Source: Melioribacter roseus
GTDB lineage: Bacteria; Bacteroidota; Ignavibacteria; Ignavibacteriales; Melioribacteraceae
DNA length: 64,000 nt
Direction of reading: 5' to 3'
Assembly: GCA_020722065.1 (NCBI GenBank)
Contig: DYLK01000013.1
Coordinates: forward strand, 1 to 64,000
The notes below the pieces were generated by a model. That model made no database searches. It saw only the letters and a program-made list of their open reading frames with translations, and was not told the origin of the DNA. The position numbers and the translations under genes were made by a program. Below, in pieces: positions 1-64,000 of this stretch (position 1 is the stretch's first letter; every line of letters begins with the position of its first letter).

Positions 1-4
1 TAAA

Positions 5-24
5 AGACGCCACAAGTGGCGTCT
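5..24. repeat. hairpin in a short direct repeat
   Basis: GACGCCAC and GTGGCGTC at 6-13 and 16-23 are perfect inverted arms around AA; one more A-T pair closes the stem. The 18-base stretch TAAAAGACGCCAYAAGTG occurs at 1-18 and again at 61-78, exactly 60 bases apart, but the second copy has lost the right arm. It may be the end of a tandem or dispersed repeat continuing left of the window. A terminator for an upstream gene is another option, but no T-run follows. Confidence 0.5.
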
Positions 25-162
25 CTACGGATAATGTAACTCTTGGGAATATTGATTTTGTAAAAGACGCCATAAGTGTAAAATATTTCTAAAATTTAAC
101 CTTGCATTTAAAAAATCTTTACAGGAAATTGCACGCCTATTATTAACCAAAAAACCTATTAA

Positions 163-615
163 ATGGAACTTCAAGAACTTAAATTTTACAGGATAAATCC
201 AAAATTCAATAATGTCCCATTACCAACTTACCAAACTGAAGGAAGTGCTGGAATGGACATTTGTGCTGCTTTGCAAAACAAGATAGAAATTCCACCAGGA
301 AAAGTAGTTTTAGTACCAACTAATCTGAAAGTAGAAATTCCACAAGGTTATGAATTGCAAGTTAGACCAAGAAGTGGTTTGGCTCTGAAAAGTGGAATTG
401 GTCTATTAAATTCTCCTGGCACAATTGACTGCGATTATCGTGGGGAAATAGGAATTATTATGTTCAATTTCTCTGAAAAATCATTTGAAATTAATTCTGG
501 GGATAGAATTGCACAATTAGTGCTTGCAAAAGTTGCTCGAGCAAATATTGTGGAAGTTGAAAATCTTACAGAAACTAAAAGAGATACGGGTGGTTTTGGA
601 AGTACTGGAATTTAA
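163..615 (+). CDS. dut: dUTP diphosphatase (dUTPase)
   Basis: Hydrolyses dUTP to dUMP and pyrophosphate, which keeps uracil out of DNA and feeds dTMP synthesis. The 150-residue length is that of the homotrimeric family. The five family motifs appear in order: AGMDICA near residue 30, RPRSGLALKSG near 70, the GTIDCDYRGEIG block near 86 with the catalytic Asp, GDRIAQLV near 114 and the C-terminal glycine-rich arm RDTGGFGSTG. The start is an ATG; no strong ribosome binding site is visible. It lies 48 bases before dnaE on the same strand, so a shared replication-linked transcript is likely. The identification is secure. Confidence 0.97.
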   Translation: MELQELKFYRINPKFNNVPLPTYQTEGSAGMDICAALQNKIEIPPGKVVLVPTNLKVEIPQGYELQVRPRSGLALKSGIGLLNSPGTIDCDYRGEIGIIMFNFSEKSFEINSGDRIAQLVLAKVARANIVEVENLTETKRDTGGFGSTGI

Positions 616-663
616 GAAAAGAAAATTAAATTATTTTAATAAATAGATAAAAAAGGTTGAAAA

Positions 664-3600
664 ATGGGTGATTTTGTTCACTTACATAATCATTCGGATT
701 ATAGTTTTCAGGATGCTGCGGCTACTGTTGATAATCTTGTAAAAGCAGCAGTTGAAAATGGAATGCATTCTTTGGCTCTAACTGACCATGGCGGAATGTT
801 TGGAATTGCTAAATTTTATAAAACAGCAAAAAAAGCTGGAATAAAGCCAATTATTGGAATGGAAACTTACATTGTAATGGATGGAAGTCGGTTTGACAAA
901 AATATCGAAAAAAATAGTGGAAGAAGATTAAAACCATATAATCATTTAATTCTAATTGCTAAAAATAAAGTTGGTTATCAAAATTTAATAAAACTTTCAA
1001 GCATTGGATTTTTGGAGGGATTTTATTATCGCCCGCGAATTGATATGGAAGTTTTAGCAAAGTACAAAGAAGGTTTAATTTGTTCGTCGGCTTGTGCCTC
1101 TGGTCCTGTGGCTGCTCATCTTGTAAATGATGATTACGAAAAAGCAAAACTGAACGCAAAGCGATTGATGGAATTATTTGGCGAAGATTTTTATCTTGAA
1201 ATACAAGATCATAATATAGATGATGAACGAAAAGTATTAGCTTCAATGCCAAGAATTTCAAAGGAATTGGGAATAAAAATTATAGCAACAAATGATATTC
1301 ACTATATAAAAAAAGATGACGCAATTGCTCATAATATTCTTATAAATCTTGGCGATAAAACAGGCAAAGTTGATTACAAACAGTTACGTTATAGAACAGA
1401 TGAAATTTATTTCAAATCAATTCAGCAGATGAAAGATTTGTTCAAAAATTATCCTGGGGCAATAGAAAACACTCTCGAAATTGAAGAAAAAGTTGATTTG
1501 AAATTAGAATTTGAACAATACCATTATCCACAATTCCCAATTCCAAAGGATTCGCCAGCAAAAAATCTTGACGAATATTTCCATTTACTTGCAGAAGAAG
1601 GTTTAAGAAAACGTTTTTCTGAAATTACTCCCGAAATTCGACAACGTTTTGATTACGAAGTTGAAATAATCAAAAAAATGGGATTTTCTGGTTATTTGCT
1701 TATTGTTCAAGATTTTATAAACGCAGCCAAAAAACGTGGAATTCCAGTTGGTCCCGGAAGAGGAAGTGCTGCGGGAAGTTTAGTTACATACGCTTGTGGA
1801 ATTACTAATGTAAATCCATTGCAATTCGATTTACTTTTTGAAAGATTCTTAAATCCCGAAAGAAAATCTATGCCCGACATTGATGTGGATTTTGCCGATG
1901 ATCAACGAATTGAAGTAGTAGATTATGTTCGCGAAAAATATGGACATAATTCAGTTTGTCAGATTGTAACTTTCAATACACTTTCATCAAGAGCAGTTTT
2001 AAAAGATGTTGGTAGAGTTTTGGGAATGCCAATTCAGCAAGTTGAAAATATCACGAAACATATTCCAACCAAATTTGGAAAAGTTTATACAATTTCGGAA
2101 GCATTAGAGCAAATACCAGAATTGAAATGGATTGAAACTTCTAAAGAAGAAAAAATTCAGGAATTAATTAAATATTCCAAAGTACTTGAAGGAATGAATC
2201 GAAACATTTCAAAACATGCAGCGGGAGTAGTAATTGCCCCTGAAGAAGTAAGTAATTTTGTGCCACTTGCAAAAGCTGGAGCTGATGGAAGTATAGTAAC
2301 GCAATATAATATGAAAGAAATAGAAGATTTTGGTTTACTGAAAATGGATTTCCTTGGACTTCGAACTCTTTCAATTATTCGTGATGCCGTTCAATTGATA
2401 AAGAAGAATTATGGAATTGAAATCGATATCGATAACATTCCATTGGACGATGAAAAAACTTACGAACTTTTTGGGAAAGGACAAACCACAGCAGTGTTTC
2501 AATTTGAATCTGGTCAGATGAGGGAATATCTTAAAAAGTTAAAACCAGCAAATCTTGAAGATTTGGCTGCAATGAATGCTCTATATCGTCCAGGACCGAT
2601 GGATAATATCAATTCGTTTATAGCTCGAAAATATGGAAAACAGAAAATAACCTATCTTCATCCGATGTTGGAACCAATTCTGAAAACTACTTATGGAATT
2701 ATTGTCTATCAAGAACAAGTGATTCAGTTAGCTAATAAAATTGGTGGAATGTCTTTGGGACAAGCTGATATTTTACGCCGAGCAATGGGTAAAAAAGACC
2801 TTGCTTCGATGAAGCAACAGAAGGAAAAATTTATTGAAGGAGCTCAAAAAAATGGAATTTCAAAGAAAATAGCGGAGGAAATTTTTATAGAGATTGACAA
2901 ATTCGCAAATTACGGATTTAATAAAAGTCACGCAGTTGCATATAGTTTGTTGGCATATCAAACAGCATATCTCAAAGCAAATTACTTAGCTGAATTTTTA
3001 GCAGCAAATATGACTAACGAATTCAATAATACTTCAAAAATCACAACATTTTTGGAAGATTGTAGAAAATTAAATGTTGAAGTACTGCCAATCGATATTA
3101 ACACTCCATCAGTAAAATTTGATGTTATTGATGGGAAAATTCTTTTTGGAATGTCAGCAATTAAAAATGTTGGAATTAATGCAATTGAAGAAATAATTAA
3201 AGCTAAAAAACGTAAACCAAATGGATTTACATCAATATACGACTTATGTGTTGAAGTTGACACGCGGATTGTAAACAAGAAAATTTTAGAAGGATTGGTC
3301 CTTGCTGGTGCTTTCGATAAATTGAAAGGAAGTAGAGCACAGAATTTTTATAGTGTTGAAAAAGCAATAGAATTTGGTCAAAGTGCAAAATCAGCAAAAG
3401 ATAGTTTTGGTGGCGGATTATTTGGTGAAAGTAGTGAAATACACGCACTAAAAGAACCCGAATTAGAGAAAGTTCCAAATTGGCCAAAAGAAGTAGAATT
3501 GGAAAAAGAAAGAGAGGTTTTGGGATTCTATCTTTCCGACCATCCATTGCGAAAATATGAACGAGAATATTATGCATTTTCTTCAATACATCTTGGTCAA

Positions 3601-4137
3601 ACAGATGAAATTTTGGAAAAGTTGGAATTAGAAAAAGACGAAATGGAAGTAAAAACTTGTGTTGTTGTTACTGAACTTTCAACCAAGATTGATAAATCTG
3701 GGAAAAAAATGGCATTTATGCAATTTGATGATTTCAGCGGTTCGTGCGAAGCAATAATGTTTGGACGTGATTTTGAGAAATACGTAAACACATTAAAACG
3801 CGGGATGCCATATCTTATAAAAGGAAAAGTAAAAAGTAATGGAGATGGTGTGAAAATATTTGCCAGCGAAGTAATTCCAATGGAAATAGTTAGAACTGAT
3901 GTAATTAAAACAATAGTATTTAAAATAAACGAATTTAATCATCAAACAGATACAATAGAAAAATTAAGCGAAATATTATCTCGCTTTCAAGGAAAAATTA
4001 AAACACGATTATTATTAGAACTAAACAATAGCAAACATGAATTCCTTCTTGATTATTTTGTGGAAATTACAAATCCTTTTTTAGAAGAAATAGATAAATT
4101 ACTAGGTGAAAATTCTTATTTTTTTGCACTAAACTAA
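664..4137 (+). CDS. dnaE: DNA polymerase III alpha subunit
   Basis: Catalytic subunit of the replicative polymerase. At 1157 residues it has the normal DnaE length. An N-terminal PHP domain (about 1-210) keeps metal-binding signatures HLHNH (6-10) and LTDHGG. The palm holds GRGSAAGS near 368 and PDIDVDF, with the catalytic aspartates at about 405 and 407; the third falls at about 562 in KMDFLGLRTL. Helix-hairpin-helix and clamp-binding regions follow (a GGGLFG stretch sits where a QxxLF-like beta-clamp motif is expected, but looks degenerate). An OB fold lies at about 995-1075. No DnaQ-like exonuclease domain is present, so this is DnaE and not PolC. Confidence 0.97.
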   Translation: MGDFVHLHNHSDYSFQDAAATVDNLVKAAVENGMHSLALTDHGGMFGIAKFYKTAKKAGIKPIIGMETYIVMDGSRFDKNIEKNSGRRLKPYNHLILIAKNKVGYQNLIKLSSIGFLEGFYYRPRIDMEVLAKYKEGLICSSACASGPVAAHLVNDDYEKAKLNAKRLMELFGEDFYLEIQDHNIDDERKVLASMPRISKELGIKIIATNDIHYIKKDDAIAHNILINLGDKTGKVDYKQLRYRTDEIYFKSIQQMKDLFKNYPGAIENTLEIEEKVDLKLEFEQYHYPQFPIPKDSPAKNLDEYFHLLAEEGLRKRFSEITPEIRQRFDYEVEIIKKMGFSGYLLIVQDFINAAKKRGIPVGPGRGSAAGSLVTYACGITNVNPLQFDLLFERFLNPERKSMPDIDVDFADDQRIEVVDYVREKYGHNSVCQIVTFNTLSSRAVLKDVGRVLGMPIQQVENITKHIPTKFGKVYTISEALEQIPELKWIETSKEEKIQELIKYSKVLEGMNRNISKHAAGVVIAPEEVSNFVPLAKAGADGSIVTQYNMKEIEDFGLLKMDFLGLRTLSIIRDAVQLIKKNYGIEIDIDNIPLDDEKTYELFGKGQTTAVFQFESGQMREYLKKLKPANLEDLAAMNALYRPGPMDNINSFIARKYGKQKITYLHPMLEPILKTTYGIIVYQEQVIQLANKIGGMSLGQADILRRAMGKKDLASMKQQKEKFIEGAQKNGISKKIAEEIFIEIDKFANYGFNKSHAVAYSLLAYQTAYLKANYLAEFLAANMTNEFNNTSKITTFLEDCRKLNVEVLPIDINTPSVKFDVIDGKILFGMSAIKNVGINAIEEIIKAKKRKPNGFTSIYDLCVEVDTRIVNKKILEGLVLAGAFDKLKGSRAQNFYSVEKAIEFGQSAKSAKDSFGGGLFGESSEIHALKEPELEKVPNWPKEVELEKEREVLGFYLSDHPLRKYEREYYAFSSIHLGQTDEILEKLELEKDEMEVKTCVVVTELSTKIDKSGKKMAFMQFDDFSGSCEAIMFGRDFEKYVNTLKRGMPYLIKGKVKSNGDGVKIFASEVIPMEIVRTDVIKTIVFKINEFNHQTDTIEKLSEILSRFQGKIKTRLLLELNNSKHEFLLDYFVEITNPFLEEIDKLLGENSYFFALN

Positions 4138-4204
4138 AATTTGATTTCTATTAAAATATTATTATGTTGAAGCACCCAAAAATTAAAGATTTAAGGAGAA
4201 ACAG

Positions 4205-5002
4205 ATGTTAAATAAATGGGCTCTAATTTTAGGAGCTTCTAGTGGATTTGGCGGGGCAACTGCTCTCGAATTAGCAAAAAATGGTTATAATATTATAGGC
4301 GTTCATTTAGATAGAGCAGCGACAATGCCAAATGTAGAAGAAATAAAAAAAGGAATTCAAAACTCAGGTGCAAAAGCTTGGTTTTTTAATGCAAATGCAG
4401 CCGACGAAGAAAAAAGAAATTCTATTTTAAGCGAAATAAAAGAAGAATTAGATAAAAAGAATGAAAAAATAACTATCCTTATGCATTCACTTGCTTTCGG
4501 AACTTTAAAACCGTTTATAGCAAAAAATTCCTCTGATAGAATGTCGCAAGCACAAATGAATATGACGCTTGATGTAATGGCACATTCTTTAGTTTATTGG
4601 ACACAAGCAATTTTTGAAAGAGATTTATTCTCAGAAAATGGTAGAATTTTTGGAATGACAAGTTCTGGTTCAGTAGAAGTAATTCCATCTTATGGCGCAG
4701 TTTCAGCTGCAAAATCAGCCTTAGAATCACATCTTCGTCAATTAGCTGTTGAATTAGCTCCTTTTGGGATTACTGCAAATGCAATTATGGCGGGAGTTAC
4801 AGATACACCAGCACTTCGCAAAATTCCAGGAAATGATGTATTAATTGCCGGAGCAAAGTTAAAAAATCCAACAGGAAGATTAACAACTCCCGAAGATGTT
4901 GCAAAAGCTATTCTTTTACTCAGTGACGAAAAGGCATCATTTATTACTGGAAATGTAATACAAGTAGATGGTGGCGAATTAATTTCAGCAATTAAAGCTT
5001 AA
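4205..5002 (+). CDS. FabL-like enoyl-ACP reductase (SDR family)
   Basis: Short-chain dehydrogenase of 265 residues with the NAD(P)H-binding motif GASSGFG at 10-16. The catalytic pair has spacing Tyr-x6-Lys (YGAVSAAK near 165), typical of enoyl-ACP reductases rather than the YxxxK of FabG. The following LAVELAPFGI, the TPALRKIP stretch and ITGNVIQVDGG near the C terminus resemble Bacillus FabL, including the SLAFGTLKPF stretch near 98. Likely role: the last reduction step of fatty-acid elongation in the cytoplasm. AAGGAG lies well placed before the ATG. Thioredoxin follows after 12 bases. SDR membership is certain; the FabL assignment is inference from remembered sequences. Confidence 0.75.
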   Translation: MLNKWALILGASSGFGGATALELAKNGYNIIGVHLDRAATMPNVEEIKKGIQNSGAKAWFFNANAADEEKRNSILSEIKEELDKKNEKITILMHSLAFGTLKPFIAKNSSDRMSQAQMNMTLDVMAHSLVYWTQAIFERDLFSENGRIFGMTSSGSVEVIPSYGAVSAAKSALESHLRQLAVELAPFGITANAIMAGVTDTPALRKIPGNDVLIAGAKLKNPTGRLTTPEDVAKAILLLSDEKASFITGNVIQVDGGELISAIKA

Positions 5003-5014
5003 GGAAAGATTAAG

Positions 5015-5341
5015 ATGAGCAAAGTTGTTTTTACAGATGAAAATTTTAATGAAGAAGTCTTAAATTCAAAAATTCCTGTTGTGATTGATTTTTGGGCAAT
5101 TTGGTGTGGTCCTTGCAAATTGATTGCTCCAATTATGGATAAATTAGCGTTAGAATATGAACGCAAAGTAAAAATTGGTAAACTTGATGTTGATGTGAAT
5201 CAACAATCCGCAATTAAATACGGAGTAAGAAGTATTCCAACTGTTCTCTATTTTAAAGATGGAGAAGTGAAAGATATGGTAATTGGTGCAGTTCACGAAT
5301 CCGTCTTTCGAAAAAAAATTGAAGAAATATTGAATAATTAA
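5015..5341 (+). CDS. trxA: thioredoxin
   Basis: Small cytoplasmic dithiol-disulfide reductase of 108 residues, the standard size. The redox site WCGPCK lies at about residues 30-35, preceded by VVIDFWA. The cis-proline segment RSIPTVLYFKDG is present near 73-84. No signal peptide or extra domain is visible. It follows the SDR gene by 12 bases on the same strand and probably shares its transcript. It could serve ribonucleotide reductase or general thiol repair; the context does not say which. Confidence 0.95.
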   Translation: MSKVVFTDENFNEEVLNSKIPVVIDFWAIWCGPCKLIAPIMDKLALEYERKVKIGKLDVDVNQQSAIKYGVRSIPTVLYFKDGEVKDMVIGAVHESVFRKKIEEILNN

Positions 5342-5587
5342 CACTTATTTTAACATTATTACATAAATTACTAAGAATATTTGTTGCATTTGTAAAAACA
5401 AATATTTATTTTCAATTCGATTTTCAAGGTTTAACTGCAATTTTATAGTTCTTTACATTGATTTTATTAGTTACGAATTTTCAGTATTAAAAAATTCATC
5501 AAAAAAATAGATGAAATAAAATAGTAAATTAAAAAACTTAAACTCTAACTAATTAATTAATCTTATAACAAATAAAGGAGTAACAAT

Positions 5588-7831
5588 ATGTTACGTAAAA
5601 TTTCTACATTATTTGTAGTACTCGTAATGCTCGCGTTCTCGTTGAATGCTCAAAACAAAGTAGTATTAAGACCAACTGGTGAAATGATACCTGTTAAAGG
5701 ACAAAACACCAACGAAGTTATCACAGGTCTTAAAATAAAAAATCTACACAATGTTGATACAAGAAGCATTATTTCAAAACCTGTTAATAGCAAAGGTACT
5801 ATTGACACAATGACTTACCGTGAAACTGGTGCAAATTTCAACACCAACTTTGGGTTGTTTTCGCAAGATTTAATGGTACAATGGTTTGTTGCACCTGCAG
5901 ACCTTGTAATAAAAGCAGTTGGATTTATGCCATCTGATGCATCTGGCGCTGCTGCTGGTTTAGGTATTTCTATAGTAAAATCTGGTTTAACAGCTGAAGA
6001 TTTTGAAAATGCTGGCCAAGTTCTTTGGGGACGTTACCCATCTGCTGATGGCTTTATGGGTTCTGCTCCTTTCGAATGGCTTGCTAACGGCGAATGGGAA
6101 TCATTTAATGACAAGCCAGCACCATTTACTACTGACTTATGGTCAGATTTTGGTGATGGATATACAATTACTTTAGAATATGATGCAAATAATCCTCAAT
6201 ATAACTGGGTTGTTATGCAAGATGCACTTGGTTTTGAACCAGAAACAATTTTAAGAGGCGAAGTATTTGGTATCGTCGCAAAACACAATGGAACTGACAT
6301 CAGTCAACCTGCAGGAGAAAGAATGGGATTCCTTTCAACTGGTGGACTTTCACCAGCATTGAATGGTTTCAAATACTATGCAGTTAAAAGATTAGCTGAT
6401 GGTGACCAAGGTTGGTGGACAAGAAATTACGTTTGGGATTTTGTTGCTCAAGTTGATTTAATTGGCGATAGACCTCCAGTTATTTCTGATGTAACTGTAC
6501 TTAACACAACACTTTCTACAGAACCACAATTAGTAGAAGCAACAATCACTGATGATAATCCAAGTGGTGGAGCTGCTGGTGTTGCTAGTGCTTCATTAAT
6601 GTACACAACCGATGCTGGTACAAATTGGAATAGTGTTGCTATGACCAATAATGGTGACCTTTATTCAGCTTCAATCCCAGGACAACAACCAGGTACTGAA
6701 ATTTACTACTATGTTAATGCAGTTGACGTTCAAGGTAACGAAGCTGACGGAACAGTAAATTGGTACAAAATATTCCTAGCTCAAGAAAATACACTTGTAG
6801 TATTTAATGGATTTGAAGCGGTATCAGGATATCCATCAAGCTATTATTTTGGTGATGGAACACTTGGTTTCAAATATGACCGCTGGGCTTATGGTCCTTT
6901 AACAGCTGAATTGTTAAATAGTTATACAAATGTTATGGAAATTGCTACAACTGGTCCAGATGATGATAACCAAGCTGCTATTGCTGAATGGTTAGCAGGA
7001 AGTGGTTCAAAAAATTATATGTTAGCTGGCGATGAATATTTTGGTGCCTACTCAGGTTGGGTAGATGGTCCACACGGAGCTGGTGATTTTATTTTTGATG
7101 TACTTGGTGTTAACTATGAATATAATGATGTCAACTATGCAGCATCAGGAGATCAAACCTTACCATCAAATATGGCAGCAGTAGAAGGCTCATTATTAGG
7201 CGGTCCACTTTATACAGAATTTACAACAATTAATAATGGCGATACATTAGTATATGATCCTTATTATGAAATTGGCGTATCAAATTGGTTAGATGGTGCT
7301 GATTTTGAAGCTGATGTACAAGTTGATATGAAAGCTTATGGAGTTGATGGAACAGAATACAATGCAGGTGGTCACAGGACATTGCCAGCTGGAAATAAAG
7401 TTGCTTTCTTTACTTATGATCCACTTTCATTAGATGCAAAAAGTGATAGTACATACGAATGGTATGGTTTTTATGATGTAGCACCACAAATTCAAACTGC
7501 TTTATGGTTTGGAGTTGAAACAGGTGTTGAACCTATCAATAATCAAATTCCAAGTGAATTTGCGATCAGCCAAAACTATCCAAATCCATTCAACCCATCA
7601 ACAAAAATTAACTTTGCACTAACAGTTGATTCAAGAGTAGAAATTACTGTTTACAACTTGTTAGGTCAAGTAGTTGCAAATGAAGTTTTTGGTAACATCC
7701 CTGCTGGAAGCTCTGACTATACATTCAACGGATCGAATTTGTCAAGTGGTGTTTACTTCTACAATGTAAAAGTTGAAGGTGTTGATGGCTCAAACTACTC
7801 AATTACAAAGAAAATGATGTTATTGAAGTAA
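5588..7831 (+). CDS. secreted protein with T9SS C-terminal sorting domain
   Basis: Exported 747-residue protein of unknown function. A signal peptide covers about residues 1-21, ending in LNAQ. The middle is rich in Gly, Asp and aromatics; about 295-395 looks like an immunoglobulin/fibronectin-type module (YYYVNAVDVQGNEA). The last 85 residues carry a type A sorting domain with NYPNPFNPST, then ITVYNLLGQVV and SSGVYFYNVK, which in T9SS organisms directs export and surface attachment. A strong AAAGGAG stands before the ATG. A hairpin follows the stop. No enzyme motif was recognised; adhesion or substrate binding is possible. Confidence 0.85.
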   Translation: MLRKISTLFVVLVMLAFSLNAQNKVVLRPTGEMIPVKGQNTNEVITGLKIKNLHNVDTRSIISKPVNSKGTIDTMTYRETGANFNTNFGLFSQDLMVQWFVAPADLVIKAVGFMPSDASGAAAGLGISIVKSGLTAEDFENAGQVLWGRYPSADGFMGSAPFEWLANGEWESFNDKPAPFTTDLWSDFGDGYTITLEYDANNPQYNWVVMQDALGFEPETILRGEVFGIVAKHNGTDISQPAGERMGFLSTGGLSPALNGFKYYAVKRLADGDQGWWTRNYVWDFVAQVDLIGDRPPVISDVTVLNTTLSTEPQLVEATITDDNPSGGAAGVASASLMYTTDAGTNWNSVAMTNNGDLYSASIPGQQPGTEIYYYVNAVDVQGNEADGTVNWYKIFLAQENTLVVFNGFEAVSGYPSSYYFGDGTLGFKYDRWAYGPLTAELLNSYTNVMEIATTGPDDDNQAAIAEWLAGSGSKNYMLAGDEYFGAYSGWVDGPHGAGDFIFDVLGVNYEYNDVNYAASGDQTLPSNMAAVEGSLLGGPLYTEFTTINNGDTLVYDPYYEIGVSNWLDGADFEADVQVDMKAYGVDGTEYNAGGHRTLPAGNKVAFFTYDPLSLDAKSDSTYEWYGFYDVAPQIQTALWFGVETGVEPINNQIPSEFAISQNYPNPFNPSTKINFALTVDSRVEITVYNLLGQVVANEVFGNIPAGSSDYTFNGSNLSSGVYFYNVKVEGVDGSNYSITKKMMLLK

Positions 7832-7868
7832 TTATTCTTATTAATTACATTCAAATATAATTATTCCC

Positions 7869-7899
7869 TAAGGTAGCACTTAAAATAAGTGCTACCTTA
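7869..7899 (+). terminator. hairpin terminator after the T9SS cargo gene
   Basis: Fourteen perfectly paired bases (TAAGGTAGCACTTA with TAAGTGCTACCTTA) around an AAA loop, starting 37 bases after the stop codon and followed by AATTTTAGG. The T-run is short, so termination may be partial or the hairpin may act as an mRNA 3' stabiliser. Confidence 0.65.
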
Positions 7900-7960
7900 A
7901 ATTTTAGGCAAAGTTTGTCTTATTATCAATTTAAATTATCTCTAAAAATTTGGAGTTGAT

Positions 7961-10792
7961 ATGCTAAAGTTTAAGACTTTTTCAAAATTAATTATATTAT
8001 TATTAATTTTGAGTACAAGTCTGTTTGCCCAATCAGGAGTTGGTAAACTAGTTGGTAGAGTTTTAGATGCCGAAACTGGCGAACCACTTATTGGAGCAAA
8101 CGTAATACTTGTAAATACTACTTCGGGTGCTGCTGCAGATGTTGATGGACATTTTACAATATTGAACATCAATCCAGGCACTTATGAAGTTAAATTCAGT
8201 TTTGTTGGCTATCAATCTATGATTGTAAGCGACGTTAGAATAGTCCCCGGTGTTACTAACGAAATTAACATGAAACTGCAACCCGGCGTTGATTTGGGAG
8301 AAATAGTTGTTACTGATTCCAAATTATTCGAAGAAAAAGCTACAAACACAGTAAAAGTATTAGATTCTGAAAGTATTGAAAGATTGCCTGTAAAAGGTGT
8401 TTCCAACTTAGCTTCTTTGCAAGCTGGCGTTGTAAAAGCCGAAGGTGATGGCGGTGTTGATGGAAATGCTACTTTAAATATCCGTGGTGGTCGTGGTGGG
8501 GAAGTTGTTTATATAGTTGACGGTGTTGTTCAAAATGATCCTCTTTATGGTGCTAACAGAGCTAACATTTCTAATGCAGCTGTAGAACAAATCTCTTTCC
8601 AAGTCGGTGGTTATGAAGCAAAATACGGACAAGCACAGTCTGGTATCATTAACGTTACTACTAAATCTGGTTCACCAAATTATAAAATATTTGTTGATGG
8701 AGTTACTTCAACTTATACCGATGATTACGGTTATAATTTATATACTGCTACACTTGGTGGTCCGATTGTTCCTGGAAATGTAAATCACACTTTCTTCGTT
8801 TCTGCAGAAAGAGGCTGGTTCCTTGATAACGATCCTAGCGCACAAGGAATCAATTTTGAATCAATTGGTTTTAACCAAGCTTATAAACCAAATAATACAG
8901 GAAGTACTTGGAAATTTTCTGCAAAAACTTTCCATAATTTACCAGCTGGTTTGACTTTAAGACTTGGTGCTAATTATAATGAAAGTAATAATCGTGGTTT
9001 CATTTACGCCTACGCTAAAAATAACTGGGCACATAACAGAATTAATAAGTCAGAAAACTTATCTATTCGAGCTCAATTATCACAAAATTTATCAGAATCT
9101 ACTTTCTGGAATATGACAGCTGGTTGGAAAGCATATAATTCAGAATCTGGTGATGGTGTGTTCTTTGATGACTTAACTGCTTATGGTGATACACTAAAAA
9201 ATCCTTATATTCCTGTCCAAGGTGACCAAAGTGCCCTTGCACAAGATTCTCTTGGAATATTTTCAGATTATGGAAGATTGAGCGATAATTATTCAAAAGA
9301 TGAAACAATTTCATACACGGGTGATTTTAACATCACTTCACAATTAGATAATCATCTACTTGAAGCAGGAATAGGTGGAAGCTATAATAAAATGCGTTAT
9401 TATTCAATTGCTCCTGTAGATTTAGCTCTTGGAATTCGTGGTACTGATTCAACTGAAGCTACTTCTGCTTTTGATCGTTACTCTTATGCAAAACCTTATT
9501 ATTATGGTTATGACTTATATGGTAACGCTGATGAGTCAGGCGAATTATATTTAGAAAGTCCAGAACCAATTTTTGTATATGGCTATTTACAAGATAGATT
9601 TGAATTAGAAGATCTTGTATTAAATGTTGGTGTTCGTTTTGATTATTTCGATTCACAAGCGAAAATATTAGCAGATCCATACTATCCATTTAGTGGAGGT
9701 AGTGATCCAACTGATTTTGACCCAGGTGATTTTGTTACTAAAGAAGCTGAATTCTATGTTTCCCCTCGTATCGGTCTTGGTTTCCCTGTAACAGAAAACA
9801 CTGTTTTCCATGCACAATATGGTAAATTTATCCAAGCTCCACGTTTGTTTGATCTTTATCCTATTTTGGAAGATCTTCGTTATATGACTTACTCATCCGA
9901 TTACTCTGTTAATAATGGTTATATTAAAAGCGAAGTTACAACACAATATGAAATTGGGTTCAGACAAGTTCTTGGTGAAAATACTGCAGCATTAAATATT
10001 ACAGCTTTCTATAAAAATACAGAAGGTTTAGCAAACCAAGTTATTCAGAAATATGTTAGATCTGAAGGTGGTGAAATTTTAGATTACTACACTACAAGTA
10101 ATTCAGATTTCGGAACAGTAAAAGGTTTGGCATTTACTCTTGATATTCCAAGTATTAGCTATTTTTCCTCATCATTGAATTATACTTATTCAATATCTGA
10201 AGGAACAGGATCTTCACAAAGTTCATCTTTTACAGCTGCTTTCAGAAATACAGACGGCTACACTCCAAAAGTTATTGCTCCACTTGATTTCGATCAACGA
10301 CATACTGGAGTTGTTAGCTTGAACTTCTTTATCCCTAAAGGAGAAAATGGATTTTTTGAAATGTTAGCCGCTGATCTTCTAATTTCGTTTAATAGTGGAC
10401 GCCCTTATACTCCACTTGAAACACAAAATTTATTACAAGGTTCAACCAACTGGGGAGATACAAAGGGTTATGTTAACTCTCGTTATGGTCCTGGTAGTGT
10501 AAAAGTTGACCTTAAAGTAGAAAAAACTTTTGCTTTAGGAAATTCACTTGGAATTACACCATATATTTGGGTTGATAACTTATTTGATGCGGTGAATGCT
10601 GTAAGTGTTTGGAGATCAACTGGTTCACCTGAAACTACTGGTTATTTATCCACAGATGAAGGTAAAGCAATGATTACTCAATACGGTGCAGATTGGAAAG
10701 CTGATTATGAAGCCCTTGAAAGAAATCCTGGGAATTTCGGTGTTCCAAGATTAATTAAGTTAGGTTTAAAGTTAAACTTTTCAACTTTATAG
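7961..10792 (+). CDS. TonB-dependent outer-membrane receptor
   Basis: Outer-membrane transporter of 943 residues driven by TonB. Signal peptide about 1-23 (ending SLFAQ). Next comes a carboxypeptidase-regulatory-like beta-sandwich at about 27-110 (GRVLDAETGEPLIGANV), then a plug domain at about 120-240 with NIRGGRGGEVVYIVDGV, then a 22-strand-type barrel to the C terminus, where alternating residues end in KLGLKLNFSTL. No SusD-like lipoprotein gene is adjacent, so the SusC label is not supported and the ligand cannot be inferred. It lies between two T9SS cargo genes and may act with them in binding or uptake. Confidence 0.9.
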   Translation: MLKFKTFSKLIILLLILSTSLFAQSGVGKLVGRVLDAETGEPLIGANVILVNTTSGAAADVDGHFTILNINPGTYEVKFSFVGYQSMIVSDVRIVPGVTNEINMKLQPGVDLGEIVVTDSKLFEEKATNTVKVLDSESIERLPVKGVSNLASLQAGVVKAEGDGGVDGNATLNIRGGRGGEVVYIVDGVVQNDPLYGANRANISNAAVEQISFQVGGYEAKYGQAQSGIINVTTKSGSPNYKIFVDGVTSTYTDDYGYNLYTATLGGPIVPGNVNHTFFVSAERGWFLDNDPSAQGINFESIGFNQAYKPNNTGSTWKFSAKTFHNLPAGLTLRLGANYNESNNRGFIYAYAKNNWAHNRINKSENLSIRAQLSQNLSESTFWNMTAGWKAYNSESGDGVFFDDLTAYGDTLKNPYIPVQGDQSALAQDSLGIFSDYGRLSDNYSKDETISYTGDFNITSQLDNHLLEAGIGGSYNKMRYYSIAPVDLALGIRGTDSTEATSAFDRYSYAKPYYYGYDLYGNADESGELYLESPEPIFVYGYLQDRFELEDLVLNVGVRFDYFDSQAKILADPYYPFSGGSDPTDFDPGDFVTKEAEFYVSPRIGLGFPVTENTVFHAQYGKFIQAPRLFDLYPILEDLRYMTYSSDYSVNNGYIKSEVTTQYEIGFRQVLGENTAALNITAFYKNTEGLANQVIQKYVRSEGGEILDYYTTSNSDFGTVKGLAFTLDIPSISYFSSSLNYTYSISEGTGSSQSSSFTAAFRNTDGYTPKVIAPLDFDQRHTGVVSLNFFIPKGENGFFEMLAADLLISFNSGRPYTPLETQNLLQGSTNWGDTKGYVNSRYGPGSVKVDLKVEKTFALGNSLGITPYIWVDNLFDAVNAVSVWRSTGSPETTGYLSTDEGKAMITQYGADWKADYEALERNPGNFGVPRLIKLGLKLNFSTL

Positions 10793-10830
10793 TCTGAAAT
10801 CATTTTGATAAAATTTTAGAGGTTTATATA

Positions 10831-13800
10831 ATGAATAAACTAAAAATATTAACAGTTAAATTACTTACTTTCTTTATAGCAATCAGTTTTATCGGGTTAA
10901 CCGCTGCTGATAAAAACGGAGAAAAGAATTTAAGCAAAGGAACTGGAGCTTATAACGCTGGTGAGGTTTATCGTTTGTTTGTAAACAAAATTGATCTTCC
11001 TTTAAACCATAATGGAAAGATAGCTGACGTTACTGTCCCTACTCCTACTGGCACTACAACCGGTGGGCTTTTCGATGGTAAATCAGTAATTTATAGCTCT
11101 GGTTTTATGATGAGCGGTTATAGCAACGGGACAATGTGGTCAAATGGTATGGCTTCAGCATCTCGTGTTGAAGATTGGACGCCTGGAACAGTTTCTGGAG
11201 AACATGCTGGTATTTTTGTTGTAAAAAGTTCAGATCCTGCATTTGGTGATTCTTGGACTGAATGGCAAGATGCAGTTGCTGGTGGCGCTTATTTCTACGA
11301 TGGTAACAATGATGGTATCTATAACCCAGTAGATTTAAATGGAAATGGAACTTGGGATTCTAACGAAGATAAACCTGATTTACTTGGAGATGAAACTGTT
11401 TGGTGTGTTTATAACGATGGACTTGATCCTTCGTCACGTACATGGCCAAATACTTCAATTCAACAAATTGAAATTCGTCAAACAGTTTGGGCTTATGCAG
11501 TTTCTGGAGATCTTGGAAATATTATTTTTGTTAGATATTCAATTGTAAACAGAAATCCAAATGTCGCTGTAATGGATTCAGTCTATTTTGGTGTTTGGGC
11601 TGACCCTGACTTAGGCGATTACCTCGATGATTTAGTAGGTTGTGATGTTTCACTTAATGCTGGTTTTGTTTATAATGATGGTTCTGATGACCAATTTGGT
11701 ATCGACCCACCTACGTTTCTAATTGACTTTTTTCAAGGTCCATGGTTAGCTACTGGCAACCCTACAGATGAAGCATATAATGTTAAAGGTCCTCTTCTTG
11801 GAATTGATACAATTTCAGGTTATAAAAATTTACCTCTAACCTCATTTGTACACTACATGCAATCACACGCCACTCAAGGTGACCCTGATGATCAACAACA
11901 AGCAAGAAATTATCTTTTAGGTAAAAACCAAGCTGGAAACGTTGTAGATCCTTGTAACTGGGAATTTGGTGCAGTACTTGGTGGAGTAAATTGTGCTACA
12001 ATTGATGGACGTTTTATGTATTCAGGAGATCCTGTTACTCTTCGCGGTTGGGTAAATGTCTCCGAAACAGATCAACGTCAAATGTCAAATACTGGTCCTT
12101 TTAAGTTAACTTACAATGAACCTGTAGATATTGTAGTTGCTTATGTAATTGGAAGATCTACAACAACATTAAACTCTATTAAAGAAACAAAAAGAATAGA
12201 CAGAGCTGCTCAGTTTGTATATCAAAACAATTTTAATTATCCAGCTCCTCCTCCTCTTCCAAGTCCAATAGTTAAAACTGAAGATAATGCTATTGAATTA
12301 ATTTGGAACACAGCAGAAGCCGCTAATTATCGTGACAAAGGAAATGGATATGATATGCGTTTTGAAGGTTTCGAAGTTAATATGTACCAATCAGGTAGCA
12401 CTGCTGAGCAAGAAGGTGGTGTTAATAACAAAATGACAATCGCAAAATATGATTTGGATAACGGTATTAACACAATCATTAAAGAAGATGGAGTTTCTAA
12501 CGAAAGAGAAATCATTTGGTCTGGTGGAACACAATTAGATACAAATATTTACAAAGATCCTAATTCAGGTTGGTTAAAACTTAGAATAACAATGGATCCT
12601 TTTACTAACGGACCAATTATTAAAGGAAAACCTTATTTTATTAGTATAACTGGATTTGCAATTAATTATGAAGAAATTGTTCAATTAGATGCTCTTGGCA
12701 ACTATATTTTACCTGGAACTTCTGTTGTTGGTACAATTGCTAATATACCTGTAATAATTTCAGATTCATCAAGTATCGTTGGAATTGTCCCTGGTAAAGA
12801 TTCATACACTCCATACAGAGCTGATGTAAATACAACTCACTCCGCCGGTGGGTCAGAAGCTGAAGTTAGCTATAGTGTTTTTGATAAATCTGCCCTTACA
12901 GGACATACTTATGAGGTTGGCTTTTTTATCGATAGTTTGAGTGCTTTATACAATTTATTCTATTATGTTAAAGATGCTACAGATGATGTTGTTATTGCTG
13001 ATTCACTTCAAAATTATAATGATGCTGACGGAATCACAAAACTTTGGGATGGTGTTACTTTGAATGTTGGTTGGGTTACTCCTAATCTTTTAGAACCTGG
13101 ATTTTCTTCAGGCGGAAGTTGGGCGAAACCTTTCATCCACAATGTTTCTGGTGCTTTCTACGGTGGTAATGATATTGATTCCGCAAAAGGAATTCCTACA
13201 ATTGGCGTTAATAAAGGAAAAATAACCAAATTTGCTGATATGCGTAGGTTGGAATTACGCTTCGGAACAAGTGGTAAAGCATATAGATATACTTCTGGTG
13301 ATGCTGCTGGCAGACCTACTGGTAAATTATTTTACGGTGGTAATATGGATGGAATGGGTTTTGTTGATGTTCCATTTACTGCTTGGATTAAAGATGATGA
13401 ATTTGGTGAAGAAAGACAACTTGCTTGCGCAGTTTTAGAAAATGGCTTTACTGGTACAGGGCGTCAAGATGGTATCTGGAACCCAGGTTCTGATTTAACA
13501 AAAACTTTAGAATACATCATTATTTTCAATACAGATTACGAAGAAACTGGAGATAATCTTGTTTATACACAAGTCCCTGGACAAACAAATCCTACAAAAT
13601 GGGCTAACATAAAAGATGGATACACAATGGTTACAAATGATCCTAATTATGTTGTTACAGATTCCATGTCTAATATTGCAAAATCACCTTATTTCAATGC
13701 ATTAGCAATGGTTGGTGTTGAAACAGTTTCTAATGATTCTCTTTTTGTCCCAACAGATGGAACTTTGTATATTCCTATAACTTATGTTCTTACTCCTAAA

Positions 13801-14187
13801 GATGTTTATACATATACAGTTAAAACTGATTTAGATGCTAATGAAGCAAAAGATATGTTTGCAAAAGTCAATGTTTATCCAAATCCACTTTTTGCTTATA
13901 ATCCAGTCGGTAGCTATATCACCAACTATAAACCAGATGAACCATTTGTTACTTTCACTAATTTGCCAGAAAAAGTAAAAATTCAAATATTTACTTTAAG
14001 TGGTACAAAAGTTAGAGAACTTAACAAAGACAATTCGAATCCAATGTTAAACTGGAATTTAAAGAACGAAAGTGATTTGCGTGTAGCAAGTGGTATGTAC
14101 ATTGCAGTAGTTTCAAATCCTGAATATGGTGAAAAGATACTTAAATTCGCTATTATTTTACCACAAAAACAAATTCAGAGATACTAA
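10831..14187 (+). CDS. large secreted protein with T9SS-type C terminus
   Basis: Exported protein of 1118 residues, function not recognised. Signal peptide about 1-26. Near 175-185 and 200-210 there are Asp/Asn-rich loops (DGNNDGIYNPVDLNGNGT) that resemble calcium-binding repeats. A fibronectin-like stretch with PPPLPSPIV and IELIWN lies near 475. The C-terminal about 80 residues contain VNVYPNPLF and a MYIAVVSN strand, a divergent type A sorting domain. It starts 38 bases after the TonB receptor and ends 40 bases before the PorV-like gene, so the block is probably one operon. It could be a surface partner of the receptor. Confidence 0.8.
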   Translation: MNKLKILTVKLLTFFIAISFIGLTAADKNGEKNLSKGTGAYNAGEVYRLFVNKIDLPLNHNGKIADVTVPTPTGTTTGGLFDGKSVIYSSGFMMSGYSNGTMWSNGMASASRVEDWTPGTVSGEHAGIFVVKSSDPAFGDSWTEWQDAVAGGAYFYDGNNDGIYNPVDLNGNGTWDSNEDKPDLLGDETVWCVYNDGLDPSSRTWPNTSIQQIEIRQTVWAYAVSGDLGNIIFVRYSIVNRNPNVAVMDSVYFGVWADPDLGDYLDDLVGCDVSLNAGFVYNDGSDDQFGIDPPTFLIDFFQGPWLATGNPTDEAYNVKGPLLGIDTISGYKNLPLTSFVHYMQSHATQGDPDDQQQARNYLLGKNQAGNVVDPCNWEFGAVLGGVNCATIDGRFMYSGDPVTLRGWVNVSETDQRQMSNTGPFKLTYNEPVDIVVAYVIGRSTTTLNSIKETKRIDRAAQFVYQNNFNYPAPPPLPSPIVKTEDNAIELIWNTAEAANYRDKGNGYDMRFEGFEVNMYQSGSTAEQEGGVNNKMTIAKYDLDNGINTIIKEDGVSNEREIIWSGGTQLDTNIYKDPNSGWLKLRITMDPFTNGPIIKGKPYFISITGFAINYEEIVQLDALGNYILPGTSVVGTIANIPVIISDSSSIVGIVPGKDSYTPYRADVNTTHSAGGSEAEVSYSVFDKSALTGHTYEVGFFIDSLSALYNLFYYVKDATDDVVIADSLQNYNDADGITKLWDGVTLNVGWVTPNLLEPGFSSGGSWAKPFIHNVSGAFYGGNDIDSAKGIPTIGVNKGKITKFADMRRLELRFGTSGKAYRYTSGDAAGRPTGKLFYGGNMDGMGFVDVPFTAWIKDDEFGEERQLACAVLENGFTGTGRQDGIWNPGSDLTKTLEYIIIFNTDYEETGDNLVYTQVPGQTNPTKWANIKDGYTMVTNDPNYVVTDSMSNIAKSPYFNALAMVGVETVSNDSLFVPTDGTLYIPITYVLTPKDVYTYTVKTDLDANEAKDMFAKVNVYPNPLFAYNPVGSYITNYKPDEPFVTFTNLPEKVKIQIFTLSGTKVRELNKDNSNPMLNWNLKNESDLRVASGMYIAVVSNPEYGEKILKFAIILPQKQIQRY

Positions 14188-14227
14188 TTAGAATTTGATC
14201 TGTAAAATATTTGGAGAAATTAAAAAG

Positions 14228-15244
14228 ATGAAAAAATTATTAATCTTCGTTACAATAATAGCTTTTACAGTAACTTTGTTCGCCGGCGATGCAGCAAGAA
14301 AAGGAACTTCGGGTGCTGACCAATTACTTATTCCTGTTGGCGCTCGATCAATTGCTACTGCTGGCGCATTTCTTGGTGAAATGTCAGGTGTAGAAGCTAT
14401 TTATTATAATCCGGCTGGACTTGGTTCATTAACCGGAACACAAGCGATGTTTGATTACAATCAATTCATTGCGGACATTAATGTTTCTTATTTAGCAATA
14501 GGTTCAAATCTTGGAGAATTAGGTAATTTAGCTTTAACTTATAAAACAATAAGTTTTGGTGAAATTCCAGTTACTACTGCTGATAATCCTGATGGAACAG
14601 GACAAACCTATTCGCCTACTTATTTAACAGCTGGCTTAACTTATTCAAAACAATTGACTGACCGTGTTGTAGCTGGAGCTACTTTCAAAGTAATTTATGA
14701 AGGTATCATGAATACTTCAGCTTCAGGTTGGGCTCTTGATTTTGGCGTACAATATCACTTTAACAAAAATCTTTCTATTGGAGTTGCTGTTGCCAATATT
14801 GGAGACAACATGAAATACACTGGTGCTGATCTTCAAACAAAATTGCAACCAAATTTCACAGCTTATGGAAGCGGAAATGCAGTTTATGAAAGTGTTACTG
14901 AATATTTCCAAATTCCAAGTTATTTTGAAATGAGTGGTTCTTATAAATTCCTTCTTGATGAAAATAATCACGTTGGATTTGCGGCTACTTTCAGAAACAA
15001 CAACAATATGGAAGATTTACTTCGTTTAGGTATGGAATATTCTTTTATGGATATGCTTTATCTAAGAGGTGGTTATAATTATCAATTAGAAAATTCAAGT
15101 GATTACATTTACTCATGGGCAGCAGGCGCAGGAGTTAAATGGGAAATGCTTGATGGTGTTTCTATTATGTTTGATTATGCTTACAGAGAAGTTGATGTTT
15201 TCGACGCTAACAATATTTTTACTTTAACTTTAGGACTAAAGTAA
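14228..15244 (+). CDS. PorV/PorQ-family outer-membrane protein
   Basis: Predicted outer-membrane beta barrel of 338 residues. The chosen ATG at 14228 opens a signal peptide (MKKLLIFVTIIAFTVTLFAG) and has GGAG upstream; the longer reading from 14195 adds a non-signal N terminus. Family signatures are PVGARSIATAGAF near residue 38 and GVEAIYYNPAGLG near 57, followed by many amphipathic strands. PorV in Porphyromonas collects T9SS cargo at the outer membrane and passes it to the PorU sortase. Its place directly behind two cargo genes fits that shuttle role, but PorV, PorQ and other family members cannot be told apart here. Confidence 0.85.
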   Translation: MKKLLIFVTIIAFTVTLFAGDAARKGTSGADQLLIPVGARSIATAGAFLGEMSGVEAIYYNPAGLGSLTGTQAMFDYNQFIADINVSYLAIGSNLGELGNLALTYKTISFGEIPVTTADNPDGTGQTYSPTYLTAGLTYSKQLTDRVVAGATFKVIYEGIMNTSASGWALDFGVQYHFNKNLSIGVAVANIGDNMKYTGADLQTKLQPNFTAYGSGNAVYESVTEYFQIPSYFEMSGSYKFLLDENNHVGFAATFRNNNNMEDLLRLGMEYSFMDMLYLRGGYNYQLENSSDYIYSWAAGAGVKWEMLDGVSIMFDYAYREVDVFDANNIFTLTLGLK

Positions 15245-15269
15245 TTATTTTACAAAGTAAGAAAATTAT

Positions 15270-15298
15270 GGGCGTCTGAAAAGACGCCCTTTTTATTT
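15270..15298 (+). terminator. intrinsic terminator closing the T9SS/TonB block
   Basis: GGGCGTCT and AGACGCCC (15270-15277 and 15282-15289) pair perfectly around a GAAA tetraloop and are followed by TTTTTATTTATT. It lies 25 bases after the PorV-like stop codon, and is the clearest intrinsic terminator in the window. Confidence 0.92.
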
Positions 15299-15310
15299 AT
15301 TGAAATTATT

Positions 15311-16669
15311 ATGAAAATCAAAATATTTGCATTTGTTATCTTATTATTAAATGTATCTCTGGCTCAAACTAACACGTTTGACTTTGATTTCGATCTTGCA
15401 GATTTTCGATTTGATAATTCCTCTCAAAGAGTAGAAATATATTATTCTGTTTCAAGCAAGAATTTTACAAAATCGTTTACCCAAGATAAAAACTTCTTCC
15501 TCACAAGAATTGATTTAAATATTTACAATGCACAAAAAGATTCGTTAATTTTTTCTCAACCGTATGTAATTAGATATGAAATTGACAAAGAAGTAGATAG
15601 TTATTTTGTTGGATTACTAAATTTTAGAGCTGGGAATGGTAAGTATGTTCTTAAATTAATTTTATCAGATTATTTAGATAGTACAAAAACTCAGGAGATT
15701 AATAAAAAATTTGAAATTAATTGTAATACGGAAAATCCTTCACTCAGTGGAATAATTTTAGGAAGCAAAATCGGTGAGCCTGCAGAAAATGATATTTTTA
15801 CTAGAAATGGAATGTCAATTATTCCAAACGCACGAAGTATAATTTATGAAAATATGCCACTTGGTTTTTATTATGCAGAACTTTACAATTTACAAAAATC
15901 TAAAGATACTTTAAGATTTACTGCACGAATTAAAAATCCTTATGATGTTGAAATCTTTCATAAAGATAAATTCATTTTCACAACAGAAAAAGCAATTGTG
16001 CAAGTTGGAAGTTTTAAACTAAAAGATTTAGTCTCAGGAAAATATAGACTTTATCTTGAACTTTATGATAAGAACGATTCTTTGTTAACAAGAAGAACTA
16101 AAGATTTCTTTTATGCGAGTTCAGTAACTTCTGATTCCACACTAAATCTTAGCAATCTTTACTTAAAACAAGATTACGTTACTTCAGAATTTGCAATAAT
16201 GTCTGAAGGTGAGTGCGATGAAATGTTTAGAATTTCTCGCTATTTAGCATCTCCTAATGAAGAGAAAATTTATCCAAAACTAATTAATGTTAATCAAAAA
16301 AGGGAATGGCTTTTTCTATTCTGGCGGAAAAGGGATAAGAATTTTGATACTCCTGAAAACGAATATTTGGCTGAGTATAAGGAAAGAGCAGAATTTGTTG
16401 ATTCAAAATACCGTGAATATCAAACACGGGGAACAGAAACAGACCGAGGAAGAGTTTATTTAGTTTATGGAAAACCAACTAAAATTGAAATGGTTCAGAA
16501 CGATTATTATAAGAAACCTTACCATACATGGGAATATGATGGAATTGAAGGAGGCGTTTACTTCATTTTTGGGGATATTAATAGTTTGGGACAATATCAA
16601 CTTTTACATAGTACAAAACAAGGCGAAAAACACGATCCCAATTGGATTGATAGGTTAAAAATCAGATGA
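15311..16669 (+). CDS. GWxTD domain protein, first of a tandem pair
   Basis: Exported 452-residue protein with a signal peptide (about 1-19, ending SLAQ). The C-terminal third carries the GWxTD domain: FLFWRKRDKNFDTPENEYLAEY near 336-357, then the motif region, DRGRVYLVYGKP and WEYDGIEGGVYFIF. The name-giving motif is altered to GTETD at 374-378, with Trp replaced by Thr. The domain is widespread in Bacteroidota and relatives, and its function is unknown. The stop overlaps the next gene by 4 bases, and that gene encodes a paralogue. It starts 66 bases after the previous gene, behind a strong terminator, so it probably has its own promoter. Confidence 0.85.
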   Translation: MKIKIFAFVILLLNVSLAQTNTFDFDFDLADFRFDNSSQRVEIYYSVSSKNFTKSFTQDKNFFLTRIDLNIYNAQKDSLIFSQPYVIRYEIDKEVDSYFVGLLNFRAGNGKYVLKLILSDYLDSTKTQEINKKFEINCNTENPSLSGIILGSKIGEPAENDIFTRNGMSIIPNARSIIYENMPLGFYYAELYNLQKSKDTLRFTARIKNPYDVEIFHKDKFIFTTEKAIVQVGSFKLKDLVSGKYRLYLELYDKNDSLLTRRTKDFFYASSVTSDSTLNLSNLYLKQDYVTSEFAIMSEGECDEMFRISRYLASPNEEKIYPKLINVNQKREWLFLFWRKRDKNFDTPENEYLAEYKERAEFVDSKYREYQTRGTETDRGRVYLVYGKPTKIEMVQNDYYKKPYHTWEYDGIEGGVYFIFGDINSLGQYQLLHSTKQGEKHDPNWIDRLKIR

Positions 16670-18000
16670 AAATATTAAAAATATTTTTTTTTACATTGCT
16701 TTTTGTTTCATTAAATTATTCTCAAAATAAAATTGAATTTTCAATTGATTATTCCCGTTTTTATTATAATAATGATTCAAATTATGTTGAAATATATTAT
16801 AGAATAAATAAAAATACTCTAAAACTTAATTTAGATGATAGCACTAAAAAAGCTATTCTTACTTTTACACTTTCTGATTCTAATAGTACAAAAAAATATA
16901 TTAAAACCTTTTATGTACAAACCAAAAATGATTCTGATTTCACTAGAAACGATTTGGTTGGACAATTCCCAGTTTTTCTATGTAAAGAAATTGATTCATT
17001 AAATGTTGAAATGAAAGACGCAAATTCAAATAATTCTGCTCAAATATCTGAAAAAATAAATTTTATGCCTTTTCATCAACATATTTTTTCTCTGAGTGAT
17101 ATTCAACTTGCACGGAATATTGAAAAATCCGACGAAATGAAAAATATCTTTTATAAAAACACATACAAAATACTTCCAAATATCGACAATATTTTTACTT
17201 CCGCTCAACCTGTGTTATTCTATTACTTCGAAATTTACAATTCAAATCAAATTAGTGCCAATTCTGTTTGCTTTGGGAGAATACTTGATAACGATAGAAA
17301 AGAAATTATGAAAAAGGAAATCAAATTTGCTCACAATTCTTCACCAATTGTAAAAGTAAATAGTTTTATTCTTAAAAATCTTTCAACTGGAAGCTACTTT
17401 TTAGAAGTAATTTTAATCGATTCACTTAACAACTATCAATACAAATCTTATAAAAAGTTTTATTTTGTTTCAGATAAAGAAGAAAACTCAATTTTTGTTT
17501 TAAATAATTATAATGTGAAATTTGCATCTTTCAGCGAAGAAGAATGCGATTTGTTTTTCGATAAATTGCGTTATTTGTCGTCAAAAAGTGATAAGGAAAT
17601 GTATAGTAATCTGAATTCAATTGAAGGGAAAAGAGAGTTTTTGAGCAAATTTTGGCAAAAACAAGACAATTCTCCTTCCACAGATGAAAATGAATTTATG
17701 AACGAATATTTACGTAAACTTGATTACGTTGAACAGAAATTCAAAACACAAATGTATGCGGGTTATAAATCTGATATGGGAAGAATCTATTTAACTTATG
17801 GAGTTGCCGACACAATTGACCGCTATCCGAATAATATTTCTGGTAAATCTTACGAAATTTGGACTTATAATTCCATTGAAGGCGGTGTTTATTTCGTTTT
17901 CGTTGATGCACTTGGAACAGACGAATTTCAATTAATTCATTCTACAAAACGTGGTGAAGTTTATAACCCAAATTGGAAAGAACAAATAAGTAACAATTGA
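16666..18000 (+). CDS. GWxTD domain protein, second of a tandem pair
   Basis: Paralogue of the preceding gene, 444 residues, with a signal peptide about 1-19 (SLNYSQ). Alignable landmarks: FLSKFWQKQDNSPSTDENEF near 325-344, MGRIYLTYGVA after the motif, and IWTYNSIEGGVYFVF near 405-420. Here the GWxTD motif reads GYKSD (366-370), so Trp is Tyr and Thr is Ser. It overlaps the upstream gene by 4 bases, and its TGA overlaps the start of the acyltransferase gene by 1 base, so the three are translationally coupled. This suggests a joint envelope function, possibly lipid or outer-membrane assembly. No catalytic residues were recognised. Confidence 0.83.
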   Translation: MKILKIFFFTLLFVSLNYSQNKIEFSIDYSRFYYNNDSNYVEIYYRINKNTLKLNLDDSTKKAILTFTLSDSNSTKKYIKTFYVQTKNDSDFTRNDLVGQFPVFLCKEIDSLNVEMKDANSNNSAQISEKINFMPFHQHIFSLSDIQLARNIEKSDEMKNIFYKNTYKILPNIDNIFTSAQPVLFYYFEIYNSNQISANSVCFGRILDNDRKEIMKKEIKFAHNSSPIVKVNSFILKNLSTGSYFLEVILIDSLNNYQYKSYKKFYFVSDKEENSIFVLNNYNVKFASFSEEECDLFFDKLRYLSSKSDKEMYSNLNSIEGKREFLSKFWQKQDNSPSTDENEFMNEYLRKLDYVEQKFKTQMYAGYKSDMGRIYLTYGVADTIDRYPNNISGKSYEIWTYNSIEGGVYFVFVDALGTDEFQLIHSTKRGEVYNPNWKEQISNN

Positions 18001-18869
18001 TGAAAAATTATTTAGAATATTTTATTTTCATTGTTTTTTCATTTATTGCCCGATTATTTGGTCTGAAAAATATTCACATATTTGCTAAATTTTTAGCTTT
18101 TCTATTTTATAACATAATCCCAATTCGAAAGAAAGTAGTTATTGAAAATCTAAAAATGGCATTCCCAGAAAAATCTGAATCTGAAATATTAAAATTAACA
18201 AAAGCTAACTATTTAAGTTTTGCTATCACTTTTTCGGAACTTTTAATTCTAAAATCTACTAAAATTGAAGAACTGAAAGCTAAATGTACATCTTCAAATG
18301 GGGATGAAATTGTTGAGGAATTCAGGAAAGGAAACGGCGTATTGCTTGTTTCCGCTCACTTTGGGAATTGGGAATTTGGAGCTTTATGGTTGAATCTATT
18401 TTGGGGAATTGGAATAAGCGTTTTGGCAAAAAAGCAAAGAAATCATCTTCTCGCAAATTGGCTTACTTCTATGAGAAATCGCTTTGGAAATAAAGAAATT
18501 TATACTGGAGGAAGTTTTTCGAAAATTATTAGAGCTTTGAAAAACAAGGAAATTGTTGGAATTGTCGGCGACCAACGAGGAAGAAAAGATTCAATTCGTA
18601 TTAAATTTTTTGGAAAAGAAACAGCAGTTTTTACGGGCGCTGGGGGAATTGCTGCTAAAATGAATATTCCAATGTTTTTTGGCTTTGCAAAACGAGACGA
18701 ATTTGGGAAGTATCAAGCAGTATTTTATAAAATTACTTGTGACAATCAAGACTTATCTGACGAGGAAAAAACTAAAATTCTTACCCAAAAGTATTTTAAA
18801 AAATTGGAAGAAGTGATTAGAGAAAATCCAGAACAATGGTTTTGGATGCATAATATTTGGAAATATTAA
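18000..18869 (+). CDS. lipid A biosynthesis acyltransferase (LpxL/HtrB family)
   Basis: Inner-membrane acyltransferase that transfers an acyl chain to a lipid A precursor or related lipid. 289 residues from the ATG at 18000, which overlaps the preceding TGA as TGATG; a TTG three bases earlier is less likely. A hydrophobic N terminus (about 5-40) is followed by the catalytic HxxxxE motif in SAHFGNWEFG near 121, GDQRGRK near 196, and a C-terminal NPEQWFWMHNIW typical of the family. Its presence implies a lipopolysaccharide-like outer leaflet and fits the glycosyltransferase and MsbA genes further along. Confidence 0.9.
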   Translation: MKNYLEYFIFIVFSFIARLFGLKNIHIFAKFLAFLFYNIIPIRKKVVIENLKMAFPEKSESEILKLTKANYLSFAITFSELLILKSTKIEELKAKCTSSNGDEIVEEFRKGNGVLLVSAHFGNWEFGALWLNLFWGIGISVLAKKQRNHLLANWLTSMRNRFGNKEIYTGGSFSKIIRALKNKEIVGIVGDQRGRKDSIRIKFFGKETAVFTGAGGIAAKMNIPMFFGFAKRDEFGKYQAVFYKITCDNQDLSDEEKTKILTQKYFKKLEEVIRENPEQWFWMHNIWKY

Positions 18870-18896
18870 AAAATGAATTATTTCACTAAAAACAAC

Positions 18897-19337
18897 TTAT
18901 GAAATCTCTATCGCCTGTTTAATTCCAGTAGATAATTCTTCTAAAGTAATTCCTTTTAATGCAGTATCAATTGCCTCTTGAAGAATTTGCCATAAACTTC
19001 GAACTTTACAATTTTTGATATGAATACATGAATTATTAATTGCGCCAAATTTTTCACACAAATTATCTTCATAAAGTCTTCCGCCCAAAACTTTAAGTAA
19101 ATCGGATACAAGAATTTCTCTTGGAGATTTTGTTAAAATATAACCACCCAAGTACCCACGTTCGCTTTTTAAAAAGCCATTTATTCTTAAAATTCGTAAT
19201 ATTTTGGCTACAGTTGGTTCAGAAATTTCTTCTTTTTGGCTGATTTCTGGAATCGTAAATGGTTTTTTCTTTTCGTAACCTGAAGCAATTACAATCATAC
19301 ATCTTAAGCCATATTCTTCTTGCATATTTAATTTCAT
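18897..19337 (-). CDS. Rrf2-family regulator of the suf operon
   Basis: Winged-helix transcription factor of 146 residues. The DNA-binding part spans about 5-70 (SEPTVAKILRIL helix, GYLGGYIL wing). Three cysteines at 94, 104 and 110 match the iron-sulfur ligand pattern of IscR/SufR-type members, so it probably senses cluster status. It is the last gene of the suf operon, its ATG overlapping the sufT stop by 1 base. Autoregulation through a palindrome before sufB (24557-24572) is plausible but inferred. Calling it IscR or SufR would go beyond the evidence. Confidence 0.88.
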   Translation of the reverse strand: MKLNMQEEYGLRCMIVIASGYEKKKPFTIPEISQKEEISEPTVAKILRILRINGFLKSERGYLGGYILTKSPREILVSDLLKVLGGRLYEDNLCEKFGAINNSCIHIKNCKVRSLWQILQEAIDTALKGITLEELSTGIKQAIEIS

Positions 19338-19651
19338 TATAGATAACCTAAAATTAATTTTGCTTCATCTGACATCATGTCCATATTCCAAGCTGGTTCC
19401 CAAACTAATTTGAGCGAAACTCCTTTTACTTCAGGAATTTGCATGAGTTGTTCTTTTATCTGAATGGGTAAAGTTTCGGCAACTGGACAACCTGGAGCCG
19501 TTAAAGTCATTTTTATGAAAAGAATTCCTTCCTCATCAACTTTCATTTCGTAAACTAAACCCAAATCATAAACATTTACTGGTATTTCTGGGTCGTAAAT
19601 AGTTTTTAGTATTTCAATTGCTTTTTGTTCTATTTGCATATTTTGGAACAC
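19337..19651 (-). CDS. sufT: SufT-like iron-sulfur assembly factor (MIP18/DUF59 family)
   Basis: Small cytoplasmic protein of 104 residues that helps mature iron-sulfur proteins. Family motifs: YDPEIPVNVYDLGLVY (19-34) and TLTAPGCPVAETLP with the conserved Cys55. The start is a GTG one base after the sufS stop; GAGGA precedes it at good spacing, whereas the ATG four codons later has none. It is coupled to the regulator gene by a 1-base overlap. PaaD-like relatives exist, but the suf context favours SufT. Confidence 0.9.
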   Translation of the reverse strand: MFQNMQIEQKAIEILKTIYDPEIPVNVYDLGLVYEMKVDEEGILFIKMTLTAPGCPVAETLPIQIKEQLMQIPEVKGVSLKLVWEPAWNMDMMSDEAKLILGYL

Positions 19652-19652
19652 G

Positions 19653-20870
19653 TCATCCTCGTAATAATTCGATATCTGTTTTTAGTTTTTTGATAAAAAA
19701 ATCAATTTCCTGTGTTGTATTATAAAATGAAAGAGAAACCCGCAAAGTCCCAGGAATACCAAAATGTTGCATAATTGTTTGCGTACAATGATTTCCCGTT
19801 CGAACGGCAATTCCTTGCGAATCGAGTAAAGTTCCTAAATCGTAATGATGAATTCCCTTTATATTAAATGAAAAAACCGGCAATTTATCCAGAGAATTTC
19901 CATAAATCACAATGTCATCAATTTCTGATAATCTGTTTTGTAGATATTTTGTCAGATTTTCTTCATATTCAATAAGTTTTGGGAAATGATTTTCTTCAAG
20001 ATATTTGATTGCTTCTGCAAGTGCAATTGCTCCAGAAATATTCGGAGTTCCTGCTTCAAATTTGTGTGGAAGCGAATTAAAAGTAGTTTTTTCAAATGTA
20101 ACTTTATCAATCATTTCACCGCCACCGTGATAAGGTTGCATTTGATTTAGAATTTCTTCTTTTCCATACAAAATTCCAATTCCTGTTGGAGCGTAGATTT
20201 TATGTCCAGAAAAAACAAAAAAATCTGAATCAAGTTTTTGCATATCAACTTTGTGATGTGGAACAATTTGAGCTCCATCAACCAAAGTTAAAATGTTGTG
20301 TTTTTTTGCGATTTGAATAATTTGTTCGATTGGATTTATAATTCCAAATGTGTTTGAAGCATTTGTTACTGCTATTAACTTCGTTTTTGTTGAAATTAGA
20401 CTTTCAAGTTTCTCAACTTGTAAAATTCCATTTCCATCAAATGGAAGAACTTTTATCTTCAGATTTTTACAGCAAATTTGCCAAGGAACGATGTTTGCGT
20501 GATGTTCCATTTCTGAAATGATAATTTCGTCATTTTCTTGCAAAATTCCTGAAAAATAAAGCGAAGTTGCTACCAAATTTATCGATTCTGTCGTCCCTCG
20601 CGTGAAAATAATTTCACAAGTTTTTTGTGCATTTATGAATTCCCGAATAACTTCGCGCGAATTTTCATAACAATCAGTTGCAATTGTGCTGAGTTTATAA
20701 ACTCCACGATGAACATTTGCATTTTCTTCGCTGTAATATTTTACAATTCTTTCAATTACAGCTTTTGGTTTTTGAGTTGTTGCAGCGTTATCAAAATAAA
20801 CCAAAGGTTTGCTGTTGAATTTTTGGGAAAGAATCGGGAAATCGCTTCGTAATTCGGAAATTTTTATCAT
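19653..20870 (-). CDS. sufS: SufS cysteine desulfurase (type II)
   Basis: Pyridoxal-phosphate enzyme that takes sulfur from cysteine for cluster assembly. With the ATG at 20870 it has 405 residues, the usual SufS size; this ATG overlaps the sufD stop as TGATG, so the TTG one codon upstream is less likely. The cofactor lysine sits in FSGHKIYAPTG (about 224), and the catalytic cysteine in RTGNHCTQ (about 362), the short-loop arrangement of type II enzymes. Such enzymes normally need SufE or SufU as a sulfur acceptor, but neither gene is in this operon. Confidence 0.97.
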   Translation of the reverse strand: MIKISELRSDFPILSQKFNSKPLVYFDNAATTQKPKAVIERIVKYYSEENANVHRGVYKLSTIATDCYENSREVIREFINAQKTCEIIFTRGTTESINLVATSLYFSGILQENDEIIISEMEHHANIVPWQICCKNLKIKVLPFDGNGILQVEKLESLISTKTKLIAVTNASNTFGIINPIEQIIQIAKKHNILTLVDGAQIVPHHKVDMQKLDSDFFVFSGHKIYAPTGIGILYGKEEILNQMQPYHGGGEMIDKVTFEKTTFNSLPHKFEAGTPNISGAIALAEAIKYLEENHFPKLIEYEENLTKYLQNRLSEIDDIVIYGNSLDKLPVFSFNIKGIHHYDLGTLLDSQGIAVRTGNHCTQTIMQHFGIPGTLRVSLSFYNTTQEIDFFIKKLKTDIELLRG

Positions 20871-22198
20871 CAAATTTCTCTTTGATTTAGTGAAAAAAAC
20901 ACTTTGTGGTTTATTTGTTCTCGCAATTCTGGAATTTTTATCGCATCAATAACTTCAGCCAAAAATGCTCGAATTAACATTGATTGTGCAATTTCTTTTG
21001 GAATACCGCGTGAAATAATGTAGAAAAGTGAATCTTTGTCCAATTGTCCAACTGTTGCTCCGTGCGTACAGCGAACGTCATCAGCGTAAATTTCTAATTG
21101 CGGTTTTGTGTCGATTCTTGCATTATCCGAAAGTAAAATTGTTTTGTTTGATTGATAAGCATTTGTTTTTTGTGAATCTTTTTCGACCAAAATTTTCCCG
21201 CTAAAAACTGCTTTGGAATTGTCAGTTAAAATTCCTTTATAAACTTCGTTGGTAAAACAATTTGGTTTTGCGTGATTGATAAATGTGTGATTATCAACGT
21301 GTTCGTTTTGCTTTTCGGTGTATAGTCCATAAAAATGTGCTTCGATGTGTTCGCCGTTTAATTTCGCATTCAAATTGTTTCTAACAAAGTTGGCGGAAAG
21401 TGAAAAAGAGAAGTGATTGAAAAGAGAATTTTCTTCAAGTACAATTTCAGTTGTTCCAATTTTATTTATAAGAGATTCCTCGGTATCGTAAATTTCAATT
21501 CTTGATGATTTCCCGCCGAATATTTCTGTAAAGTAATTATGATAATTTGTATGAGAATTATCCAAAACTGACTGAAAAATCACTTTTACTTCTGCGTTTT
21601 CTTCGACAATAATCAAATTATGTGTTGAAACAAGAAGATTTTGAGTTTCATTTCCAATCAAATTTATTACTTCAATTGGCATTTCTACAACAACATTTTT
21701 TGGAACGAAAAGGAAAAATCCATCAACTGCGAAAAGATTATTCAACAATTCGAAAGTTGATTTTGTGTTTTTCGATTTATTGAAATATTTCGCAAACAAT
21801 TCGGGTTTTTCTTTTGAAATTTTGTCCACACTTCCCAAAACAACTTTTCCATTCAAATTTGAAATTGATGAAAGATGTTCGTTAAAAAATCCATTTTGAA
21901 ATACGAGTTTTATGCTTTTAGTATTTTTTAGAGAATTCTGAAATACACTTTCGGGAATTAATTTGCTTGCAAAATCTTCAAATGTTGCTGGTTTTAAGTC
22001 AGATTTAAGGAAATTTGAGATATTTGTAAATCGCCATTCTTCATCTTTTGTTGTTGGGAATTTTGATTCAGCGAAAAGATTTTTAGAATTTTCTGCAATT
22101 TCAGAAATAAAACCAACGGAATTTTCGTTCTTGGAATTCTTCCAATCTGCAAATTTCACTAAATAATCTTGATTAATCTGATATTTGTTTGTCATCAT
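20870..22198 (-). CDS. sufD: SufD, Fe-S assembly scaffold subunit
   Basis: Partner of SufB and SufC in the SufBC2D scaffold, 442 residues. The conserved C-terminal half forms the beta-helix core, with FSGKILVEKDSQKTNAYQ near 330, DNARIDTKPQLEIYADDVRC near 360 and HGATVGQLDKDSLFYIISRG near 380. Two ATGs stand in tandem; the second (22195) has better spacing to GAGG. It begins 8 bases after sufC, and its TGA overlaps sufS. The N-terminal part is divergent, which is normal for SufD. Confidence 0.95.
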   Translation of the reverse strand: MMTNKYQINQDYLVKFADWKNSKNENSVGFISEIAENSKNLFAESKFPTTKDEEWRFTNISNFLKSDLKPATFEDFASKLIPESVFQNSLKNTKSIKLVFQNGFFNEHLSSISNLNGKVVLGSVDKISKEKPELFAKYFNKSKNTKSTFELLNNLFAVDGFFLFVPKNVVVEMPIEVINLIGNETQNLLVSTHNLIIVEENAEVKVIFQSVLDNSHTNYHNYFTEIFGGKSSRIEIYDTEESLINKIGTTEIVLEENSLFNHFSFSLSANFVRNNLNAKLNGEHIEAHFYGLYTEKQNEHVDNHTFINHAKPNCFTNEVYKGILTDNSKAVFSGKILVEKDSQKTNAYQSNKTILLSDNARIDTKPQLEIYADDVRCTHGATVGQLDKDSLFYIISRGIPKEIAQSMLIRAFLAEVIDAIKIPELREQINHKVFFSLNQREI

Positions 22199-22206
22199 AA
22201 CCTCAA

Positions 22207-22965
22207 CTATTCCTCATCTTCGGCAAGTTCTTTAACCCAATCGTAACCCTTTGCCTCAAGTTCTAAAGCAAGCTCTTTTCCACCAGATTTAATAATTCTT
22301 CCTTTGTAAAGAACGTGAACAAAGTCGGGAATAATATAATCCAACAATCGCTGATAATGAGTTATCAAAATTGTTGCATTTTCTTTCGATTTGAAAGCAT
22401 TTACGCCTTTCGAAACAATTTTTAGAGCGTCAATATCCAAACCAGAATCAGTTTCATCAAGAATTGCCAATTTTGGGTTTAACATCAAAAGTTGCAGGAT
22501 TTCATTTCGTTTCTTTTCGCCACCAGAAAAGCCTTCGTTTACTGAACGGCTGATTAAAGAATTATCCATTTCAAGAATTGCCGCTTTTTCTTTTATTAAC
22601 GAAATAAATTCTTTGGGCGACATTTCTTCTTGCTGTCTGTACTTGCGAATTTCGTCAATCGCAGTTTTTAGAAAAGTTGAATTTGTAATTCCAGGAATTT
22701 CAATTGGATATTGAAACGCAAGAAAAACTCCTTCTCTCGCTCTATCTTCGGGCGACATTTCAATTAGATTTTTTCCGCAAAATTCAACTTCGCCATCAAT
22801 AATTTCATAATTTGGATTTCCAGCGAGAACGTTTGCAAGTGTGCTTTTCCCAGAACCATTTGGTCCCATAATTGCGTGAACTTCTCCTGGATTTACAATT
22901 AAATTTAAACCTTTTAGAATATCTTTTTCTTCAACTTTTGCTTTTAGATTTTTTATACTTAACAT
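22207..22965 (-). CDS. sufC: SufC, Fe-S assembly ATPase
   Basis: ABC-type ATPase without membrane domain, 252 residues; it energises the SufBCD scaffold. Walker A is GPNGSGKST near 35-43, the signature segment is GFSGGEKKRNEILQ near 146, and Walker B is LAILDETDSGLDIDALK near 166, with the SufC-specific DETDSGLD. The protein starts at an ATG with a modest AAGGAT-like site upstream. It lies between sufB (87-base gap) and sufD (8-base gap). Confidence 0.97.
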   Translation of the reverse strand: MLSIKNLKAKVEEKDILKGLNLIVNPGEVHAIMGPNGSGKSTLANVLAGNPNYEIIDGEVEFCGKNLIEMSPEDRAREGVFLAFQYPIEIPGITNSTFLKTAIDEIRKYRQQEEMSPKEFISLIKEKAAILEMDNSLISRSVNEGFSGGEKKRNEILQLLMLNPKLAILDETDSGLDIDALKIVSKGVNAFKSKENATILITHYQRLLDYIIPDFVHVLYKGRIIKSGGKELALELEAKGYDWVKELAEDEE

Positions 22966-23052
22966 TTTATATCCTTATTCATTTGTATTTTGTAATTGGG
23001 AAATATTAATTTCTGATTCACCCGTAAATCGGGAAAAATTATAATCTTAAAT

Positions 23053-24495
23053 TTACCCGACGCTTCCTTCGAGCGAAATTTCTAATAATTTTTGTGCTTC
23101 AACTGCAAATTCCATAGGAAGAACTCGAAAAACTTCTTTGCAAAATCCGTTTACAATCATATTAACGGCATCTTCAGTGGAAAGTCCGCGTTGATTTAAG
23201 TAGAAAATTTGATCTTCGCTAACTTTTGAAGTTGTGGCTTCGTGTTCAACTGTAGCAGAATTATTGTCAACTTCGATATATGGGAAAGTGTGAGCCCCGC
23301 ATTTATCTCCCATTAACATTGAATCACATTGAGAAAAATTGCGAGCACCTTCGGCTGATTTTGCAACTTTCACTAATCCGCGATAAGAATTGTCACTAAA
23401 TCCAGCGGAAATTCCTTTCGAAACAATTGTACTTCGTGTGTTTTTTCCGATGTGAATCATTTTAGTTCCAGTATCAGCTTGTTGGTAATTATTTGTAACG
23501 GCAATTGAGTAGAATTCGCCAATTGAATTATCTCCTTTCAGAATGCAGCTTGGATATTTCCAAGTTACAGCCGAACCAGTTTCAACTTGCGTCCACGAAA
23601 TTTTGGAATTTTTATGGGCAATTCCACGTTTTGTAACGAAATTATAAATTCCACCTTTTCCTTCTTTATCACCAGGATACCAATTTTGAACAGTAGAATA
23701 TTTGATTTCCGCAAAATCTTCGGCAATTAGTTCAACAACCGCTGCGTGAAGTTGATTTTCATCTCGTTGCGGGGCAGTACAACCTTCAAGATAGCTAACA
23801 TACGCACCTTCATCTGCGACAATCAAAGTGCGTTCGAATTGTCCTGTTTCCATTGCATTTATTCTGAAATAAGTAGATAATTCCATCGGACAGCGAACTC
23901 CTTTTGGAATGTAAACAAAAGAACCATCGCTAAAAACGGCAGAATTTAGAGCAGCGTAATAATTGTCAGTATATGGAACAACCGAACCGAGATATTTTTT
24001 CACTAATTCTGGATGATTTCTAATTGCTTCGGAAATTGAACCGAAAATTATTCCTTTTTCGTTCAAAGTTTCCTTGAATGTAGTTGCCACCGAAACGGAA
24101 TCAAAAACTGCGTCAACAGCAACATTTGAAAGAAGTTTCTGTTCTTCAAGTGGAATTCCTAATTTTTCGAATGTCTTGAGTAATTCTGGATCAACTTCAT
24201 CTAAACTATCTAATTTCGGTTTGTTTTTCGGTGCAGCATAATAACGAATATCTTGAAAATCAACTTTTGGATATTTTACTTTAGGCCACTTTGGTTCTTC
24301 TAAAGTCAACCAATGTCTGAAAGCTTTTAGCCGAAATTCCAACATCCAATCTGGTTCATCTTTAATTTTTGAAATTTTACGAATTATATTTTCGTTCAAT
24401 CCTTTTTCAAATTCCACTTGCTCAATTTCAGTTACAAATCCCCATTTATAATCAGAATTTGTAACGTCATTTAACAATTTATCATTTTCTGTCAT
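23053..24495 (-). CDS. sufB: SufB, Fe-S assembly scaffold subunit
   Basis: Main scaffold subunit of the Suf system, 480 residues. Recognisable blocks are [15 protein letters not shown] near 208, [20 protein letters not shown] near 225, [16 protein letters not shown] near 318 and [20 protein letters not shown] near 405 in the conserved C-terminal core. It is the first gene of a six-gene operon. A promoter with a perfect TTGACA box overlapped by a palindrome lies just upstream. AAGGT precedes the ATG. The identification is certain. Confidence 0.98.
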
Positions 24496-24531
24496 TTAAT
24501 AATTTACCTTTCTTTTCAAATTTTATAAACA

Positions 24532-24560
24532 AAACTATTTATTCTTGAATAAAATGTCAA
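24532..24560 (-). promoter_or_regulatory. suf operon promoter
   Basis: On the minus strand, TTGACA (24560-24555) and TAGTTT (24537-24532) are separated by 17 bases, about 30 bases before the sufB leader. The -35 box is perfect; the -10 box matches only three of six positions. Confidence 0.5.
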
Positions 24561-24572
24561 GATTAAACTTGA
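24543..24572. promoter_or_regulatory. candidate Rrf2 operator before sufB
   Basis: TCTTGA (24543-24548), TCAAGA (24557-24562) and CTTGA (24568-24572) form two overlapping inverted repeats; TCAAGATTAAACTTGA at 24557-24572 pairs at 7 of 8 positions. The block covers the -35 box of the sufB promoter, where a repressor would act. The regulator at the end of the operon is the obvious candidate binder, by inference only. Confidence 0.35.
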
Positions 24573-24667
24573 TTATTTCTGAAAGATTATAAATTTACTT
24601 CAAAATTGCTGAAATATGCTTTTTTGTTATATTTAAATTGTTATGTCAATAATTATGGTGAATAAAA

Positions 24668-25366
24668 ATGCTCAGTTCAGAAAGAGAACAGTTGTCAGAA
24701 AATAAAAAAATGAAAATGCCTGAAAAAGAAGTTTGGCGAATCTTTAAGATAATGTCTGAATTTGTTGAAGGGTTTGAAGTACTTTCGGGAATTCAACCAA
24801 GTGTTGTGTTTTTTGGTTCAGCAAGAACAAATGAAGGCTCAAAATATTACGAATTAGCAAGAGAAACAGCACACGAAATTGTTAAAAATGGATTTGGAAT
24901 TACAACTGGCGGCGGACCAGGAATAATGGAAGCTGCAAATCGTGGTGCAAATGAAGCTGGTGGAAGTTCCGCTGGAATAAATGTTCAACTTCCCTTAGAA
25001 ACTCGTTCAAATAAATTTGTTGATAAAGATAAAATTGTAACTCTTCGCTACTTTTTTATTAGAAAAGTTTTACTTACAAAATATGCCCAAGGTTTTGTGA
25101 TTTTTCCAGGAGGTTTTGGTACAATTGACGAGCTTTTTGAAGTTCTAACTCTAATTCAAACAGGAAAAACTAAAAAGTTTCCAGTCGTTTTGATGGGAGA
25201 AAAATATTGGAGAGATTTAATTAAATGGATTAAAAATACAGCTCTTGAAAACGGTTATGTTTCTGAAAATGATTTGAATTTATTTACAATCACAGATAAT
25301 CCTTCAGTTGCTGCAGAAAAAATTTCATCATTCCATAAAGGAAAAGAGTTTGAACCAAATTTTTAG
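24668..25366 (+). CDS. LOG-family nucleotide phosphoribohydrolase (TIGR00730-like)
   Basis: Rossmann-fold protein of 232 residues. It has the two LOG signatures: GGGPGIMEAANRGA near 78-91 and PGGFGTIDELFEVLT near 143-157, the latter holding the catalytic Glu. Characterised members cleave ribose phosphate from nucleoside monophosphates; the old label lysine decarboxylase is wrong for this family. It is longer than the minimal family size because of N- and C-terminal extensions. It is divergently placed to sufB with a 172-base gap. Its last 17 bases overlap the RlpA-like gene. Confidence 0.85.
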   Translation: MLSSEREQLSENKKMKMPEKEVWRIFKIMSEFVEGFEVLSGIQPSVVFFGSARTNEGSKYYELARETAHEIVKNGFGITTGGGPGIMEAANRGANEAGGSSAGINVQLPLETRSNKFVDKDKIVTLRYFFIRKVLLTKYAQGFVIFPGGFGTIDELFEVLTLIQTGKTKKFPVVLMGEKYWRDLIKWIKNTALENGYVSENDLNLFTITDNPSVAAEKISSFHKGKEFEPNF

Positions 25367-25856
25367 AAATTCATTTATTATATCAATTTTTACAATTTTC
25401 TTGATGAATTGTGCTTCTTCTCCACGATTTACAAGTGAAGATAAAACTATTCCAACCCGAATTGAAAATTCTAAAAAGAATGAAAAAACTGAAAATAGAT
25501 TTGAAAATGAGTCTAAAAATAAAATTGCCACAACAAAAGGATTTTTGGAGACTAGTATTGGAATGGCATCTTATTATGGAGAAAAATTTCACAATAAAAC
25601 AACTTACAGCGGCGAAATTTATGATATGAACGGAATTTCAGCTGCACATAGTTTTTATCCAATGGGAACAAAATTGCTTGTAACAAACCTAAAAAATGGG
25701 AAAAAAGTTGAATTAATCGTAAACGACAAATTCCCCAAACATCCAACAAGAATAATTGATCTTTCCAAAGGCGCAGCAGAAATGCTTGGATTTTTGAATG
25801 AAGGAGTTGTTGAAGTTCAAATTGATGTTATTGAATGGGGAAAAGGGAGAAATTAG
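25350..25856 (+). CDS. RlpA-like septal lytic transglycosylase lipoprotein
   Basis: Predicted lipoprotein with a double-psi beta-barrel domain; RlpA proteins bind or cleave peptide-stripped peptidoglycan at the septum. I chose the TTG at 25350, 17 bases inside the previous gene, because AAGGAAAAGAG precedes it and the product then begins with a clean lipoprotein signal ending in FLMNC (Cys 20). A TTG at 25308 would add 14 polar residues. The domain starts at GMASYYGEKFHNKTTYSGE and continues with GTKLLVTNL, VNDKFPKHPTRIIDLSKGAA. No SPOR domain follows. The -1 Asn of the lipobox is less usual. Confidence 0.8.
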   Translation: MNQIFRNSFIISIFTIFLMNCASSPRFTSEDKTIPTRIENSKKNEKTENRFENESKNKIATTKGFLETSIGMASYYGEKFHNKTTYSGEIYDMNGISAAHSFYPMGTKLLVTNLKNGKKVELIVNDKFPKHPTRIIDLSKGAAEMLGFLNEGVVEVQIDVIEWGKGRN

Positions 25857-26519
25857 TTGAAAAATACAATATCTATTTTGCTTATTTTTTTAATTTATTA
25901 TACAAGTGCAGCTCAAAATCCTGCAAATTCAGTTCAAATTGCAAGATTAAAATATAGCGGTGGTGGTGATTGGTATAATGATCCTTCTTCTGAAGTAAAT
26001 TTACTAAATTATTTAACTCAAGTTACAAAAGTGAATACTATTCCAAAGTATCAATTTGTTGATGCTGCTTCAGATGAGATTTTCAATTTCCCATTTGTTT
26101 TTTGCACTGGACACGGGAATATGAATTTAACTAAAACGGAAGTTGCAAATTTGCGTGAATATTTACTAAAAGGCGGATTTTTATATGTTGATGATGATTA
26201 TGGACTCGATTCCTTTTTTCGGCGGGAAATTAAACGAATATTGCCAGAAGCTGAATTAGTTGAACTTCCTTTTTCTCATGAAATTTATCATTCCTTTTAT
26301 GATTTTAATTATGGTCCACCGAAAACTCACGAACACGAGAATAAATCGCCACAAGGTTTTGGTATTTTTCTTGAAAATAGACTTGCGGTATTTTATACTT
26401 ATGAAAGTAATCCTTCTGATGGTTGGGCGGATAAAGAAGTTCACGGAGACGATGACAAAACAAGAGAACTTGCATTACAATTTGGAGTTAACATATTAAT
26501 TTATGTTCTAAACAATTGA
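25857..26519 (+). CDS. DUF4159-family secreted protein
   Basis: Protein of 220 residues starting with a TTG directly after the RlpA-like stop codon. A signal peptide covers about 1-19 (YYTSAAQ). The rest resembles DUF4159: IARLKYSGGGDWYNDPSS near 28, FPFVFCTGHGNMNLT near 79, LREYLLKGGFLYVDDDYG near 98 and a C-terminal HGDDDKTRELALQFGVN. DUF4159 genes usually sit near MoxR, DUF58 and BatA/VWA genes; here only the coiled-coil membrane protein follows, overlapping by 1 base. The fold may be glutamine-amidotransferase-like. Function unknown. Confidence 0.8.
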   Translation: MKNTISILLIFLIYYTSAAQNPANSVQIARLKYSGGGDWYNDPSSEVNLLNYLTQVTKVNTIPKYQFVDAASDEIFNFPFVFCTGHGNMNLTKTEVANLREYLLKGGFLYVDDDYGLDSFFRREIKRILPEAELVELPFSHEIYHSFYDFNYGPPKTHEHENKSPQGFGIFLENRLAVFYTYESNPSDGWADKEVHGDDDKTRELALQFGVNILIYVLNN

Positions 26520-29500
26520 TGATTACAACCAACATATCAAATACAATCCAGAATTTTGAACGACTTATTAAAAAGGAGCGTTTAACTTTTCTAATTTCGG
26601 AATTACTTCGAGTTGGCTCAATATTTTTACTAATTTTACTTGTTTCTGTTCTTTTTGAGATGATTTTTAGTTTTTCCAGCAATATTAGAACTGGAATATT
26701 TATTTTTCTTGCAACCGCTTTCTTTGCCATTTTCGTAAAATATGTGGTTTTGGCTTCAATTAATTATTTCAAATCAGTTGAATTAAAGGAAATAATTGAT
26801 TTTTCTATTAAAATCGGGGATGAAAATCCATCTATAAAGGATGAACTTGCAAATGCTATTGAAATTTCAAATTCGAAAGTTGAAGGGTTTTCTAAAGATT
26901 TAATTTTTGCGGCGTTAAATTCTATTTTGCAGAAAGTTGATTTTTCAAAATTGGGGAAATCAATTTCAATAAATGTAAATTCAATCAAAACTAGCATTTT
27001 ATCACTTGTAATTTTTCTTACGTTCTTTCTAATTTCACCCGATTTCAATTCGGGTTTGAACAGAATTATTAACTTTTCCCAAGAATTTAAGACAGAAGCT
27101 GATTTGGAATTTGTGGTGAATATTTCAAAAAATGAGATTGTAAAAGGCGATTCCTTAAAAATTGAAATTTTTGCGAAGGGAAAAGCAATTCAAGAAATAT
27201 TCTTCTTTAAGAAAAATAAATCAGACATAATATTTTCACAAAAGTCTATTCAGCTTTCAAATAATTATGCTTTGCTTAAGTTTTATCAAGTGGAGGAAAG
27301 TTTTGATTTTTATCTAAAATCTGAAGAAATAATTAGTGATACTTTTACTGTGAAAGTTGTTGATAAACCGTTTGTAAAGAATTTAGAAATTACAGTTTTT
27401 CCACCTAATTATACAAATTTATCTCCACAAAATTATTCAAATGAAACAGAAATATTTGCATTGCCTGGTAGTAAAATACAAGCTCAAGTTCTTGCAAATA
27501 AACAACTTAGCAAAGGTGAATTTGTAATTAATGATTCTGTTAAATCAAAAATGCAAGTTGATAGAAACCGAGCTAATATTAATTTTGGATTTCGAAATTC
27601 AATAGAATATCATTTTGATTTATATGATAAAAATGAAGAAAAAAGTATAAATCCGATTAAATATTCTATTGTTGAAAAATCTGATTTATTTCCAGAAATT
27701 GAGTTGTTTTTCCCTCAAAAAGATATTGAACTTGCAACCGAAAAATCAATTTTGATTCATTTTAAAATTAATGACGATTTTGGGTTTTCCCGTCTTGAAT
27801 TGAAATATTTTCTTTCAAATAGTGATTTCAAACCAATTTGGGACGAAGTAAAATCTATCAAAATTCCATTTGAAAAGAGAAATTTATCTCAAGAAATTAC
27901 TTTTAATTGGGATTTATCGCAATTGAAGTTAGAAACTGATGATGTTTATACTTTTTATCTTGAAATATTTGATAATGACGAAGTTTTGGGACCCAAATCT
28001 TCAAAATCAAAAGCAATAAAAATTCATTTGCCTTCGCTTGAAGAACTTTTGAATAAATCTGAAAAAGAGCAAAATGAGAATTTTAAGAATTTAGAAGAAA
28101 CATTGAAAGAAGCAGTCGATTTGAAAAAGGAAATGGAAAAACTCTCTCTTGATTTGAAAAAGAAAGAAGAAAAGTTGAATTGGGAAGAACAATCTGAATT
28201 GAAAAAAACGGCTGAAAAGTTAGAAAATCTGGCAAAACAAAGTGAGGAAATCAAAGAAAAAATTGCTGACGAGCAGAAAAATCTTGAAAAAAACAATGTG
28301 CTTTCAGAAAATACAATGGAAAAATATAATCAACTTCAGGAATTGATGAAGCAGTTAAATAATGAAGAATTGATTAAAGCACTTGAAAAAATGAATCAGA
28401 ATCTTGAAAATATGATGCGGGAAGATGCTCAAAAATCTCTTGAGGAATTGAAGAAAAATGAAGAAGCGTTTCGCAAAAGTTTGGAAAGGACAATTGAGTT
28501 GTTTAAGCGAATTCTTGCAGAACAGAAAATGGATGAAATTTCAAAAAGAATAGATGAAATTCAGAAATTGCAAGAAGAAGTGAAGAATGATTTGAAATCT
28601 GGCAAAAGCGATATTATGGAGCAAATGAAGAAGCAAAATGAGATAACAAAAAAGATACAAGATTTGCAAAAAGAGATGGAAAAATTAAATGATTTAGGAA
28701 AGGACATTGATGATTTTCCGAAAAAAGAATCTGAAAATTTGCAAAATGAAATGAAATCGCAGAAAAATGATGAGAAATCATTGAAAGCGATGGAGCAAAT
28801 TATGACAGAAAATTTTGAATTAGCGGAAAATGAACAAAATCAGATTATGGAAAATATGCAAAATTCGTCTCAGCAAATTTCTAATATGCAAATGATGATG
28901 ATGCAACAAAATCAAGCTGATGTACTTGCCAAAATGCTTAATTTAACATCTGAATTAGTTGAAACATCATTTAAGCAAGAAGAACTGGCTAATGATAATT
29001 CTGGTTTGAACGAAATAAAGAATAATTCCAATATTAATAAATTCACCAAACAACAGAATCAGCTTGCTGAAAATGTAAATCAAATCACACAAAAATTGAA
29101 CTCACTTTCTCAAAAAACATTTGCAATTACTCCCGAAATGGCAAATTCAATTGGTTCGGCAAAAAGGGAAATGAATCAAGCCATTAATTCGTTTCAAGAA
29201 GGAAATAACGGGAAGGCGAAAAAACACCAAAATTCAGCTGTGCAAATGTTAAATGATGCTGCAAATCAAATGCAAGCAATGATGAATAATTTGGCAAATC
29301 AGCAATCGCAAGGTGGTGGAATGATGTCGCTTTCACAACAATTAAAACAGATGGCTGGTCAACAAATGCAGATAAATCAATCTACTTCACAAATGCAGAA
29401 AATGGGCGAAAATGGGATGAAAATGGGACAAATGCAAAAGTTGGCAAATCAACAAAGTGCTTTACAAAAATCGCTTGAAGAGTTAGAGAGAGAGGCAAAG

Positions 29501-29860
29501 GAATCTGGTGCGAGTAAAAAAATTCCAGCAAATCTTGAAAAAATTGCTGAAGAAATGAATGAAGTTGTGCGTGGATTGAAATCGCAAAAAGTAGATGATG
29601 AATTGATTAAATCGCAAGATAGAATTCTTTCGAGAATGTTAGAAGCTCAACGATCTATAAATGAGCGTGATTTTGAACAACAGCGTGAATCTTTTTCGGG
29701 CAAAGAAAATGTTAGAAAATCGCCATCAGAAGTTGATGAAAAGACTAAAATGAGTGAAGATAAACTTGATAAAGAATTACAAAGAGCATTAAAATCTGGT
29801 TTTAAGAAAGATTACGAAGAAATTATCCGAGAATACTACAAAAAACTAAAAGCAAAATAG
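26519..29860 (+). CDS. large coiled-coil membrane protein, DUF4175-like
   Basis: 1113 residues from the ATG at 26519, which overlaps the DUF4159 stop as TGATG; a TTG one codon earlier is weaker. Two membrane segments lie at about 25-50 and 58-82 and a third at about 155-175, followed by beta-rich periplasmic-looking modules to about residue 500. From about 505 to 800 the chain is an almost pure charged coiled coil (Glu/Lys heptads), then Gln/Asn/Met-rich to about 1000 and charged again to the end. Layout and the DUF4159 neighbour match DUF4175-like proteins of this phylum. No enzymatic motif; a scaffold or tether in the envelope is possible. Confidence 0.7.
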   Translation: MITTNISNTIQNFERLIKKERLTFLISELLRVGSIFLLILLVSVLFEMIFSFSSNIRTGIFIFLATAFFAIFVKYVVLASINYFKSVELKEIIDFSIKIGDENPSIKDELANAIEISNSKVEGFSKDLIFAALNSILQKVDFSKLGKSISINVNSIKTSILSLVIFLTFFLISPDFNSGLNRIINFSQEFKTEADLEFVVNISKNEIVKGDSLKIEIFAKGKAIQEIFFFKKNKSDIIFSQKSIQLSNNYALLKFYQVEESFDFYLKSEEIISDTFTVKVVDKPFVKNLEITVFPPNYTNLSPQNYSNETEIFALPGSKIQAQVLANKQLSKGEFVINDSVKSKMQVDRNRANINFGFRNSIEYHFDLYDKNEEKSINPIKYSIVEKSDLFPEIELFFPQKDIELATEKSILIHFKINDDFGFSRLELKYFLSNSDFKPIWDEVKSIKIPFEKRNLSQEITFNWDLSQLKLETDDVYTFYLEIFDNDEVLGPKSSKSKAIKIHLPSLEELLNKSEKEQNENFKNLEETLKEAVDLKKEMEKLSLDLKKKEEKLNWEEQSELKKTAEKLENLAKQSEEIKEKIADEQKNLEKNNVLSENTMEKYNQLQELMKQLNNEELIKALEKMNQNLENMMREDAQKSLEELKKNEEAFRKSLERTIELFKRILAEQKMDEISKRIDEIQKLQEEVKNDLKSGKSDIMEQMKKQNEITKKIQDLQKEMEKLNDLGKDIDDFPKKESENLQNEMKSQKNDEKSLKAMEQIMTENFELAENEQNQIMENMQNSSQQISNMQMMMMQQNQADVLAKMLNLTSELVETSFKQEELANDNSGLNEIKNNSNINKFTKQQNQLAENVNQITQKLNSLSQKTFAITPEMANSIGSAKREMNQAINSFQEGNNGKAKKHQNSAVQMLNDAANQMQAMMNNLANQQSQGGGMMSLSQQLKQMAGQQMQINQSTSQMQKMGENGMKMGQMQKLANQQSALQKSLEELEREAKESGASKKIPANLEKIAEEMNEVVRGLKSQKVDDELIKSQDRILSRMLEAQRSINERDFEQQRESFSGKENVRKSPSEVDEKTKMSEDKLDKELQRALKSGFKKDYEEIIREYYKKLKAK

Positions 29861-29994
29861 TTTATCGTCGTGAAAAAAGTTGATTTAAAAAAAGGGAAAG
29901 CTAACATTTTTCAAGATTATACTTTTATGTTGTACAAAAGAAAATAATTCTTTTTGGAATTTGCTAAAATGATTTAATAGAAGTGTGAAATAAA

Positions 29995-30026
29995 TTCACC
30001 TCCAAGGAAAGTTCCTTGAAGGTGAA
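29995..30026. terminator. hairpin between convergent genes
   Basis: TTCACCT/AGGTGAA and CAAGGAA/TTCCTTG pair with one mismatch in between, giving a 14-pair stem with a tiny loop. It lies between the convergent coiled-coil gene and fumC, 15 bases beyond the fumC stop. T-runs are poor on both strands, so termination or mRNA end protection is inferred from place and shape. Confidence 0.55.
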
Positions 30027-30041
30027 AAATTAAAATAGAAT

Positions 30042-31433
30042 TTACGCTTTTGGACCAATCATATCTTCAGGACGAACTGCTTTATCAAATTCTTCGGCAG
30101 TTAATAATCCAGAAGCAATTGCCGCTTCTTTTAGTGTTGTGTTTTCAGCATGTGCTTTTTTTGCAATTTTTGCTGCGTTATCATAACCAATTACAGGATT
30201 TAAAGCAGTAACAAGCATCAATGAGTTATGAAGGAAATAATCAATTTTTTCTTTGTTTGCTTTAATGCCAACAACAGCGTTTCTTGAAAAACTTTCTGAT
30301 GCATCTGATAATAATTTTATTGATTGCAACAAATTATATATCATAACTGGCTTGAAAACATTTAGTTCAAAGTTTCCGCTTGCTCCAGCAAAATTTATAG
30401 CGACATCATTTCCCATGACTTGTGCACAAACCATAGTCATTGCTTCTGATTGTGTCGGGTTTACTTTGCCTGGCATAATTGAACTACCAGGTTCATTTTC
30501 AGGAAGTGAAATTTCTCCGATTCCGCAACGTGGACCAGAACCTAACCAGCGAACATCATTAGCTATTTTCATTAATGAAGCTGCAAGAGTTTTCATAACA
30601 CCGCTTGCTTCAACAATTGCATCGTGTCCTGCAAGTGCTTCGAATTTATTTGGGGCTGTTTTGAATGTAATTCCACTAATTTCTGATATTTTTTTTGCAG
30701 ATAGTTCAGCAAATTTTGGATGAGTGTTTAATCCAGTTCCAACTGCAGTGCCACCAAGTGCTAATTCTGAAAGTCTTGGTAAACACGAGTTAATTCTGTC
30801 TAATCCGTTTGATAATTGTTGAACGTAACCAGAAAATTCTTGTCCTAATGTCAAAGGAACTGCATCCATTAAATGAGTTCTACCAATTTTTACGATGTTC
30901 TTAAATTCATCAGCTTTGACTTGAAGTGCATCTCGCAATTCAATTATTGCAGGAATTAAACGATTTGTAATTTGTTCAACTGCAGCGATGTGCATTGCCG
31001 TAGGGAAAGTATCATTTGAAGATTGTGCTTTGTTCACATCATCATTAGGATGAATTGGTTTTTTGCTTCCGAGTTCACCACCAGCAATTTCAATTGCTCT
31101 ATTGGCAATAACTTCGTTAGCATTCATATTTGTTTGAGTTCCACTACCGGTTTGCCAAACAACAAGAGGAAAATGTTCATCTAATTTTCCTTCAATAACT
31201 TCATCAGCAGCTTGAATAATTAAATTTGCTTTTTCTTGTGAAAGCGTTCCTAACTGGGCATTAGCCATTGCAGCAGCTTTCTTTAAAATACCAAGTGCTC
31301 TAATTAATTCTCGGGGAAAACGTTCTCCACCAATTTTGAAATTCATTAAAGAGCGTGCAGTTTGTGCTCCGTAGTACTTATCAACGGGAACTTTAATTTC
31401 TCCCATTGTGTCTTTTTCGATTCTGTATTCCAT
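30042..31433 (-). CDS. fumC: class II fumarate hydratase
   Basis: Interconverts fumarate and malate in the citric acid cycle; oxygen-stable enzyme without an iron-sulfur cluster. 463 residues, the standard size. Signature [13 protein letters not shown] lies near 317-329 on the catalytic loop; also [19 protein letters not shown] near 95 and [19 protein letters not shown] near 182, with the catalytic His. AGAGG precedes the ATG. Argininosuccinate lyase and aspartase share the fold, but the HLMDAVPLT segment and overall match fit FumC. It stands alone on its strand. Confidence 0.96.
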
Positions 31434-31612
31434 TGTTTACCTCTAATATTAAACAAATTATTTTTGTGTGGCTCAAAATTAAGACAAACTTATCTTTATA
31501 TCAAACTTATTGAAAAACTATTTAGTTTTTGCTTATCAGTTTAAGATTTTTATAGAATTTAAAGGTTGAGTAAGATTGAGCTAATTGAATAATTCTTTTG
31601 TCAGAAATCTTT

Positions 31613-32458
31613 TCATTTGAAAAATATAAAATCTTCGGGATTTAACGGTTTTTCGTTTTTCCAAATTTCAAAATGAAGATGTGGACCAGTTGTATTATAG
31701 CCTGAATTTCCACTTAGGGCAATCAATTCTCCTTGGAAAACAAATTCACCTTCTTTTTTGAGTAATGCATTACAATGCTTAAAAACAGTTCGATAAGAAT
31801 TGTTATTTTGAATAATAATTACATTTCCATCTGTTGCTGTAAAAGCAGCAAAAATTACATAACCATTTGCGGGGGAATAAACTGGAGTATTTTGTCTGAC
31901 TGTAAAATCTACTCCAAAATGATTCTTTTTGGGATTGTATTTGTTAGCGATATTACCATTTTCAATTGGGCTAATAAAGAAAATAATATCGGATTTTGCT
32001 TTACTATCTTGCGGGGTAATTATTTCGAGAGCGTTTTCAAATATTCCTAAAAAATAACCACCTTTTTCAATTTTATTTTTAATTGGTTCTTCGCGTAAAC
32101 TGTCTATGATTGCGCTGTTTGTGTCTGTGGAATCAATTCCAGCTAACTGAATAGAATAAAGCAATTTTCTGTTTAATCTTACCATTTTGTTCATTTCTAA
32201 AGTCAAAATGGAAACTCTTTCTTCAAGGTTAATAATTTTTGCTTTTTCAGAATCCATTCTTTGATTTTCTATCCAAAAAAGAAAATCTCGCATTGGAGTG
32301 AAAGTGAACAAAAATATCGCAAGAATCAACATCGAAAAAGAATAAGCCAGAATTATTAAACTAAGTTTTACAAATGAAATTTTATGCCTTTTTACTACAG
32401 AAGAAGGGAAGTGTGGTGTAAAATAAACTGATGATTTTAATATATCTCGAATTTTCAT
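31613..32458 (-). CDS. M23-family murein endopeptidase, membrane anchored
   Basis: 281 residues. A single membrane helix at about 29-53 follows a short basic cytoplasmic end, then a short coiled coil (about 60-105). The C-terminal LytM/M23 domain holds the zinc motifs HFGVD near 178, HCNAL near 227 and HLHFE near 261, all intact, so it is probably an active zinc peptidase cutting peptidoglycan cross-links rather than an EnvC/NlpD-like inactive activator. The N-terminal layout resembles MepM-like enzymes of Bacteroidota. It is divergent from the first glycosyltransferase gene with a 248-base gap. Confidence 0.9.
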   Translation of the reverse strand: MKIRDILKSSVYFTPHFPSSVVKRHKISFVKLSLIILAYSFSMLILAIFLFTFTPMRDFLFWIENQRMDSEKAKIINLEERVSILTLEMNKMVRLNRKLLYSIQLAGIDSTDTNSAIIDSLREEPIKNKIEKGGYFLGIFENALEIITPQDSKAKSDIIFFISPIENGNIANKYNPKKNHFGVDFTVRQNTPVYSPANGYVIFAAFTATDGNVIIIQNNNSYRTVFKHCNALLKKEGEFVFQGELIALSGNSGYNTTGPHLHFEIWKNEKPLNPEDFIFFK

Positions 32459-32530
32459 ATTTCTTAAAATTATTTGTGCAAAAATAAGGAAATCTAATTT
32501 CTAATTCTTGTTGCCTTGATTTATTTCTGA

Positions 32531-32593
32531 AATGAATGTTCATTTTCAATTTTGCTAACCGAAAAATGTTAACTTTCAGTAAATTGGTTAACG
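32531..32593. promoter_or_regulatory. palindromes in a divergent promoter region
   Basis: AAATGAA and TTCATTT (32531-32537, 32540-32546) form a palindrome, and GTTAAC occurs twice (32569-32574 and 32588-32593), 19 bases apart start to start. They lie in the 248-base gap between the M23 peptidase and the first glycosyltransferase. Operator function is a guess. Confidence 0.25.
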
Positions 32594-32706
32594 AATTTTT
32601 GATTTTATTAAAGAAATTTATTATTAGCAATTCAAATATTTTTTTCTTGCTAATTTTACTTTTCACCATAATTTAGCCTTTTTATTAACTACTTAATTGA
32701 TTTAGA

Positions 32707-33774
32707 ATGAATATTTTATTTTTGAATTCCGCACGAGCTTGGGGTGGAAATGAAAAATGGACGAAAATGGCAAGTGAATCTTTAAGCAAAGAACATAATG
32801 TGTTTTTTGCTTATAGAAAAGATGTTGTTGGGAAAATGTTTAAAGTGAAGAAAATCAAACTGCCTTTTTTAAGTGAGTTGGACTTTTTTACAATCTTTAA
32901 ATTAATTTCGTTCATTTTGACAAATAAAATTGAAATTCTAATTCCAACAAAAAAGAAAGATTATTTCCTTGCGGGAATAGCATGTCTTTTAACCAGACGA
33001 AAAAATGTTTTGCGTCTTGGAATTGTTCGCGAGATGGGAAATTCAATATTTAATAAATTAATTTACAAAACTCTTGCTGATGGAATTATTGTAAATGCGA
33101 AGCAAATTGAAGAAACATTGCTAAAAACAGATTATATGCGAAATCAGAAAATTGCAGTAATTTATAATGGAGTTGAACCGATTCTGATTGATAAATCAAA
33201 CTATGAAGAAAACACTCAGAATAAATTCCAGATAATTTCAGTTGGTAGCCTAATAAAAAGGAAAAAAATGGATTTGGTGATTCTCGCTTTTGCTCAATTT
33301 GTGAATCAAACAAAAATTGCAAATGCCGAATTATTGATTGTCGGCGAAGGCGAAGAATTAGAAAATCTAAAAGAAATTGCAAAACAAAATAGAATAGGGG
33401 GAATGGTGAAATTCCCAGGATTTGTGAATAATCCTTTCAATCAATTTAAAGATTCTGATGTTTTTATTCTTTGTTCTGAAAATGAAGGTATTTCGAACGC
33501 AATTCTGGAAGCAATGTTTTTGGGAAAAGTTGTAATTTCAACAGTTGCTGGCGGAATTGATTACGCTTTGGAAAATGGGAAAAATGGATTTGTTGTTGAA
33601 GAAAATCCCAAACAAATTGCTGATATTTTAGAAAAAGTTTATTTTAATGAAGAATTGCGGCATCAACTCGGCACTGAAGCAAAAGCAACAATTTCTGAAA
33701 AATTCTCATTAGAAAGAATGCAGACCAATATTGTAAATTTTTTATTTAAAATAATAGAGAATAAAGCCGTTTGA
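32707..33774 (+). CDS. glycosyltransferase family 4
   Basis: GT-B fold retaining glycosyltransferase, 355 residues. The N-terminal domain starts with NSARAWGGNEKWT, the usual acceptor-side glycine motif. The C-terminal domain starts at IISVGSLIKRKKMDLVI (about 177) and contains the nucleotide-sugar Ex7E motif in SENEGISNAILEAM near 258-271. No membrane segment; it probably acts on a lipid-linked glycan at the cytoplasmic face. First of nine consecutive transferase genes; its TGA overlaps the TTG start of the next. Donor and acceptor unknown. Confidence 0.88.
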   Translation: MNILFLNSARAWGGNEKWTKMASESLSKEHNVFFAYRKDVVGKMFKVKKIKLPFLSELDFFTIFKLISFILTNKIEILIPTKKKDYFLAGIACLLTRRKNVLRLGIVREMGNSIFNKLIYKTLADGIIVNAKQIEETLLKTDYMRNQKIAVIYNGVEPILIDKSNYEENTQNKFQIISVGSLIKRKKMDLVILAFAQFVNQTKIANAELLIVGEGEELENLKEIAKQNRIGGMVKFPGFVNNPFNQFKDSDVFILCSENEGISNAILEAMFLGKVVISTVAGGIDYALENGKNGFVVEENPKQIADILEKVYFNEELRHQLGTEAKATISEKFSLERMQTNIVNFLFKIIENKAV

Positions 33775-34874
33775 ATTCTGAAAAGTTAAATATCATGTTC
33801 ATCAATTCTATTGCCCCAAATAAATATGGTGGTGGTGAAAAATGGATGCTAACTGCGGCAAGTGGTTTGATGAAAAAAGGACATTCAGTGGTAATTGCTG
33901 GAAAAACAAATTCCATTTTTCTTGAAAAAGCCAAAAATTTGAAATTGAAAACAGAAGAAATAAACATTAAAGGCGATTTTGACCCGATAAAATCCTTCAA
34001 AATTTCAAAATATTTGAAGAAAAATAAAATACATGTTTTAATCTGTAATTTTAATAAAGATGTTCGTGTCGCGGGACTTGGGGCGAGAATTGCCAAAACT
34101 CCACTTGTTTTAGCTCGACATGGCTTACAAATTATCGACAAACGAGCTATTCACAAATTAACATTAAAATATTTGGTTGATGGAATAATAACAAATTCGA
34201 ACACAATCAAGCAAATTTATGATTCATATAATTGGTTTGAGCAAGATTTTGTCAAAGTAATTTTTAATGGCGTTCAGATTAATGATGAAATTTCTGCATA
34301 CAATTATCAAGCTGAATTTCCAGGGAAGAAAATTATTTTTTCTGCGGGAAGATTTGTTGAACAAAAAGGATTTGAATATTTAATTCAAAGTGCTGAAATT
34401 CTGAATTTGCAAAGGCAAGATTTGGTTTTTGCAATTGCTGGCGAAGGTGAATTGGAAAATCAGTTGAAACAATTAGTTAAGTCTAAAAAATTAGAAAATA
34501 CAATTAAATTTCTTGGTTTTAAGAATGATATTCTACCTTTTATTAAAGGAGCAGATATTTTCGTTTTGCCGTCACTTTATGAAGGAATGCCGAATGTTGT
34601 AATGGAAGCAATGTCGGTTGCCAAGCCTGTAATTGCAACAAATGTAAATGGAACAGCGGAATTGATAGAAGAAAATCAAACTGGATTTACAATTCCAATA
34701 AAAAATCCACAAATATTAGCTGAGAAAATAAATTTAATAATTGATGATAAAGAAAAATTGATAGAACTTGGGTTAAATGGGAAAAATAGAGTTGAAAAAC
34801 TATTCTCAATTGAAAGAATGATAACGAATTTAGAAAATTATTTTTATGAATCAATCAATAAGCAGAAAGCCTAA
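33771..34874 (+). CDS. glycosyltransferase family 4
   Basis: 367 residues, GT-B fold, close in layout to the gene before (NSIAPNKYGGGEKWM at the N terminus against NSARAWGGNEKWT there), so the two may be paralogues. Donor domain: IFSAGRFVEQKGFEYLI near 185 and Ex7E in YEGMPNVVMEAM near 267. The start is a TTG overlapping the previous TGA; an ATG eight codons later is possible, and neither has a clear ribosome binding site. A putative glycan-assembly enzyme; specificity cannot be read from sequence. Confidence 0.87.
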   Translation: MNSEKLNIMFINSIAPNKYGGGEKWMLTAASGLMKKGHSVVIAGKTNSIFLEKAKNLKLKTEEINIKGDFDPIKSFKISKYLKKNKIHVLICNFNKDVRVAGLGARIAKTPLVLARHGLQIIDKRAIHKLTLKYLVDGIITNSNTIKQIYDSYNWFEQDFVKVIFNGVQINDEISAYNYQAEFPGKKIIFSAGRFVEQKGFEYLIQSAEILNLQRQDLVFAIAGEGELENQLKQLVKSKKLENTIKFLGFKNDILPFIKGADIFVLPSLYEGMPNVVMEAMSVAKPVIATNVNGTAELIEENQTGFTIPIKNPQILAEKINLIIDDKEKLIELGLNGKNRVEKLFSIERMITNLENYFYESINKQKA

Positions 34875-34876
34875 TT

Positions 34877-35923
34877 TTGAAAAAGTTGTTCGATGAAATA
34901 TCACTTATTATCAAGAAAATTCTAATTACATTTTTAACAATTTTCACGAAAAAGAGGGAAATTCCAACTTTCCCAATTAAAAAGCCGAAATCAATTGCAA
35001 TAATTGCACAGGAAAGAATTGGCGATTCAATTTTGCTAACTCCGTTGATATTTAACTTACGCAAAAACATTCCCGATTTGAAAATTGTACTTATTACACT
35101 CAGCCCAGATTCGTACAATTTCTTCAAAAATGATAAAAACATAGATAAAATCTTTTTTGTGAAAGCTAATTACATTAAATATTTCAAAGAAATAAGAAAA
35201 TACCATTTTGATATTCTTTTCAATACAAAAGATCATCCTTCATTTACATTTATTTATCAAACATTGTTGATTAAAGCAGATATTAAAATTGGAATAAAGC
35301 ATCAATTTCATGAAAAATTTTATGATTACTTGTTGTTTTTCCCATATTTCGAGCACATTATAAAAAAGAATTGCGGAATTTTAAGGTTACTTGATATTGA
35401 AACAAATGATGAAATATGTAGGCCATATATTCCTCAAAATGAAATTTCAGAGGAAATTCGCTTGATTTTGCCAGAAATATCAAAACAAAAAATTGTAGGA
35501 ATAAATTTGAGTGCGGGAGAAAAATCTCGTGAACTTTCTCTTGAACAATTGAATGAATTAATTCCTAAATTGAAATGCAAAATTATTCTTTTCAGCATGC
35601 CGTCTCGAAGTGGAGAAAAAGAATTTCTCGAAAATAAACATCAGAATATATTAAAAACGCCGAAAACTAAAAGTTTTAGCGATGTTGTTGAATTGATTAA
35701 AAATATTGATATTTTAATTTCGCCTGACACTTCTCTAATTCACGTTGCATCAAGTTTTAACAAAAAAATAGTTGGAGTTTACCGAAATGACCCAATTCAT
35801 CATAAAAGATTTTATCCATTTGTAACAAATTTTAAGCAAATAATTTCAAAAACTGATTCTCTGAAGGACGTAATTATAGAAGAAGTTTACGAAGCTGTTT
35901 CAGAATTAATTTCGATTGAGTAG
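34877..35923 (+). CDS. glycosyltransferase family 9 (heptosyltransferase-like)
   Basis: 348 residues with the family 9 landmarks: IAQERIGDSILLTPLIF near 38-54, where the GD pair is conserved, and ISPDTSLIHVASSFNKKIVG near 278-297. Family 9 enzymes usually add heptose to lipopolysaccharide inner core. The only usable start is a TTG two bases after the previous stop codon. A hydrophobic N-terminal stretch (about 9-22) could associate with the membrane. Heptose use is not proven; no heptose biosynthesis genes are in the window. Confidence 0.85.
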   Translation: MKKLFDEISLIIKKILITFLTIFTKKREIPTFPIKKPKSIAIIAQERIGDSILLTPLIFNLRKNIPDLKIVLITLSPDSYNFFKNDKNIDKIFFVKANYIKYFKEIRKYHFDILFNTKDHPSFTFIYQTLLIKADIKIGIKHQFHEKFYDYLLFFPYFEHIIKKNCGILRLLDIETNDEICRPYIPQNEISEEIRLILPEISKQKIVGINLSAGEKSRELSLEQLNELIPKLKCKIILFSMPSRSGEKEFLENKHQNILKTPKTKSFSDVVELIKNIDILISPDTSLIHVASSFNKKIVGVYRNDPIHHKRFYPFVTNFKQIISKTDSLKDVIIEEVYEAVSELISIE

Positions 35924-35926
35924 AAA

Positions 35927-36877
35927 ATGAAAATTAGCGGTTTTACAATTGCAAAAAACACATCAAAACTTTACTATCCTATTAAACAGTCAATTTTATC
36001 AATTCTTCCGATTGTAGATGAATTTGTTGTTGCTTTGGGCGATTGCGATTTGGACGACACAACGGAAAGAGAAATTCTTTCAATAAATAGTGAAAAAATT
36101 AAAATTGTTCGCACAATTTGGGATTCTGAAAAATTTTCTGGCGGAACAGAAGCTGCTCGGCAAACTGATATTGCAAAATCGCATTGCACTGGCGATTGGC
36201 TATTTTATATTCAAGCTGATGAAGTAATTCATGAGAAAGATTTACCCGCAATTCAAAAAGCTTGTTCTGATTATTTAAATAACACAGAAGTCGAAGGATT
36301 TATTTTTCAATATTTACATTTTTGGGGTGATTATAATCACCACCAAATTGCACACGGTTGGTACAAAAATGAAATTAGAATAATCAGAAATCTTCCCGAA
36401 ATTCATTCTTGGAGAGATGCACAATCATTCAGAAAAATTCCAAATTTTGATGGAATAAATTATAGGCAGACGGAAAACACATTTAAATTACGTGTTAAAA
36501 AAATTCCCGCTAATGTTTTTCATTATGGTTGGGTTCGTCCGCCAAGATTAATGCAAAACAAAAATAAAATATTTAACGCATTATATATTGGCAAGAAAAA
36601 AGTTAATCAAATTTATGAAAATAAACCTACTACTTATGATTATGGTCCACTTGGACGAGCAAAAATTTTTGAAGGAACTCACCCAAAAGTTATGGAAGAA
36701 TGGATTCTGAAATTTGATTGGTCAGAAGACTTAAATTATACTAAAAAAGATTTGAACCAAAATCGAGAAAAGCATAAACACGATAGAATTAGGAATAAAA
36801 TTCTAACATTTTTTGAGCAAAATTTTTTAAAAGGGAAAGAAATTGGTGGTTTCAAGAATTACATTGAGCTGAGATAA
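35927..36877 (+). CDS. glycosyltransferase family 2-like protein
   Basis: 316 residues, GT-A fold. The N terminus reads GFTIAKNTSKLYYPIKQSIL, then VDEFVVALGDCDLDDTTE near 33-50, and a DxD-like acidic site in WLFYIQADEVIHEKD near 91-105. The C terminus has HYGWVRPPRLMQNK near 198 and a charged tail. This subgroup is not the standard WaaE type, and the donor is unknown. The gene is 3 bases from the upstream gene and overlaps the next by 1 base (TAATG). Confidence 0.8.
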   Translation: MKISGFTIAKNTSKLYYPIKQSILSILPIVDEFVVALGDCDLDDTTEREILSINSEKIKIVRTIWDSEKFSGGTEAARQTDIAKSHCTGDWLFYIQADEVIHEKDLPAIQKACSDYLNNTEVEGFIFQYLHFWGDYNHHQIAHGWYKNEIRIIRNLPEIHSWRDAQSFRKIPNFDGINYRQTENTFKLRVKKIPANVFHYGWVRPPRLMQNKNKIFNALYIGKKKVNQIYENKPTTYDYGPLGRAKIFEGTHPKVMEEWILKFDWSEDLNYTKKDLNQNREKHKHDRIRNKILTFFEQNFLKGKEIGGFKNYIELR

Positions 36878-38004
36878 TGAAAATCGGTTTTGATGCAAAA
36901 AGATTGTTTAATAATTCAACTGGTTTGGGAAATTACAGCCGCACTCTTGTTTCTAACATGATAAAATATTTTCCAGAGAATGAATACATTTTGTTTAGCA
37001 ATAAAGTAAATAATAAATACATTCAAAACTTCAAGTTAGAACAAATTAAAATAGTTCTACCGAAAAATCATTTTAATCCATTTTGGCGTAGTTTTGGCAT
37101 TTCTAAAGATATTGAAAAGGAAAAAGTTGATATTTATCACGGTTTAAGCAATGAAATTCCCTTTAATCTGAAGAATACAAAAAGTGTTGTTACGATTCAT
37201 GATTTAATTTTTAAGATTTATAAAAGTACATATCCATTTTTTGATAGAATTATTTATGATAAAAAATTTAAGTATAGTTGTCAAAAATCAGATAAAATAA
37301 TAGCAATTAGCGAAAGTACAAAAAAAGATATTGTTGAATTTTATGGAATTTCAGAAGAAAAAATCAGTGTGATTTACCAAACGTGTAATCATATTTTTTT
37401 TGATGAACAGCAAATTGCAGATTTTGGAAATTTGAAAGAAAAATTTAAGATTCCAAATGAATTTTTACTCTATGTTGGTTCAGTTATTGAACGTAAAAAT
37501 CTTTTAGGAATAATCAAATCATATCCAATTTTGCCAAAAGATTTACAAATTTCATTGCTTGTGGTTGGTAATTCAAAAGGGAAATATGCCGAAAATGTGA
37601 AAAAGGAAATTCAAAGGCTAAAATTAGAGAACAAAGTTATATGGTTAAATGATGTTGAAAATCCTTTGGAATTAAAAATGCTTTATCAAAATGCACAAAT
37701 ATTTCTTTATCCCTCAAAATATGAAGGATTTGGAATTCCAATAATAGAAGCATTGTTAAGTAAAGTTCCCGTTATTACTTCAAATATTTCGTCATTGCCA
37801 GAAGCCGCTGGCTCAGATTCAATTCTCGTAAATCCAGAAAAAATCGAAGAAATTGCAAATGCAATTCAAAAAGTGCTAACGAATTCTGATTTGCGAGTAG
37901 AAATGATAGAAAAAGGCTATAAGTTCGCGAGAGAAAAATTTGCCGAACAAAAACTTACAGAAGAATTAGAAAATGTTTATTTAAGTCTGATTGGGGAAAA
38001 ATGA
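36877..38004 (+). CDS. glycosyltransferase family 4 (mannosyltransferase-like)
   Basis: 375 residues. MKIGFDAKRLFNNSTGLGNY at the N terminus is the hallmark of a WbaZ/MtfB-like mannosyltransferase subgroup. It continues with DIYHGLSNEIPF near 86, VVTIHDLIFK near 105, LLYVGSVIERKNLLGII near 197 and Ex7E in YEGFGIPIIEALL near 286. Mannose as donor is an inference from subgroup resemblance. ATG start, 1-base overlap upstream, 4-base overlap downstream, so it is co-translated with its neighbours. Confidence 0.87.
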   Translation: MKIGFDAKRLFNNSTGLGNYSRTLVSNMIKYFPENEYILFSNKVNNKYIQNFKLEQIKIVLPKNHFNPFWRSFGISKDIEKEKVDIYHGLSNEIPFNLKNTKSVVTIHDLIFKIYKSTYPFFDRIIYDKKFKYSCQKSDKIIAISESTKKDIVEFYGISEEKISVIYQTCNHIFFDEQQIADFGNLKEKFKIPNEFLLYVGSVIERKNLLGIIKSYPILPKDLQISLLVVGNSKGKYAENVKKEIQRLKLENKVIWLNDVENPLELKMLYQNAQIFLYPSKYEGFGIPIIEALLSKVPVITSNISSLPEAAGSDSILVNPEKIEEIANAIQKVLTNSDLRVEMIEKGYKFAREKFAEQKLTEELENVYLSLIGEK

Positions 38005-39212
38005 AAATTACTTTTTTTGTCCCGAATAATATAGTTATGATTGAAACTTATATGATTACTCAGATTAAAGATTTTATCAATCGAGGTTTTGAAGTAAAAA
38101 TATATTCGTTTGGGAAATTGAAAAGTCACGAACAATTTTATGATGAGCAATATCCACAATTTAAAGAAACAATATCACTTTCTCCGCCAACAAATGACCT
38201 AAAAAAAATTAAGGAGATATTTAGTTTATTCATCAAGTCCAAAAAGAAACTAAAAATTCTTAAATCACTTAATTCAAAGAAATTCCCTTTCCTATCAAAA
38301 AAATTATATTTGTTTTATTATGCTTTAAGATTTGAAAATATAGAAACCCCAGATTTAGCAATTTGTCATTTCGGTCATATAGGAAATATTTTAGCAAACT
38401 TAAAAGAAATTGGATTTATTAATTTTCCTTTTATTACCTTTTTCCACGGTTTTGATTTTAATGTTCTTGTAAAAAAATTTGGGATAAGATTTTACCAACA
38501 TCTAATTAATTCTGAAACACTAATATTTGCAGTAAGCGAAAATTTATATGTAAACATGATTGATGCCGGATTTAATATTGATTTTACAAAAATTCATACA
38601 ATGGCAGTTGATCCTATTTTCTTATCTTCTGAGTCGAACCTTGATAGATTTAAAAATATAGAGAAACTGAAAATTGTTACAGTCGCAAGATTAGAGGAAA
38701 TCAAAGGAGTTCAGTTTGCTCTTAAAGCTATGAAACTCTTATCGGACAAAAAGAATAATTTTGAATATACACTTGTTGGTGATGGAAAATACAGAATGGA
38801 ACTTGAAAATCTTGCTATTAGATTAGATATTGAAGAGAAAGTAAAGTTTGTAGGGATAAAGAATAAATTTGAGATAAAAGAGATTTTAGACTCAAATCAT
38901 ATTTTTATTTTGCCGAGCATTGTAAAAGAAGGTTCACCAATAGTTTTGCGAGAAGCTATGGCAAGAAATGTATTTTGTATTGGGACAAACAAAGGTGGAA
39001 CAGTTGCACTTATTGAAGGAACTGGATTTATTGTGGAATCGAAAAATGAAGAAGAGATTTACAAAGCTATAATTTCATTTAAAAAGTTCAATTTTGATGA
39101 CTTAATAAATACAAAATTATTCCCTGCAAGAAAGAAAATTGAAAGCCAATTTAATATTGAAAATTTAAACCCTAAATTGTTAGATGAACTTAAAATCAGA
39201 AATATATTATGA
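38001..39212 (+). CDS. glycosyltransferase family 4 (WcaL/colanic-type)
   Basis: 403 residues. The N-terminal half has HFGHIGNILANL near 127 and FPFITFFHGFDFN near 142, and the donor half has KIVTVARLEEIKGVQFAL near 228 and LPSIVKEGSPIVLREAMARN near 310, with the Ex7E pair. This resembles WcaL-like enzymes, which act late in exopolysaccharide repeat-unit assembly. ATGA overlaps on both sides. Substrates unknown. Confidence 0.85.
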   Translation: MKITFFVPNNIVMIETYMITQIKDFINRGFEVKIYSFGKLKSHEQFYDEQYPQFKETISLSPPTNDLKKIKEIFSLFIKSKKKLKILKSLNSKKFPFLSKKLYLFYYALRFENIETPDLAICHFGHIGNILANLKEIGFINFPFITFFHGFDFNVLVKKFGIRFYQHLINSETLIFAVSENLYVNMIDAGFNIDFTKIHTMAVDPIFLSSESNLDRFKNIEKLKIVTVARLEEIKGVQFALKAMKLLSDKKNNFEYTLVGDGKYRMELENLAIRLDIEEKVKFVGIKNKFEIKEILDSNHIFILPSIVKEGSPIVLREAMARNVFCIGTNKGGTVALIEGTGFIVESKNEEEIYKAIISFKKFNFDDLINTKLFPARKKIESQFNIENLNPKLLDELKIRNIL

Positions 39213-40126
39213 ACGTCAGTATTGCAGTAATAATCCCAGTTTATAATTCCGAAATATACTTAGACTATGTTTTTGATAGCTTAAACAAGCAAACGGAATA
39301 TCCAGACGAAATAATTTTTGTTAATGATGGAAGTACTGATAAATCCGAAGAAATGATTTTAGAATTTATTGAAAAAGCAAAGTCGGGGAAAAATATTCTA
39401 ATAAATCAACCAAATGGTGGAACTGCTTCAGCGTGTAACAAAGGCGTAGAAAAAGCTGTTTCTGATTATATAATAATTCTTGGCAGTGATGACATTCTTC
39501 TTCCAGAAAGAATAAAAATTGATAAAAAAATACTTAGTTTGGATAATGTTGATTTACTTTTCCGACCTTCATTTACTTTTGAAGAATTCCCTGACAAGTT
39601 AAATTTTCTTAAAAAAAACCACAATTTGAATAAAAAATATTATTTGAAAGATGGTGTGGAAATGACAATCAAAAGAAGAATTCACATCCCAACAAATTGT
39701 GCAACATTAAAACGCGCTAAATGGAATGAAATTGGTGGATATAATGAGAAAATTCGGTTTTCTGAGGATTTTGACTTTTGGTTGCGTTTTTTTGCTACAA
39801 AACCAAAAATTAAATATGAAGAAATGCCATTATCTGCATTTCGATTTGCAAGGAATTACCAAAGTAAAAGCAAAAACGTTGAATTAAAATTCCAAAGCAG
39901 ATTGCAGATTCTATCAGATTTTTTTGGAAATGAAGCAAATGCAGAATATAAACATTTGTTCAACTTTGTATTTGCTCAACTTCATGAAGCGATGGCAAAT
40001 GATTCTTGGGCAATTTCTAACTATAATAATTTTAGGATGTATTATTTGAAAGGAATTTCAAAAGGCTGGAAAAATTATTCCATAAAAACACATTTTCGTT
40101 TTATAAGAAGTTTTTTTAAAAGATGA
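39209..40126 (+). CDS. glycosyltransferase family 2
   Basis: 305 residues, GT-A fold. The N terminus carries VIIPVYNSEIYLD and EIIFVNDGSTDKSEE (about 7-50), then ILGSDDILLPERI near 95 as the metal-binding acidic site, and GGYNEKIRFSEDFDFWLRF near 178-196 with the catalytic ED. The C-terminal 80 residues are helical and basic, probably touching the membrane. Inverting transfer to a growing glycan is expected. It overlaps both neighbours by 4 bases. Confidence 0.9.
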   Translation: MNVSIAVIIPVYNSEIYLDYVFDSLNKQTEYPDEIIFVNDGSTDKSEEMILEFIEKAKSGKNILINQPNGGTASACNKGVEKAVSDYIIILGSDDILLPERIKIDKKILSLDNVDLLFRPSFTFEEFPDKLNFLKKNHNLNKKYYLKDGVEMTIKRRIHIPTNCATLKRAKWNEIGGYNEKIRFSEDFDFWLRFFATKPKIKYEEMPLSAFRFARNYQSKSKNVELKFQSRLQILSDFFGNEANAEYKHLFNFVFAQLHEAMANDSWAISNYNNFRMYYLKGISKGWKNYSIKTHFRFIRSFFKR

Positions 40127-41121
40127 AAATTATTTATTTACATATCGATTTTAAGCAAGCAAGTTACAAATATAGAGTTGCTCAATTTATACCGCTTTGG
40201 CAAAAAACTGCACATACAGTAGATTTTCAATCGGTTGTTGGCTTGAGTTTTTACCAAAAGTGGAAAATTGCAAATAAAACAAAAGAATATGATGTTGTAA
40301 TTCTTCAAAAAAAATTGCTTTCTAAATTATTGATTAGAAAAATTGCAAAGAATTGTAACCTTGTTTTCGATTTTGATGACGCCTTATTTGCTAAAGAAAG
40401 TTATAAACAAAATAAATTGAGAAGTGTTGACCCTGGTTCTAAAACATCAATTAAACGGTTGAATTATATTTTATTGAAATCAAAATTAGTGTTTGCAGGA
40501 AGTCCATTTTTATTTGATTACTCAAAAAAGATAAACCAAAATACAATTCTTTTGCCAACCTCATTAATGTTGATTCCATTTTCCTCGAATAGTTTTAATG
40601 AGAAAATTCGTTTTGGTTGGATTGGGAATGAGTATAATTTATTCTATCTGAAATTAATTGATAAAGCGGTTGCTAAAATTCAGAACGATTTTACTGAAAA
40701 AGTTGAATTTCACCTTATGAGTAGCAAACCGCCAGAAAAATTAAATTCCAAATGGATTTTTTCAAAATGGGATAAAGAATCTGAGAAGAGTTGGCTAACA
40801 ATGATAAATGTTGGATTGATGCCTCTTTTGGATGATGATTGGAGCAAAGGTAAATGTGCTTTCAAACTAATTCAATATTCACAAAATGGGAAAGCATTAA
40901 TTGCTTCGGATGTTGGAGCAAATAAAACGGTTGTAGAAAATGGGAAAACTGGTTTTTTAGCCTCGAATGAAGATGAATGGTATGAAGCATTCAAAAAATA
41001 TGTGGAAAATATAGAAATAGTGGCAAAGTTTGGAAAGAATTCTTATCAAAATTTTCTAAATTATTTTGAATTAGAAAGCAATTTTGAAATTATGCGAAAA
41101 TCAATAGAAAAGTTAAGTTAA
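40123..41121 (+). CDS. glycosyltransferase, GT-B fold (family 4-like)
   Basis: 332 residues, a more divergent member of the cluster. MKIIYLHIDFKQASYKYRVA at the N terminus and LVFDFDDALFAKESY near 80 belong to a subgroup often annotated as glycosyltransferase family 1. The donor side has IRFGWIGNEYNLFYL near 162 and CAFKLIQYSQNGKALIASDV near 246, where the classic Ex7E is replaced by K-x-x-Q-Y. Enzymatic role is likely but less certain than its neighbours. It starts with an ATG in a 4-base overlap and ends 3 bases before the next ATG. Confidence 0.75.
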   Translation: MKIIYLHIDFKQASYKYRVAQFIPLWQKTAHTVDFQSVVGLSFYQKWKIANKTKEYDVVILQKKLLSKLLIRKIAKNCNLVFDFDDALFAKESYKQNKLRSVDPGSKTSIKRLNYILLKSKLVFAGSPFLFDYSKKINQNTILLPTSLMLIPFSSNSFNEKIRFGWIGNEYNLFYLKLIDKAVAKIQNDFTEKVEFHLMSSKPPEKLNSKWIFSKWDKESEKSWLTMINVGLMPLLDDDWSKGKCAFKLIQYSQNGKALIASDVGANKTVVENGKTGFLASNEDEWYEAFKKYVENIEIVAKFGKNSYQNFLNYFELESNFEIMRKSIEKLS

Positions 41122-41124
41122 GAA

Positions 41125-42291
41125 ATGGAGAATAATAACAAATTGAAACACTTTCTGATAATTTCTGAAGATTTTCCTCCCGCACCAGGTGGAATTTCGC
41201 AATGGGCATACGGCGTTGCCAATGAATTGAAAAAGAAGGGAAATCGTGTTACAATTCTTTCTCGGAAAAATATTTTAGACCAATTTCTTATTTCTTCTCA
41301 TGAATTTGATTTTATTAAATTCCCGACTTGGCAATGGAAAAATTTAAGACTAATTTACATTTATCCCTTCGTTTTCTATTCAATTGTTATTCAAAAGCCA
41401 GATTTTATTATTACTACAACTTGGGATTTGGGGAAAATAGCAACTCTTTTCTGTTCTTCTGATAAACAAAAATTGATTACTGTTTATCACGGTTTAGAAG
41501 TAACAAAAAGAATGACAAATCATAGATTGTATAGTTTGGTGAAAACAATTAAAAAGTCTGATTTGAATATTGCAGTAAGTAAATTTACAAAGGAGCATTT
41601 AGTTAGAATTTCAAAAGTTGAAGAAGAACGAATTTCAGTAATTAATAATGGCGTTGATTTGGCAAAATTCAAACCATTATTACCGAACAAAAATTTAATT
41701 GAAAAATATGGTTTACAGAATAAAAGAGTTGTTTTAACACTTAGTAGAGTTGTTGAAAGAAAAGGTCATGATATTGTTATTGAAGCTTTAGTGAATGTTA
41801 TAAAGGAATATCCTGATGTAATTTATCTTATTGCTGGAGCCTATCATACGGACTTTTATAATAGATTAACAAGATTAGCAAAAACATTAAATTTAGAAAA
41901 GTATGTCGTTTTTACTGGCAAACTTAGTCCAGAAATTATTCCAGAAATTTATAATCTGTGCGAATTTTATATTATGGTAAGCAAAGGTAGCGATAAAAAT
42001 GGAGATTCCGAAGGTTTTGGGATTACATATTTGGAAGCAAATGCGTGTAAAAAAGCAGTAATTGGCTCGAAAGCAGATGGAATTATTGATGCTGTGGAAG
42101 ATGGAAAAAATGGTTTGCTTGTACAGCCCAATAATGTTGTTGAAACAGAAAAAGCAATACTTAAACTATTGGGGAATAAAGATTTAGCAATTCAACTTGG
42201 CGAAAATGGTTTACAAAGAATTAAAATGAATTTTACTTGGGGGAAAATTACAGATTTAATTTTGCTTAATATTGATAAAAAATCGAAATGA
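41125..42291 (+). CDS. glycosyltransferase family 4 (PimB-like)
   Basis: 388 residues. SEDFPPAPGGISQWAYGVA near residue 14 is the acceptor-side motif seen in PimA/PimB-like mannosyltransferases. The donor domain has VVLTLSRVVERKGHDIVIEA near 195, GAYHTDFYNRL near 233, and Ex7E in DSEGFGITYLEANACKK near 294. Cytoplasmic, no signal. It is the last transferase of the run, with an 87-base gap before the exporter gene. Lipid-linked sugar acceptor is inferred from the subgroup. Confidence 0.87.
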   Translation: MENNNKLKHFLIISEDFPPAPGGISQWAYGVANELKKKGNRVTILSRKNILDQFLISSHEFDFIKFPTWQWKNLRLIYIYPFVFYSIVIQKPDFIITTTWDLGKIATLFCSSDKQKLITVYHGLEVTKRMTNHRLYSLVKTIKKSDLNIAVSKFTKEHLVRISKVEEERISVINNGVDLAKFKPLLPNKNLIEKYGLQNKRVVLTLSRVVERKGHDIVIEALVNVIKEYPDVIYLIAGAYHTDFYNRLTRLAKTLNLEKYVVFTGKLSPEIIPEIYNLCEFYIMVSKGSDKNGDSEGFGITYLEANACKKAVIGSKADGIIDAVEDGKNGLLVQPNNVVETEKAILKLLGNKDLAIQLGENGLQRIKMNFTWGKITDLILLNIDKKSK

Positions 42292-42378
42292 TTATTCCAA
42301 CTACATAAAATTGGGACTAAAAATTTCCCTAATAAATATGTAAGTTTGTCAATAATAAATTAAAAAACAAAAAAATAA

Positions 42379-44247
42379 ATGCATGTATATAAAAGAATAT
42401 TAAAATTCATACTTCCATTTTGGAAGCATCTTGTAGCCACAATTATTTTTACTTTTCTTTTTTCGGCAATGTCTGGAATTACAGTTTATTTGACTATTCC
42501 ATTATTAAACACGTTGTTTTTGCAAAATGAAGTAGAATCTCAAAATACAATTTCTCTTCCTACTAATGATTCGGATTCATTTATTCCGTCATGGTTTATT
42601 GAATTACAACATTCAATTTCAAACTCGTTTGAGTCATACGTTTACAGCGGGACAACTCACGAAGTTCTTCTTAAAATATCAATTTTAATAATTATTGCAT
42701 TTTTCTTAAAAAGTATATTTGGGTATTTGCAAGCATTTTATATTGCATACATTCAACAGGGAATGATTAAAAATATTCGAGACAAATGCTATATTCATAT
42801 TCATCAGTTACCAATGAATTTTTTTAAGAATGAGCGAACTGGGGATTTGATTTCGAGAATAACTAATGATGTTAACTTAATTCAATCGAGCACTACACAA
42901 GTTTTCATAAGTTTTGTTCGAGAACCGATAACGATTTTAGTTTATGTTTTAATTGCATTATCCATCAGTGTTAAATTATTTCTTTTTTCAATAGTAATTC
43001 TACCAATTTCGGCATTTATAATTGGAATAATCAGCAGTTTTCTCAGAAAACAATCAATAATTCTCCAAAAAAAGATGGGAAATATTACTACAATTTTGCA
43101 AGAAACAATAGTTGGTGTAAAAATAGTAAAAGCATTTGGAATGGAGAATTATGAAATAGAGAAATTTAGAAATGAGACGAATAATTTTTTTAGAACTGTA
43201 ATTAAAAAAAGTAGAATCCAAAATATTTCTTCCCCAACAACCGAATTAGCTGCAGTAATTGTTGGAGTTGTAATAATTTATTATGGCGGGTTGCTTGTGC
43301 TTGTTGATCATTCTTTGCAAGCGAGTAATTTTATGGGATTTTTATTTACAATTTTTCAGATAATTCCACCGATGAAGCAAATGGCAAATGTAAATAACCA
43401 TATTCAAGAATCAATTGCAGCTGGAACAAGAGTTTTTGAGATTCTTGATATTGAACCATCAATCAAAAATATTGAATCTCCAAAATCGGTTGATGATTTT
43501 CATGAAAAATTGGAATTTAAGAACGTTAGTTTTAAGTATGATAATTCTGATAGAGACATTCTCGATAATCTTTCTTTAACCGCAAGAAAAGGCGAAATTA
43601 TAGCTTTTGTAGGAAGTTCGGGAGCTGGAAAAACTACAATTGTCGATTTAATTCCAAGATTTCACGATCCAATCAGCGGAGAAATACTTTTAGATGGAAT
43701 TAATATTAAGGAGATTAAAATTGAAGATTTGCGTAAATTAATGGGAATTGTTACACAGGAAACATTTCTTTTCAATGAAACAGTTTCAAAAAATATTGCA
43801 TACGGTCTTTCAAATATTCCACAAGAAAGAATTGAGCAAGCCGCAAAAATAGCAAATGCTCATGATTTTATATTAGAATTGCCAAATGGTTACGATACAA
43901 TCATTGGTGAACGAGGTGCAAAACTTTCTGGTGGACAAAGGCAGCGTATTTCAATTGCGAGAGCGTTGTTGAAAAATCCACCAATAATGATATTTGACGA
44001 AGCAACATCAGCACTTGATAACGAATCTGAAGTTTTAGTTCAAGAAGCTATTGAGCATTTAATGAAAGAAAGGACAACTTTTATAATTGCACATAGATTG
44101 AGTACAATTAGAAAATCTGATAGAATTTATGTTTTGGACAAAGGTAAGATTGTTCAAGTTGGCAAGCACGAAGAGTTATTGAATGAAAAAGATGGAATTT
44201 ACAATAAACTTTATCAACTTCAGTTTAGTAATCAGGAAAGTGCATAA
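42379..44247 (+). CDS. MsbA-like lipid/glycolipid ABC exporter
   Basis: Half-transporter of 622 residues that would flip a lipid A or glycolipid across the inner membrane. Six membrane helices lie within about 15-340, including a long periplasmic insertion near 45-95 rich in Ser and Asn. The ATPase domain has Walker A GSSGAGKTT (412-420), signature LSGGQRQRISIARALL near 516 and Walker B IMIFDEATSALD near 536. It follows nine glycosyltransferases, so its substrate is likely the glycolipid they build. MsbA itself or a related multidrug exporter cannot be told apart by motif. Confidence 0.88.
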   Translation: MHVYKRILKFILPFWKHLVATIIFTFLFSAMSGITVYLTIPLLNTLFLQNEVESQNTISLPTNDSDSFIPSWFIELQHSISNSFESYVYSGTTHEVLLKISILIIIAFFLKSIFGYLQAFYIAYIQQGMIKNIRDKCYIHIHQLPMNFFKNERTGDLISRITNDVNLIQSSTTQVFISFVREPITILVYVLIALSISVKLFLFSIVILPISAFIIGIISSFLRKQSIILQKKMGNITTILQETIVGVKIVKAFGMENYEIEKFRNETNNFFRTVIKKSRIQNISSPTTELAAVIVGVVIIYYGGLLVLVDHSLQASNFMGFLFTIFQIIPPMKQMANVNNHIQESIAAGTRVFEILDIEPSIKNIESPKSVDDFHEKLEFKNVSFKYDNSDRDILDNLSLTARKGEIIAFVGSSGAGKTTIVDLIPRFHDPISGEILLDGINIKEIKIEDLRKLMGIVTQETFLFNETVSKNIAYGLSNIPQERIEQAAKIANAHDFILELPNGYDTIIGERGAKLSGGQRQRISIARALLKNPPIMIFDEATSALDNESEVLVQEAIEHLMKERTTFIIAHRLSTIRKSDRIYVLDKGKIVQVGKHEELLNEKDGIYNKLYQLQFSNQESA

Positions 44248-44250
44248 TTT

Positions 44251-44664
44251 TTAATCTAACTGAATTTCTTCAGTTGCATAAGAAGTTGAGGTCTCAAAAA
44301 TTGTAACTCGAAGTGTTTTAATGTGAGTTGGTAAATTAGGTTTTATTTTATCAATAAAATACAAACAAATATTTTCAGCAGTAGTTTCAAAATCTACAAC
44401 TTTATGTTTTGTTTTTAATTCTTCAATTTTATTAAGAAGGATTTCATCATTTTTATTAATCATAAATGAATGGTCAAGTTCTTCAACAAATGGTTCGACA
44501 TGTTTTTTCAAATCATAATAGTCCACTACCATTCCATTAGTTAAAGTATCGCTTGATATCTCGACTTGCATTCGATAGGAATGACCGTGCAAATTTTTAC
44601 ATTTCCCCAAGTGACAAAGCAATCTGTGACCCATTTCCCATCTAAATTCTTTTGCTATTTTCAT
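44251..44664 (-). CDS. queD: 6-carboxy-tetrahydropterin synthase (QueD)
   Basis: 137 residues; converts dihydroneopterin triphosphate to 6-carboxy-tetrahydropterin on the way to queuosine. Zinc ligands are His13, His26 and His28, and the catalytic Cys22 lies in CKNLHGH (22-28). I start at the ATG at 44664, preceded by AAAGGTG and overlapping the queE stop as TGATG; a TTG nine codons upstream is unlikely. It is convergent with the exporter gene at 3 bases. queF, queC and tgt are not in the window. Confidence 0.93.
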   Translation of the reverse strand: MKIAKEFRWEMGHRLLCHLGKCKNLHGHSYRMQVEISSDTLTNGMVVDYYDLKKHVEPFVEELDHSFMINKNDEILLNKIEELKTKHKVVDFETTAENICLYFIDKIKPNLPTHIKTLRVTIFETSTSYATEEIQLD

Positions 44665-45299
44665 CAAACACCTTTTGTTTCTGGATGCCAAATATATTTA
44701 TGTATTTGTAATTGAAATCGTACTTTAATTTTTTCTTCTAAAATCCATTCCGCAAGTGTTTTATTATCCAATTTACCAAAAACAGTTGAAAAAATAATGT
44801 TTTTGTAGTCCAAATTAATTTTGGGAAGCAGACTTTTGCTCCATTCAAAATCTGTTCTATCCCCAATTACGAACTTTACTTCATCAAATTCTTTTAGATA
44901 ATTTAGGTTTTCCAACAAATTTTTCTTTTCCATTCTACTTGAGGGAGTTTTTAAGTCCATAATAATTTTCACTCTTTTGTCAACATCTTTAATTGGTAAA
45001 CTTCCACTTGTTTCTAAAAGTACTTCATAATTTTTGTCGCAGAGAATTTTCATCAAATCTAAAGAATTCTTCTGAAAAAGTGGTTCTCCGCCTGTAATTT
45101 CTACTAACTTGCAATTATATTTTTCAATTTCAGTGATGATTTCATCTATTGAATAATCTTTACCGTCGTAAAATGCATATTCTGAATCACAATAAGTACA
45201 ACGCAGATTACAGAAAGTAAGTCTAATAAAGACAGTAGGTAAACCTGTATAAGAGCTTTCGCCTTGAATAGAATAAAATATTTCGTTTATTTTTAACAT
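44664..45299 (-). CDS. queE: 7-carboxy-7-deazaguanine synthase (QueE)
   Basis: Radical SAM enzyme of 211 residues that makes the deazaguanine ring of queuosine precursors. The cluster motif is C30-x3-C34-x2-C37 in FCNLRCTYCDSEYAF, with EITGGEPLFQ near 67 as the SAM-binding GGE. EIFYSIQGESSYTGLPTVF at the N terminus is typical. It forms a two-gene unit with queD. An upstream palindrome (45310-45320) lies in the divergent gap with the kinase gene. I saw no preQ1 riboswitch. Confidence 0.95.
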   Translation of the reverse strand: MLKINEIFYSIQGESSYTGLPTVFIRLTFCNLRCTYCDSEYAFYDGKDYSIDEIITEIEKYNCKLVEITGGEPLFQKNSLDLMKILCDKNYEVLLETSGSLPIKDVDKRVKIIMDLKTPSSRMEKKNLLENLNYLKEFDEVKFVIGDRTDFEWSKSLLPKINLDYKNIIFSTVFGKLDNKTLAEWILEEKIKVRFQLQIHKYIWHPETKGV

Positions 45300-45300
45300 T

Positions 45301-45333
45301 ATTTACTAAATTGTTACAATAAAAATAGTAAAT
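45301..45333. promoter_or_regulatory. nested palindromes between queE and the kinase gene
   Basis: ATTTACTA (45301-45308) and TAGTAAAT (45326-45333) are inverted arms, and within them ATTGT-T-ACAAT (45310-45320) is an 11-base perfect palindrome. They fill the short gap between two divergent genes, so an operator or overlapping promoters are likely, but unproven. The region is AT-rich, so chance is possible. Confidence 0.3.
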
Positions 45334-45363
45334 TTCTAAAAAGAATTTTGGTTTTGAGAAAGC

Positions 45364-46590
45364 TTGGAAAACAAAAAAGACAAATTATCAAGTTTAAGCG
45401 AAAAACTTAAGCAAATTGAACAAATAGGAAATCAATCTTCAAATGAGACTGTTTTTGCTATAGACGAAGTCCAAAAACTACTTTCGGCAATTCCTTTTCC
45501 AATTTTGATATTCGATAAAAAATTCCAAAAACATTATTCTAATTTAATGTTCAATGAAACCTTTCAATCGGCAGAATCATTTTTTGAAAGTGTCGAATCG
45601 GAAGAAAAGAACAATTTTTTGGACAAAATTAGTAAAATATTCATTAACAAAGAATCTGATATTTATCATTATAAATTATCAATTTTAGAAGATGAATTTT
45701 ATGTAAAAATATATCTAAACTATCTTCATTTTCCCAAATGCGAATTAATAATGGCACTTTTTCTTGATTTAACAGATTTTGTAAAACAAGAAGAATTAAC
45801 CCAAAAACATATTGAGGATTTACAATATTCGAGAGAAGTTATCGAGGAAAATGCTCTGAAAATTATTCAATTAAATAATGATTTGGAAATATCCCAAAAT
45901 GAATTACAAAAAGCGATACAACAACGCGATAAATTCCTTTCGATTGTTGCTCACGATTTAAGAAGTCCATTTACAGCCCTTTTGGGTTATTCCGAGATCT
46001 TGAAAGAAGAAGCTACAACTTTGAGTCAAGAGGAATTAGTTGATTACACAAATCATCTTTATAACTCAATTACAGCATATTACAAACTTGTTGAAAACTT
46101 GCTAACTTGGTCACGTGTTCAGCGAGGGAAAATTGAGATAAAAAAAGAATATTTTAATTTATTTGATGTGATATATAATATTTTTGAATCTGTAGAATCG
46201 AATGCGCGGATGAAAGGCAATCATTTAACAACAAATGTAAGAAAAGGTGAAATGATTTATGCTGATCAAATGATGATTGAAACAGTAATTCGTAATCTAA
46301 TTTCCAATTCAATAAAGTTTACAAAAAATGGGTTAATAAGTGTGAATTTCGAAAAGTTTGATGTTGGTATTCAAATTTGTGTTCAAGATAACGGAATTGG
46401 AATGAATGAAAAAACTCTTAGTCAGCTTTTTTCTTTAGATGCGAATATTTCACACAATGGTACAGATGGCGAAAAAGGAACTGGATTAGGTTTGCTTGTT
46501 TCCAAAGAATTTGTAGAAATGCATAATGGAAAATTTATGGTTACAAGTCAAGAAAATGTAGGTAGCACTTTTTGCTTTACCATTTTATAA
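45364..46590 (+). CDS. soluble PAS-type sensor histidine kinase
   Basis: 408 residues, no membrane segment, so the signal is probably cytoplasmic. About 30-140 looks like a PAS domain (AIPFPILIFDKKF). A coiled coil (150-190) leads to the HisKA region with phospho-acceptor His197 in IVAHDLRSPFTALLGYSEIL. The ATPase part has the N box IRNLISNSIKF near 310, G1 VQDNGIGM near 341 and G2 KGTGLGLLVSKEF near 370. It starts with a TTG. No response regulator is adjacent, so it is an orphan. It is convergent with the C25 gene at 4 bases. Confidence 0.9.
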   Translation: MENKKDKLSSLSEKLKQIEQIGNQSSNETVFAIDEVQKLLSAIPFPILIFDKKFQKHYSNLMFNETFQSAESFFESVESEEKNNFLDKISKIFINKESDIYHYKLSILEDEFYVKIYLNYLHFPKCELIMALFLDLTDFVKQEELTQKHIEDLQYSREVIEENALKIIQLNNDLEISQNELQKAIQQRDKFLSIVAHDLRSPFTALLGYSEILKEEATTLSQEELVDYTNHLYNSITAYYKLVENLLTWSRVQRGKIEIKKEYFNLFDVIYNIFESVESNARMKGNHLTTNVRKGEMIYADQMMIETVIRNLISNSIKFTKNGLISVNFEKFDVGIQICVQDNGIGMNEKTLSQLFSLDANISHNGTDGEKGTGLGLLVSKEFVEMHNGKFMVTSQENVGSTFCFTIL

Positions 46591-46594
46591 CAAA

Positions 46595-49500
46595 TTATTT
46601 TATTTTCGCCAATTTTCCAGTTGATGTAATTGTTTCGTCGGCTTTTTTCATTATTATTTTATAAAAATATGTCCCGTTTGCAATTTCATCTCCATCTTCA
46701 TCTTTTCCATCCCAAAATAATTTATTAAAATCATAATCTAATTCACTTGAATTAGCTTTTATTGATTTTATCAATCTTCCTGCCACTGTAAAAATTTTAA
46801 TTTCCATTTCATCTGGAATTTGAGGTAGTTTGAAAGTGAAGTAAGTTTCATTTGCAAAAGGATTTGGGTAATTATAAACATCCATTAATTGCAACTGATT
46901 AGATATTTTAAAAGATTTAGTAATTCCATTTTCCAATGCAATATTTCCGTTTGCATCTTTTCCATTAACAAATAATGTGTAATCTCCATTTTGCAAAGTT
47001 GGTGTAAAAGTTACAACATATTTTGGATTCGATTGATTTATTTCTATTTCAATATCTGGATTGTTCGCATAAATTGATTGTCCATTTAGTTTAATGATTA
47101 CACTTGAAGTATCAGTTATGGGCAGAATTGATTCATCAGAAATTGAGATAATTATTTCTGGAGTTGGTGAAATAAATTCGCCATTCAAAATATCCTTTTG
47201 GTCAATTAGCAAATTAATGCTTGGTTTTGTAGTGTCAGCTTTAACAAAAAATGGAATTGAGTAATAATTGTTATCTTTAAAATGTTCAACAACTTTGTTG
47301 GAATCATCAATTGAGATTTCAAAAGAATATTCCCCACTAAGATTTGCAGTGGCTTGCGAAACAGAGAAATTCCTTTTGCTTTCGGCTGAAATAGAATCCA
47401 CAAGTTGTGTGAAAATCACAAATGAATTATTTTCAGAATCTCTCAATTTTACCGAAACCCAAAAACTATCAGCGGAATTTTCTCCAACATTATAAACAGA
47501 GAAGTTGAGCATTTCATTTTCACCTTGTTCAACGGAATCTTTCTCGACACTGACAACTTGATAATTAATCGCAAGTTCGGCAATCCCAACGTAATCTACA
47601 CCGAGAGAATAAAGTTCTGGAGAAATTTTATCATCACTTGCTGAAAATTGAGCAAGCAATTTAATTTGGGGATAAATTTTAGCATCAATAAAACTTAAAT
47701 CAGCAGTGGAATCTTGAACAGTAAATTGCTGCAAAGTATCAATTTCCCCATTTTCACGAATTCCAAGTGGAGTATAAGTAATTTGAGAATTTGAGATTAA
47801 ATTTTGCTGAACATTTAAGGATTTCCATTTAGTAGCTTTCCCAATTTGCGAAGTAAGAAGTGAACCAGAATCTGAAAGATATGAGATTGTGGTATCAATT
47901 TGCACAAACCCGTCGCCTTGATGAGAAAATGCTTCTGGCATTGAGCCAATTGCCGCTCCTTTTTTTCCTATGAATGCCCAAGATGCACGAAAATCTACTG
48001 AATCAATATATTTGCTTCCATACTGTTTAATTTTATTTAATAAATTAGCATCTGTAATTGAACCATGGTCTGAGATAGAAAATAATAGAATTCTATCGTT
48101 TGATAATGTATCTAAAAAAGTCGTATAATTTGTTAGATTACTTCCGCCTGATAAAACATCAAATAATTTATATTCTATGAAATTATATGGAATTTCTGAA
48201 GAAAATACTGAAACATGATGCCCTCGCAAAGTTGCTTCAGGAATTGTATTAACACTATTTCTCTCATTCACAGCAGTATTTCCATCATTAAATCCAGCAG
48301 AAACGACATGGAAATTAATATAAGAGGAATCGATTTTTAATGAACCTAAATTTGTTAAATTATTGTTTGAAGAGTTGAGAAAACTTATACTATCTTTTAG
48401 AAAATACTTACTATCTGAAATTAAAAAAGAAGATGAAATACTATAATTTTCGGAATTTTTTATTTTACTTCTATACCAATATCTATTTCCATTTGATATC
48501 GAAATAGGAATTTCTGTAAAAATTGTATCAAGAATATATTCAGAAATTATTTGAGAAGAAAAATCTTGATTTTCAGAAAGTTCTAATATGATTGTTGAAT
48601 TTGGCGGTTCAACTGTTGGGTTTAAAATTTTAACTCTATTTTTGATTCCATTCTCAACATAGTAATCTATTAAATTTCTAGTAGAAGATGATGCAATTAC
48701 AAAATTATAATTGGCTGTATTATCATCTTCACTAATTTCATTATATGAATTAGAATTATCCAAAGTAACTATAATTGTATGGTTCCCTGGTTGATCTTTT
48801 GTATAAATAGGAATCACTAATGAATCGGAATATTTTGGAATTGGTCTTTTAAGAATTAACTCTTCTTTATTGCTTTTGGGATATGAAGATTTTGTGTTAA
48901 CATAGTTATGGATTATACTAATTGAGACTGAATCATTCGATACTTTCCCTAAATTATTATAAGATATCTTTATTTTTGAACTATCATCCAAGTCAGTAAT
49001 ATTATCATTTAATAATTCTATGTTTTCACTTAACAACTTAAAATTTGGTTTTTCAGGAATTGGTAAAGAAATAATTGGGTCCCCAAAATATTCATTTGTT
49101 AAAGCAAATAATGAATAGCTCCCTGATGAACCATAATTCTGTAGCATTTCAAGTTTAGCTTGTTTATGAGCTTCGGAAATTTCAGTAAACCCTTCTTGTA
49201 ATATTTTTTTATAAAATATTTTAGGAACGGTTAATGAAGTTGAAGTAAATCCAAGAGATGAATTTCCAATGTATCCGATAGCTTGTCCTTCTGCGTCAAT
49301 AGTAAATAATTCAGCAAAAGCAACAATATCTGGTTCTGCAAATTTTCCTGTTGAACAACCAAAATCGGTTATTAATGGAAATCTGTTTGCAGAATTTCCC
49401 AGCTGTGTTGGAGAAATAATAGAATTATCCCATGTTTGAGTACCACTATGTCCCAAATATGAAATAAAAAGACTCCCTTTATCAATTTCACTCTCAACAA

Positions 49501-51874
49501 AATCAAGTGAATATGGGCCAAAATTTGTTTTAGGCTCAATTGTTTTATAAAAGTGTGTATAGTTTCCACCAATTGGAATTGTGTCAACATAATTTTCAAT
49601 AATAAAATCATTTACTTCTTTCATTGAATTTAATTGATTTTCATCATTTTCATTTCCGCCAGAAAAGAATAGATATTTCTTATTCCATTCATCATAATTT
49701 CCACTGAGATATTGTTGATGTTTCTCTAAATACCAGTCAATTTCATCATTTGATTTTACAGGTAAACGGCCAATATTCATTTGTGGGATATAAGCTCCAG
49801 TTGTGTCCCAAGTTACGAACCAATTATCACTTACTGGAGCACCAAAAGAGGGCACATAATTTTTGACATATTCAAATCCTTGATAGATATGTTTATTGTT
49901 ATGATAATCATAACTAGCATCTCCAAGGAGTAAAACATATTGTGGTAAAGGTTCTTTCCAATTATTATGAGTAATTTTCAAAAAATCTTGAATTGCTTCG
50001 GGGTTAAAAAAACCATAATCAAATTCATCATAAATATCATTAACATTAATAACTTTAGTTGTTACATTATAGTTTGATGCAATAAATTCTGCATATTCAT
50101 ATGCTTTTGTGATAAAATCCGAGTGAGTAATAATTAAATAGTCAGCTTGATTTTCATTGTTTCTTAAATTAGTAAATTGTTTAAGATAGTAGAAATAAGG
50201 TGACATTATTTTCAAGGAATCTAGAAGAACATATTTACTATAAGAAGAAACTGAGTCTGAAAACAACAATTCATTATTTTCTTGATTTAGATTAAATCTC
50301 TTAAATTCATCACCATATTTCCAAATTGTAAAATTGTTCGAATTTATATCAGTTATTTTAATGTTTCTTAAATCTTTTGTATCTAAAAAAGGGAAAGAAA
50401 AAAGAAGAGAATCGCTAAAAGGTTTTAAATAGCGTGGATATTCGATTTCGTACCAATCATAGAAAAATGTATTAAGTGATGCATTTGTTACATAAGAATT
50501 AACTTTTAAATTATTAGTTGCATTATTCGTAAGTAAATTTGAATTCAATTCCGCCGATAGAACAACTTGATCATATTTACTAAAATAAGTAGAATCATAC
50601 GCTTCGGGGTATGAATTTAAACTTAGTGAAATATGGTAAGCATTATCGTTAATATCAGACACCCAACCTTGAGCTTTAAAATACATTTGAAATGGTTTGT
50701 TTGGATAAGCAGAATTTACTGTGAAATTAAAACTTCTTGTCCCTGGTGAAATTCCACCCCAAATCCATGTTTTATTTTCAATCCAAAATGGAGATTCTCG
50801 CCTTGTTAAATCTTGGCAAGTAAAGTCAAACCAAGGATTGCTTTCATAATGGTCAATTTGTGAATAATAATATAATGTATCTGAAGTTGAAGTTATGTTC
50901 ATCGTTAAATTTTCAACTCTTATTCCATTTTCGCCATTCCAAGTTAGCCAATAGATAGTAGTGTCAGTATATCTTCCGAGATATTCATTATAAGGTGTAT
51001 TAAATTCACTTTCTTCCCTATGTTTTCCCCCCATATTTTTTATCCCAACAAATTCAATAAAATCGGTTTCGTCAAAAGAGAGATCATCTTCTCCTTCTAT
51101 AAAAATTGGAATTTGGGTTCCATTCATAAATATTTTAAGTGTTTTCGGATTAATTAAACTTAGATTTACATTTTCAGCAATTAAATCATTATAAGTTATA
51201 CGATAAATACCATCTTGATTAGTTCCTAATTTTAGATATTCAGAATTGTAATCAATCCAATCATTCATATTTTTTATTGGAAATTTTGTTGATTTATTTT
51301 GAATCTTAAAAGGTGAGTTTAAAATTATTTTTGCTTTCTTAGCTCTTTCTTTTTGAGCAAATTCAATATTTTTTGAAAATTTAAGTGAAATATTAAACTT
51401 ATCTACAAATTCAATAATTTCATTTTTATTATCATATTTTACAGGATTTATTTCTAAATGCATACAATAGTAATCGTTAATCCATAAATAACCTTTTATT
51501 TCTAAAAAGGGTTTAATTACTTTTTTATAACTTGCATTTTTAGAATTTATTGTGCTATCACTGGCAATATAGAATTCTTTATTTAACTCTGGTGTTTTAT
51601 TTATTGTATTTAACTCAATTATAGAGTATTGTAAAGTGGGATTTTCTATTATTGGCAATGATATAAAAATATCATAATGAGGAAGTATTGGACTCCCAGG
51701 TTCCGAGGGATTAAAAAATTCACTCCAATCTGTATCTGAATGAAAATTGTTATTCGAACCAGAAGTAAAATCAATCGAATAGTTTTCTGCAGAAATATTT
51801 TCACTTATTGTATATATTTGTGCGAATTGAATATTGAATAAATAAATTGATAAAAGGAAAAAAATTTTTTTCAT
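46595..51874 (-). CDS. giant C25/PorU-like cysteine peptidase with ILEI-like domain
   Basis: 1759 residues. Signal peptide about 1-18 (NIQFAQ). A long beta-rich N-terminal half (about 60-570) leads to a gingipain-type C25 core (about 580-940) with catalytic His809 in SYLGHSGTQTW and Cys840 in DFGCSTGKFAE. After CARDB/Ig-like modules (about 940-1085), residues about 1175-1325 resemble the ILEI/FAM3 fold (NKIKQYGSKYIDSVDFRASW then AFIGKKG). More Ig-like modules follow, then a FlgD-like end (about 1668-1759) with NYPNPFANET, DGKDEDGDEIANGTYFY. PorU sortases are C25 members, so it may process T9SS cargo; a secreted protease is the alternative. GAGG precedes the ATG. Confidence 0.85.
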   Translation of the reverse strand: MKKIFFLLSIYLFNIQFAQIYTISENISAENYSIDFTSGSNNNFHSDTDWSEFFNPSEPGSPILPHYDIFISLPIIENPTLQYSIIELNTINKTPELNKEFYIASDSTINSKNASYKKVIKPFLEIKGYLWINDYYCMHLEINPVKYDNKNEIIEFVDKFNISLKFSKNIEFAQKERAKKAKIILNSPFKIQNKSTKFPIKNMNDWIDYNSEYLKLGTNQDGIYRITYNDLIAENVNLSLINPKTLKIFMNGTQIPIFIEGEDDLSFDETDFIEFVGIKNMGGKHREESEFNTPYNEYLGRYTDTTIYWLTWNGENGIRVENLTMNITSTSDTLYYYSQIDHYESNPWFDFTCQDLTRRESPFWIENKTWIWGGISPGTRSFNFTVNSAYPNKPFQMYFKAQGWVSDINDNAYHISLSLNSYPEAYDSTYFSKYDQVVLSAELNSNLLTNNATNNLKVNSYVTNASLNTFFYDWYEIEYPRYLKPFSDSLLFSFPFLDTKDLRNIKITDINSNNFTIWKYGDEFKRFNLNQENNELLFSDSVSSYSKYVLLDSLKIMSPYFYYLKQFTNLRNNENQADYLIITHSDFITKAYEYAEFIASNYNVTTKVINVNDIYDEFDYGFFNPEAIQDFLKITHNNWKEPLPQYVLLLGDASYDYHNNKHIYQGFEYVKNYVPSFGAPVSDNWFVTWDTTGAYIPQMNIGRLPVKSNDEIDWYLEKHQQYLSGNYDEWNKKYLFFSGGNENDENQLNSMKEVNDFIIENYVDTIPIGGNYTHFYKTIEPKTNFGPYSLDFVESEIDKGSLFISYLGHSGTQTWDNSIISPTQLGNSANRFPLITDFGCSTGKFAEPDIVAFAELFTIDAEGQAIGYIGNSSLGFTSTSLTVPKIFYKKILQEGFTEISEAHKQAKLEMLQNYGSSGSYSLFALTNEYFGDPIISLPIPEKPNFKLLSENIELLNDNITDLDDSSKIKISYNNLGKVSNDSVSISIIHNYVNTKSSYPKSNKEELILKRPIPKYSDSLVIPIYTKDQPGNHTIIVTLDNSNSYNEISEDDNTANYNFVIASSSTRNLIDYYVENGIKNRVKILNPTVEPPNSTIILELSENQDFSSQIISEYILDTIFTEIPISISNGNRYWYRSKIKNSENYSISSSFLISDSKYFLKDSISFLNSSNNNLTNLGSLKIDSSYINFHVVSAGFNDGNTAVNERNSVNTIPEATLRGHHVSVFSSEIPYNFIEYKLFDVLSGGSNLTNYTTFLDTLSNDRILLFSISDHGSITDANLLNKIKQYGSKYIDSVDFRASWAFIGKKGAAIGSMPEAFSHQGDGFVQIDTTISYLSDSGSLLTSQIGKATKWKSLNVQQNLISNSQITYTPLGIRENGEIDTLQQFTVQDSTADLSFIDAKIYPQIKLLAQFSASDDKISPELYSLGVDYVGIAELAINYQVVSVEKDSVEQGENEMLNFSVYNVGENSADSFWVSVKLRDSENNSFVIFTQLVDSISAESKRNFSVSQATANLSGEYSFEISIDDSNKVVEHFKDNNYYSIPFFVKADTTKPSINLLIDQKDILNGEFISPTPEIIISISDESILPITDTSSVIIKLNGQSIYANNPDIEIEINQSNPKYVVTFTPTLQNGDYTLFVNGKDANGNIALENGITKSFKISNQLQLMDVYNYPNPFANETYFTFKLPQIPDEMEIKIFTVAGRLIKSIKANSSELDYDFNKLFWDGKDEDGDEIANGTYFYKIIMKKADETITSTGKLAKIK

Positions 51875-51886
51875 AAGACCTCAACC

Positions 51887-52630
51887 ATGGAAAATATATT
51901 AGCAAAAATAAATATTTTAAATGAATCACACTATAAACAAACAATAAATAATGTTTTGCTGAATAATCAGAAAAGAACATTTTGCTATTTAAATACTCAA
52001 GTATTTTATGAAATCGAAAGAAACAAGGAATTTCAGAATGCTTTCAATAATTTTGATTTCGTAATACCAGATGGAACAAGTGTAGTTTGGTCAAAAAATC
52101 ATCTTTTGAAAACAAATATTCAAAAAGTTGTTTTTACTTATTCATATTTTAATTTTATGAGGGATTTCTTTATTCAGAACAAGATAAAACTATTCTTTTT
52201 AGGTGCCAAACACGAAACTATTCTTAAAGCAGTAAAATTAGAAAAAGAAAAATATCCCGAATTGTTAATAAGTGGTTTTCAAGACGGATATTTTTTCGAC
52301 CAAGAAACTAGTGATGAAATCATTGAACTGATAAATTCTTCCAAAGCTCAAGTATTAATAGTAGGAATGGGATGTCCAAAAGCAGAATTGTGGATTCATC
52401 AGAATTTTTCAAAAATTAATGTAAATGCTATTTTTAGCGTTGGTGGATTTTTCGATTTCCTTGCAAAGGATAAAATTCAAGCTCCAAAGTGGATGTATAA
52501 TTCTGGATTTGAATGGTTATTTAGACTAATTCAAGAACCAAGAAGATTGTGGAAAAGGTATTTGGTGTCTAATATTTATTGGCTTTACAGACTAATTAAA
52601 AGTATTTCAGTTGATAAATTTTTTCACTAA
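51887..52630 (+). CDS. WecG/TagA/CpsF-family glycosyltransferase (GT26)
   Basis: 247 residues. Family motifs: VIPDGTSVVWSKN near 60-72, LFFLGAKHETI near 104, GFQDGYFFD near 127, VGMGCPKAELWIHQN near 151 and FSVGGFFDFLAKDKIQAP near 172, ending in WLFRLIQEPRRLWKRYL. Family members add a second sugar (ManNAc(A)) to undecaprenyl-linked GlcNAc. The ATG is only 12 bases from the divergent C25 start, with no clear ribosome binding site. Its 3' end overlaps the convergent GT9 gene by 35 bases. Confidence 0.9.
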   Translation: MENILAKINILNESHYKQTINNVLLNNQKRTFCYLNTQVFYEIERNKEFQNAFNNFDFVIPDGTSVVWSKNHLLKTNIQKVVFTYSYFNFMRDFFIQNKIKLFFLGAKHETILKAVKLEKEKYPELLISGFQDGYFFDQETSDEIIELINSSKAQVLIVGMGCPKAELWIHQNFSKINVNAIFSVGGFFDFLAKDKIQAPKWMYNSGFEWLFRLIQEPRRLWKRYLVSNIYWLYRLIKSISVDKFFH

Positions 52631-53528
52631 TTGATTCAATTAATTCTGCACTTGTTATACTCTGTAATTCGAAACTTTCAAATTGAATTCCTTTTTTATT
52701 ATTGATTAACGCACTTTCAACAGTTGTCGCAGAAAATAATCCTATAAATTTTGTATTATAAGCATCTGCTAAATGAATTGGGAAGGAATCAACAGAAATA
52801 AAAAGTTTGCAGTTTACTAACTTGACTAATTGTTCGATTTCGGGAAATGGAATTAAAGAGACATCTTCATTTTCAAAAACATTTATCTTATTATCCCCAA
52901 TAATATAAATAGGATAAAAAAAGTTCTTTTTTAAATAACTGATAATAGACAAGACTTGAACTTTTGACAAACTCTTAAATTCCCGCATTGAAAAAGGATG
53001 TAAAACTATGAAGTCACCTTCTTTATAAGATGGAATTTCTGGGAAAGAATATTTCAATAAACTATGATTTGAATAAAATAGTGCATCAATAATATTCTTG
53101 ATTCTAAATATAAAATTTGAATCCTTTGACCAATTAATTATCTTAATTCTATTTTTACTACTAATAAATCCTCTCTGATTTTTATCGAACCATTCATTCC
53201 GTTTAAATAAGTTAATAAATCCTCCTTTATTAACTGATTTTGATAACATTAGAAAAATTGAATTTACAATACCTGGGAAGAATGAAAATGAGTAATCATA
53301 TTTTTGCTTTCGTATAATTTGTAAAGTCCTAAAAACAGAAAATATTGTCCTTTTTTCTAAAATAACTTTATTTATCTGAGAAGAGTTTAGAAGAAAAATT
53401 GAATTGGAGGTGGTTAAAACATCAACCGAAAAATCTATCTCCAATAATTTTAGGTAACTTATAGCGGATAATGAAAGATAAGTATCTCCAATTGCATTTG
53501 TCGATATAATCAATACCTTTAATTGCAT
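52596..53528 (-). CDS. glycosyltransferase family 9
   Basis: 310 residues from the ATG at 53528; a TTG five codons earlier is possible. Family 9 landmarks: ISTNAIGDTYLSLSAISYLK at the N terminus, DFIVLHPFSMREFKSLS near 155-180, and ISVDSFPIHLADAYNTKFIG near 250 with the DSxxxHxA pattern. It overlaps the upstream GT9 gene by 10 bases and the convergent WecG-like gene by 35. Likely transfers a sugar (heptose in typical members) to a lipid-linked core. It is the last gene of the four-gene unit starting at 56714. Confidence 0.82.
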   Translation of the reverse strand: MQLKVLIISTNAIGDTYLSLSAISYLKLLEIDFSVDVLTTSNSIFLLNSSQINKVILEKRTIFSVFRTLQIIRKQKYDYSFSFFPGIVNSIFLMLSKSVNKGGFINLFKRNEWFDKNQRGFISSKNRIKIINWSKDSNFIFRIKNIIDALFYSNHSLLKYSFPEIPSYKEGDFIVLHPFSMREFKSLSKVQVLSIISYLKKNFFYPIYIIGDNKINVFENEDVSLIPFPEIEQLVKLVNCKLFISVDSFPIHLADAYNTKFIGLFSATTVESALINNKKGIQFESFELQSITSAELIESISEKIYQLKYF

Positions 53529-54607
53529 TCTAAAATTTGACAAATTGCGGAATAAACTTTTTCAACAGTGACTTTTGTAATACATTCCCTCTCTTTCAGA
53601 ATGCACTGCCACTCGCAACCAAAACAATCAAGTTGATGAAATAAATATTTTGTTTTAGAATCATTCGGTTTTGGTAAGTATCTACCATAATTTCCGCCAC
53701 CAATAATTGCAATAACTTGAATGTTAGTTTTTAAGGCAATGTGAGTTATACCAGAATCTAACCCAATAAGTAATTTTGAATTTGTAATAATGTATTCTAA
53801 TTCAAAAAGAGTAAACCTATTACTTGAATATTCAACGTTAAATTTCCCCAAAATCATCTTGGCTAAAGGCTCTTGTTCTTCTGAAGAAACAATTAGGATT
53901 TTATATTTGGTATAAAATCTTTCAACAATTTTCACAAAATTTTCTAAAGCCCAATCTCTATCGATATCAGAAGAAAAGGGTGAAATAATAATATCATATT
54001 TAAAATTTTCCTTTTTAGAATTATCAAGTGTAACCGAATTTCTCCCAATTGGATGATTTCTCTTAAAATAGTTAATTACATTTTCTATTCTTTCATACTC
54101 GTTAAAAGTATCTTTATTGAGAACATAATCATACTTATTGTGAATTGTATTTTTGAGTTCGGGATAAACGGTTTTCCAATTATTATAATTACAATAAGTT
54201 GTTTTTGCCCCAATACATAACGCCAAAGAATCATTCCAAGCAGTTCTTGCAGATGTCAAATTATATACTTCATTAATCTGTAATTTTCTTAAAAAAAGAG
54301 TGAATTTTATTCTGTAAATAAGATTATATCGAAATTTGTTTATTTTCAAAGGAATAATATTGGTAAAATAGCTTTTATCAGAAAATAGAGATATTAAACT
54401 TTCATTAATCAAAAAATAGAATTTATTATCTCCTTCATTCCCAATTTGCTCCATTAATTGAGAAAAAATAACTAAATCACCAATTCCCCCTGTTTGAATA
54501 AACAAGTAATTATTGTTATTCGAAGACTTACTTTTTTTCGAGAATAAGATTAAAAAAAGAAAATTCAGATAATTAAATATTTTAATTAAGTATTTGTTTT
54601 TTTTCAT
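53519..54607 (-). CDS. glycosyltransferase family 9 (heptosyltransferase-like)
   Basis: 362 residues. A hydrophobic N terminus (about 8-23) may bind the membrane. FIQTGGIGDLVIFSQLM near 36 and LLIGLDSGITHIALKTNIQV near 278 are family signatures. The C terminus has a cysteine cluster (CFGCEWQC, then ECITKV) typical of a GT9 subgroup. It overlaps the upstream GT2 gene by 4 bases. With the following GT9 it could extend one core region. Sugar specificity cannot be read. Confidence 0.85.
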   Translation of the reverse strand: MKKNKYLIKIFNYLNFLFLILFSKKSKSSNNNNYLFIQTGGIGDLVIFSQLMEQIGNEGDNKFYFLINESLISLFSDKSYFTNIIPLKINKFRYNLIYRIKFTLFLRKLQINEVYNLTSARTAWNDSLALCIGAKTTYCNYNNWKTVYPELKNTIHNKYDYVLNKDTFNEYERIENVINYFKRNHPIGRNSVTLDNSKKENFKYDIIISPFSSDIDRDWALENFVKIVERFYTKYKILIVSSEEQEPLAKMILGKFNVEYSSNRFTLFELEYIITNSKLLIGLDSGITHIALKTNIQVIAIIGGGNYGRYLPKPNDSKTKYLFHQLDCFGCEWQCILKERECITKVTVEKVYSAICQILECN

Positions 54608-55524
54608 TTGAAAGGATTACGGAAATTTGGGAAGAAATCTCTGTCTATCAATGGATGATTCCCAAATTGATACAATTTTTGAGTTTCGAATCTCATTTTA
54701 TTTTTAGTTTTAATTAGTTTGTCGAAATTAGTCACAAGTTTAAATGTAATTTTAAAAAATGATATTATATATAGATAAGAAATAGCAACAATTAGTCTGT
54801 TTAAAATCCACTTTAATAGATATATTGAGGAGCGGTTGAAATCAAAGTTTTGTATTATAAAAACACTAATTGTGTAATAGAAATGTTCATATCTAAATTT
54901 CGTCTGGAAAGGATTTATTTTTTCTTCCGGTCTCAATTTGCTTTGTATATGAAAAACATAATGATTCTCTAAAAAGAAAATACGTGAACCTGAATTATAA
55001 CATCGCATACTAAAATCTTGTTCGTGGTTATAGATGAATATTTTTTCATTGTAGCCACCTATTTGATTTATTAATTTTCTTTTAATTAAAGCACCACAAC
55101 CAATAAACATTAACGGGATGTTATTATTAAACCCAATTTTTTCGTATTCTTTAAGCCTAAGATTATAAATGTGGTAAGCCACTATCCCAATTTTTTCATC
55201 TTGTAAAATTGTTTTTACACCAGCATCTATTGCATCTTTTTCAGGATAACTATCATCGTCCAAAACCAAAACATATTCCCCTTTTGCTATCTCAAATCCG
55301 CGATTCCAGCCTGCAATTCCAATGTTCTTTTCCAATTCAATCAATACAACATTCGGAAATTCCGATTTCACCATTTCTCTTGTTCCATCAGAAGAAGCAT
55401 TATCTACAACTATTACCTCAATATTCTTATAATCTTGCTCAAAGACTTTGGTTAAAGTAAAACGAAGTTCATCTTTTCGATTAAAAGAAAGAATATTTAC
55501 TGTAACTAAAGGATTATTTTTCAT
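54604..55524 (-). CDS. glycosyltransferase family 2 (rhamnosyltransferase-like)
   Basis: 306 residues, GT-A fold. VTVNILSFNRKDELRFTL and IEVIVVDNASSDGTREMVK near the N terminus, GIAGWNRGFEIAKGEYVLVL near 71-90, then LDDDSYPEKDAI as the metal site near 90-101, and GGYNEKIFIYNHEQDFSMR near 156-174. These are traits of the WbbL-like/rhamnosyl subgroup. A membrane-associated hydrophobic stretch lies near 230-265. Overlaps of 4 bases on both sides couple it to the ATPase gene and the GT9 gene. Confidence 0.87.
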   Translation of the reverse strand: MKNNPLVTVNILSFNRKDELRFTLTKVFEQDYKNIEVIVVDNASSDGTREMVKSEFPNVVLIELEKNIGIAGWNRGFEIAKGEYVLVLDDDSYPEKDAIDAGVKTILQDEKIGIVAYHIYNLRLKEYEKIGFNNNIPLMFIGCGALIKRKLINQIGGYNEKIFIYNHEQDFSMRCYNSGSRIFFLENHYVFHIQSKLRPEEKINPFQTKFRYEHFYYTISVFIIQNFDFNRSSIYLLKWILNRLIVAISYLYIISFFKITFKLVTNFDKLIKTKNKMRFETQKLYQFGNHPLIDRDFFPNFRNPFK

Positions 55525-56714
55525 TTCAAAAATCCTGCTAAAAATAATGGACGTTTTATGCCATCAAGTTTTTCACCATCAGCAAATATTATTGATTTAT
55601 CCATTTCTATACCTTTAAATTGCTTAATTCCCTTTCCTTTTCCACCTACTTCAATTATGTAATTATTTCCATTATCATCAATTAGATAATCTGGCGTTTT
55701 CTTTCCCTTATTGGTTTTTAGATAGTTTATTTTATTTCCGCTTAATTTCATACATTCAACAAAAAAATCTTCTCGTAATCCACCAATTGCATCTTCATAT
55801 TCTTTATATAACAATCTGTATGGGAGATTCATAACTATTTTTGGCTCTTTTAAAACATTTATACCTTCTGGGAAAATAACATTTATAACGAAAGCTTTTT
55901 CCAATAAAGTTATATATTGCTCTGCTTTATATTTAGTAATTTTAAGATTATTAGAAAGTGATGAGTAGTTTATTCCATCAATTTGAGATTTGCCAATAAA
56001 ATTTAATGTCTTTTTTATTAATTCTAATTCATCTGTCGGAAGTTTTGCAACAAGTGGAATATCGCGATAAATAATTTTTTCAAGTATATTTTTTTGCATC
56101 GTTAAAACATCAGCTTCTTCAAGAGAAAAAGGCATTAAACCGCCACTAATATAATTTTTGAACTGATTTCCTTCTCGAATATGTTCTATATTCCAATTCT
56201 TTTCCTTAATGTCAATAAAATTTAGTTTCTCTAATAATATGTTTTCTTTTATTGCAAGATATTCTCTGTAACTAAAAGGATAAATGTTAAATATTTTAAC
56301 TCTTCGAGCTAAATCATAAATTGATTCATATAGTGATAGCGAAACTGAACTCGTGAAAAATATCTTAACATCTAAAAAATCATAAATTGTCTTGAGCGCT
56401 TTTTCGTAATCTTTATAAAAATGAATTTCATCAAGAAAAAATATTTTATATTTATAAAATTCTGTAAGAGTTTTTATTAATTCATAAAGATTTTCAATTT
56501 CGGTAGAATCAACTGAAATATAAATTGCATCTTCATTTAGAGCAGCAATTTGTTTGAATAGTACAGATTTTCCAACGCCTCTTGCTCCAATCAATCCAAC
56601 AAAATGTTTTCCACTATCATTCAATAATTCTTCGGCAATAAACCGTCTTTTGGAATATTGCTTATTCTTTTCTATTGCTTGTTTGTGTAATTCAATTATG
56701 CTATCGATTTTCAT
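55521..56714 (-). CDS. AAA ATPase with DUF4143-type C terminus
   Basis: 397 residues. Walker A is GARGVGKS at 43-50 and Walker B IFFLDEIHF with Asp95-Glu96; an arginine-rich region DLARRVKIFN near 135 fits the AAA_14 family. Residues about 220-300 look winged-helix-like. The C terminus (about 335-385) has an EDFFVE segment, a PDYLID segment and IIEVGGK, a PD-(D/E)xK-like arrangement common to DUF4143 proteins. These proteins are scattered by transfer and have no firm function. It has a perfect consensus promoter and is co-translated with the GT2 gene by a 4-base overlap. It looks like an insertion into a sugar cluster. Confidence 0.85.
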   Translation of the reverse strand: MKIDSIIELHKQAIEKNKQYSKRRFIAEELLNDSGKHFVGLIGARGVGKSVLFKQIAALNEDAIYISVDSTEIENLYELIKTLTEFYKYKIFFLDEIHFYKDYEKALKTIYDFLDVKIFFTSSVSLSLYESIYDLARRVKIFNIYPFSYREYLAIKENILLEKLNFIDIKEKNWNIEHIREGNQFKNYISGGLMPFSLEEADVLTMQKNILEKIIYRDIPLVAKLPTDELELIKKTLNFIGKSQIDGINYSSLSNNLKITKYKAEQYITLLEKAFVINVIFPEGINVLKEPKIVMNLPYRLLYKEYEDAIGGLREDFFVECMKLSGNKINYLKTNKGKKTPDYLIDDNGNNYIIEVGGKGKGIKQFKGIEMDKSIIFADGEKLDGIKRPLFLAGFLK

Positions 56715-56731
56715 TTTTTGCTTATATAGTC

Positions 56732-56756
56732 ATTTTGTAAAACTATTATACAAAAT
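56732..56756. promoter_or_regulatory. inverted repeat over the ATPase -10 box
   Basis: ATTTTGTA (56732-56739) and TACAAAAT (56749-56756) are perfect inverted arms around 9 bases, covering the -10 box and the predicted transcription start. Related words TTTTGTCAAA and TTTTACAAT lie just upstream (56765-56786). Likely an operator for an unidentified repressor. Confidence 0.45.
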
Positions 56757-56773
56757 AGCCATCATTTTGTCAA
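56745..56773 (-). promoter_or_regulatory. perfect consensus promoter of the ATPase/GT operon
   Basis: On the minus strand TTGACA (56773-56768) and TATAAT (56750-56745) are both perfect and stand exactly 17 bases apart. The start of transcription would be near 56738, leaving a leader of about 24 bases before the ATG at 56714. It is the only fully perfect pair of this kind I found. Confidence 0.75.
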
Positions 56774-56792
56774 ATCATTTTACAATATGACT

Positions 56793-57887
56793 TTATTCAG
56801 TAATTTTTTTGGCTGTTTGTAAAACTCTTCCAACAACTTGATCCATATTAAAATATCGATATTCAGCTAATCTTCCAAGAAAAAGAACATTTTCCAACTT
56901 TTCAGATTCCTTTTTATACTTTTTATAGATTAAATCATTTTCATCACTCGGAATTGGATAAAATTCAGCCCCGACAAAAGTGGGATATTCAAAACTAATT
57001 GAAGTTGAGTTACTTACTTGTCCAGTTAAGTGCTTATGTTCAACTATTCTTGTAAAACTTTCCTTATCATCTGTAAAATTAATTTGAGCCACTTCTTGAA
57101 ATCTCTCCCTTTCTAAATTTTTCCACTCAAATTTTATTGAGCGATATGGCAATTTACCAAATTTGTGATCAAAGAAATAGTCGATTGGGCCTGTGTAAAT
57201 CATTTTTTCAAATTCAATTTGGTTAATTATTGATTTATAATCCGTGTTTAGCATTATTTGAATATTTGGATGATTTAACATTTTTTCAAACATTTTTGTG
57301 TAACCATCTTTTGGCATAAATTGATATTTATCGGTAAAATATCTGTCATCTGTGTTTGTGCGGATTGGAATTCGTCCACAAACCGAAGGCGAAAGTTGAC
57401 TTGGGTCTAATTCCCACTGTTTTTGTGTGTAATATTTAAAGAATTTTTCATATAAATCACTTCCAACTTGATTTACAATTATATCTTCCGAATTTAAAAT
57501 TGGATTTCTCTTTTCTCGCACACTTTCGTAAAAATTGCTCACTTCTTCGTCGGTAGTAAATGATTTGTTGTACAATTTGTTAACTGTTGTTCTGTTTATT
57601 GGAATTGGATAAAGTTCACCATCCAAGTTTGCAAGTACTCGATGTTCATATTTTCGCCATTCTGTAAATTGAGAAAGATATTCAAAAACTTCTTTGCTGT
57701 TTGTGTGAAAAATATGCGGACCGTATTTATGGACAAGAATTCCGAATTCATCAAATTCATCATAAGCATTTCCAGCAATGTGATTGCGTTTTTCAACAAT
57801 CAAAACTTTTTTGCCTTTTTGGGCTAATCTTTCTGCCGAAACCGCACCAGCAAATCCAGCCCCAACTATTAAATAATCGTATTTCAT
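56793..57887 (-). CDS. glf: UDP-galactopyranose mutase
   Basis: Flavoenzyme of 364 residues that converts UDP-galactopyranose to UDP-galactofuranose, the donor for galactofuranose in surface glycans. FAD-binding motif VGAGFAGAVSAERLA at 8-22, then VEKRNHIAGNAYDE near 31 and YGPHIFHTN near 55. The conserved block YTQKQWELDPSQLSPSV near 152-168, RIPIRTNTDDRYFTDKYQ near 172, and the C-terminal GRLAEYRYFNMDQV near 341 are all characteristic. It ends 78 bases before the ATPase gene, which has its own promoter. Confidence 0.97.
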   Translation of the reverse strand: MKYDYLIVGAGFAGAVSAERLAQKGKKVLIVEKRNHIAGNAYDEFDEFGILVHKYGPHIFHTNSKEVFEYLSQFTEWRKYEHRVLANLDGELYPIPINRTTVNKLYNKSFTTDEEVSNFYESVREKRNPILNSEDIIVNQVGSDLYEKFFKYYTQKQWELDPSQLSPSVCGRIPIRTNTDDRYFTDKYQFMPKDGYTKMFEKMLNHPNIQIMLNTDYKSIINQIEFEKMIYTGPIDYFFDHKFGKLPYRSIKFEWKNLERERFQEVAQINFTDDKESFTRIVEHKHLTGQVSNSTSISFEYPTFVGAEFYPIPSDENDLIYKKYKKESEKLENVLFLGRLAEYRYFNMDQVVGRVLQTAKKITE

Positions 57888-57997
57888 TTTATAATTAATT
57901 TTTCATAATAGAAATGTTAATAAAAATGTCGAATTTCATCTATTAAATTAAACGATAGAAACTTTACTGCTACAAGTAGATATTTTTTATGTCCATA

Positions 57998-58654
57998 TTA
58001 ATTTACAACTATGTAAGATTTTGTAATAAAAAATATTTTCTCGGTAATAATTTCTGAGTTGGGAAACATATCTTTTAATTCATTCTTTTTCAATATTCTG
58101 ATTTCATCTACTAATTTTTCAGCTTCGCGTTTATTTTTCTGTTTTTTATACCAACCTAAATTTAAATGCTGAACAAGAAAAACTCTGATATTTCTGCTAA
58201 ACAAATGAAAAAAGGGAAATAGAAAATGTGGTTCTAATGGGAAAATGAATGCAGGAGTTTGGATAAAATGTTTCTTGCTAATTCTTTGAACTGTCTCAGC
58301 GAATTTTATCTGATTTTCATAAGTTGTTAAATGTTCGATTAATGAATTTGAAAAAACAACATCGTAATCAAGGTTTTCTAATTTATACAACTCATTAGCA
58401 TCAAGAATTATCGATTTATAGCCTTTTGTAACTTCTTGGCTTATATTAAGTATAGTTAAATCAATCGGAATTGGAATTTTTTTTAGCCACAAATCCCAGA
58501 AATAGTTTGTCCCGCCAATATCTAATATTTTTATTTCCCTTTCAAATTTTGAATTTATTAAAAGTTCAATAAACAAATTCATCCTTTCATTTCGCAGTTT
58601 AGCACTGAAATTACCAGCGACATTGTTTGCAGCATATTTTTGTAGAAATTTCAT
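57998..58654 (-). CDS. class I SAM-dependent methyltransferase
   Basis: 218 residues. Motif I is KILDIGGTNYFWDLW near 43, with acidic post-I position ILNISQ near 71, and DVVFSNSLIEHLT near 99 as motif IV. Length and composition fit small-molecule or glycan methyltransferases. The ATG overlaps the mfd stop by 4 bases, so it is co-translated with mfd although the roles look unrelated; its neighbour on the other side, glf, starts 110 bases away. Glycan methylation is an inference from location only. Confidence 0.8.
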   Translation of the reverse strand: MKFLQKYAANNVAGNFSAKLRNERMNLFIELLINSKFEREIKILDIGGTNYFWDLWLKKIPIPIDLTILNISQEVTKGYKSIILDANELYKLENLDYDVVFSNSLIEHLTTYENQIKFAETVQRISKKHFIQTPAFIFPLEPHFLFPFFHLFSRNIRVFLVQHLNLGWYKKQKNKREAEKLVDEIRILKKNELKDMFPNSEIITEKIFFITKSYIVVN

Positions 58655-61600
58655 CTCAAACCTTTTGCGATATTGATTAGCATTTCAAGAATTTTTTCGG
58701 GACTTCTGCCTTCTGTCGGCAATTCGATTTTCACATTTTCTTTTTTTTGAATTAGCTGAAATTTGTTGCCGAATTTATGCAAAAAGTAATTTATCATCGA
58801 GTTGAATTTTTCTTCATAAAATGTTTTATTTTTTCCATCTGGCAAAATAATTGAGATTTTTTGCATGGAGATTACGATTCTTTCAAAATTTACATAAGAA
58901 GCGTGGAATTTCAAAATAGCAGTTTTAATTAGCAATTCAGTTTGTTCGGGAATTTTTCCAAATCTGTCAGTTAGCTCTTCTTTTATTTCTTCAACTTCTT
59001 CTTCTTTTACCATTGAAAATAGGGAAGTATAAAAGCCCAATCTATCAGTTTGATTTTCCATATAATAATTTGGAATTCCGATTTCGAAAAAAGCATCAAT
59101 TGTTGTGTCAGTTCGTTCAAAATGTTTGGGTAAATCGTTAAATGTCGCAGAAAACTCATCGTTTTTCAGTTCAACAATTGCTTCGTCGAGAAGTTTGAGA
59201 TATAAATCGAAACCAACTGTGTCAATCGCCCCGCTTTGTTCAGTTCCAAGCAAATTTCCCGCACCACGAATTTCAAGATCTCGCATCGAAAGATTAAATC
59301 CCGAGCCAATTTCTGTAAATTCTTCAATTGCTTGCAATCTTTTAATCGCCGTTTTTGTGATTGTTTTAAGCGAAGGGACAAGCAAAAATGCGTTAGCTTG
59401 TTTATCTGCTCTTCCAACTCTTCCGCGGAGCTGGTGCAGTTCGGCAAGTCCAAATCTGTCTGCTCTATTTATAATTATTGTATTTGCATTTGGAATGTCG
59501 ATTCCCGATTCAATAATCTTTGTGGCAATTAACATATCGAATTCCTTTTTTGTGAAATCGAACAGCACTTTTTCCAAATCATTCGGGTTCATCTGTCCGT
59601 GTGCAATTCCAAATGTGATTTCGGGAATATGTTTTTTAAGATAAGCTGCAATTTTGTGGATTGTTTGCACTCGATCGTGAACAAAAAATATTTGTCCACC
59701 GCGATTCTTTTCTTTTAAAATCCATTGTCTAACTTTTGCAATATCAAAAACATCAACAACTGTGTAAATTGGTTGGCGATTTGGTGGCGGAGTTCCAATG
59801 ATTGATAAATCTCTTGCTCCGAGAAGTGAAAGATTTAACGTTCTTGGAATTGGCGTTGCGGTTAAAGTTAATGTATCAACATTCTCTTTAATTTGTCGGA
59901 TTTTCTCTTTCGCCATCACCCCAAATCGATGTTCTTCGTCAATTATTAACAAACCTAAATCTTTAAAAATTACATCTTTTGAAAGCAATCTATGTGTTCC
60001 AACTATAATATCAACTTTTCCATTTGCTAAATCTTCAATAATCTGTGTTTGATTTTTCTTTGAAACAAATCTCGAAAGCGTTTCAACTCGCACAGGAAAC
60101 GAAAGTAATCTATCGCGGAAAGTGTTGTAATGTTGTTCAGCAAGAATTGTTGTTGGAACCAAAACCGCCACTTGTTTTCCACTATTTGTGGCTTTGAAAG
60201 CACTTCGAATTGCAATTTCCGTTTTCCCAAAACCAACATCGCCACAAACAAGTCTATCCATCGGAGAATCGCTTTCCATATCTTTTTTTATTTCTTCAGT
60301 AACTTTTGTTTGGTCGGGAGTATCTTCATAAAAAAATGATGCTTCAAGTTCAGTTTGCCAAACTGAATCTGGTTCAAATTGAAAACCAACTGAAGATTTT
60401 CTTTTTGCATATAATTTTATCAAATCGCGAGCCGCATCTTTAATTTGCTTTTTTACTTTTGCCTTCGTTTTTTGCCAAGTTCCGCTACCAAGTTTATTTA
60501 ATGCTGGACGAATTCCATCTTTTGACGAAAACTTTTTCACCAACCCCAAATAATTTAGATTTACATAAACGGAATCGCCATCAGCATATAGAATTTTTAG
60601 TGATTCTTGTTCAACATTTCCAATTTTTATATTCTCAAGACCTTGATATTCACCAATTCCAAATGTTTCGTGAACAACAAAATCGCCGCGTTTTAGTGAA
60701 GAAAAATCCTTCGTTTGCGATTTCTTCGGTTTTTGCTTTTGTGTGATTCTGGTTCGATAAGGTTTACCAAAAATTTTATAATCAGAAAGTAAAATGAGAT
60801 TATCTTGATCAAGAATAAATCCATTTTTGATTGGCAAAACAACAATTTTGATAATTCCGCTATCAATTTCTCTTTTTATTTGCGGATCAAGTTCAGAAAA
60901 CAAATCTTCCAATCGCTTTTTTTGAAGTTCATTTTCTGAAGTAATAAGAATCTTATATTTCTCGCGAGTTTGGTCAATTAAAAATTGACTAATCATTTTG
61001 TAGTTGCTATTAAAAACTGGCGTTTGCCTAATTTTCAATTTTACAACATTTTCTTTGGCAAGAATTCCTTTTTCGATTAGCCATTTTGATTTGAATCCAA
61101 AAAAATCTTCAATTTTGTGAATTTCATTGTTTTGGATTTCGGCTTTTTCAATTGAAATATTTTCCCCAAATAAATCTTCCTTCAAATCTTCATCAAAAAT
61201 CAAATCTTGATTCAAATTTGACTGTTTTCCAGATTCACTCAAATCGAAAATATTTTCAGATGTAATAATTAATGGAAAATTCAGATATTCAAAAATGCTC
61301 ACTTGTGGCTTTGTTGTTGTTTCTGCAACATTCGGAGCCAAAGTAATTTGTTTTATTGTTCCAAGCGAACGCTGACTTTCTGCATCAAAATAGCGAATCG
61401 ATTCCACTAAATCGCCATTAAATTCAATTCTACCTGGATTTTTTTCACTGAACGACCAGAAATCAATAATCGAACCGCGAACCGAGAAAGTGCCGACTAC
61501 TTCTGTGAAATTCTCTCGTTGATAATTGTATAAATTCAGATATTCAATAAAATTATCGTAATCTAATTCAGTCCCAGTTTCAATTTTCAGTGTGTTTTCG

Positions 61601-61962
61601 CTAACATCTTGTTTCGAAGGAAGATTGATTTCCAACAATTCCTTTGTTGAAAGAATTACAAATTTGCTCGAATTTGTAATTTCAGTAAGTTTTTCTTGAA
61701 TTGATTCAGTTGAAAAATCATCAATAACAATCCTTTTCGTTTTTAATTCAAGAATTTCCAATTCGACATTTGTTTCGTAAAGTTCCGTTTTATCGTTAAA
61801 AATTATCAAAATCTGATTTTCATTTTCAGAAAGTTGTTTTATAGCAAAAGAGCGCGCAGTTCCATTCAGATTCGAAGTGAAAATCTGTTCCGAAATTTTA
61901 ATTTTTCTGATTTGCGAGAAAAATTCGTGAAAAGTTTTTGAATGAAGTATTTGGTTAATCAA
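58651..61962 (-). CDS. mfd: transcription-repair coupling factor
   Basis: 1103 residues, the normal Mfd length. It removes stalled RNA polymerase and recruits excision repair. UvrB-like N-terminal domains occupy about 1-400. The RNA polymerase interacting (CarD-like) domain lies at about 410-475 with KRGDFVVHETFGIGEYQG. The helicase motor begins with Walker A GDVGFGKTE near 572-580 and motif II DEEH near 676, followed by TLTATPIPRTLNLS near 697 and HQLRGRVGR near 845. The C-terminal TRCF domain covers about 960-1090. ATG start. Confidence 0.97.
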   Translation of the reverse strand: MINQILHSKTFHEFFSQIRKIKISEQIFTSNLNGTARSFAIKQLSENENQILIIFNDKTELYETNVELEILELKTKRIVIDDFSTESIQEKLTEITNSSKFVILSTKELLEINLPSKQDVSENTLKIETGTELDYDNFIEYLNLYNYQRENFTEVVGTFSVRGSIIDFWSFSEKNPGRIEFNGDLVESIRYFDAESQRSLGTIKQITLAPNVAETTTKPQVSIFEYLNFPLIITSENIFDLSESGKQSNLNQDLIFDEDLKEDLFGENISIEKAEIQNNEIHKIEDFFGFKSKWLIEKGILAKENVVKLKIRQTPVFNSNYKMISQFLIDQTREKYKILITSENELQKKRLEDLFSELDPQIKREIDSGIIKIVVLPIKNGFILDQDNLILLSDYKIFGKPYRTRITQKQKPKKSQTKDFSSLKRGDFVVHETFGIGEYQGLENIKIGNVEQESLKILYADGDSVYVNLNYLGLVKKFSSKDGIRPALNKLGSGTWQKTKAKVKKQIKDAARDLIKLYAKRKSSVGFQFEPDSVWQTELEASFFYEDTPDQTKVTEEIKKDMESDSPMDRLVCGDVGFGKTEIAIRSAFKATNSGKQVAVLVPTTILAEQHYNTFRDRLLSFPVRVETLSRFVSKKNQTQIIEDLANGKVDIIVGTHRLLSKDVIFKDLGLLIIDEEHRFGVMAKEKIRQIKENVDTLTLTATPIPRTLNLSLLGARDLSIIGTPPPNRQPIYTVVDVFDIAKVRQWILKEKNRGGQIFFVHDRVQTIHKIAAYLKKHIPEITFGIAHGQMNPNDLEKVLFDFTKKEFDMLIATKIIESGIDIPNANTIIINRADRFGLAELHQLRGRVGRADKQANAFLLVPSLKTITKTAIKRLQAIEEFTEIGSGFNLSMRDLEIRGAGNLLGTEQSGAIDTVGFDLYLKLLDEAIVELKNDEFSATFNDLPKHFERTDTTIDAFFEIGIPNYYMENQTDRLGFYTSLFSMVKEEEVEEIKEELTDRFGKIPEQTELLIKTAILKFHASYVNFERIVISMQKISIILPDGKNKTFYEEKFNSMINYFLHKFGNKFQLIQKKENVKIELPTEGRSPEKILEMLINIAKGLR

Positions 61963-62180
61963 CGAAAAAATATCTCTGAAAAAAATGAAATTTGATTAGC
62001 AATCTAATGTAAATTTTAGAAAATGATTTTATAAAATCATTAAAAGAGAAAAATGAATTATTCAATTTTGTTACTTTAGTTGTTGTTTGCTTGCAATTCA
62101 GAAAAGTAAACAACAGATATTTTGATTTTGAAGATGGAAATATCAAAAATGAAAAATTAAAAGAATTTTAATAAGACAAC

Positions 62181-62209
62181 TTGACTTATTATTTTAATTA
62201 ACTTATCTT
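62181..62209 (+). promoter_or_regulatory. promoter of the Rrf2-sod unit
   Basis: TTGACT (62181-62186) and TATCTT (62204-62209) are separated by 17 bases and lie about 30 bases before the regulator start codon. Both boxes are near consensus. No clear operator was seen, though AGTCCGAC follows the -10 box. Confidence 0.55.
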
Positions 62210-62238
62210 TAGTCCGACAAAAATAATCGTATTATAAA

Positions 62239-62652
62239 ATGCTCAAAATTTCAAAATCTGTCGAATATTCAATTTTAGCAATTCGAAGAATAAACTTGCA
62301 CAATGAAGAGAAATTTCTTACGGCAAAAGATATTTCCGAATTAGAAAATATTCCGTATGAATTACTTGCAAAACTACTTCAAAAAATGAAAAAAAATGGA
62401 TTAATCGATTCGGTGCAAGGGAAGTTCGGCGGCTATAAACTAACAAAGAATTTAGATGAAATCACACTGTTTTCGGTTGTAGAAGCAATAGATTTAGATA
62501 TTCAACTAACAGATTGTTCATTTCCCAATGCACAAGAAGACGCTTGCGGAAGATTTTCGCAATGTTTTTTAAGAATGCCTCTTGTAAATATTCAAGAAAA
62601 AATTGTTGAGCTTTTTCAAAACTTAAAATTATCAGAAATAATAACAACATAA
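62239..62652 (+). CDS. Rrf2-family regulator next to superoxide dismutase
   Basis: 137 residues. Winged-helix part about 3-75 with [20 protein letters not shown] as recognition helix region and GKFGGYKL as wing. Cysteines at 93, 103 and 109 match the cluster-ligand spacing of IscR-like proteins. ATG start behind a fair promoter. Sod follows after 11 bases, so a redox-sensitive control of the dismutase is likely, by inference. It is a different protein from the suf-operon regulator, with a clearly distinct sequence. Confidence 0.88.
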
Positions 62653-62663
62653 GGAGAAACAAA

Positions 62664-63275
62664 ATGGGAAAATTTATCCTACCCGATTTACCATACAATT
62701 ATGATGCTCTTGAGCCATATATTGATGCTTTAACAATGGAAATTCACCACACAAAACATCACGGAGGTTACGTAAACAATGTAAACAACGCAATCGCTGG
62801 AACAGAATTGGAAGAAAAATCACTTCTTGAATTAATGGCAATTGCAAGCAAAGTTCCACCTGCAGTAAGAAATAATGGTGGCGGACATTTTAATCACTCG
62901 CTTTTCTGGACAATTATGGGAAAAGACAAAGGTGGTGAACCCAAAGGGAAATTAGCTGATGAAATCAATTCAACTTTTGGTTCTTTCGGTCAATTTAAAG
63001 ATTTATTTGCAAAAGCTGCAGCAACAAGATTTGGCTCTGGCTGGGCGTGGTTAGTTGTAAAAGATGGAAAATTAGTAATTACTTCCACTCCAAATCAAGA
63101 TAATCCCAAAATGGATGTTGCTGAAGTTCAAGGTGAACCTATTCTCGGACTTGATGTTTGGGAACACGCATATTATTTGAAATATCAGAACAGACGACCA
63201 GAATACATTGAGAATTTTTTCAATGTAATTAATTGGGATGAAGTTGAAAATTTATATAAAATTGCCACAAAGTAG
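62664..63275 (+). CDS. sodA: superoxide dismutase, Mn type
   Basis: 203 residues; disproportionates superoxide in the cytoplasm. Metal ligands are His28 (MEIHHTKHH), His78 ([11 protein letters not shown]), Asp164 and His168 ([10 protein letters not shown]). Gln145 in STPNQDNP together with the GGGH block (72-75) fits the manganese rather than the iron subgroup, though some members use either metal. AAGGAG precedes the ATG. It is co-transcribed with the Rrf2 gene and closed by a strong hairpin. Confidence 0.96.
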
Positions 63276-63293
63276 TTAATTAGTAAAAAACCA

Positions 63294-63330
63294 TAAAAAA
63301 AGGGACTTAAAAAGTCCCTTTTTATTTTTA
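63294..63330. terminator. bidirectional terminator
   Basis: AAGGGACTT and AAGTCCCTT (63300-63308, 63312-63320) pair around AAA, with A-runs on the left and T-runs on the right, so it can serve sodA on the plus strand and the OmpP1 fragment on the minus strand. Confidence 0.92.
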
Positions 63331-63348
63331 AATCTATTTTAGTAATAA

Positions 63349-63822
63349 TTATAAATTATATCCTAAACCCAAGCTAAATGCAAAAACGTCAAGTTTGTGA
63401 TCGCCAGGCATTGCATAATTAGCTGAATATGGTAAACTTCTTTCTGCTCCAAGCAAATATTCTGCAGCGGCTTCAAGTTGAATATTTCCCCAACTATGTG
63501 AAATACCACCTGTGAAAGCATGATTTGTTGAAGATGGGAACAAGATATTTAGAGTTGCATCTGGAGCTGGAGCTGGATCATAATAGTAACCTAATCTGTA
63601 AGTAAGGCAATCTGTAATTTTATGTTCTAAACCAACTCTTATTTGAATTGCATCTTCCCAATTAAGTACAAATTCACCTTCTCCCCAAGTGTCATATTCT
63701 GCAAATAATTTATCTAATTCAGCCCAATTGCTGTATTGTAAATCCATTGTCAAAGTCATATTGTTATCTGATTTCAAAGCAACACCAGCTGCAATCCAAG
63801 TTGGCCAGGATAGAAAAGCAGT
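63349..63822 (-). pseudogene. 3' part of an OmpP1/FadL-family porin gene, 5' end lost
   Basis: About 158 codons of an outer-membrane hydrocarbon/fatty-acid transporter. Family-like segments: YRLGYYYDPAPAPDATLNIL, HAFTGGISHSWG, and the C-terminal strand FAFSLGLGYNL. Family members run to over 400 residues, so roughly two thirds are missing. The frame stays open upstream from the first usable start (TTG 63777) through WPTWIAAGVALK to about 63810 and then ends at a stop codon at 63823-63825. Beyond that, homology-like sequence stops. It may be disrupted by insertion or rearrangement, or by an assembly join. Confidence 0.75.
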
Positions 63823-63825
63823 TTA

Positions 63826-64000
63826 AGTTTAAGAACTAAATGTGCAGGAATGACGGAATTCGTAATTCGGGAATTAGCAAATTAAAAAATCTTGTTAATA
63901 TTTTGTGGTCAGTAGAAAATAGCGGATAAATACCCAACAACTTGGTGGAAATCAAGTGAGGTTTCACCTGAATTTGTACGATAAACGACTTCTGAATTTT
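63826..64000. other. right-end stretch without recognisable gene
   Basis: No plausible coding frame or RNA was found. It contains repeated AATTCG words (63857-63870) and a GGAATGACGGAATTCG word. It may be repetitive or the end of a mobile element, but no inverted ends or transposase are visible. Confidence 0.3.

Follow-up and report, generated by a model that had tools for sequence, protein, structure and literature searches.

A peptidase gene in the window (the whole stretch of 64,000 nt of Melioribacter roseus DNA analysed here) encodes a C25 peptidase that, by its sequence, is PorU-like and belongs with the PorU2 group (termed PorU2-like below). An ILEI/FAM3-like domain lies in its chain, and profile matches show that most PorU2-like proteins, from across Bacteroidota, have this domain in the same position. 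The parts are known, because public model libraries already contain both the domain and the name PorU2. The combination, an ILEI domain that is regular in PorU2-like proteins, absent from PorU and paired with WecG, appears to be undescribed in the literature searched: with most subscription papers and all preprints lying outside the scope of this search, we found no paper on PorU2 or on ILEI in an enzyme of the type IX secretion system (T9SS), and in the same scope no experiment on any PorU2. These observations bear on the question of what a second or third PorU-like sortase does for the bacteria that have one. The PorU2-like branch can now be told apart by a domain and, in one lineage, by a partner gene, and thus the glycan used by each sortase becomes a testable question. 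Moreover, the FAM3 fold has a debated role in animals, and here it is found in a bacterial context in which the handling of sugars is the obvious hypothesis, in agreement with reports that FAM3C and POMGnT1 bind sugar.

Layout of the host protein

Pfam-A matches along the 1759-aa product come in the order Peptidase_C25, ILEI, CARDB and FlgD_ig, and the features of the gene are:

46595..51874, minus strand: putative PorU2-like C25 peptidase with ILEI domain, 1759 aa
51821..51874, minus strand: likely Sec signal peptide, residues 1-18 MKKIFFLLSIYLFNIQFA, then Gln (judged by eye)
49067..50140, minus strand: Peptidase C25 domain, residues 579-936 (PF01364, E 5e-62)
49448..49450, minus strand: catalytic-type His809 (GHSGT), identical in 68/68 relatives
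49355..49357, minus strand: catalytic-type Cys840 (FGCST), identical in 68/68 relatives
47840..48382, minus strand: whole FAM3-like fold, approximately residues 1165-1345, with approximate boundaries (AlphaFold model and Foldseek alignments, ~160 columns)
47954..48226, minus strand: ILEI core, residues 1217-1307 (PF15711)
47258..47557, minus strand: CARDB domain, residues 1440-1539 (PF07705, E 5e-10)
46640..46870, minus strand: T9SS type A C-terminal domain (CTD), FlgD_ig-like, residues 1669-1745 (TIGR04183, PF13860)

An earlier note on this DNA had described a gingipain-type core with His809/Cys840, which is upheld by the PF01364 match and by the invariance of both residues, and also a FlgD-like tail. 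A FlgD_ig match is indeed present (residues 1676-1740, E 6e-7), and the tail is corrected here to a T9SS type A CTD. This domain scored 23.3 bits with TIGR04183 against a cut-off of 23, and 30.5 bits in the genome search. The T9SS set of the genome includes SprA, PorU (892 bits), PorZ (354 bits) and 49 CTD matches; because SprA, PorZ and these CTD matches are found, the window protein is most likely a surface enzyme exported by T9SS.

Profile and fold of the ILEI domain

The ILEI/FAM3-like domain had been placed at 47900-48350, which corresponds to residues ~1175-1325 of the 1759-aa protein, and the two checks named for it, a profile search and a structure prediction compared with FAM3C, were run. 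Excised residues 1150-1350 matched PF15711 (ILEI) with an E of 4.7e-13 over the full length of the model. The whole protein matched the same profile at 45.7 bits (gathering cut-off 27, E 9.8e-12, profile positions 1-90 of 90), and a genome-wide profile search found a single ILEI in the whole genome (E 5.2e-13). With the window protein alone as the phmmer query, FAM3B, POMGnT1 and FAM3C were retrieved from the PDB (E 5e-4 to 1.4e-3). With a profile built on 68 homologues, the E-values were 5e-22 for FAM3C, 2e-20 for FAM3B, 2e-16 for POMGnT1 and 3e-13 for the TMEM2 ectodomain. The AlphaFold2 model of residues 1060-1440, which was built from the 68 homologues, had a mean pLDDT of 94.4. The top PDB match of this model was FAM3B (E 1.7e-8, TM 0.71 on target), the TM was 0.71-0.75 with FAM3C and 0.78-0.80 with the POMGnT1 stem, and FAM3A was also among the best solved structure matches.

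Profile and predicted fold thus bear out an ILEI/FAM3-like domain in a C25 peptidase, and neither of the outcomes that the earlier note had set against its claim, the lack of a significant ILEI profile hit or a predicted fold unlike FAM3, occurred. A chance or mis-frame match is ruled out by the full-length Pfam match, the confident fold and the conservation. The GFNDGN motif, which had been given as the start of the pattern, is part of the fold, but the Pfam core begins later, at 1217 (RGHHV).

Placement among PorU-like C25 peptidases

With the NCBI PorU2 model NF052324, the window protein aligned over positions 21-879 of 879 and scored 411 bits, which is below the cut-off of 450, and hence we call it PorU2-like without formal membership. 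This cut-off was reached by 0/58 genomes of the genus, family and order. With the PorU model NF033707 the score was 320 bits, under the cut-off of 420, and the C-terminal region of the window protein resembles that of PorU (NF033707 positions 873-1092). In a tree built on the N-terminal and catalytic part, which holds only three PorU sequences and in which some deep or wider nodes have a support of 0.67-0.93, the window family and the distant PorU2 proteins formed one clade, with PorU and a third paralogue outside it, and above-cut-off PorU2 members shared this clade with the window family. An ordinary PorU is rejected, since the score is below the cut-off and a separate true PorU of 1296 aa exists in the same genome. 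A gingipain is also ruled out, because the window protein gives a match to neither a propeptide nor C25_C.

The same genome encodes, at L059:8262-12299, a gingipain-like C25 peptidase with a propeptide, carboxypeptidase-regulatory-like domains and a CTD. The third PorU-like paralogue (~1880-1930 aa) occurs in many Ignavibacteria genomes (L212-L220, e.g. G034:C5:33500-41600) and has its own clade in the tree.

Distribution of the ILEI domain

ILEI was found in 42/58 genomes of the genus, family and order, with one per genome and one exception, mostly in frames of ~1750-1815 aa, and the contigs with matches belonged to Ignavibacteria, to Melioribacteraceae and relatives. A phylum-wide draw gave ILEI in 101/395 genomes, nearly all in long frames of ~1500-2000 aa. 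An HMM made from the window's family only found the same domain in the same place in 15/20 distant PorU2 proteins (E < 1e-3). When an iterated model was run on 473 frames of 40 control and distant loci, matches below 0.05 were obtained only in PorU2-like frames, and ILEI was not detected in PorU or other genes of this set. Because the iterated model had seen copies of the distant proteins, the 15/20 from the family-only HMM is the independent figure. In the third paralogue the iterated model likewise did not detect ILEI, and what this paralogue has in common is limited to the sandwich segment that follows ILEI. Three shortened proteins of the PorU2 clade (L211, L224 and L225, 1091-1348 aa) were also without ILEI.

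The fold had been regarded in the earlier note as one of scattered surface proteins in bacteria; instead, it is a standing feature of the PorU2-like family across Bacteroidota. Scattered lateral insertion is ruled out by the same position in most of these proteins. At G281:C29:3874-6018, a 2399-aa frame carries two ILEI copies, and tandem pairs of PorU2-like genes were seen at G106:C10, G288:C18 and G212:C1.

Gene neighbourhood and pairing with WecG

The gene is flanked by glycosyltransferase genes, an MsbA-like exporter gene and a UDP-galactopyranose mutase gene:

51887..52630, plus strand: WecG/TagA/CpsF-family glycosyltransferase (PF03808, E 5e-51), divergent from the peptidase gene with 12 bp between start codons
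34877..42291, plus strand: glycosyltransferase cluster (GT9, several GT4, GT2)
42379..44247, plus strand: ABC exporter, MsbA-like layout (PF00664, PF00005)
53519..54607, minus strand: GT9 heptosyltransferase-like protein (PF01075)
56793..57887, minus strand: UDP-galactopyranose mutase (PF03275, E 2e-75)

WecG-family enzymes transfer ManNAc or ManNAcA. Across 77 non-redundant loci, WecG was the immediate upstream neighbour in 50 and lay somewhere in the locus in 65, and the WecG and PorU2-like frames often overlap or abut on the same strand (-4 to +9 bp). WecG was <= 5 kb from the ILEI gene in 38/40 genomes with both (Ignavibacteria and relatives). Of 58 genomes, 38 had both, 4 ILEI only, 3 WecG only and 13 neither, with agreement in 51/58, and this co-occurrence gave a Fisher p of 3e-7, a statistic that ignores the kinship of the genomes. 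Moreover, a recognised glycosyltransferase was beside 31/33 PorU2-like loci versus 0/20 PorU loci of the same genome group, where the probe set was taken from PorU2 neighbourhoods and other transferases at PorU loci could be missed. The pairing of WecG and PorU2 recurs in other families of the class (G240, G106, G288, G369, G167 and G332). In distant classes, WecG beside PorU2 was not found, and a glycosyltransferase neighbour of any recognised kind was present at 4/20 distant PorU2 loci. WecG linkage as a phylum-wide rule is rejected outside the window's class.

Other neighbours were also noticed. At 44251-45299 of the window, two overlapping minus-strand genes resemble queD and queE by sequence, and a probable QueE-like gene is near PorU2-like loci in 26/77. 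In several distant Bacteroidota, a protein of ~370-385 aa is encoded directly upstream of PorU2 (L254:6338-7489, L260:5932-7068 and L267:6443-7549), and this protein gave no Pfam match.

Sugar-contact residues

Residues R129, D179 and R207 of POMGnT1 make contact with GlcNAc, which is also a ligand of FAM3C and FAM3A (PMC9802357). The alignment with POMGnT1 reproduces the triad spacings of 50 and 78, and gives these equivalents:

48224..48226, minus strand: Arg1217, equivalent of the GlcNAc-contacting POMGnT1 Arg129 (alignment; PMC9802357)
48068..48070, minus strand: Asp1269, equivalent of POMGnT1 Asp179 (alignment)
47987..47989, minus strand: Arg1296, equivalent of POMGnT1 Arg207 (alignment)

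On paper, the window copy of ILEI would be competent for sugar binding. Among the 68 relatives, R1217 is kept in 22, D1269 in 49 and R1296 in 55, and the window's lineage retains the fold residues G1286, S1287, W1299 and K1305. The full R1217/D1269/R1296 triad is present in 19/68, which rejects it as a family-wide signature, and it has been lost from most of the distant PorU2; thus the data do not point to one sugar site conserved in the family. Presence of the triad showed no association with presence of WecG (p 0.61). The PorU2-like family as a whole is probably without a fixed sugar site, and any ligand would differ between lineages.

Proposed function and alternative readings

Of the possible roles of the ILEI domain, the one with most support from these comparisons is that of a T9SS sortase module that binds glycan, which the earlier note had proposed along with cargo binding: GlcNAc is a ligand of its nearest structural neighbours, the window protein has the triad, and genes for glycan biosynthesis adjoin its gene. 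A precedent comes from P. gingivalis: A-LPS is bound by PorZ and handed to PorU, and PorU attaches cargo to it (PMC8545088). The linking sugar is 2-N-seryl,3-N-acetylglucuronamide in P. gingivalis and 2-N-glycyl,3-N-acetylmannuronic acid in T. forsythia, that is, N-acylated amino-uronic sugars, which are of the manno type in T. forsythia (PMC7468200). We tentatively favour, with a confidence somewhat short of even, a model in which the window protein acts as a second, PorU2-like C25 transpeptidase on the cell surface and its ILEI domain holds an acceptor glycan next to His809/Cys840. The protein would be exported by T9SS and would sit on the cell surface beside ordinary PorU. Its ILEI/FAM3 domain would be a lectin-like module that binds a surface glycan with an N-acetylated amino sugar; the neighbouring WecG-type transferase, together with other glycosyltransferases, would contribute to the synthesis of this glycan. 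ILEI would then place the glycan next to the His809/Cys840 site, and the glycan would accept the cleaved C-terminus of cargo proteins. ILEI would play in cis the part that PorZ plays in trans for PorU and that the stem domain plays for POMGnT1. Four elements of this model are inferred: that ILEI binds sugar, which sugar it binds, that the enzyme acts in transpeptidation, and that ILEI hands the glycan over to the active site.

Several observations were counted against this second-sortase reading: PorU and PorZ are already in the genome, distant PorU2 loci are mostly without glycosyltransferase neighbours, the triad is limited in the family and does not track with WecG, and the score is below the NF052324 cut-off. 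A wider form of the reading is more doubtful, namely that Bacteroidota may have a second, glycan-selecting sortase line with its own FAM3-type lectin domain, for which a dedicated WecG-type transferase in Ignavibacteria and relatives would make the matching linking sugar, giving a separate attachment route to a different surface glycan than that of PorU/PorZ.

The same fold and triad evidence also fits an ordinary surface protease, with a C25 domain that would carry out hydrolysis alone and an ILEI that would serve in targeting or anchoring: by binding glycan, it would fasten the enzyme to polysaccharide of its own cell or to glycosylated substrates. Linkage to glycan genes fits such anchoring equally, and C25 enzymes include plain proteases, as the gingipain-like C25 with a propeptide in this genome illustrates. 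However, the catalytic half is clearly nearer to PorU and PorU2 than to gingipains and the C-terminal region is PorU-like, and we consider this reading unlikely. Poor keeping of the triad in the family, next to the kept fold residues of the window's lineage, and distant PorU2 that are mostly without glycan neighbours would agree with a protein-protein or structural module, which docks a PorV/PorZ-like partner or holds the domain chain, with sugar binding not its job and the triad a remnant of the fold. This is rather unlikely, because D1269 and R1296 are each kept in most relatives and the linkage to one glycosyltransferase family is strong in the window's lineage. It is improbable that the WecG link is positional only, with the gene lying in a surface-polysaccharide region and no functional tie: distant PorU2 are located elsewhere and the genomes are related, so that the counts are dependent, but selection on the pair is favoured by the occurrence of both orientations, by overlapping frames and by the two genes being present or absent together across three families.

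Comparison with known systems

NF052324 PorU2, a putative T9SS sortase, shares with the window protein the N-terminal and catalytic region, the clade and, in most members, the place of ILEI; the glycosyltransferase pairing was not seen in its distant members, unlike the window's lineage. PorU (NF033707; P. gingivalis PorU) shares the C25 His/Cys domain and the C-terminal CTD, but has ~1300 aa, is without ILEI, and has no recognised glycosyltransferase neighbours at loci of the window's lineage. PorZ is also a CTD protein and resembles ILEI in the proposed glycan presentation to a sortase, but it is a separate beta-propeller protein, also present in the window's genome, unlike the in-chain ILEI. 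FAM3B/FAM3C (ILEI), the POMGnT1 stem and the GG domain have in common with the window domain the full-length profile match, a TM of 0.7-0.8 and the R/D/R triad. The window ILEI differs from FAM3 in that it sits inside a bacterial peptidase and has no cysteine in the segment, and hence no FAM3-type disulphides. The phage T4-type gp35 hinge connector and other phage ILEI proteins have the same fold in a tail-fibre context, with no peptidase.
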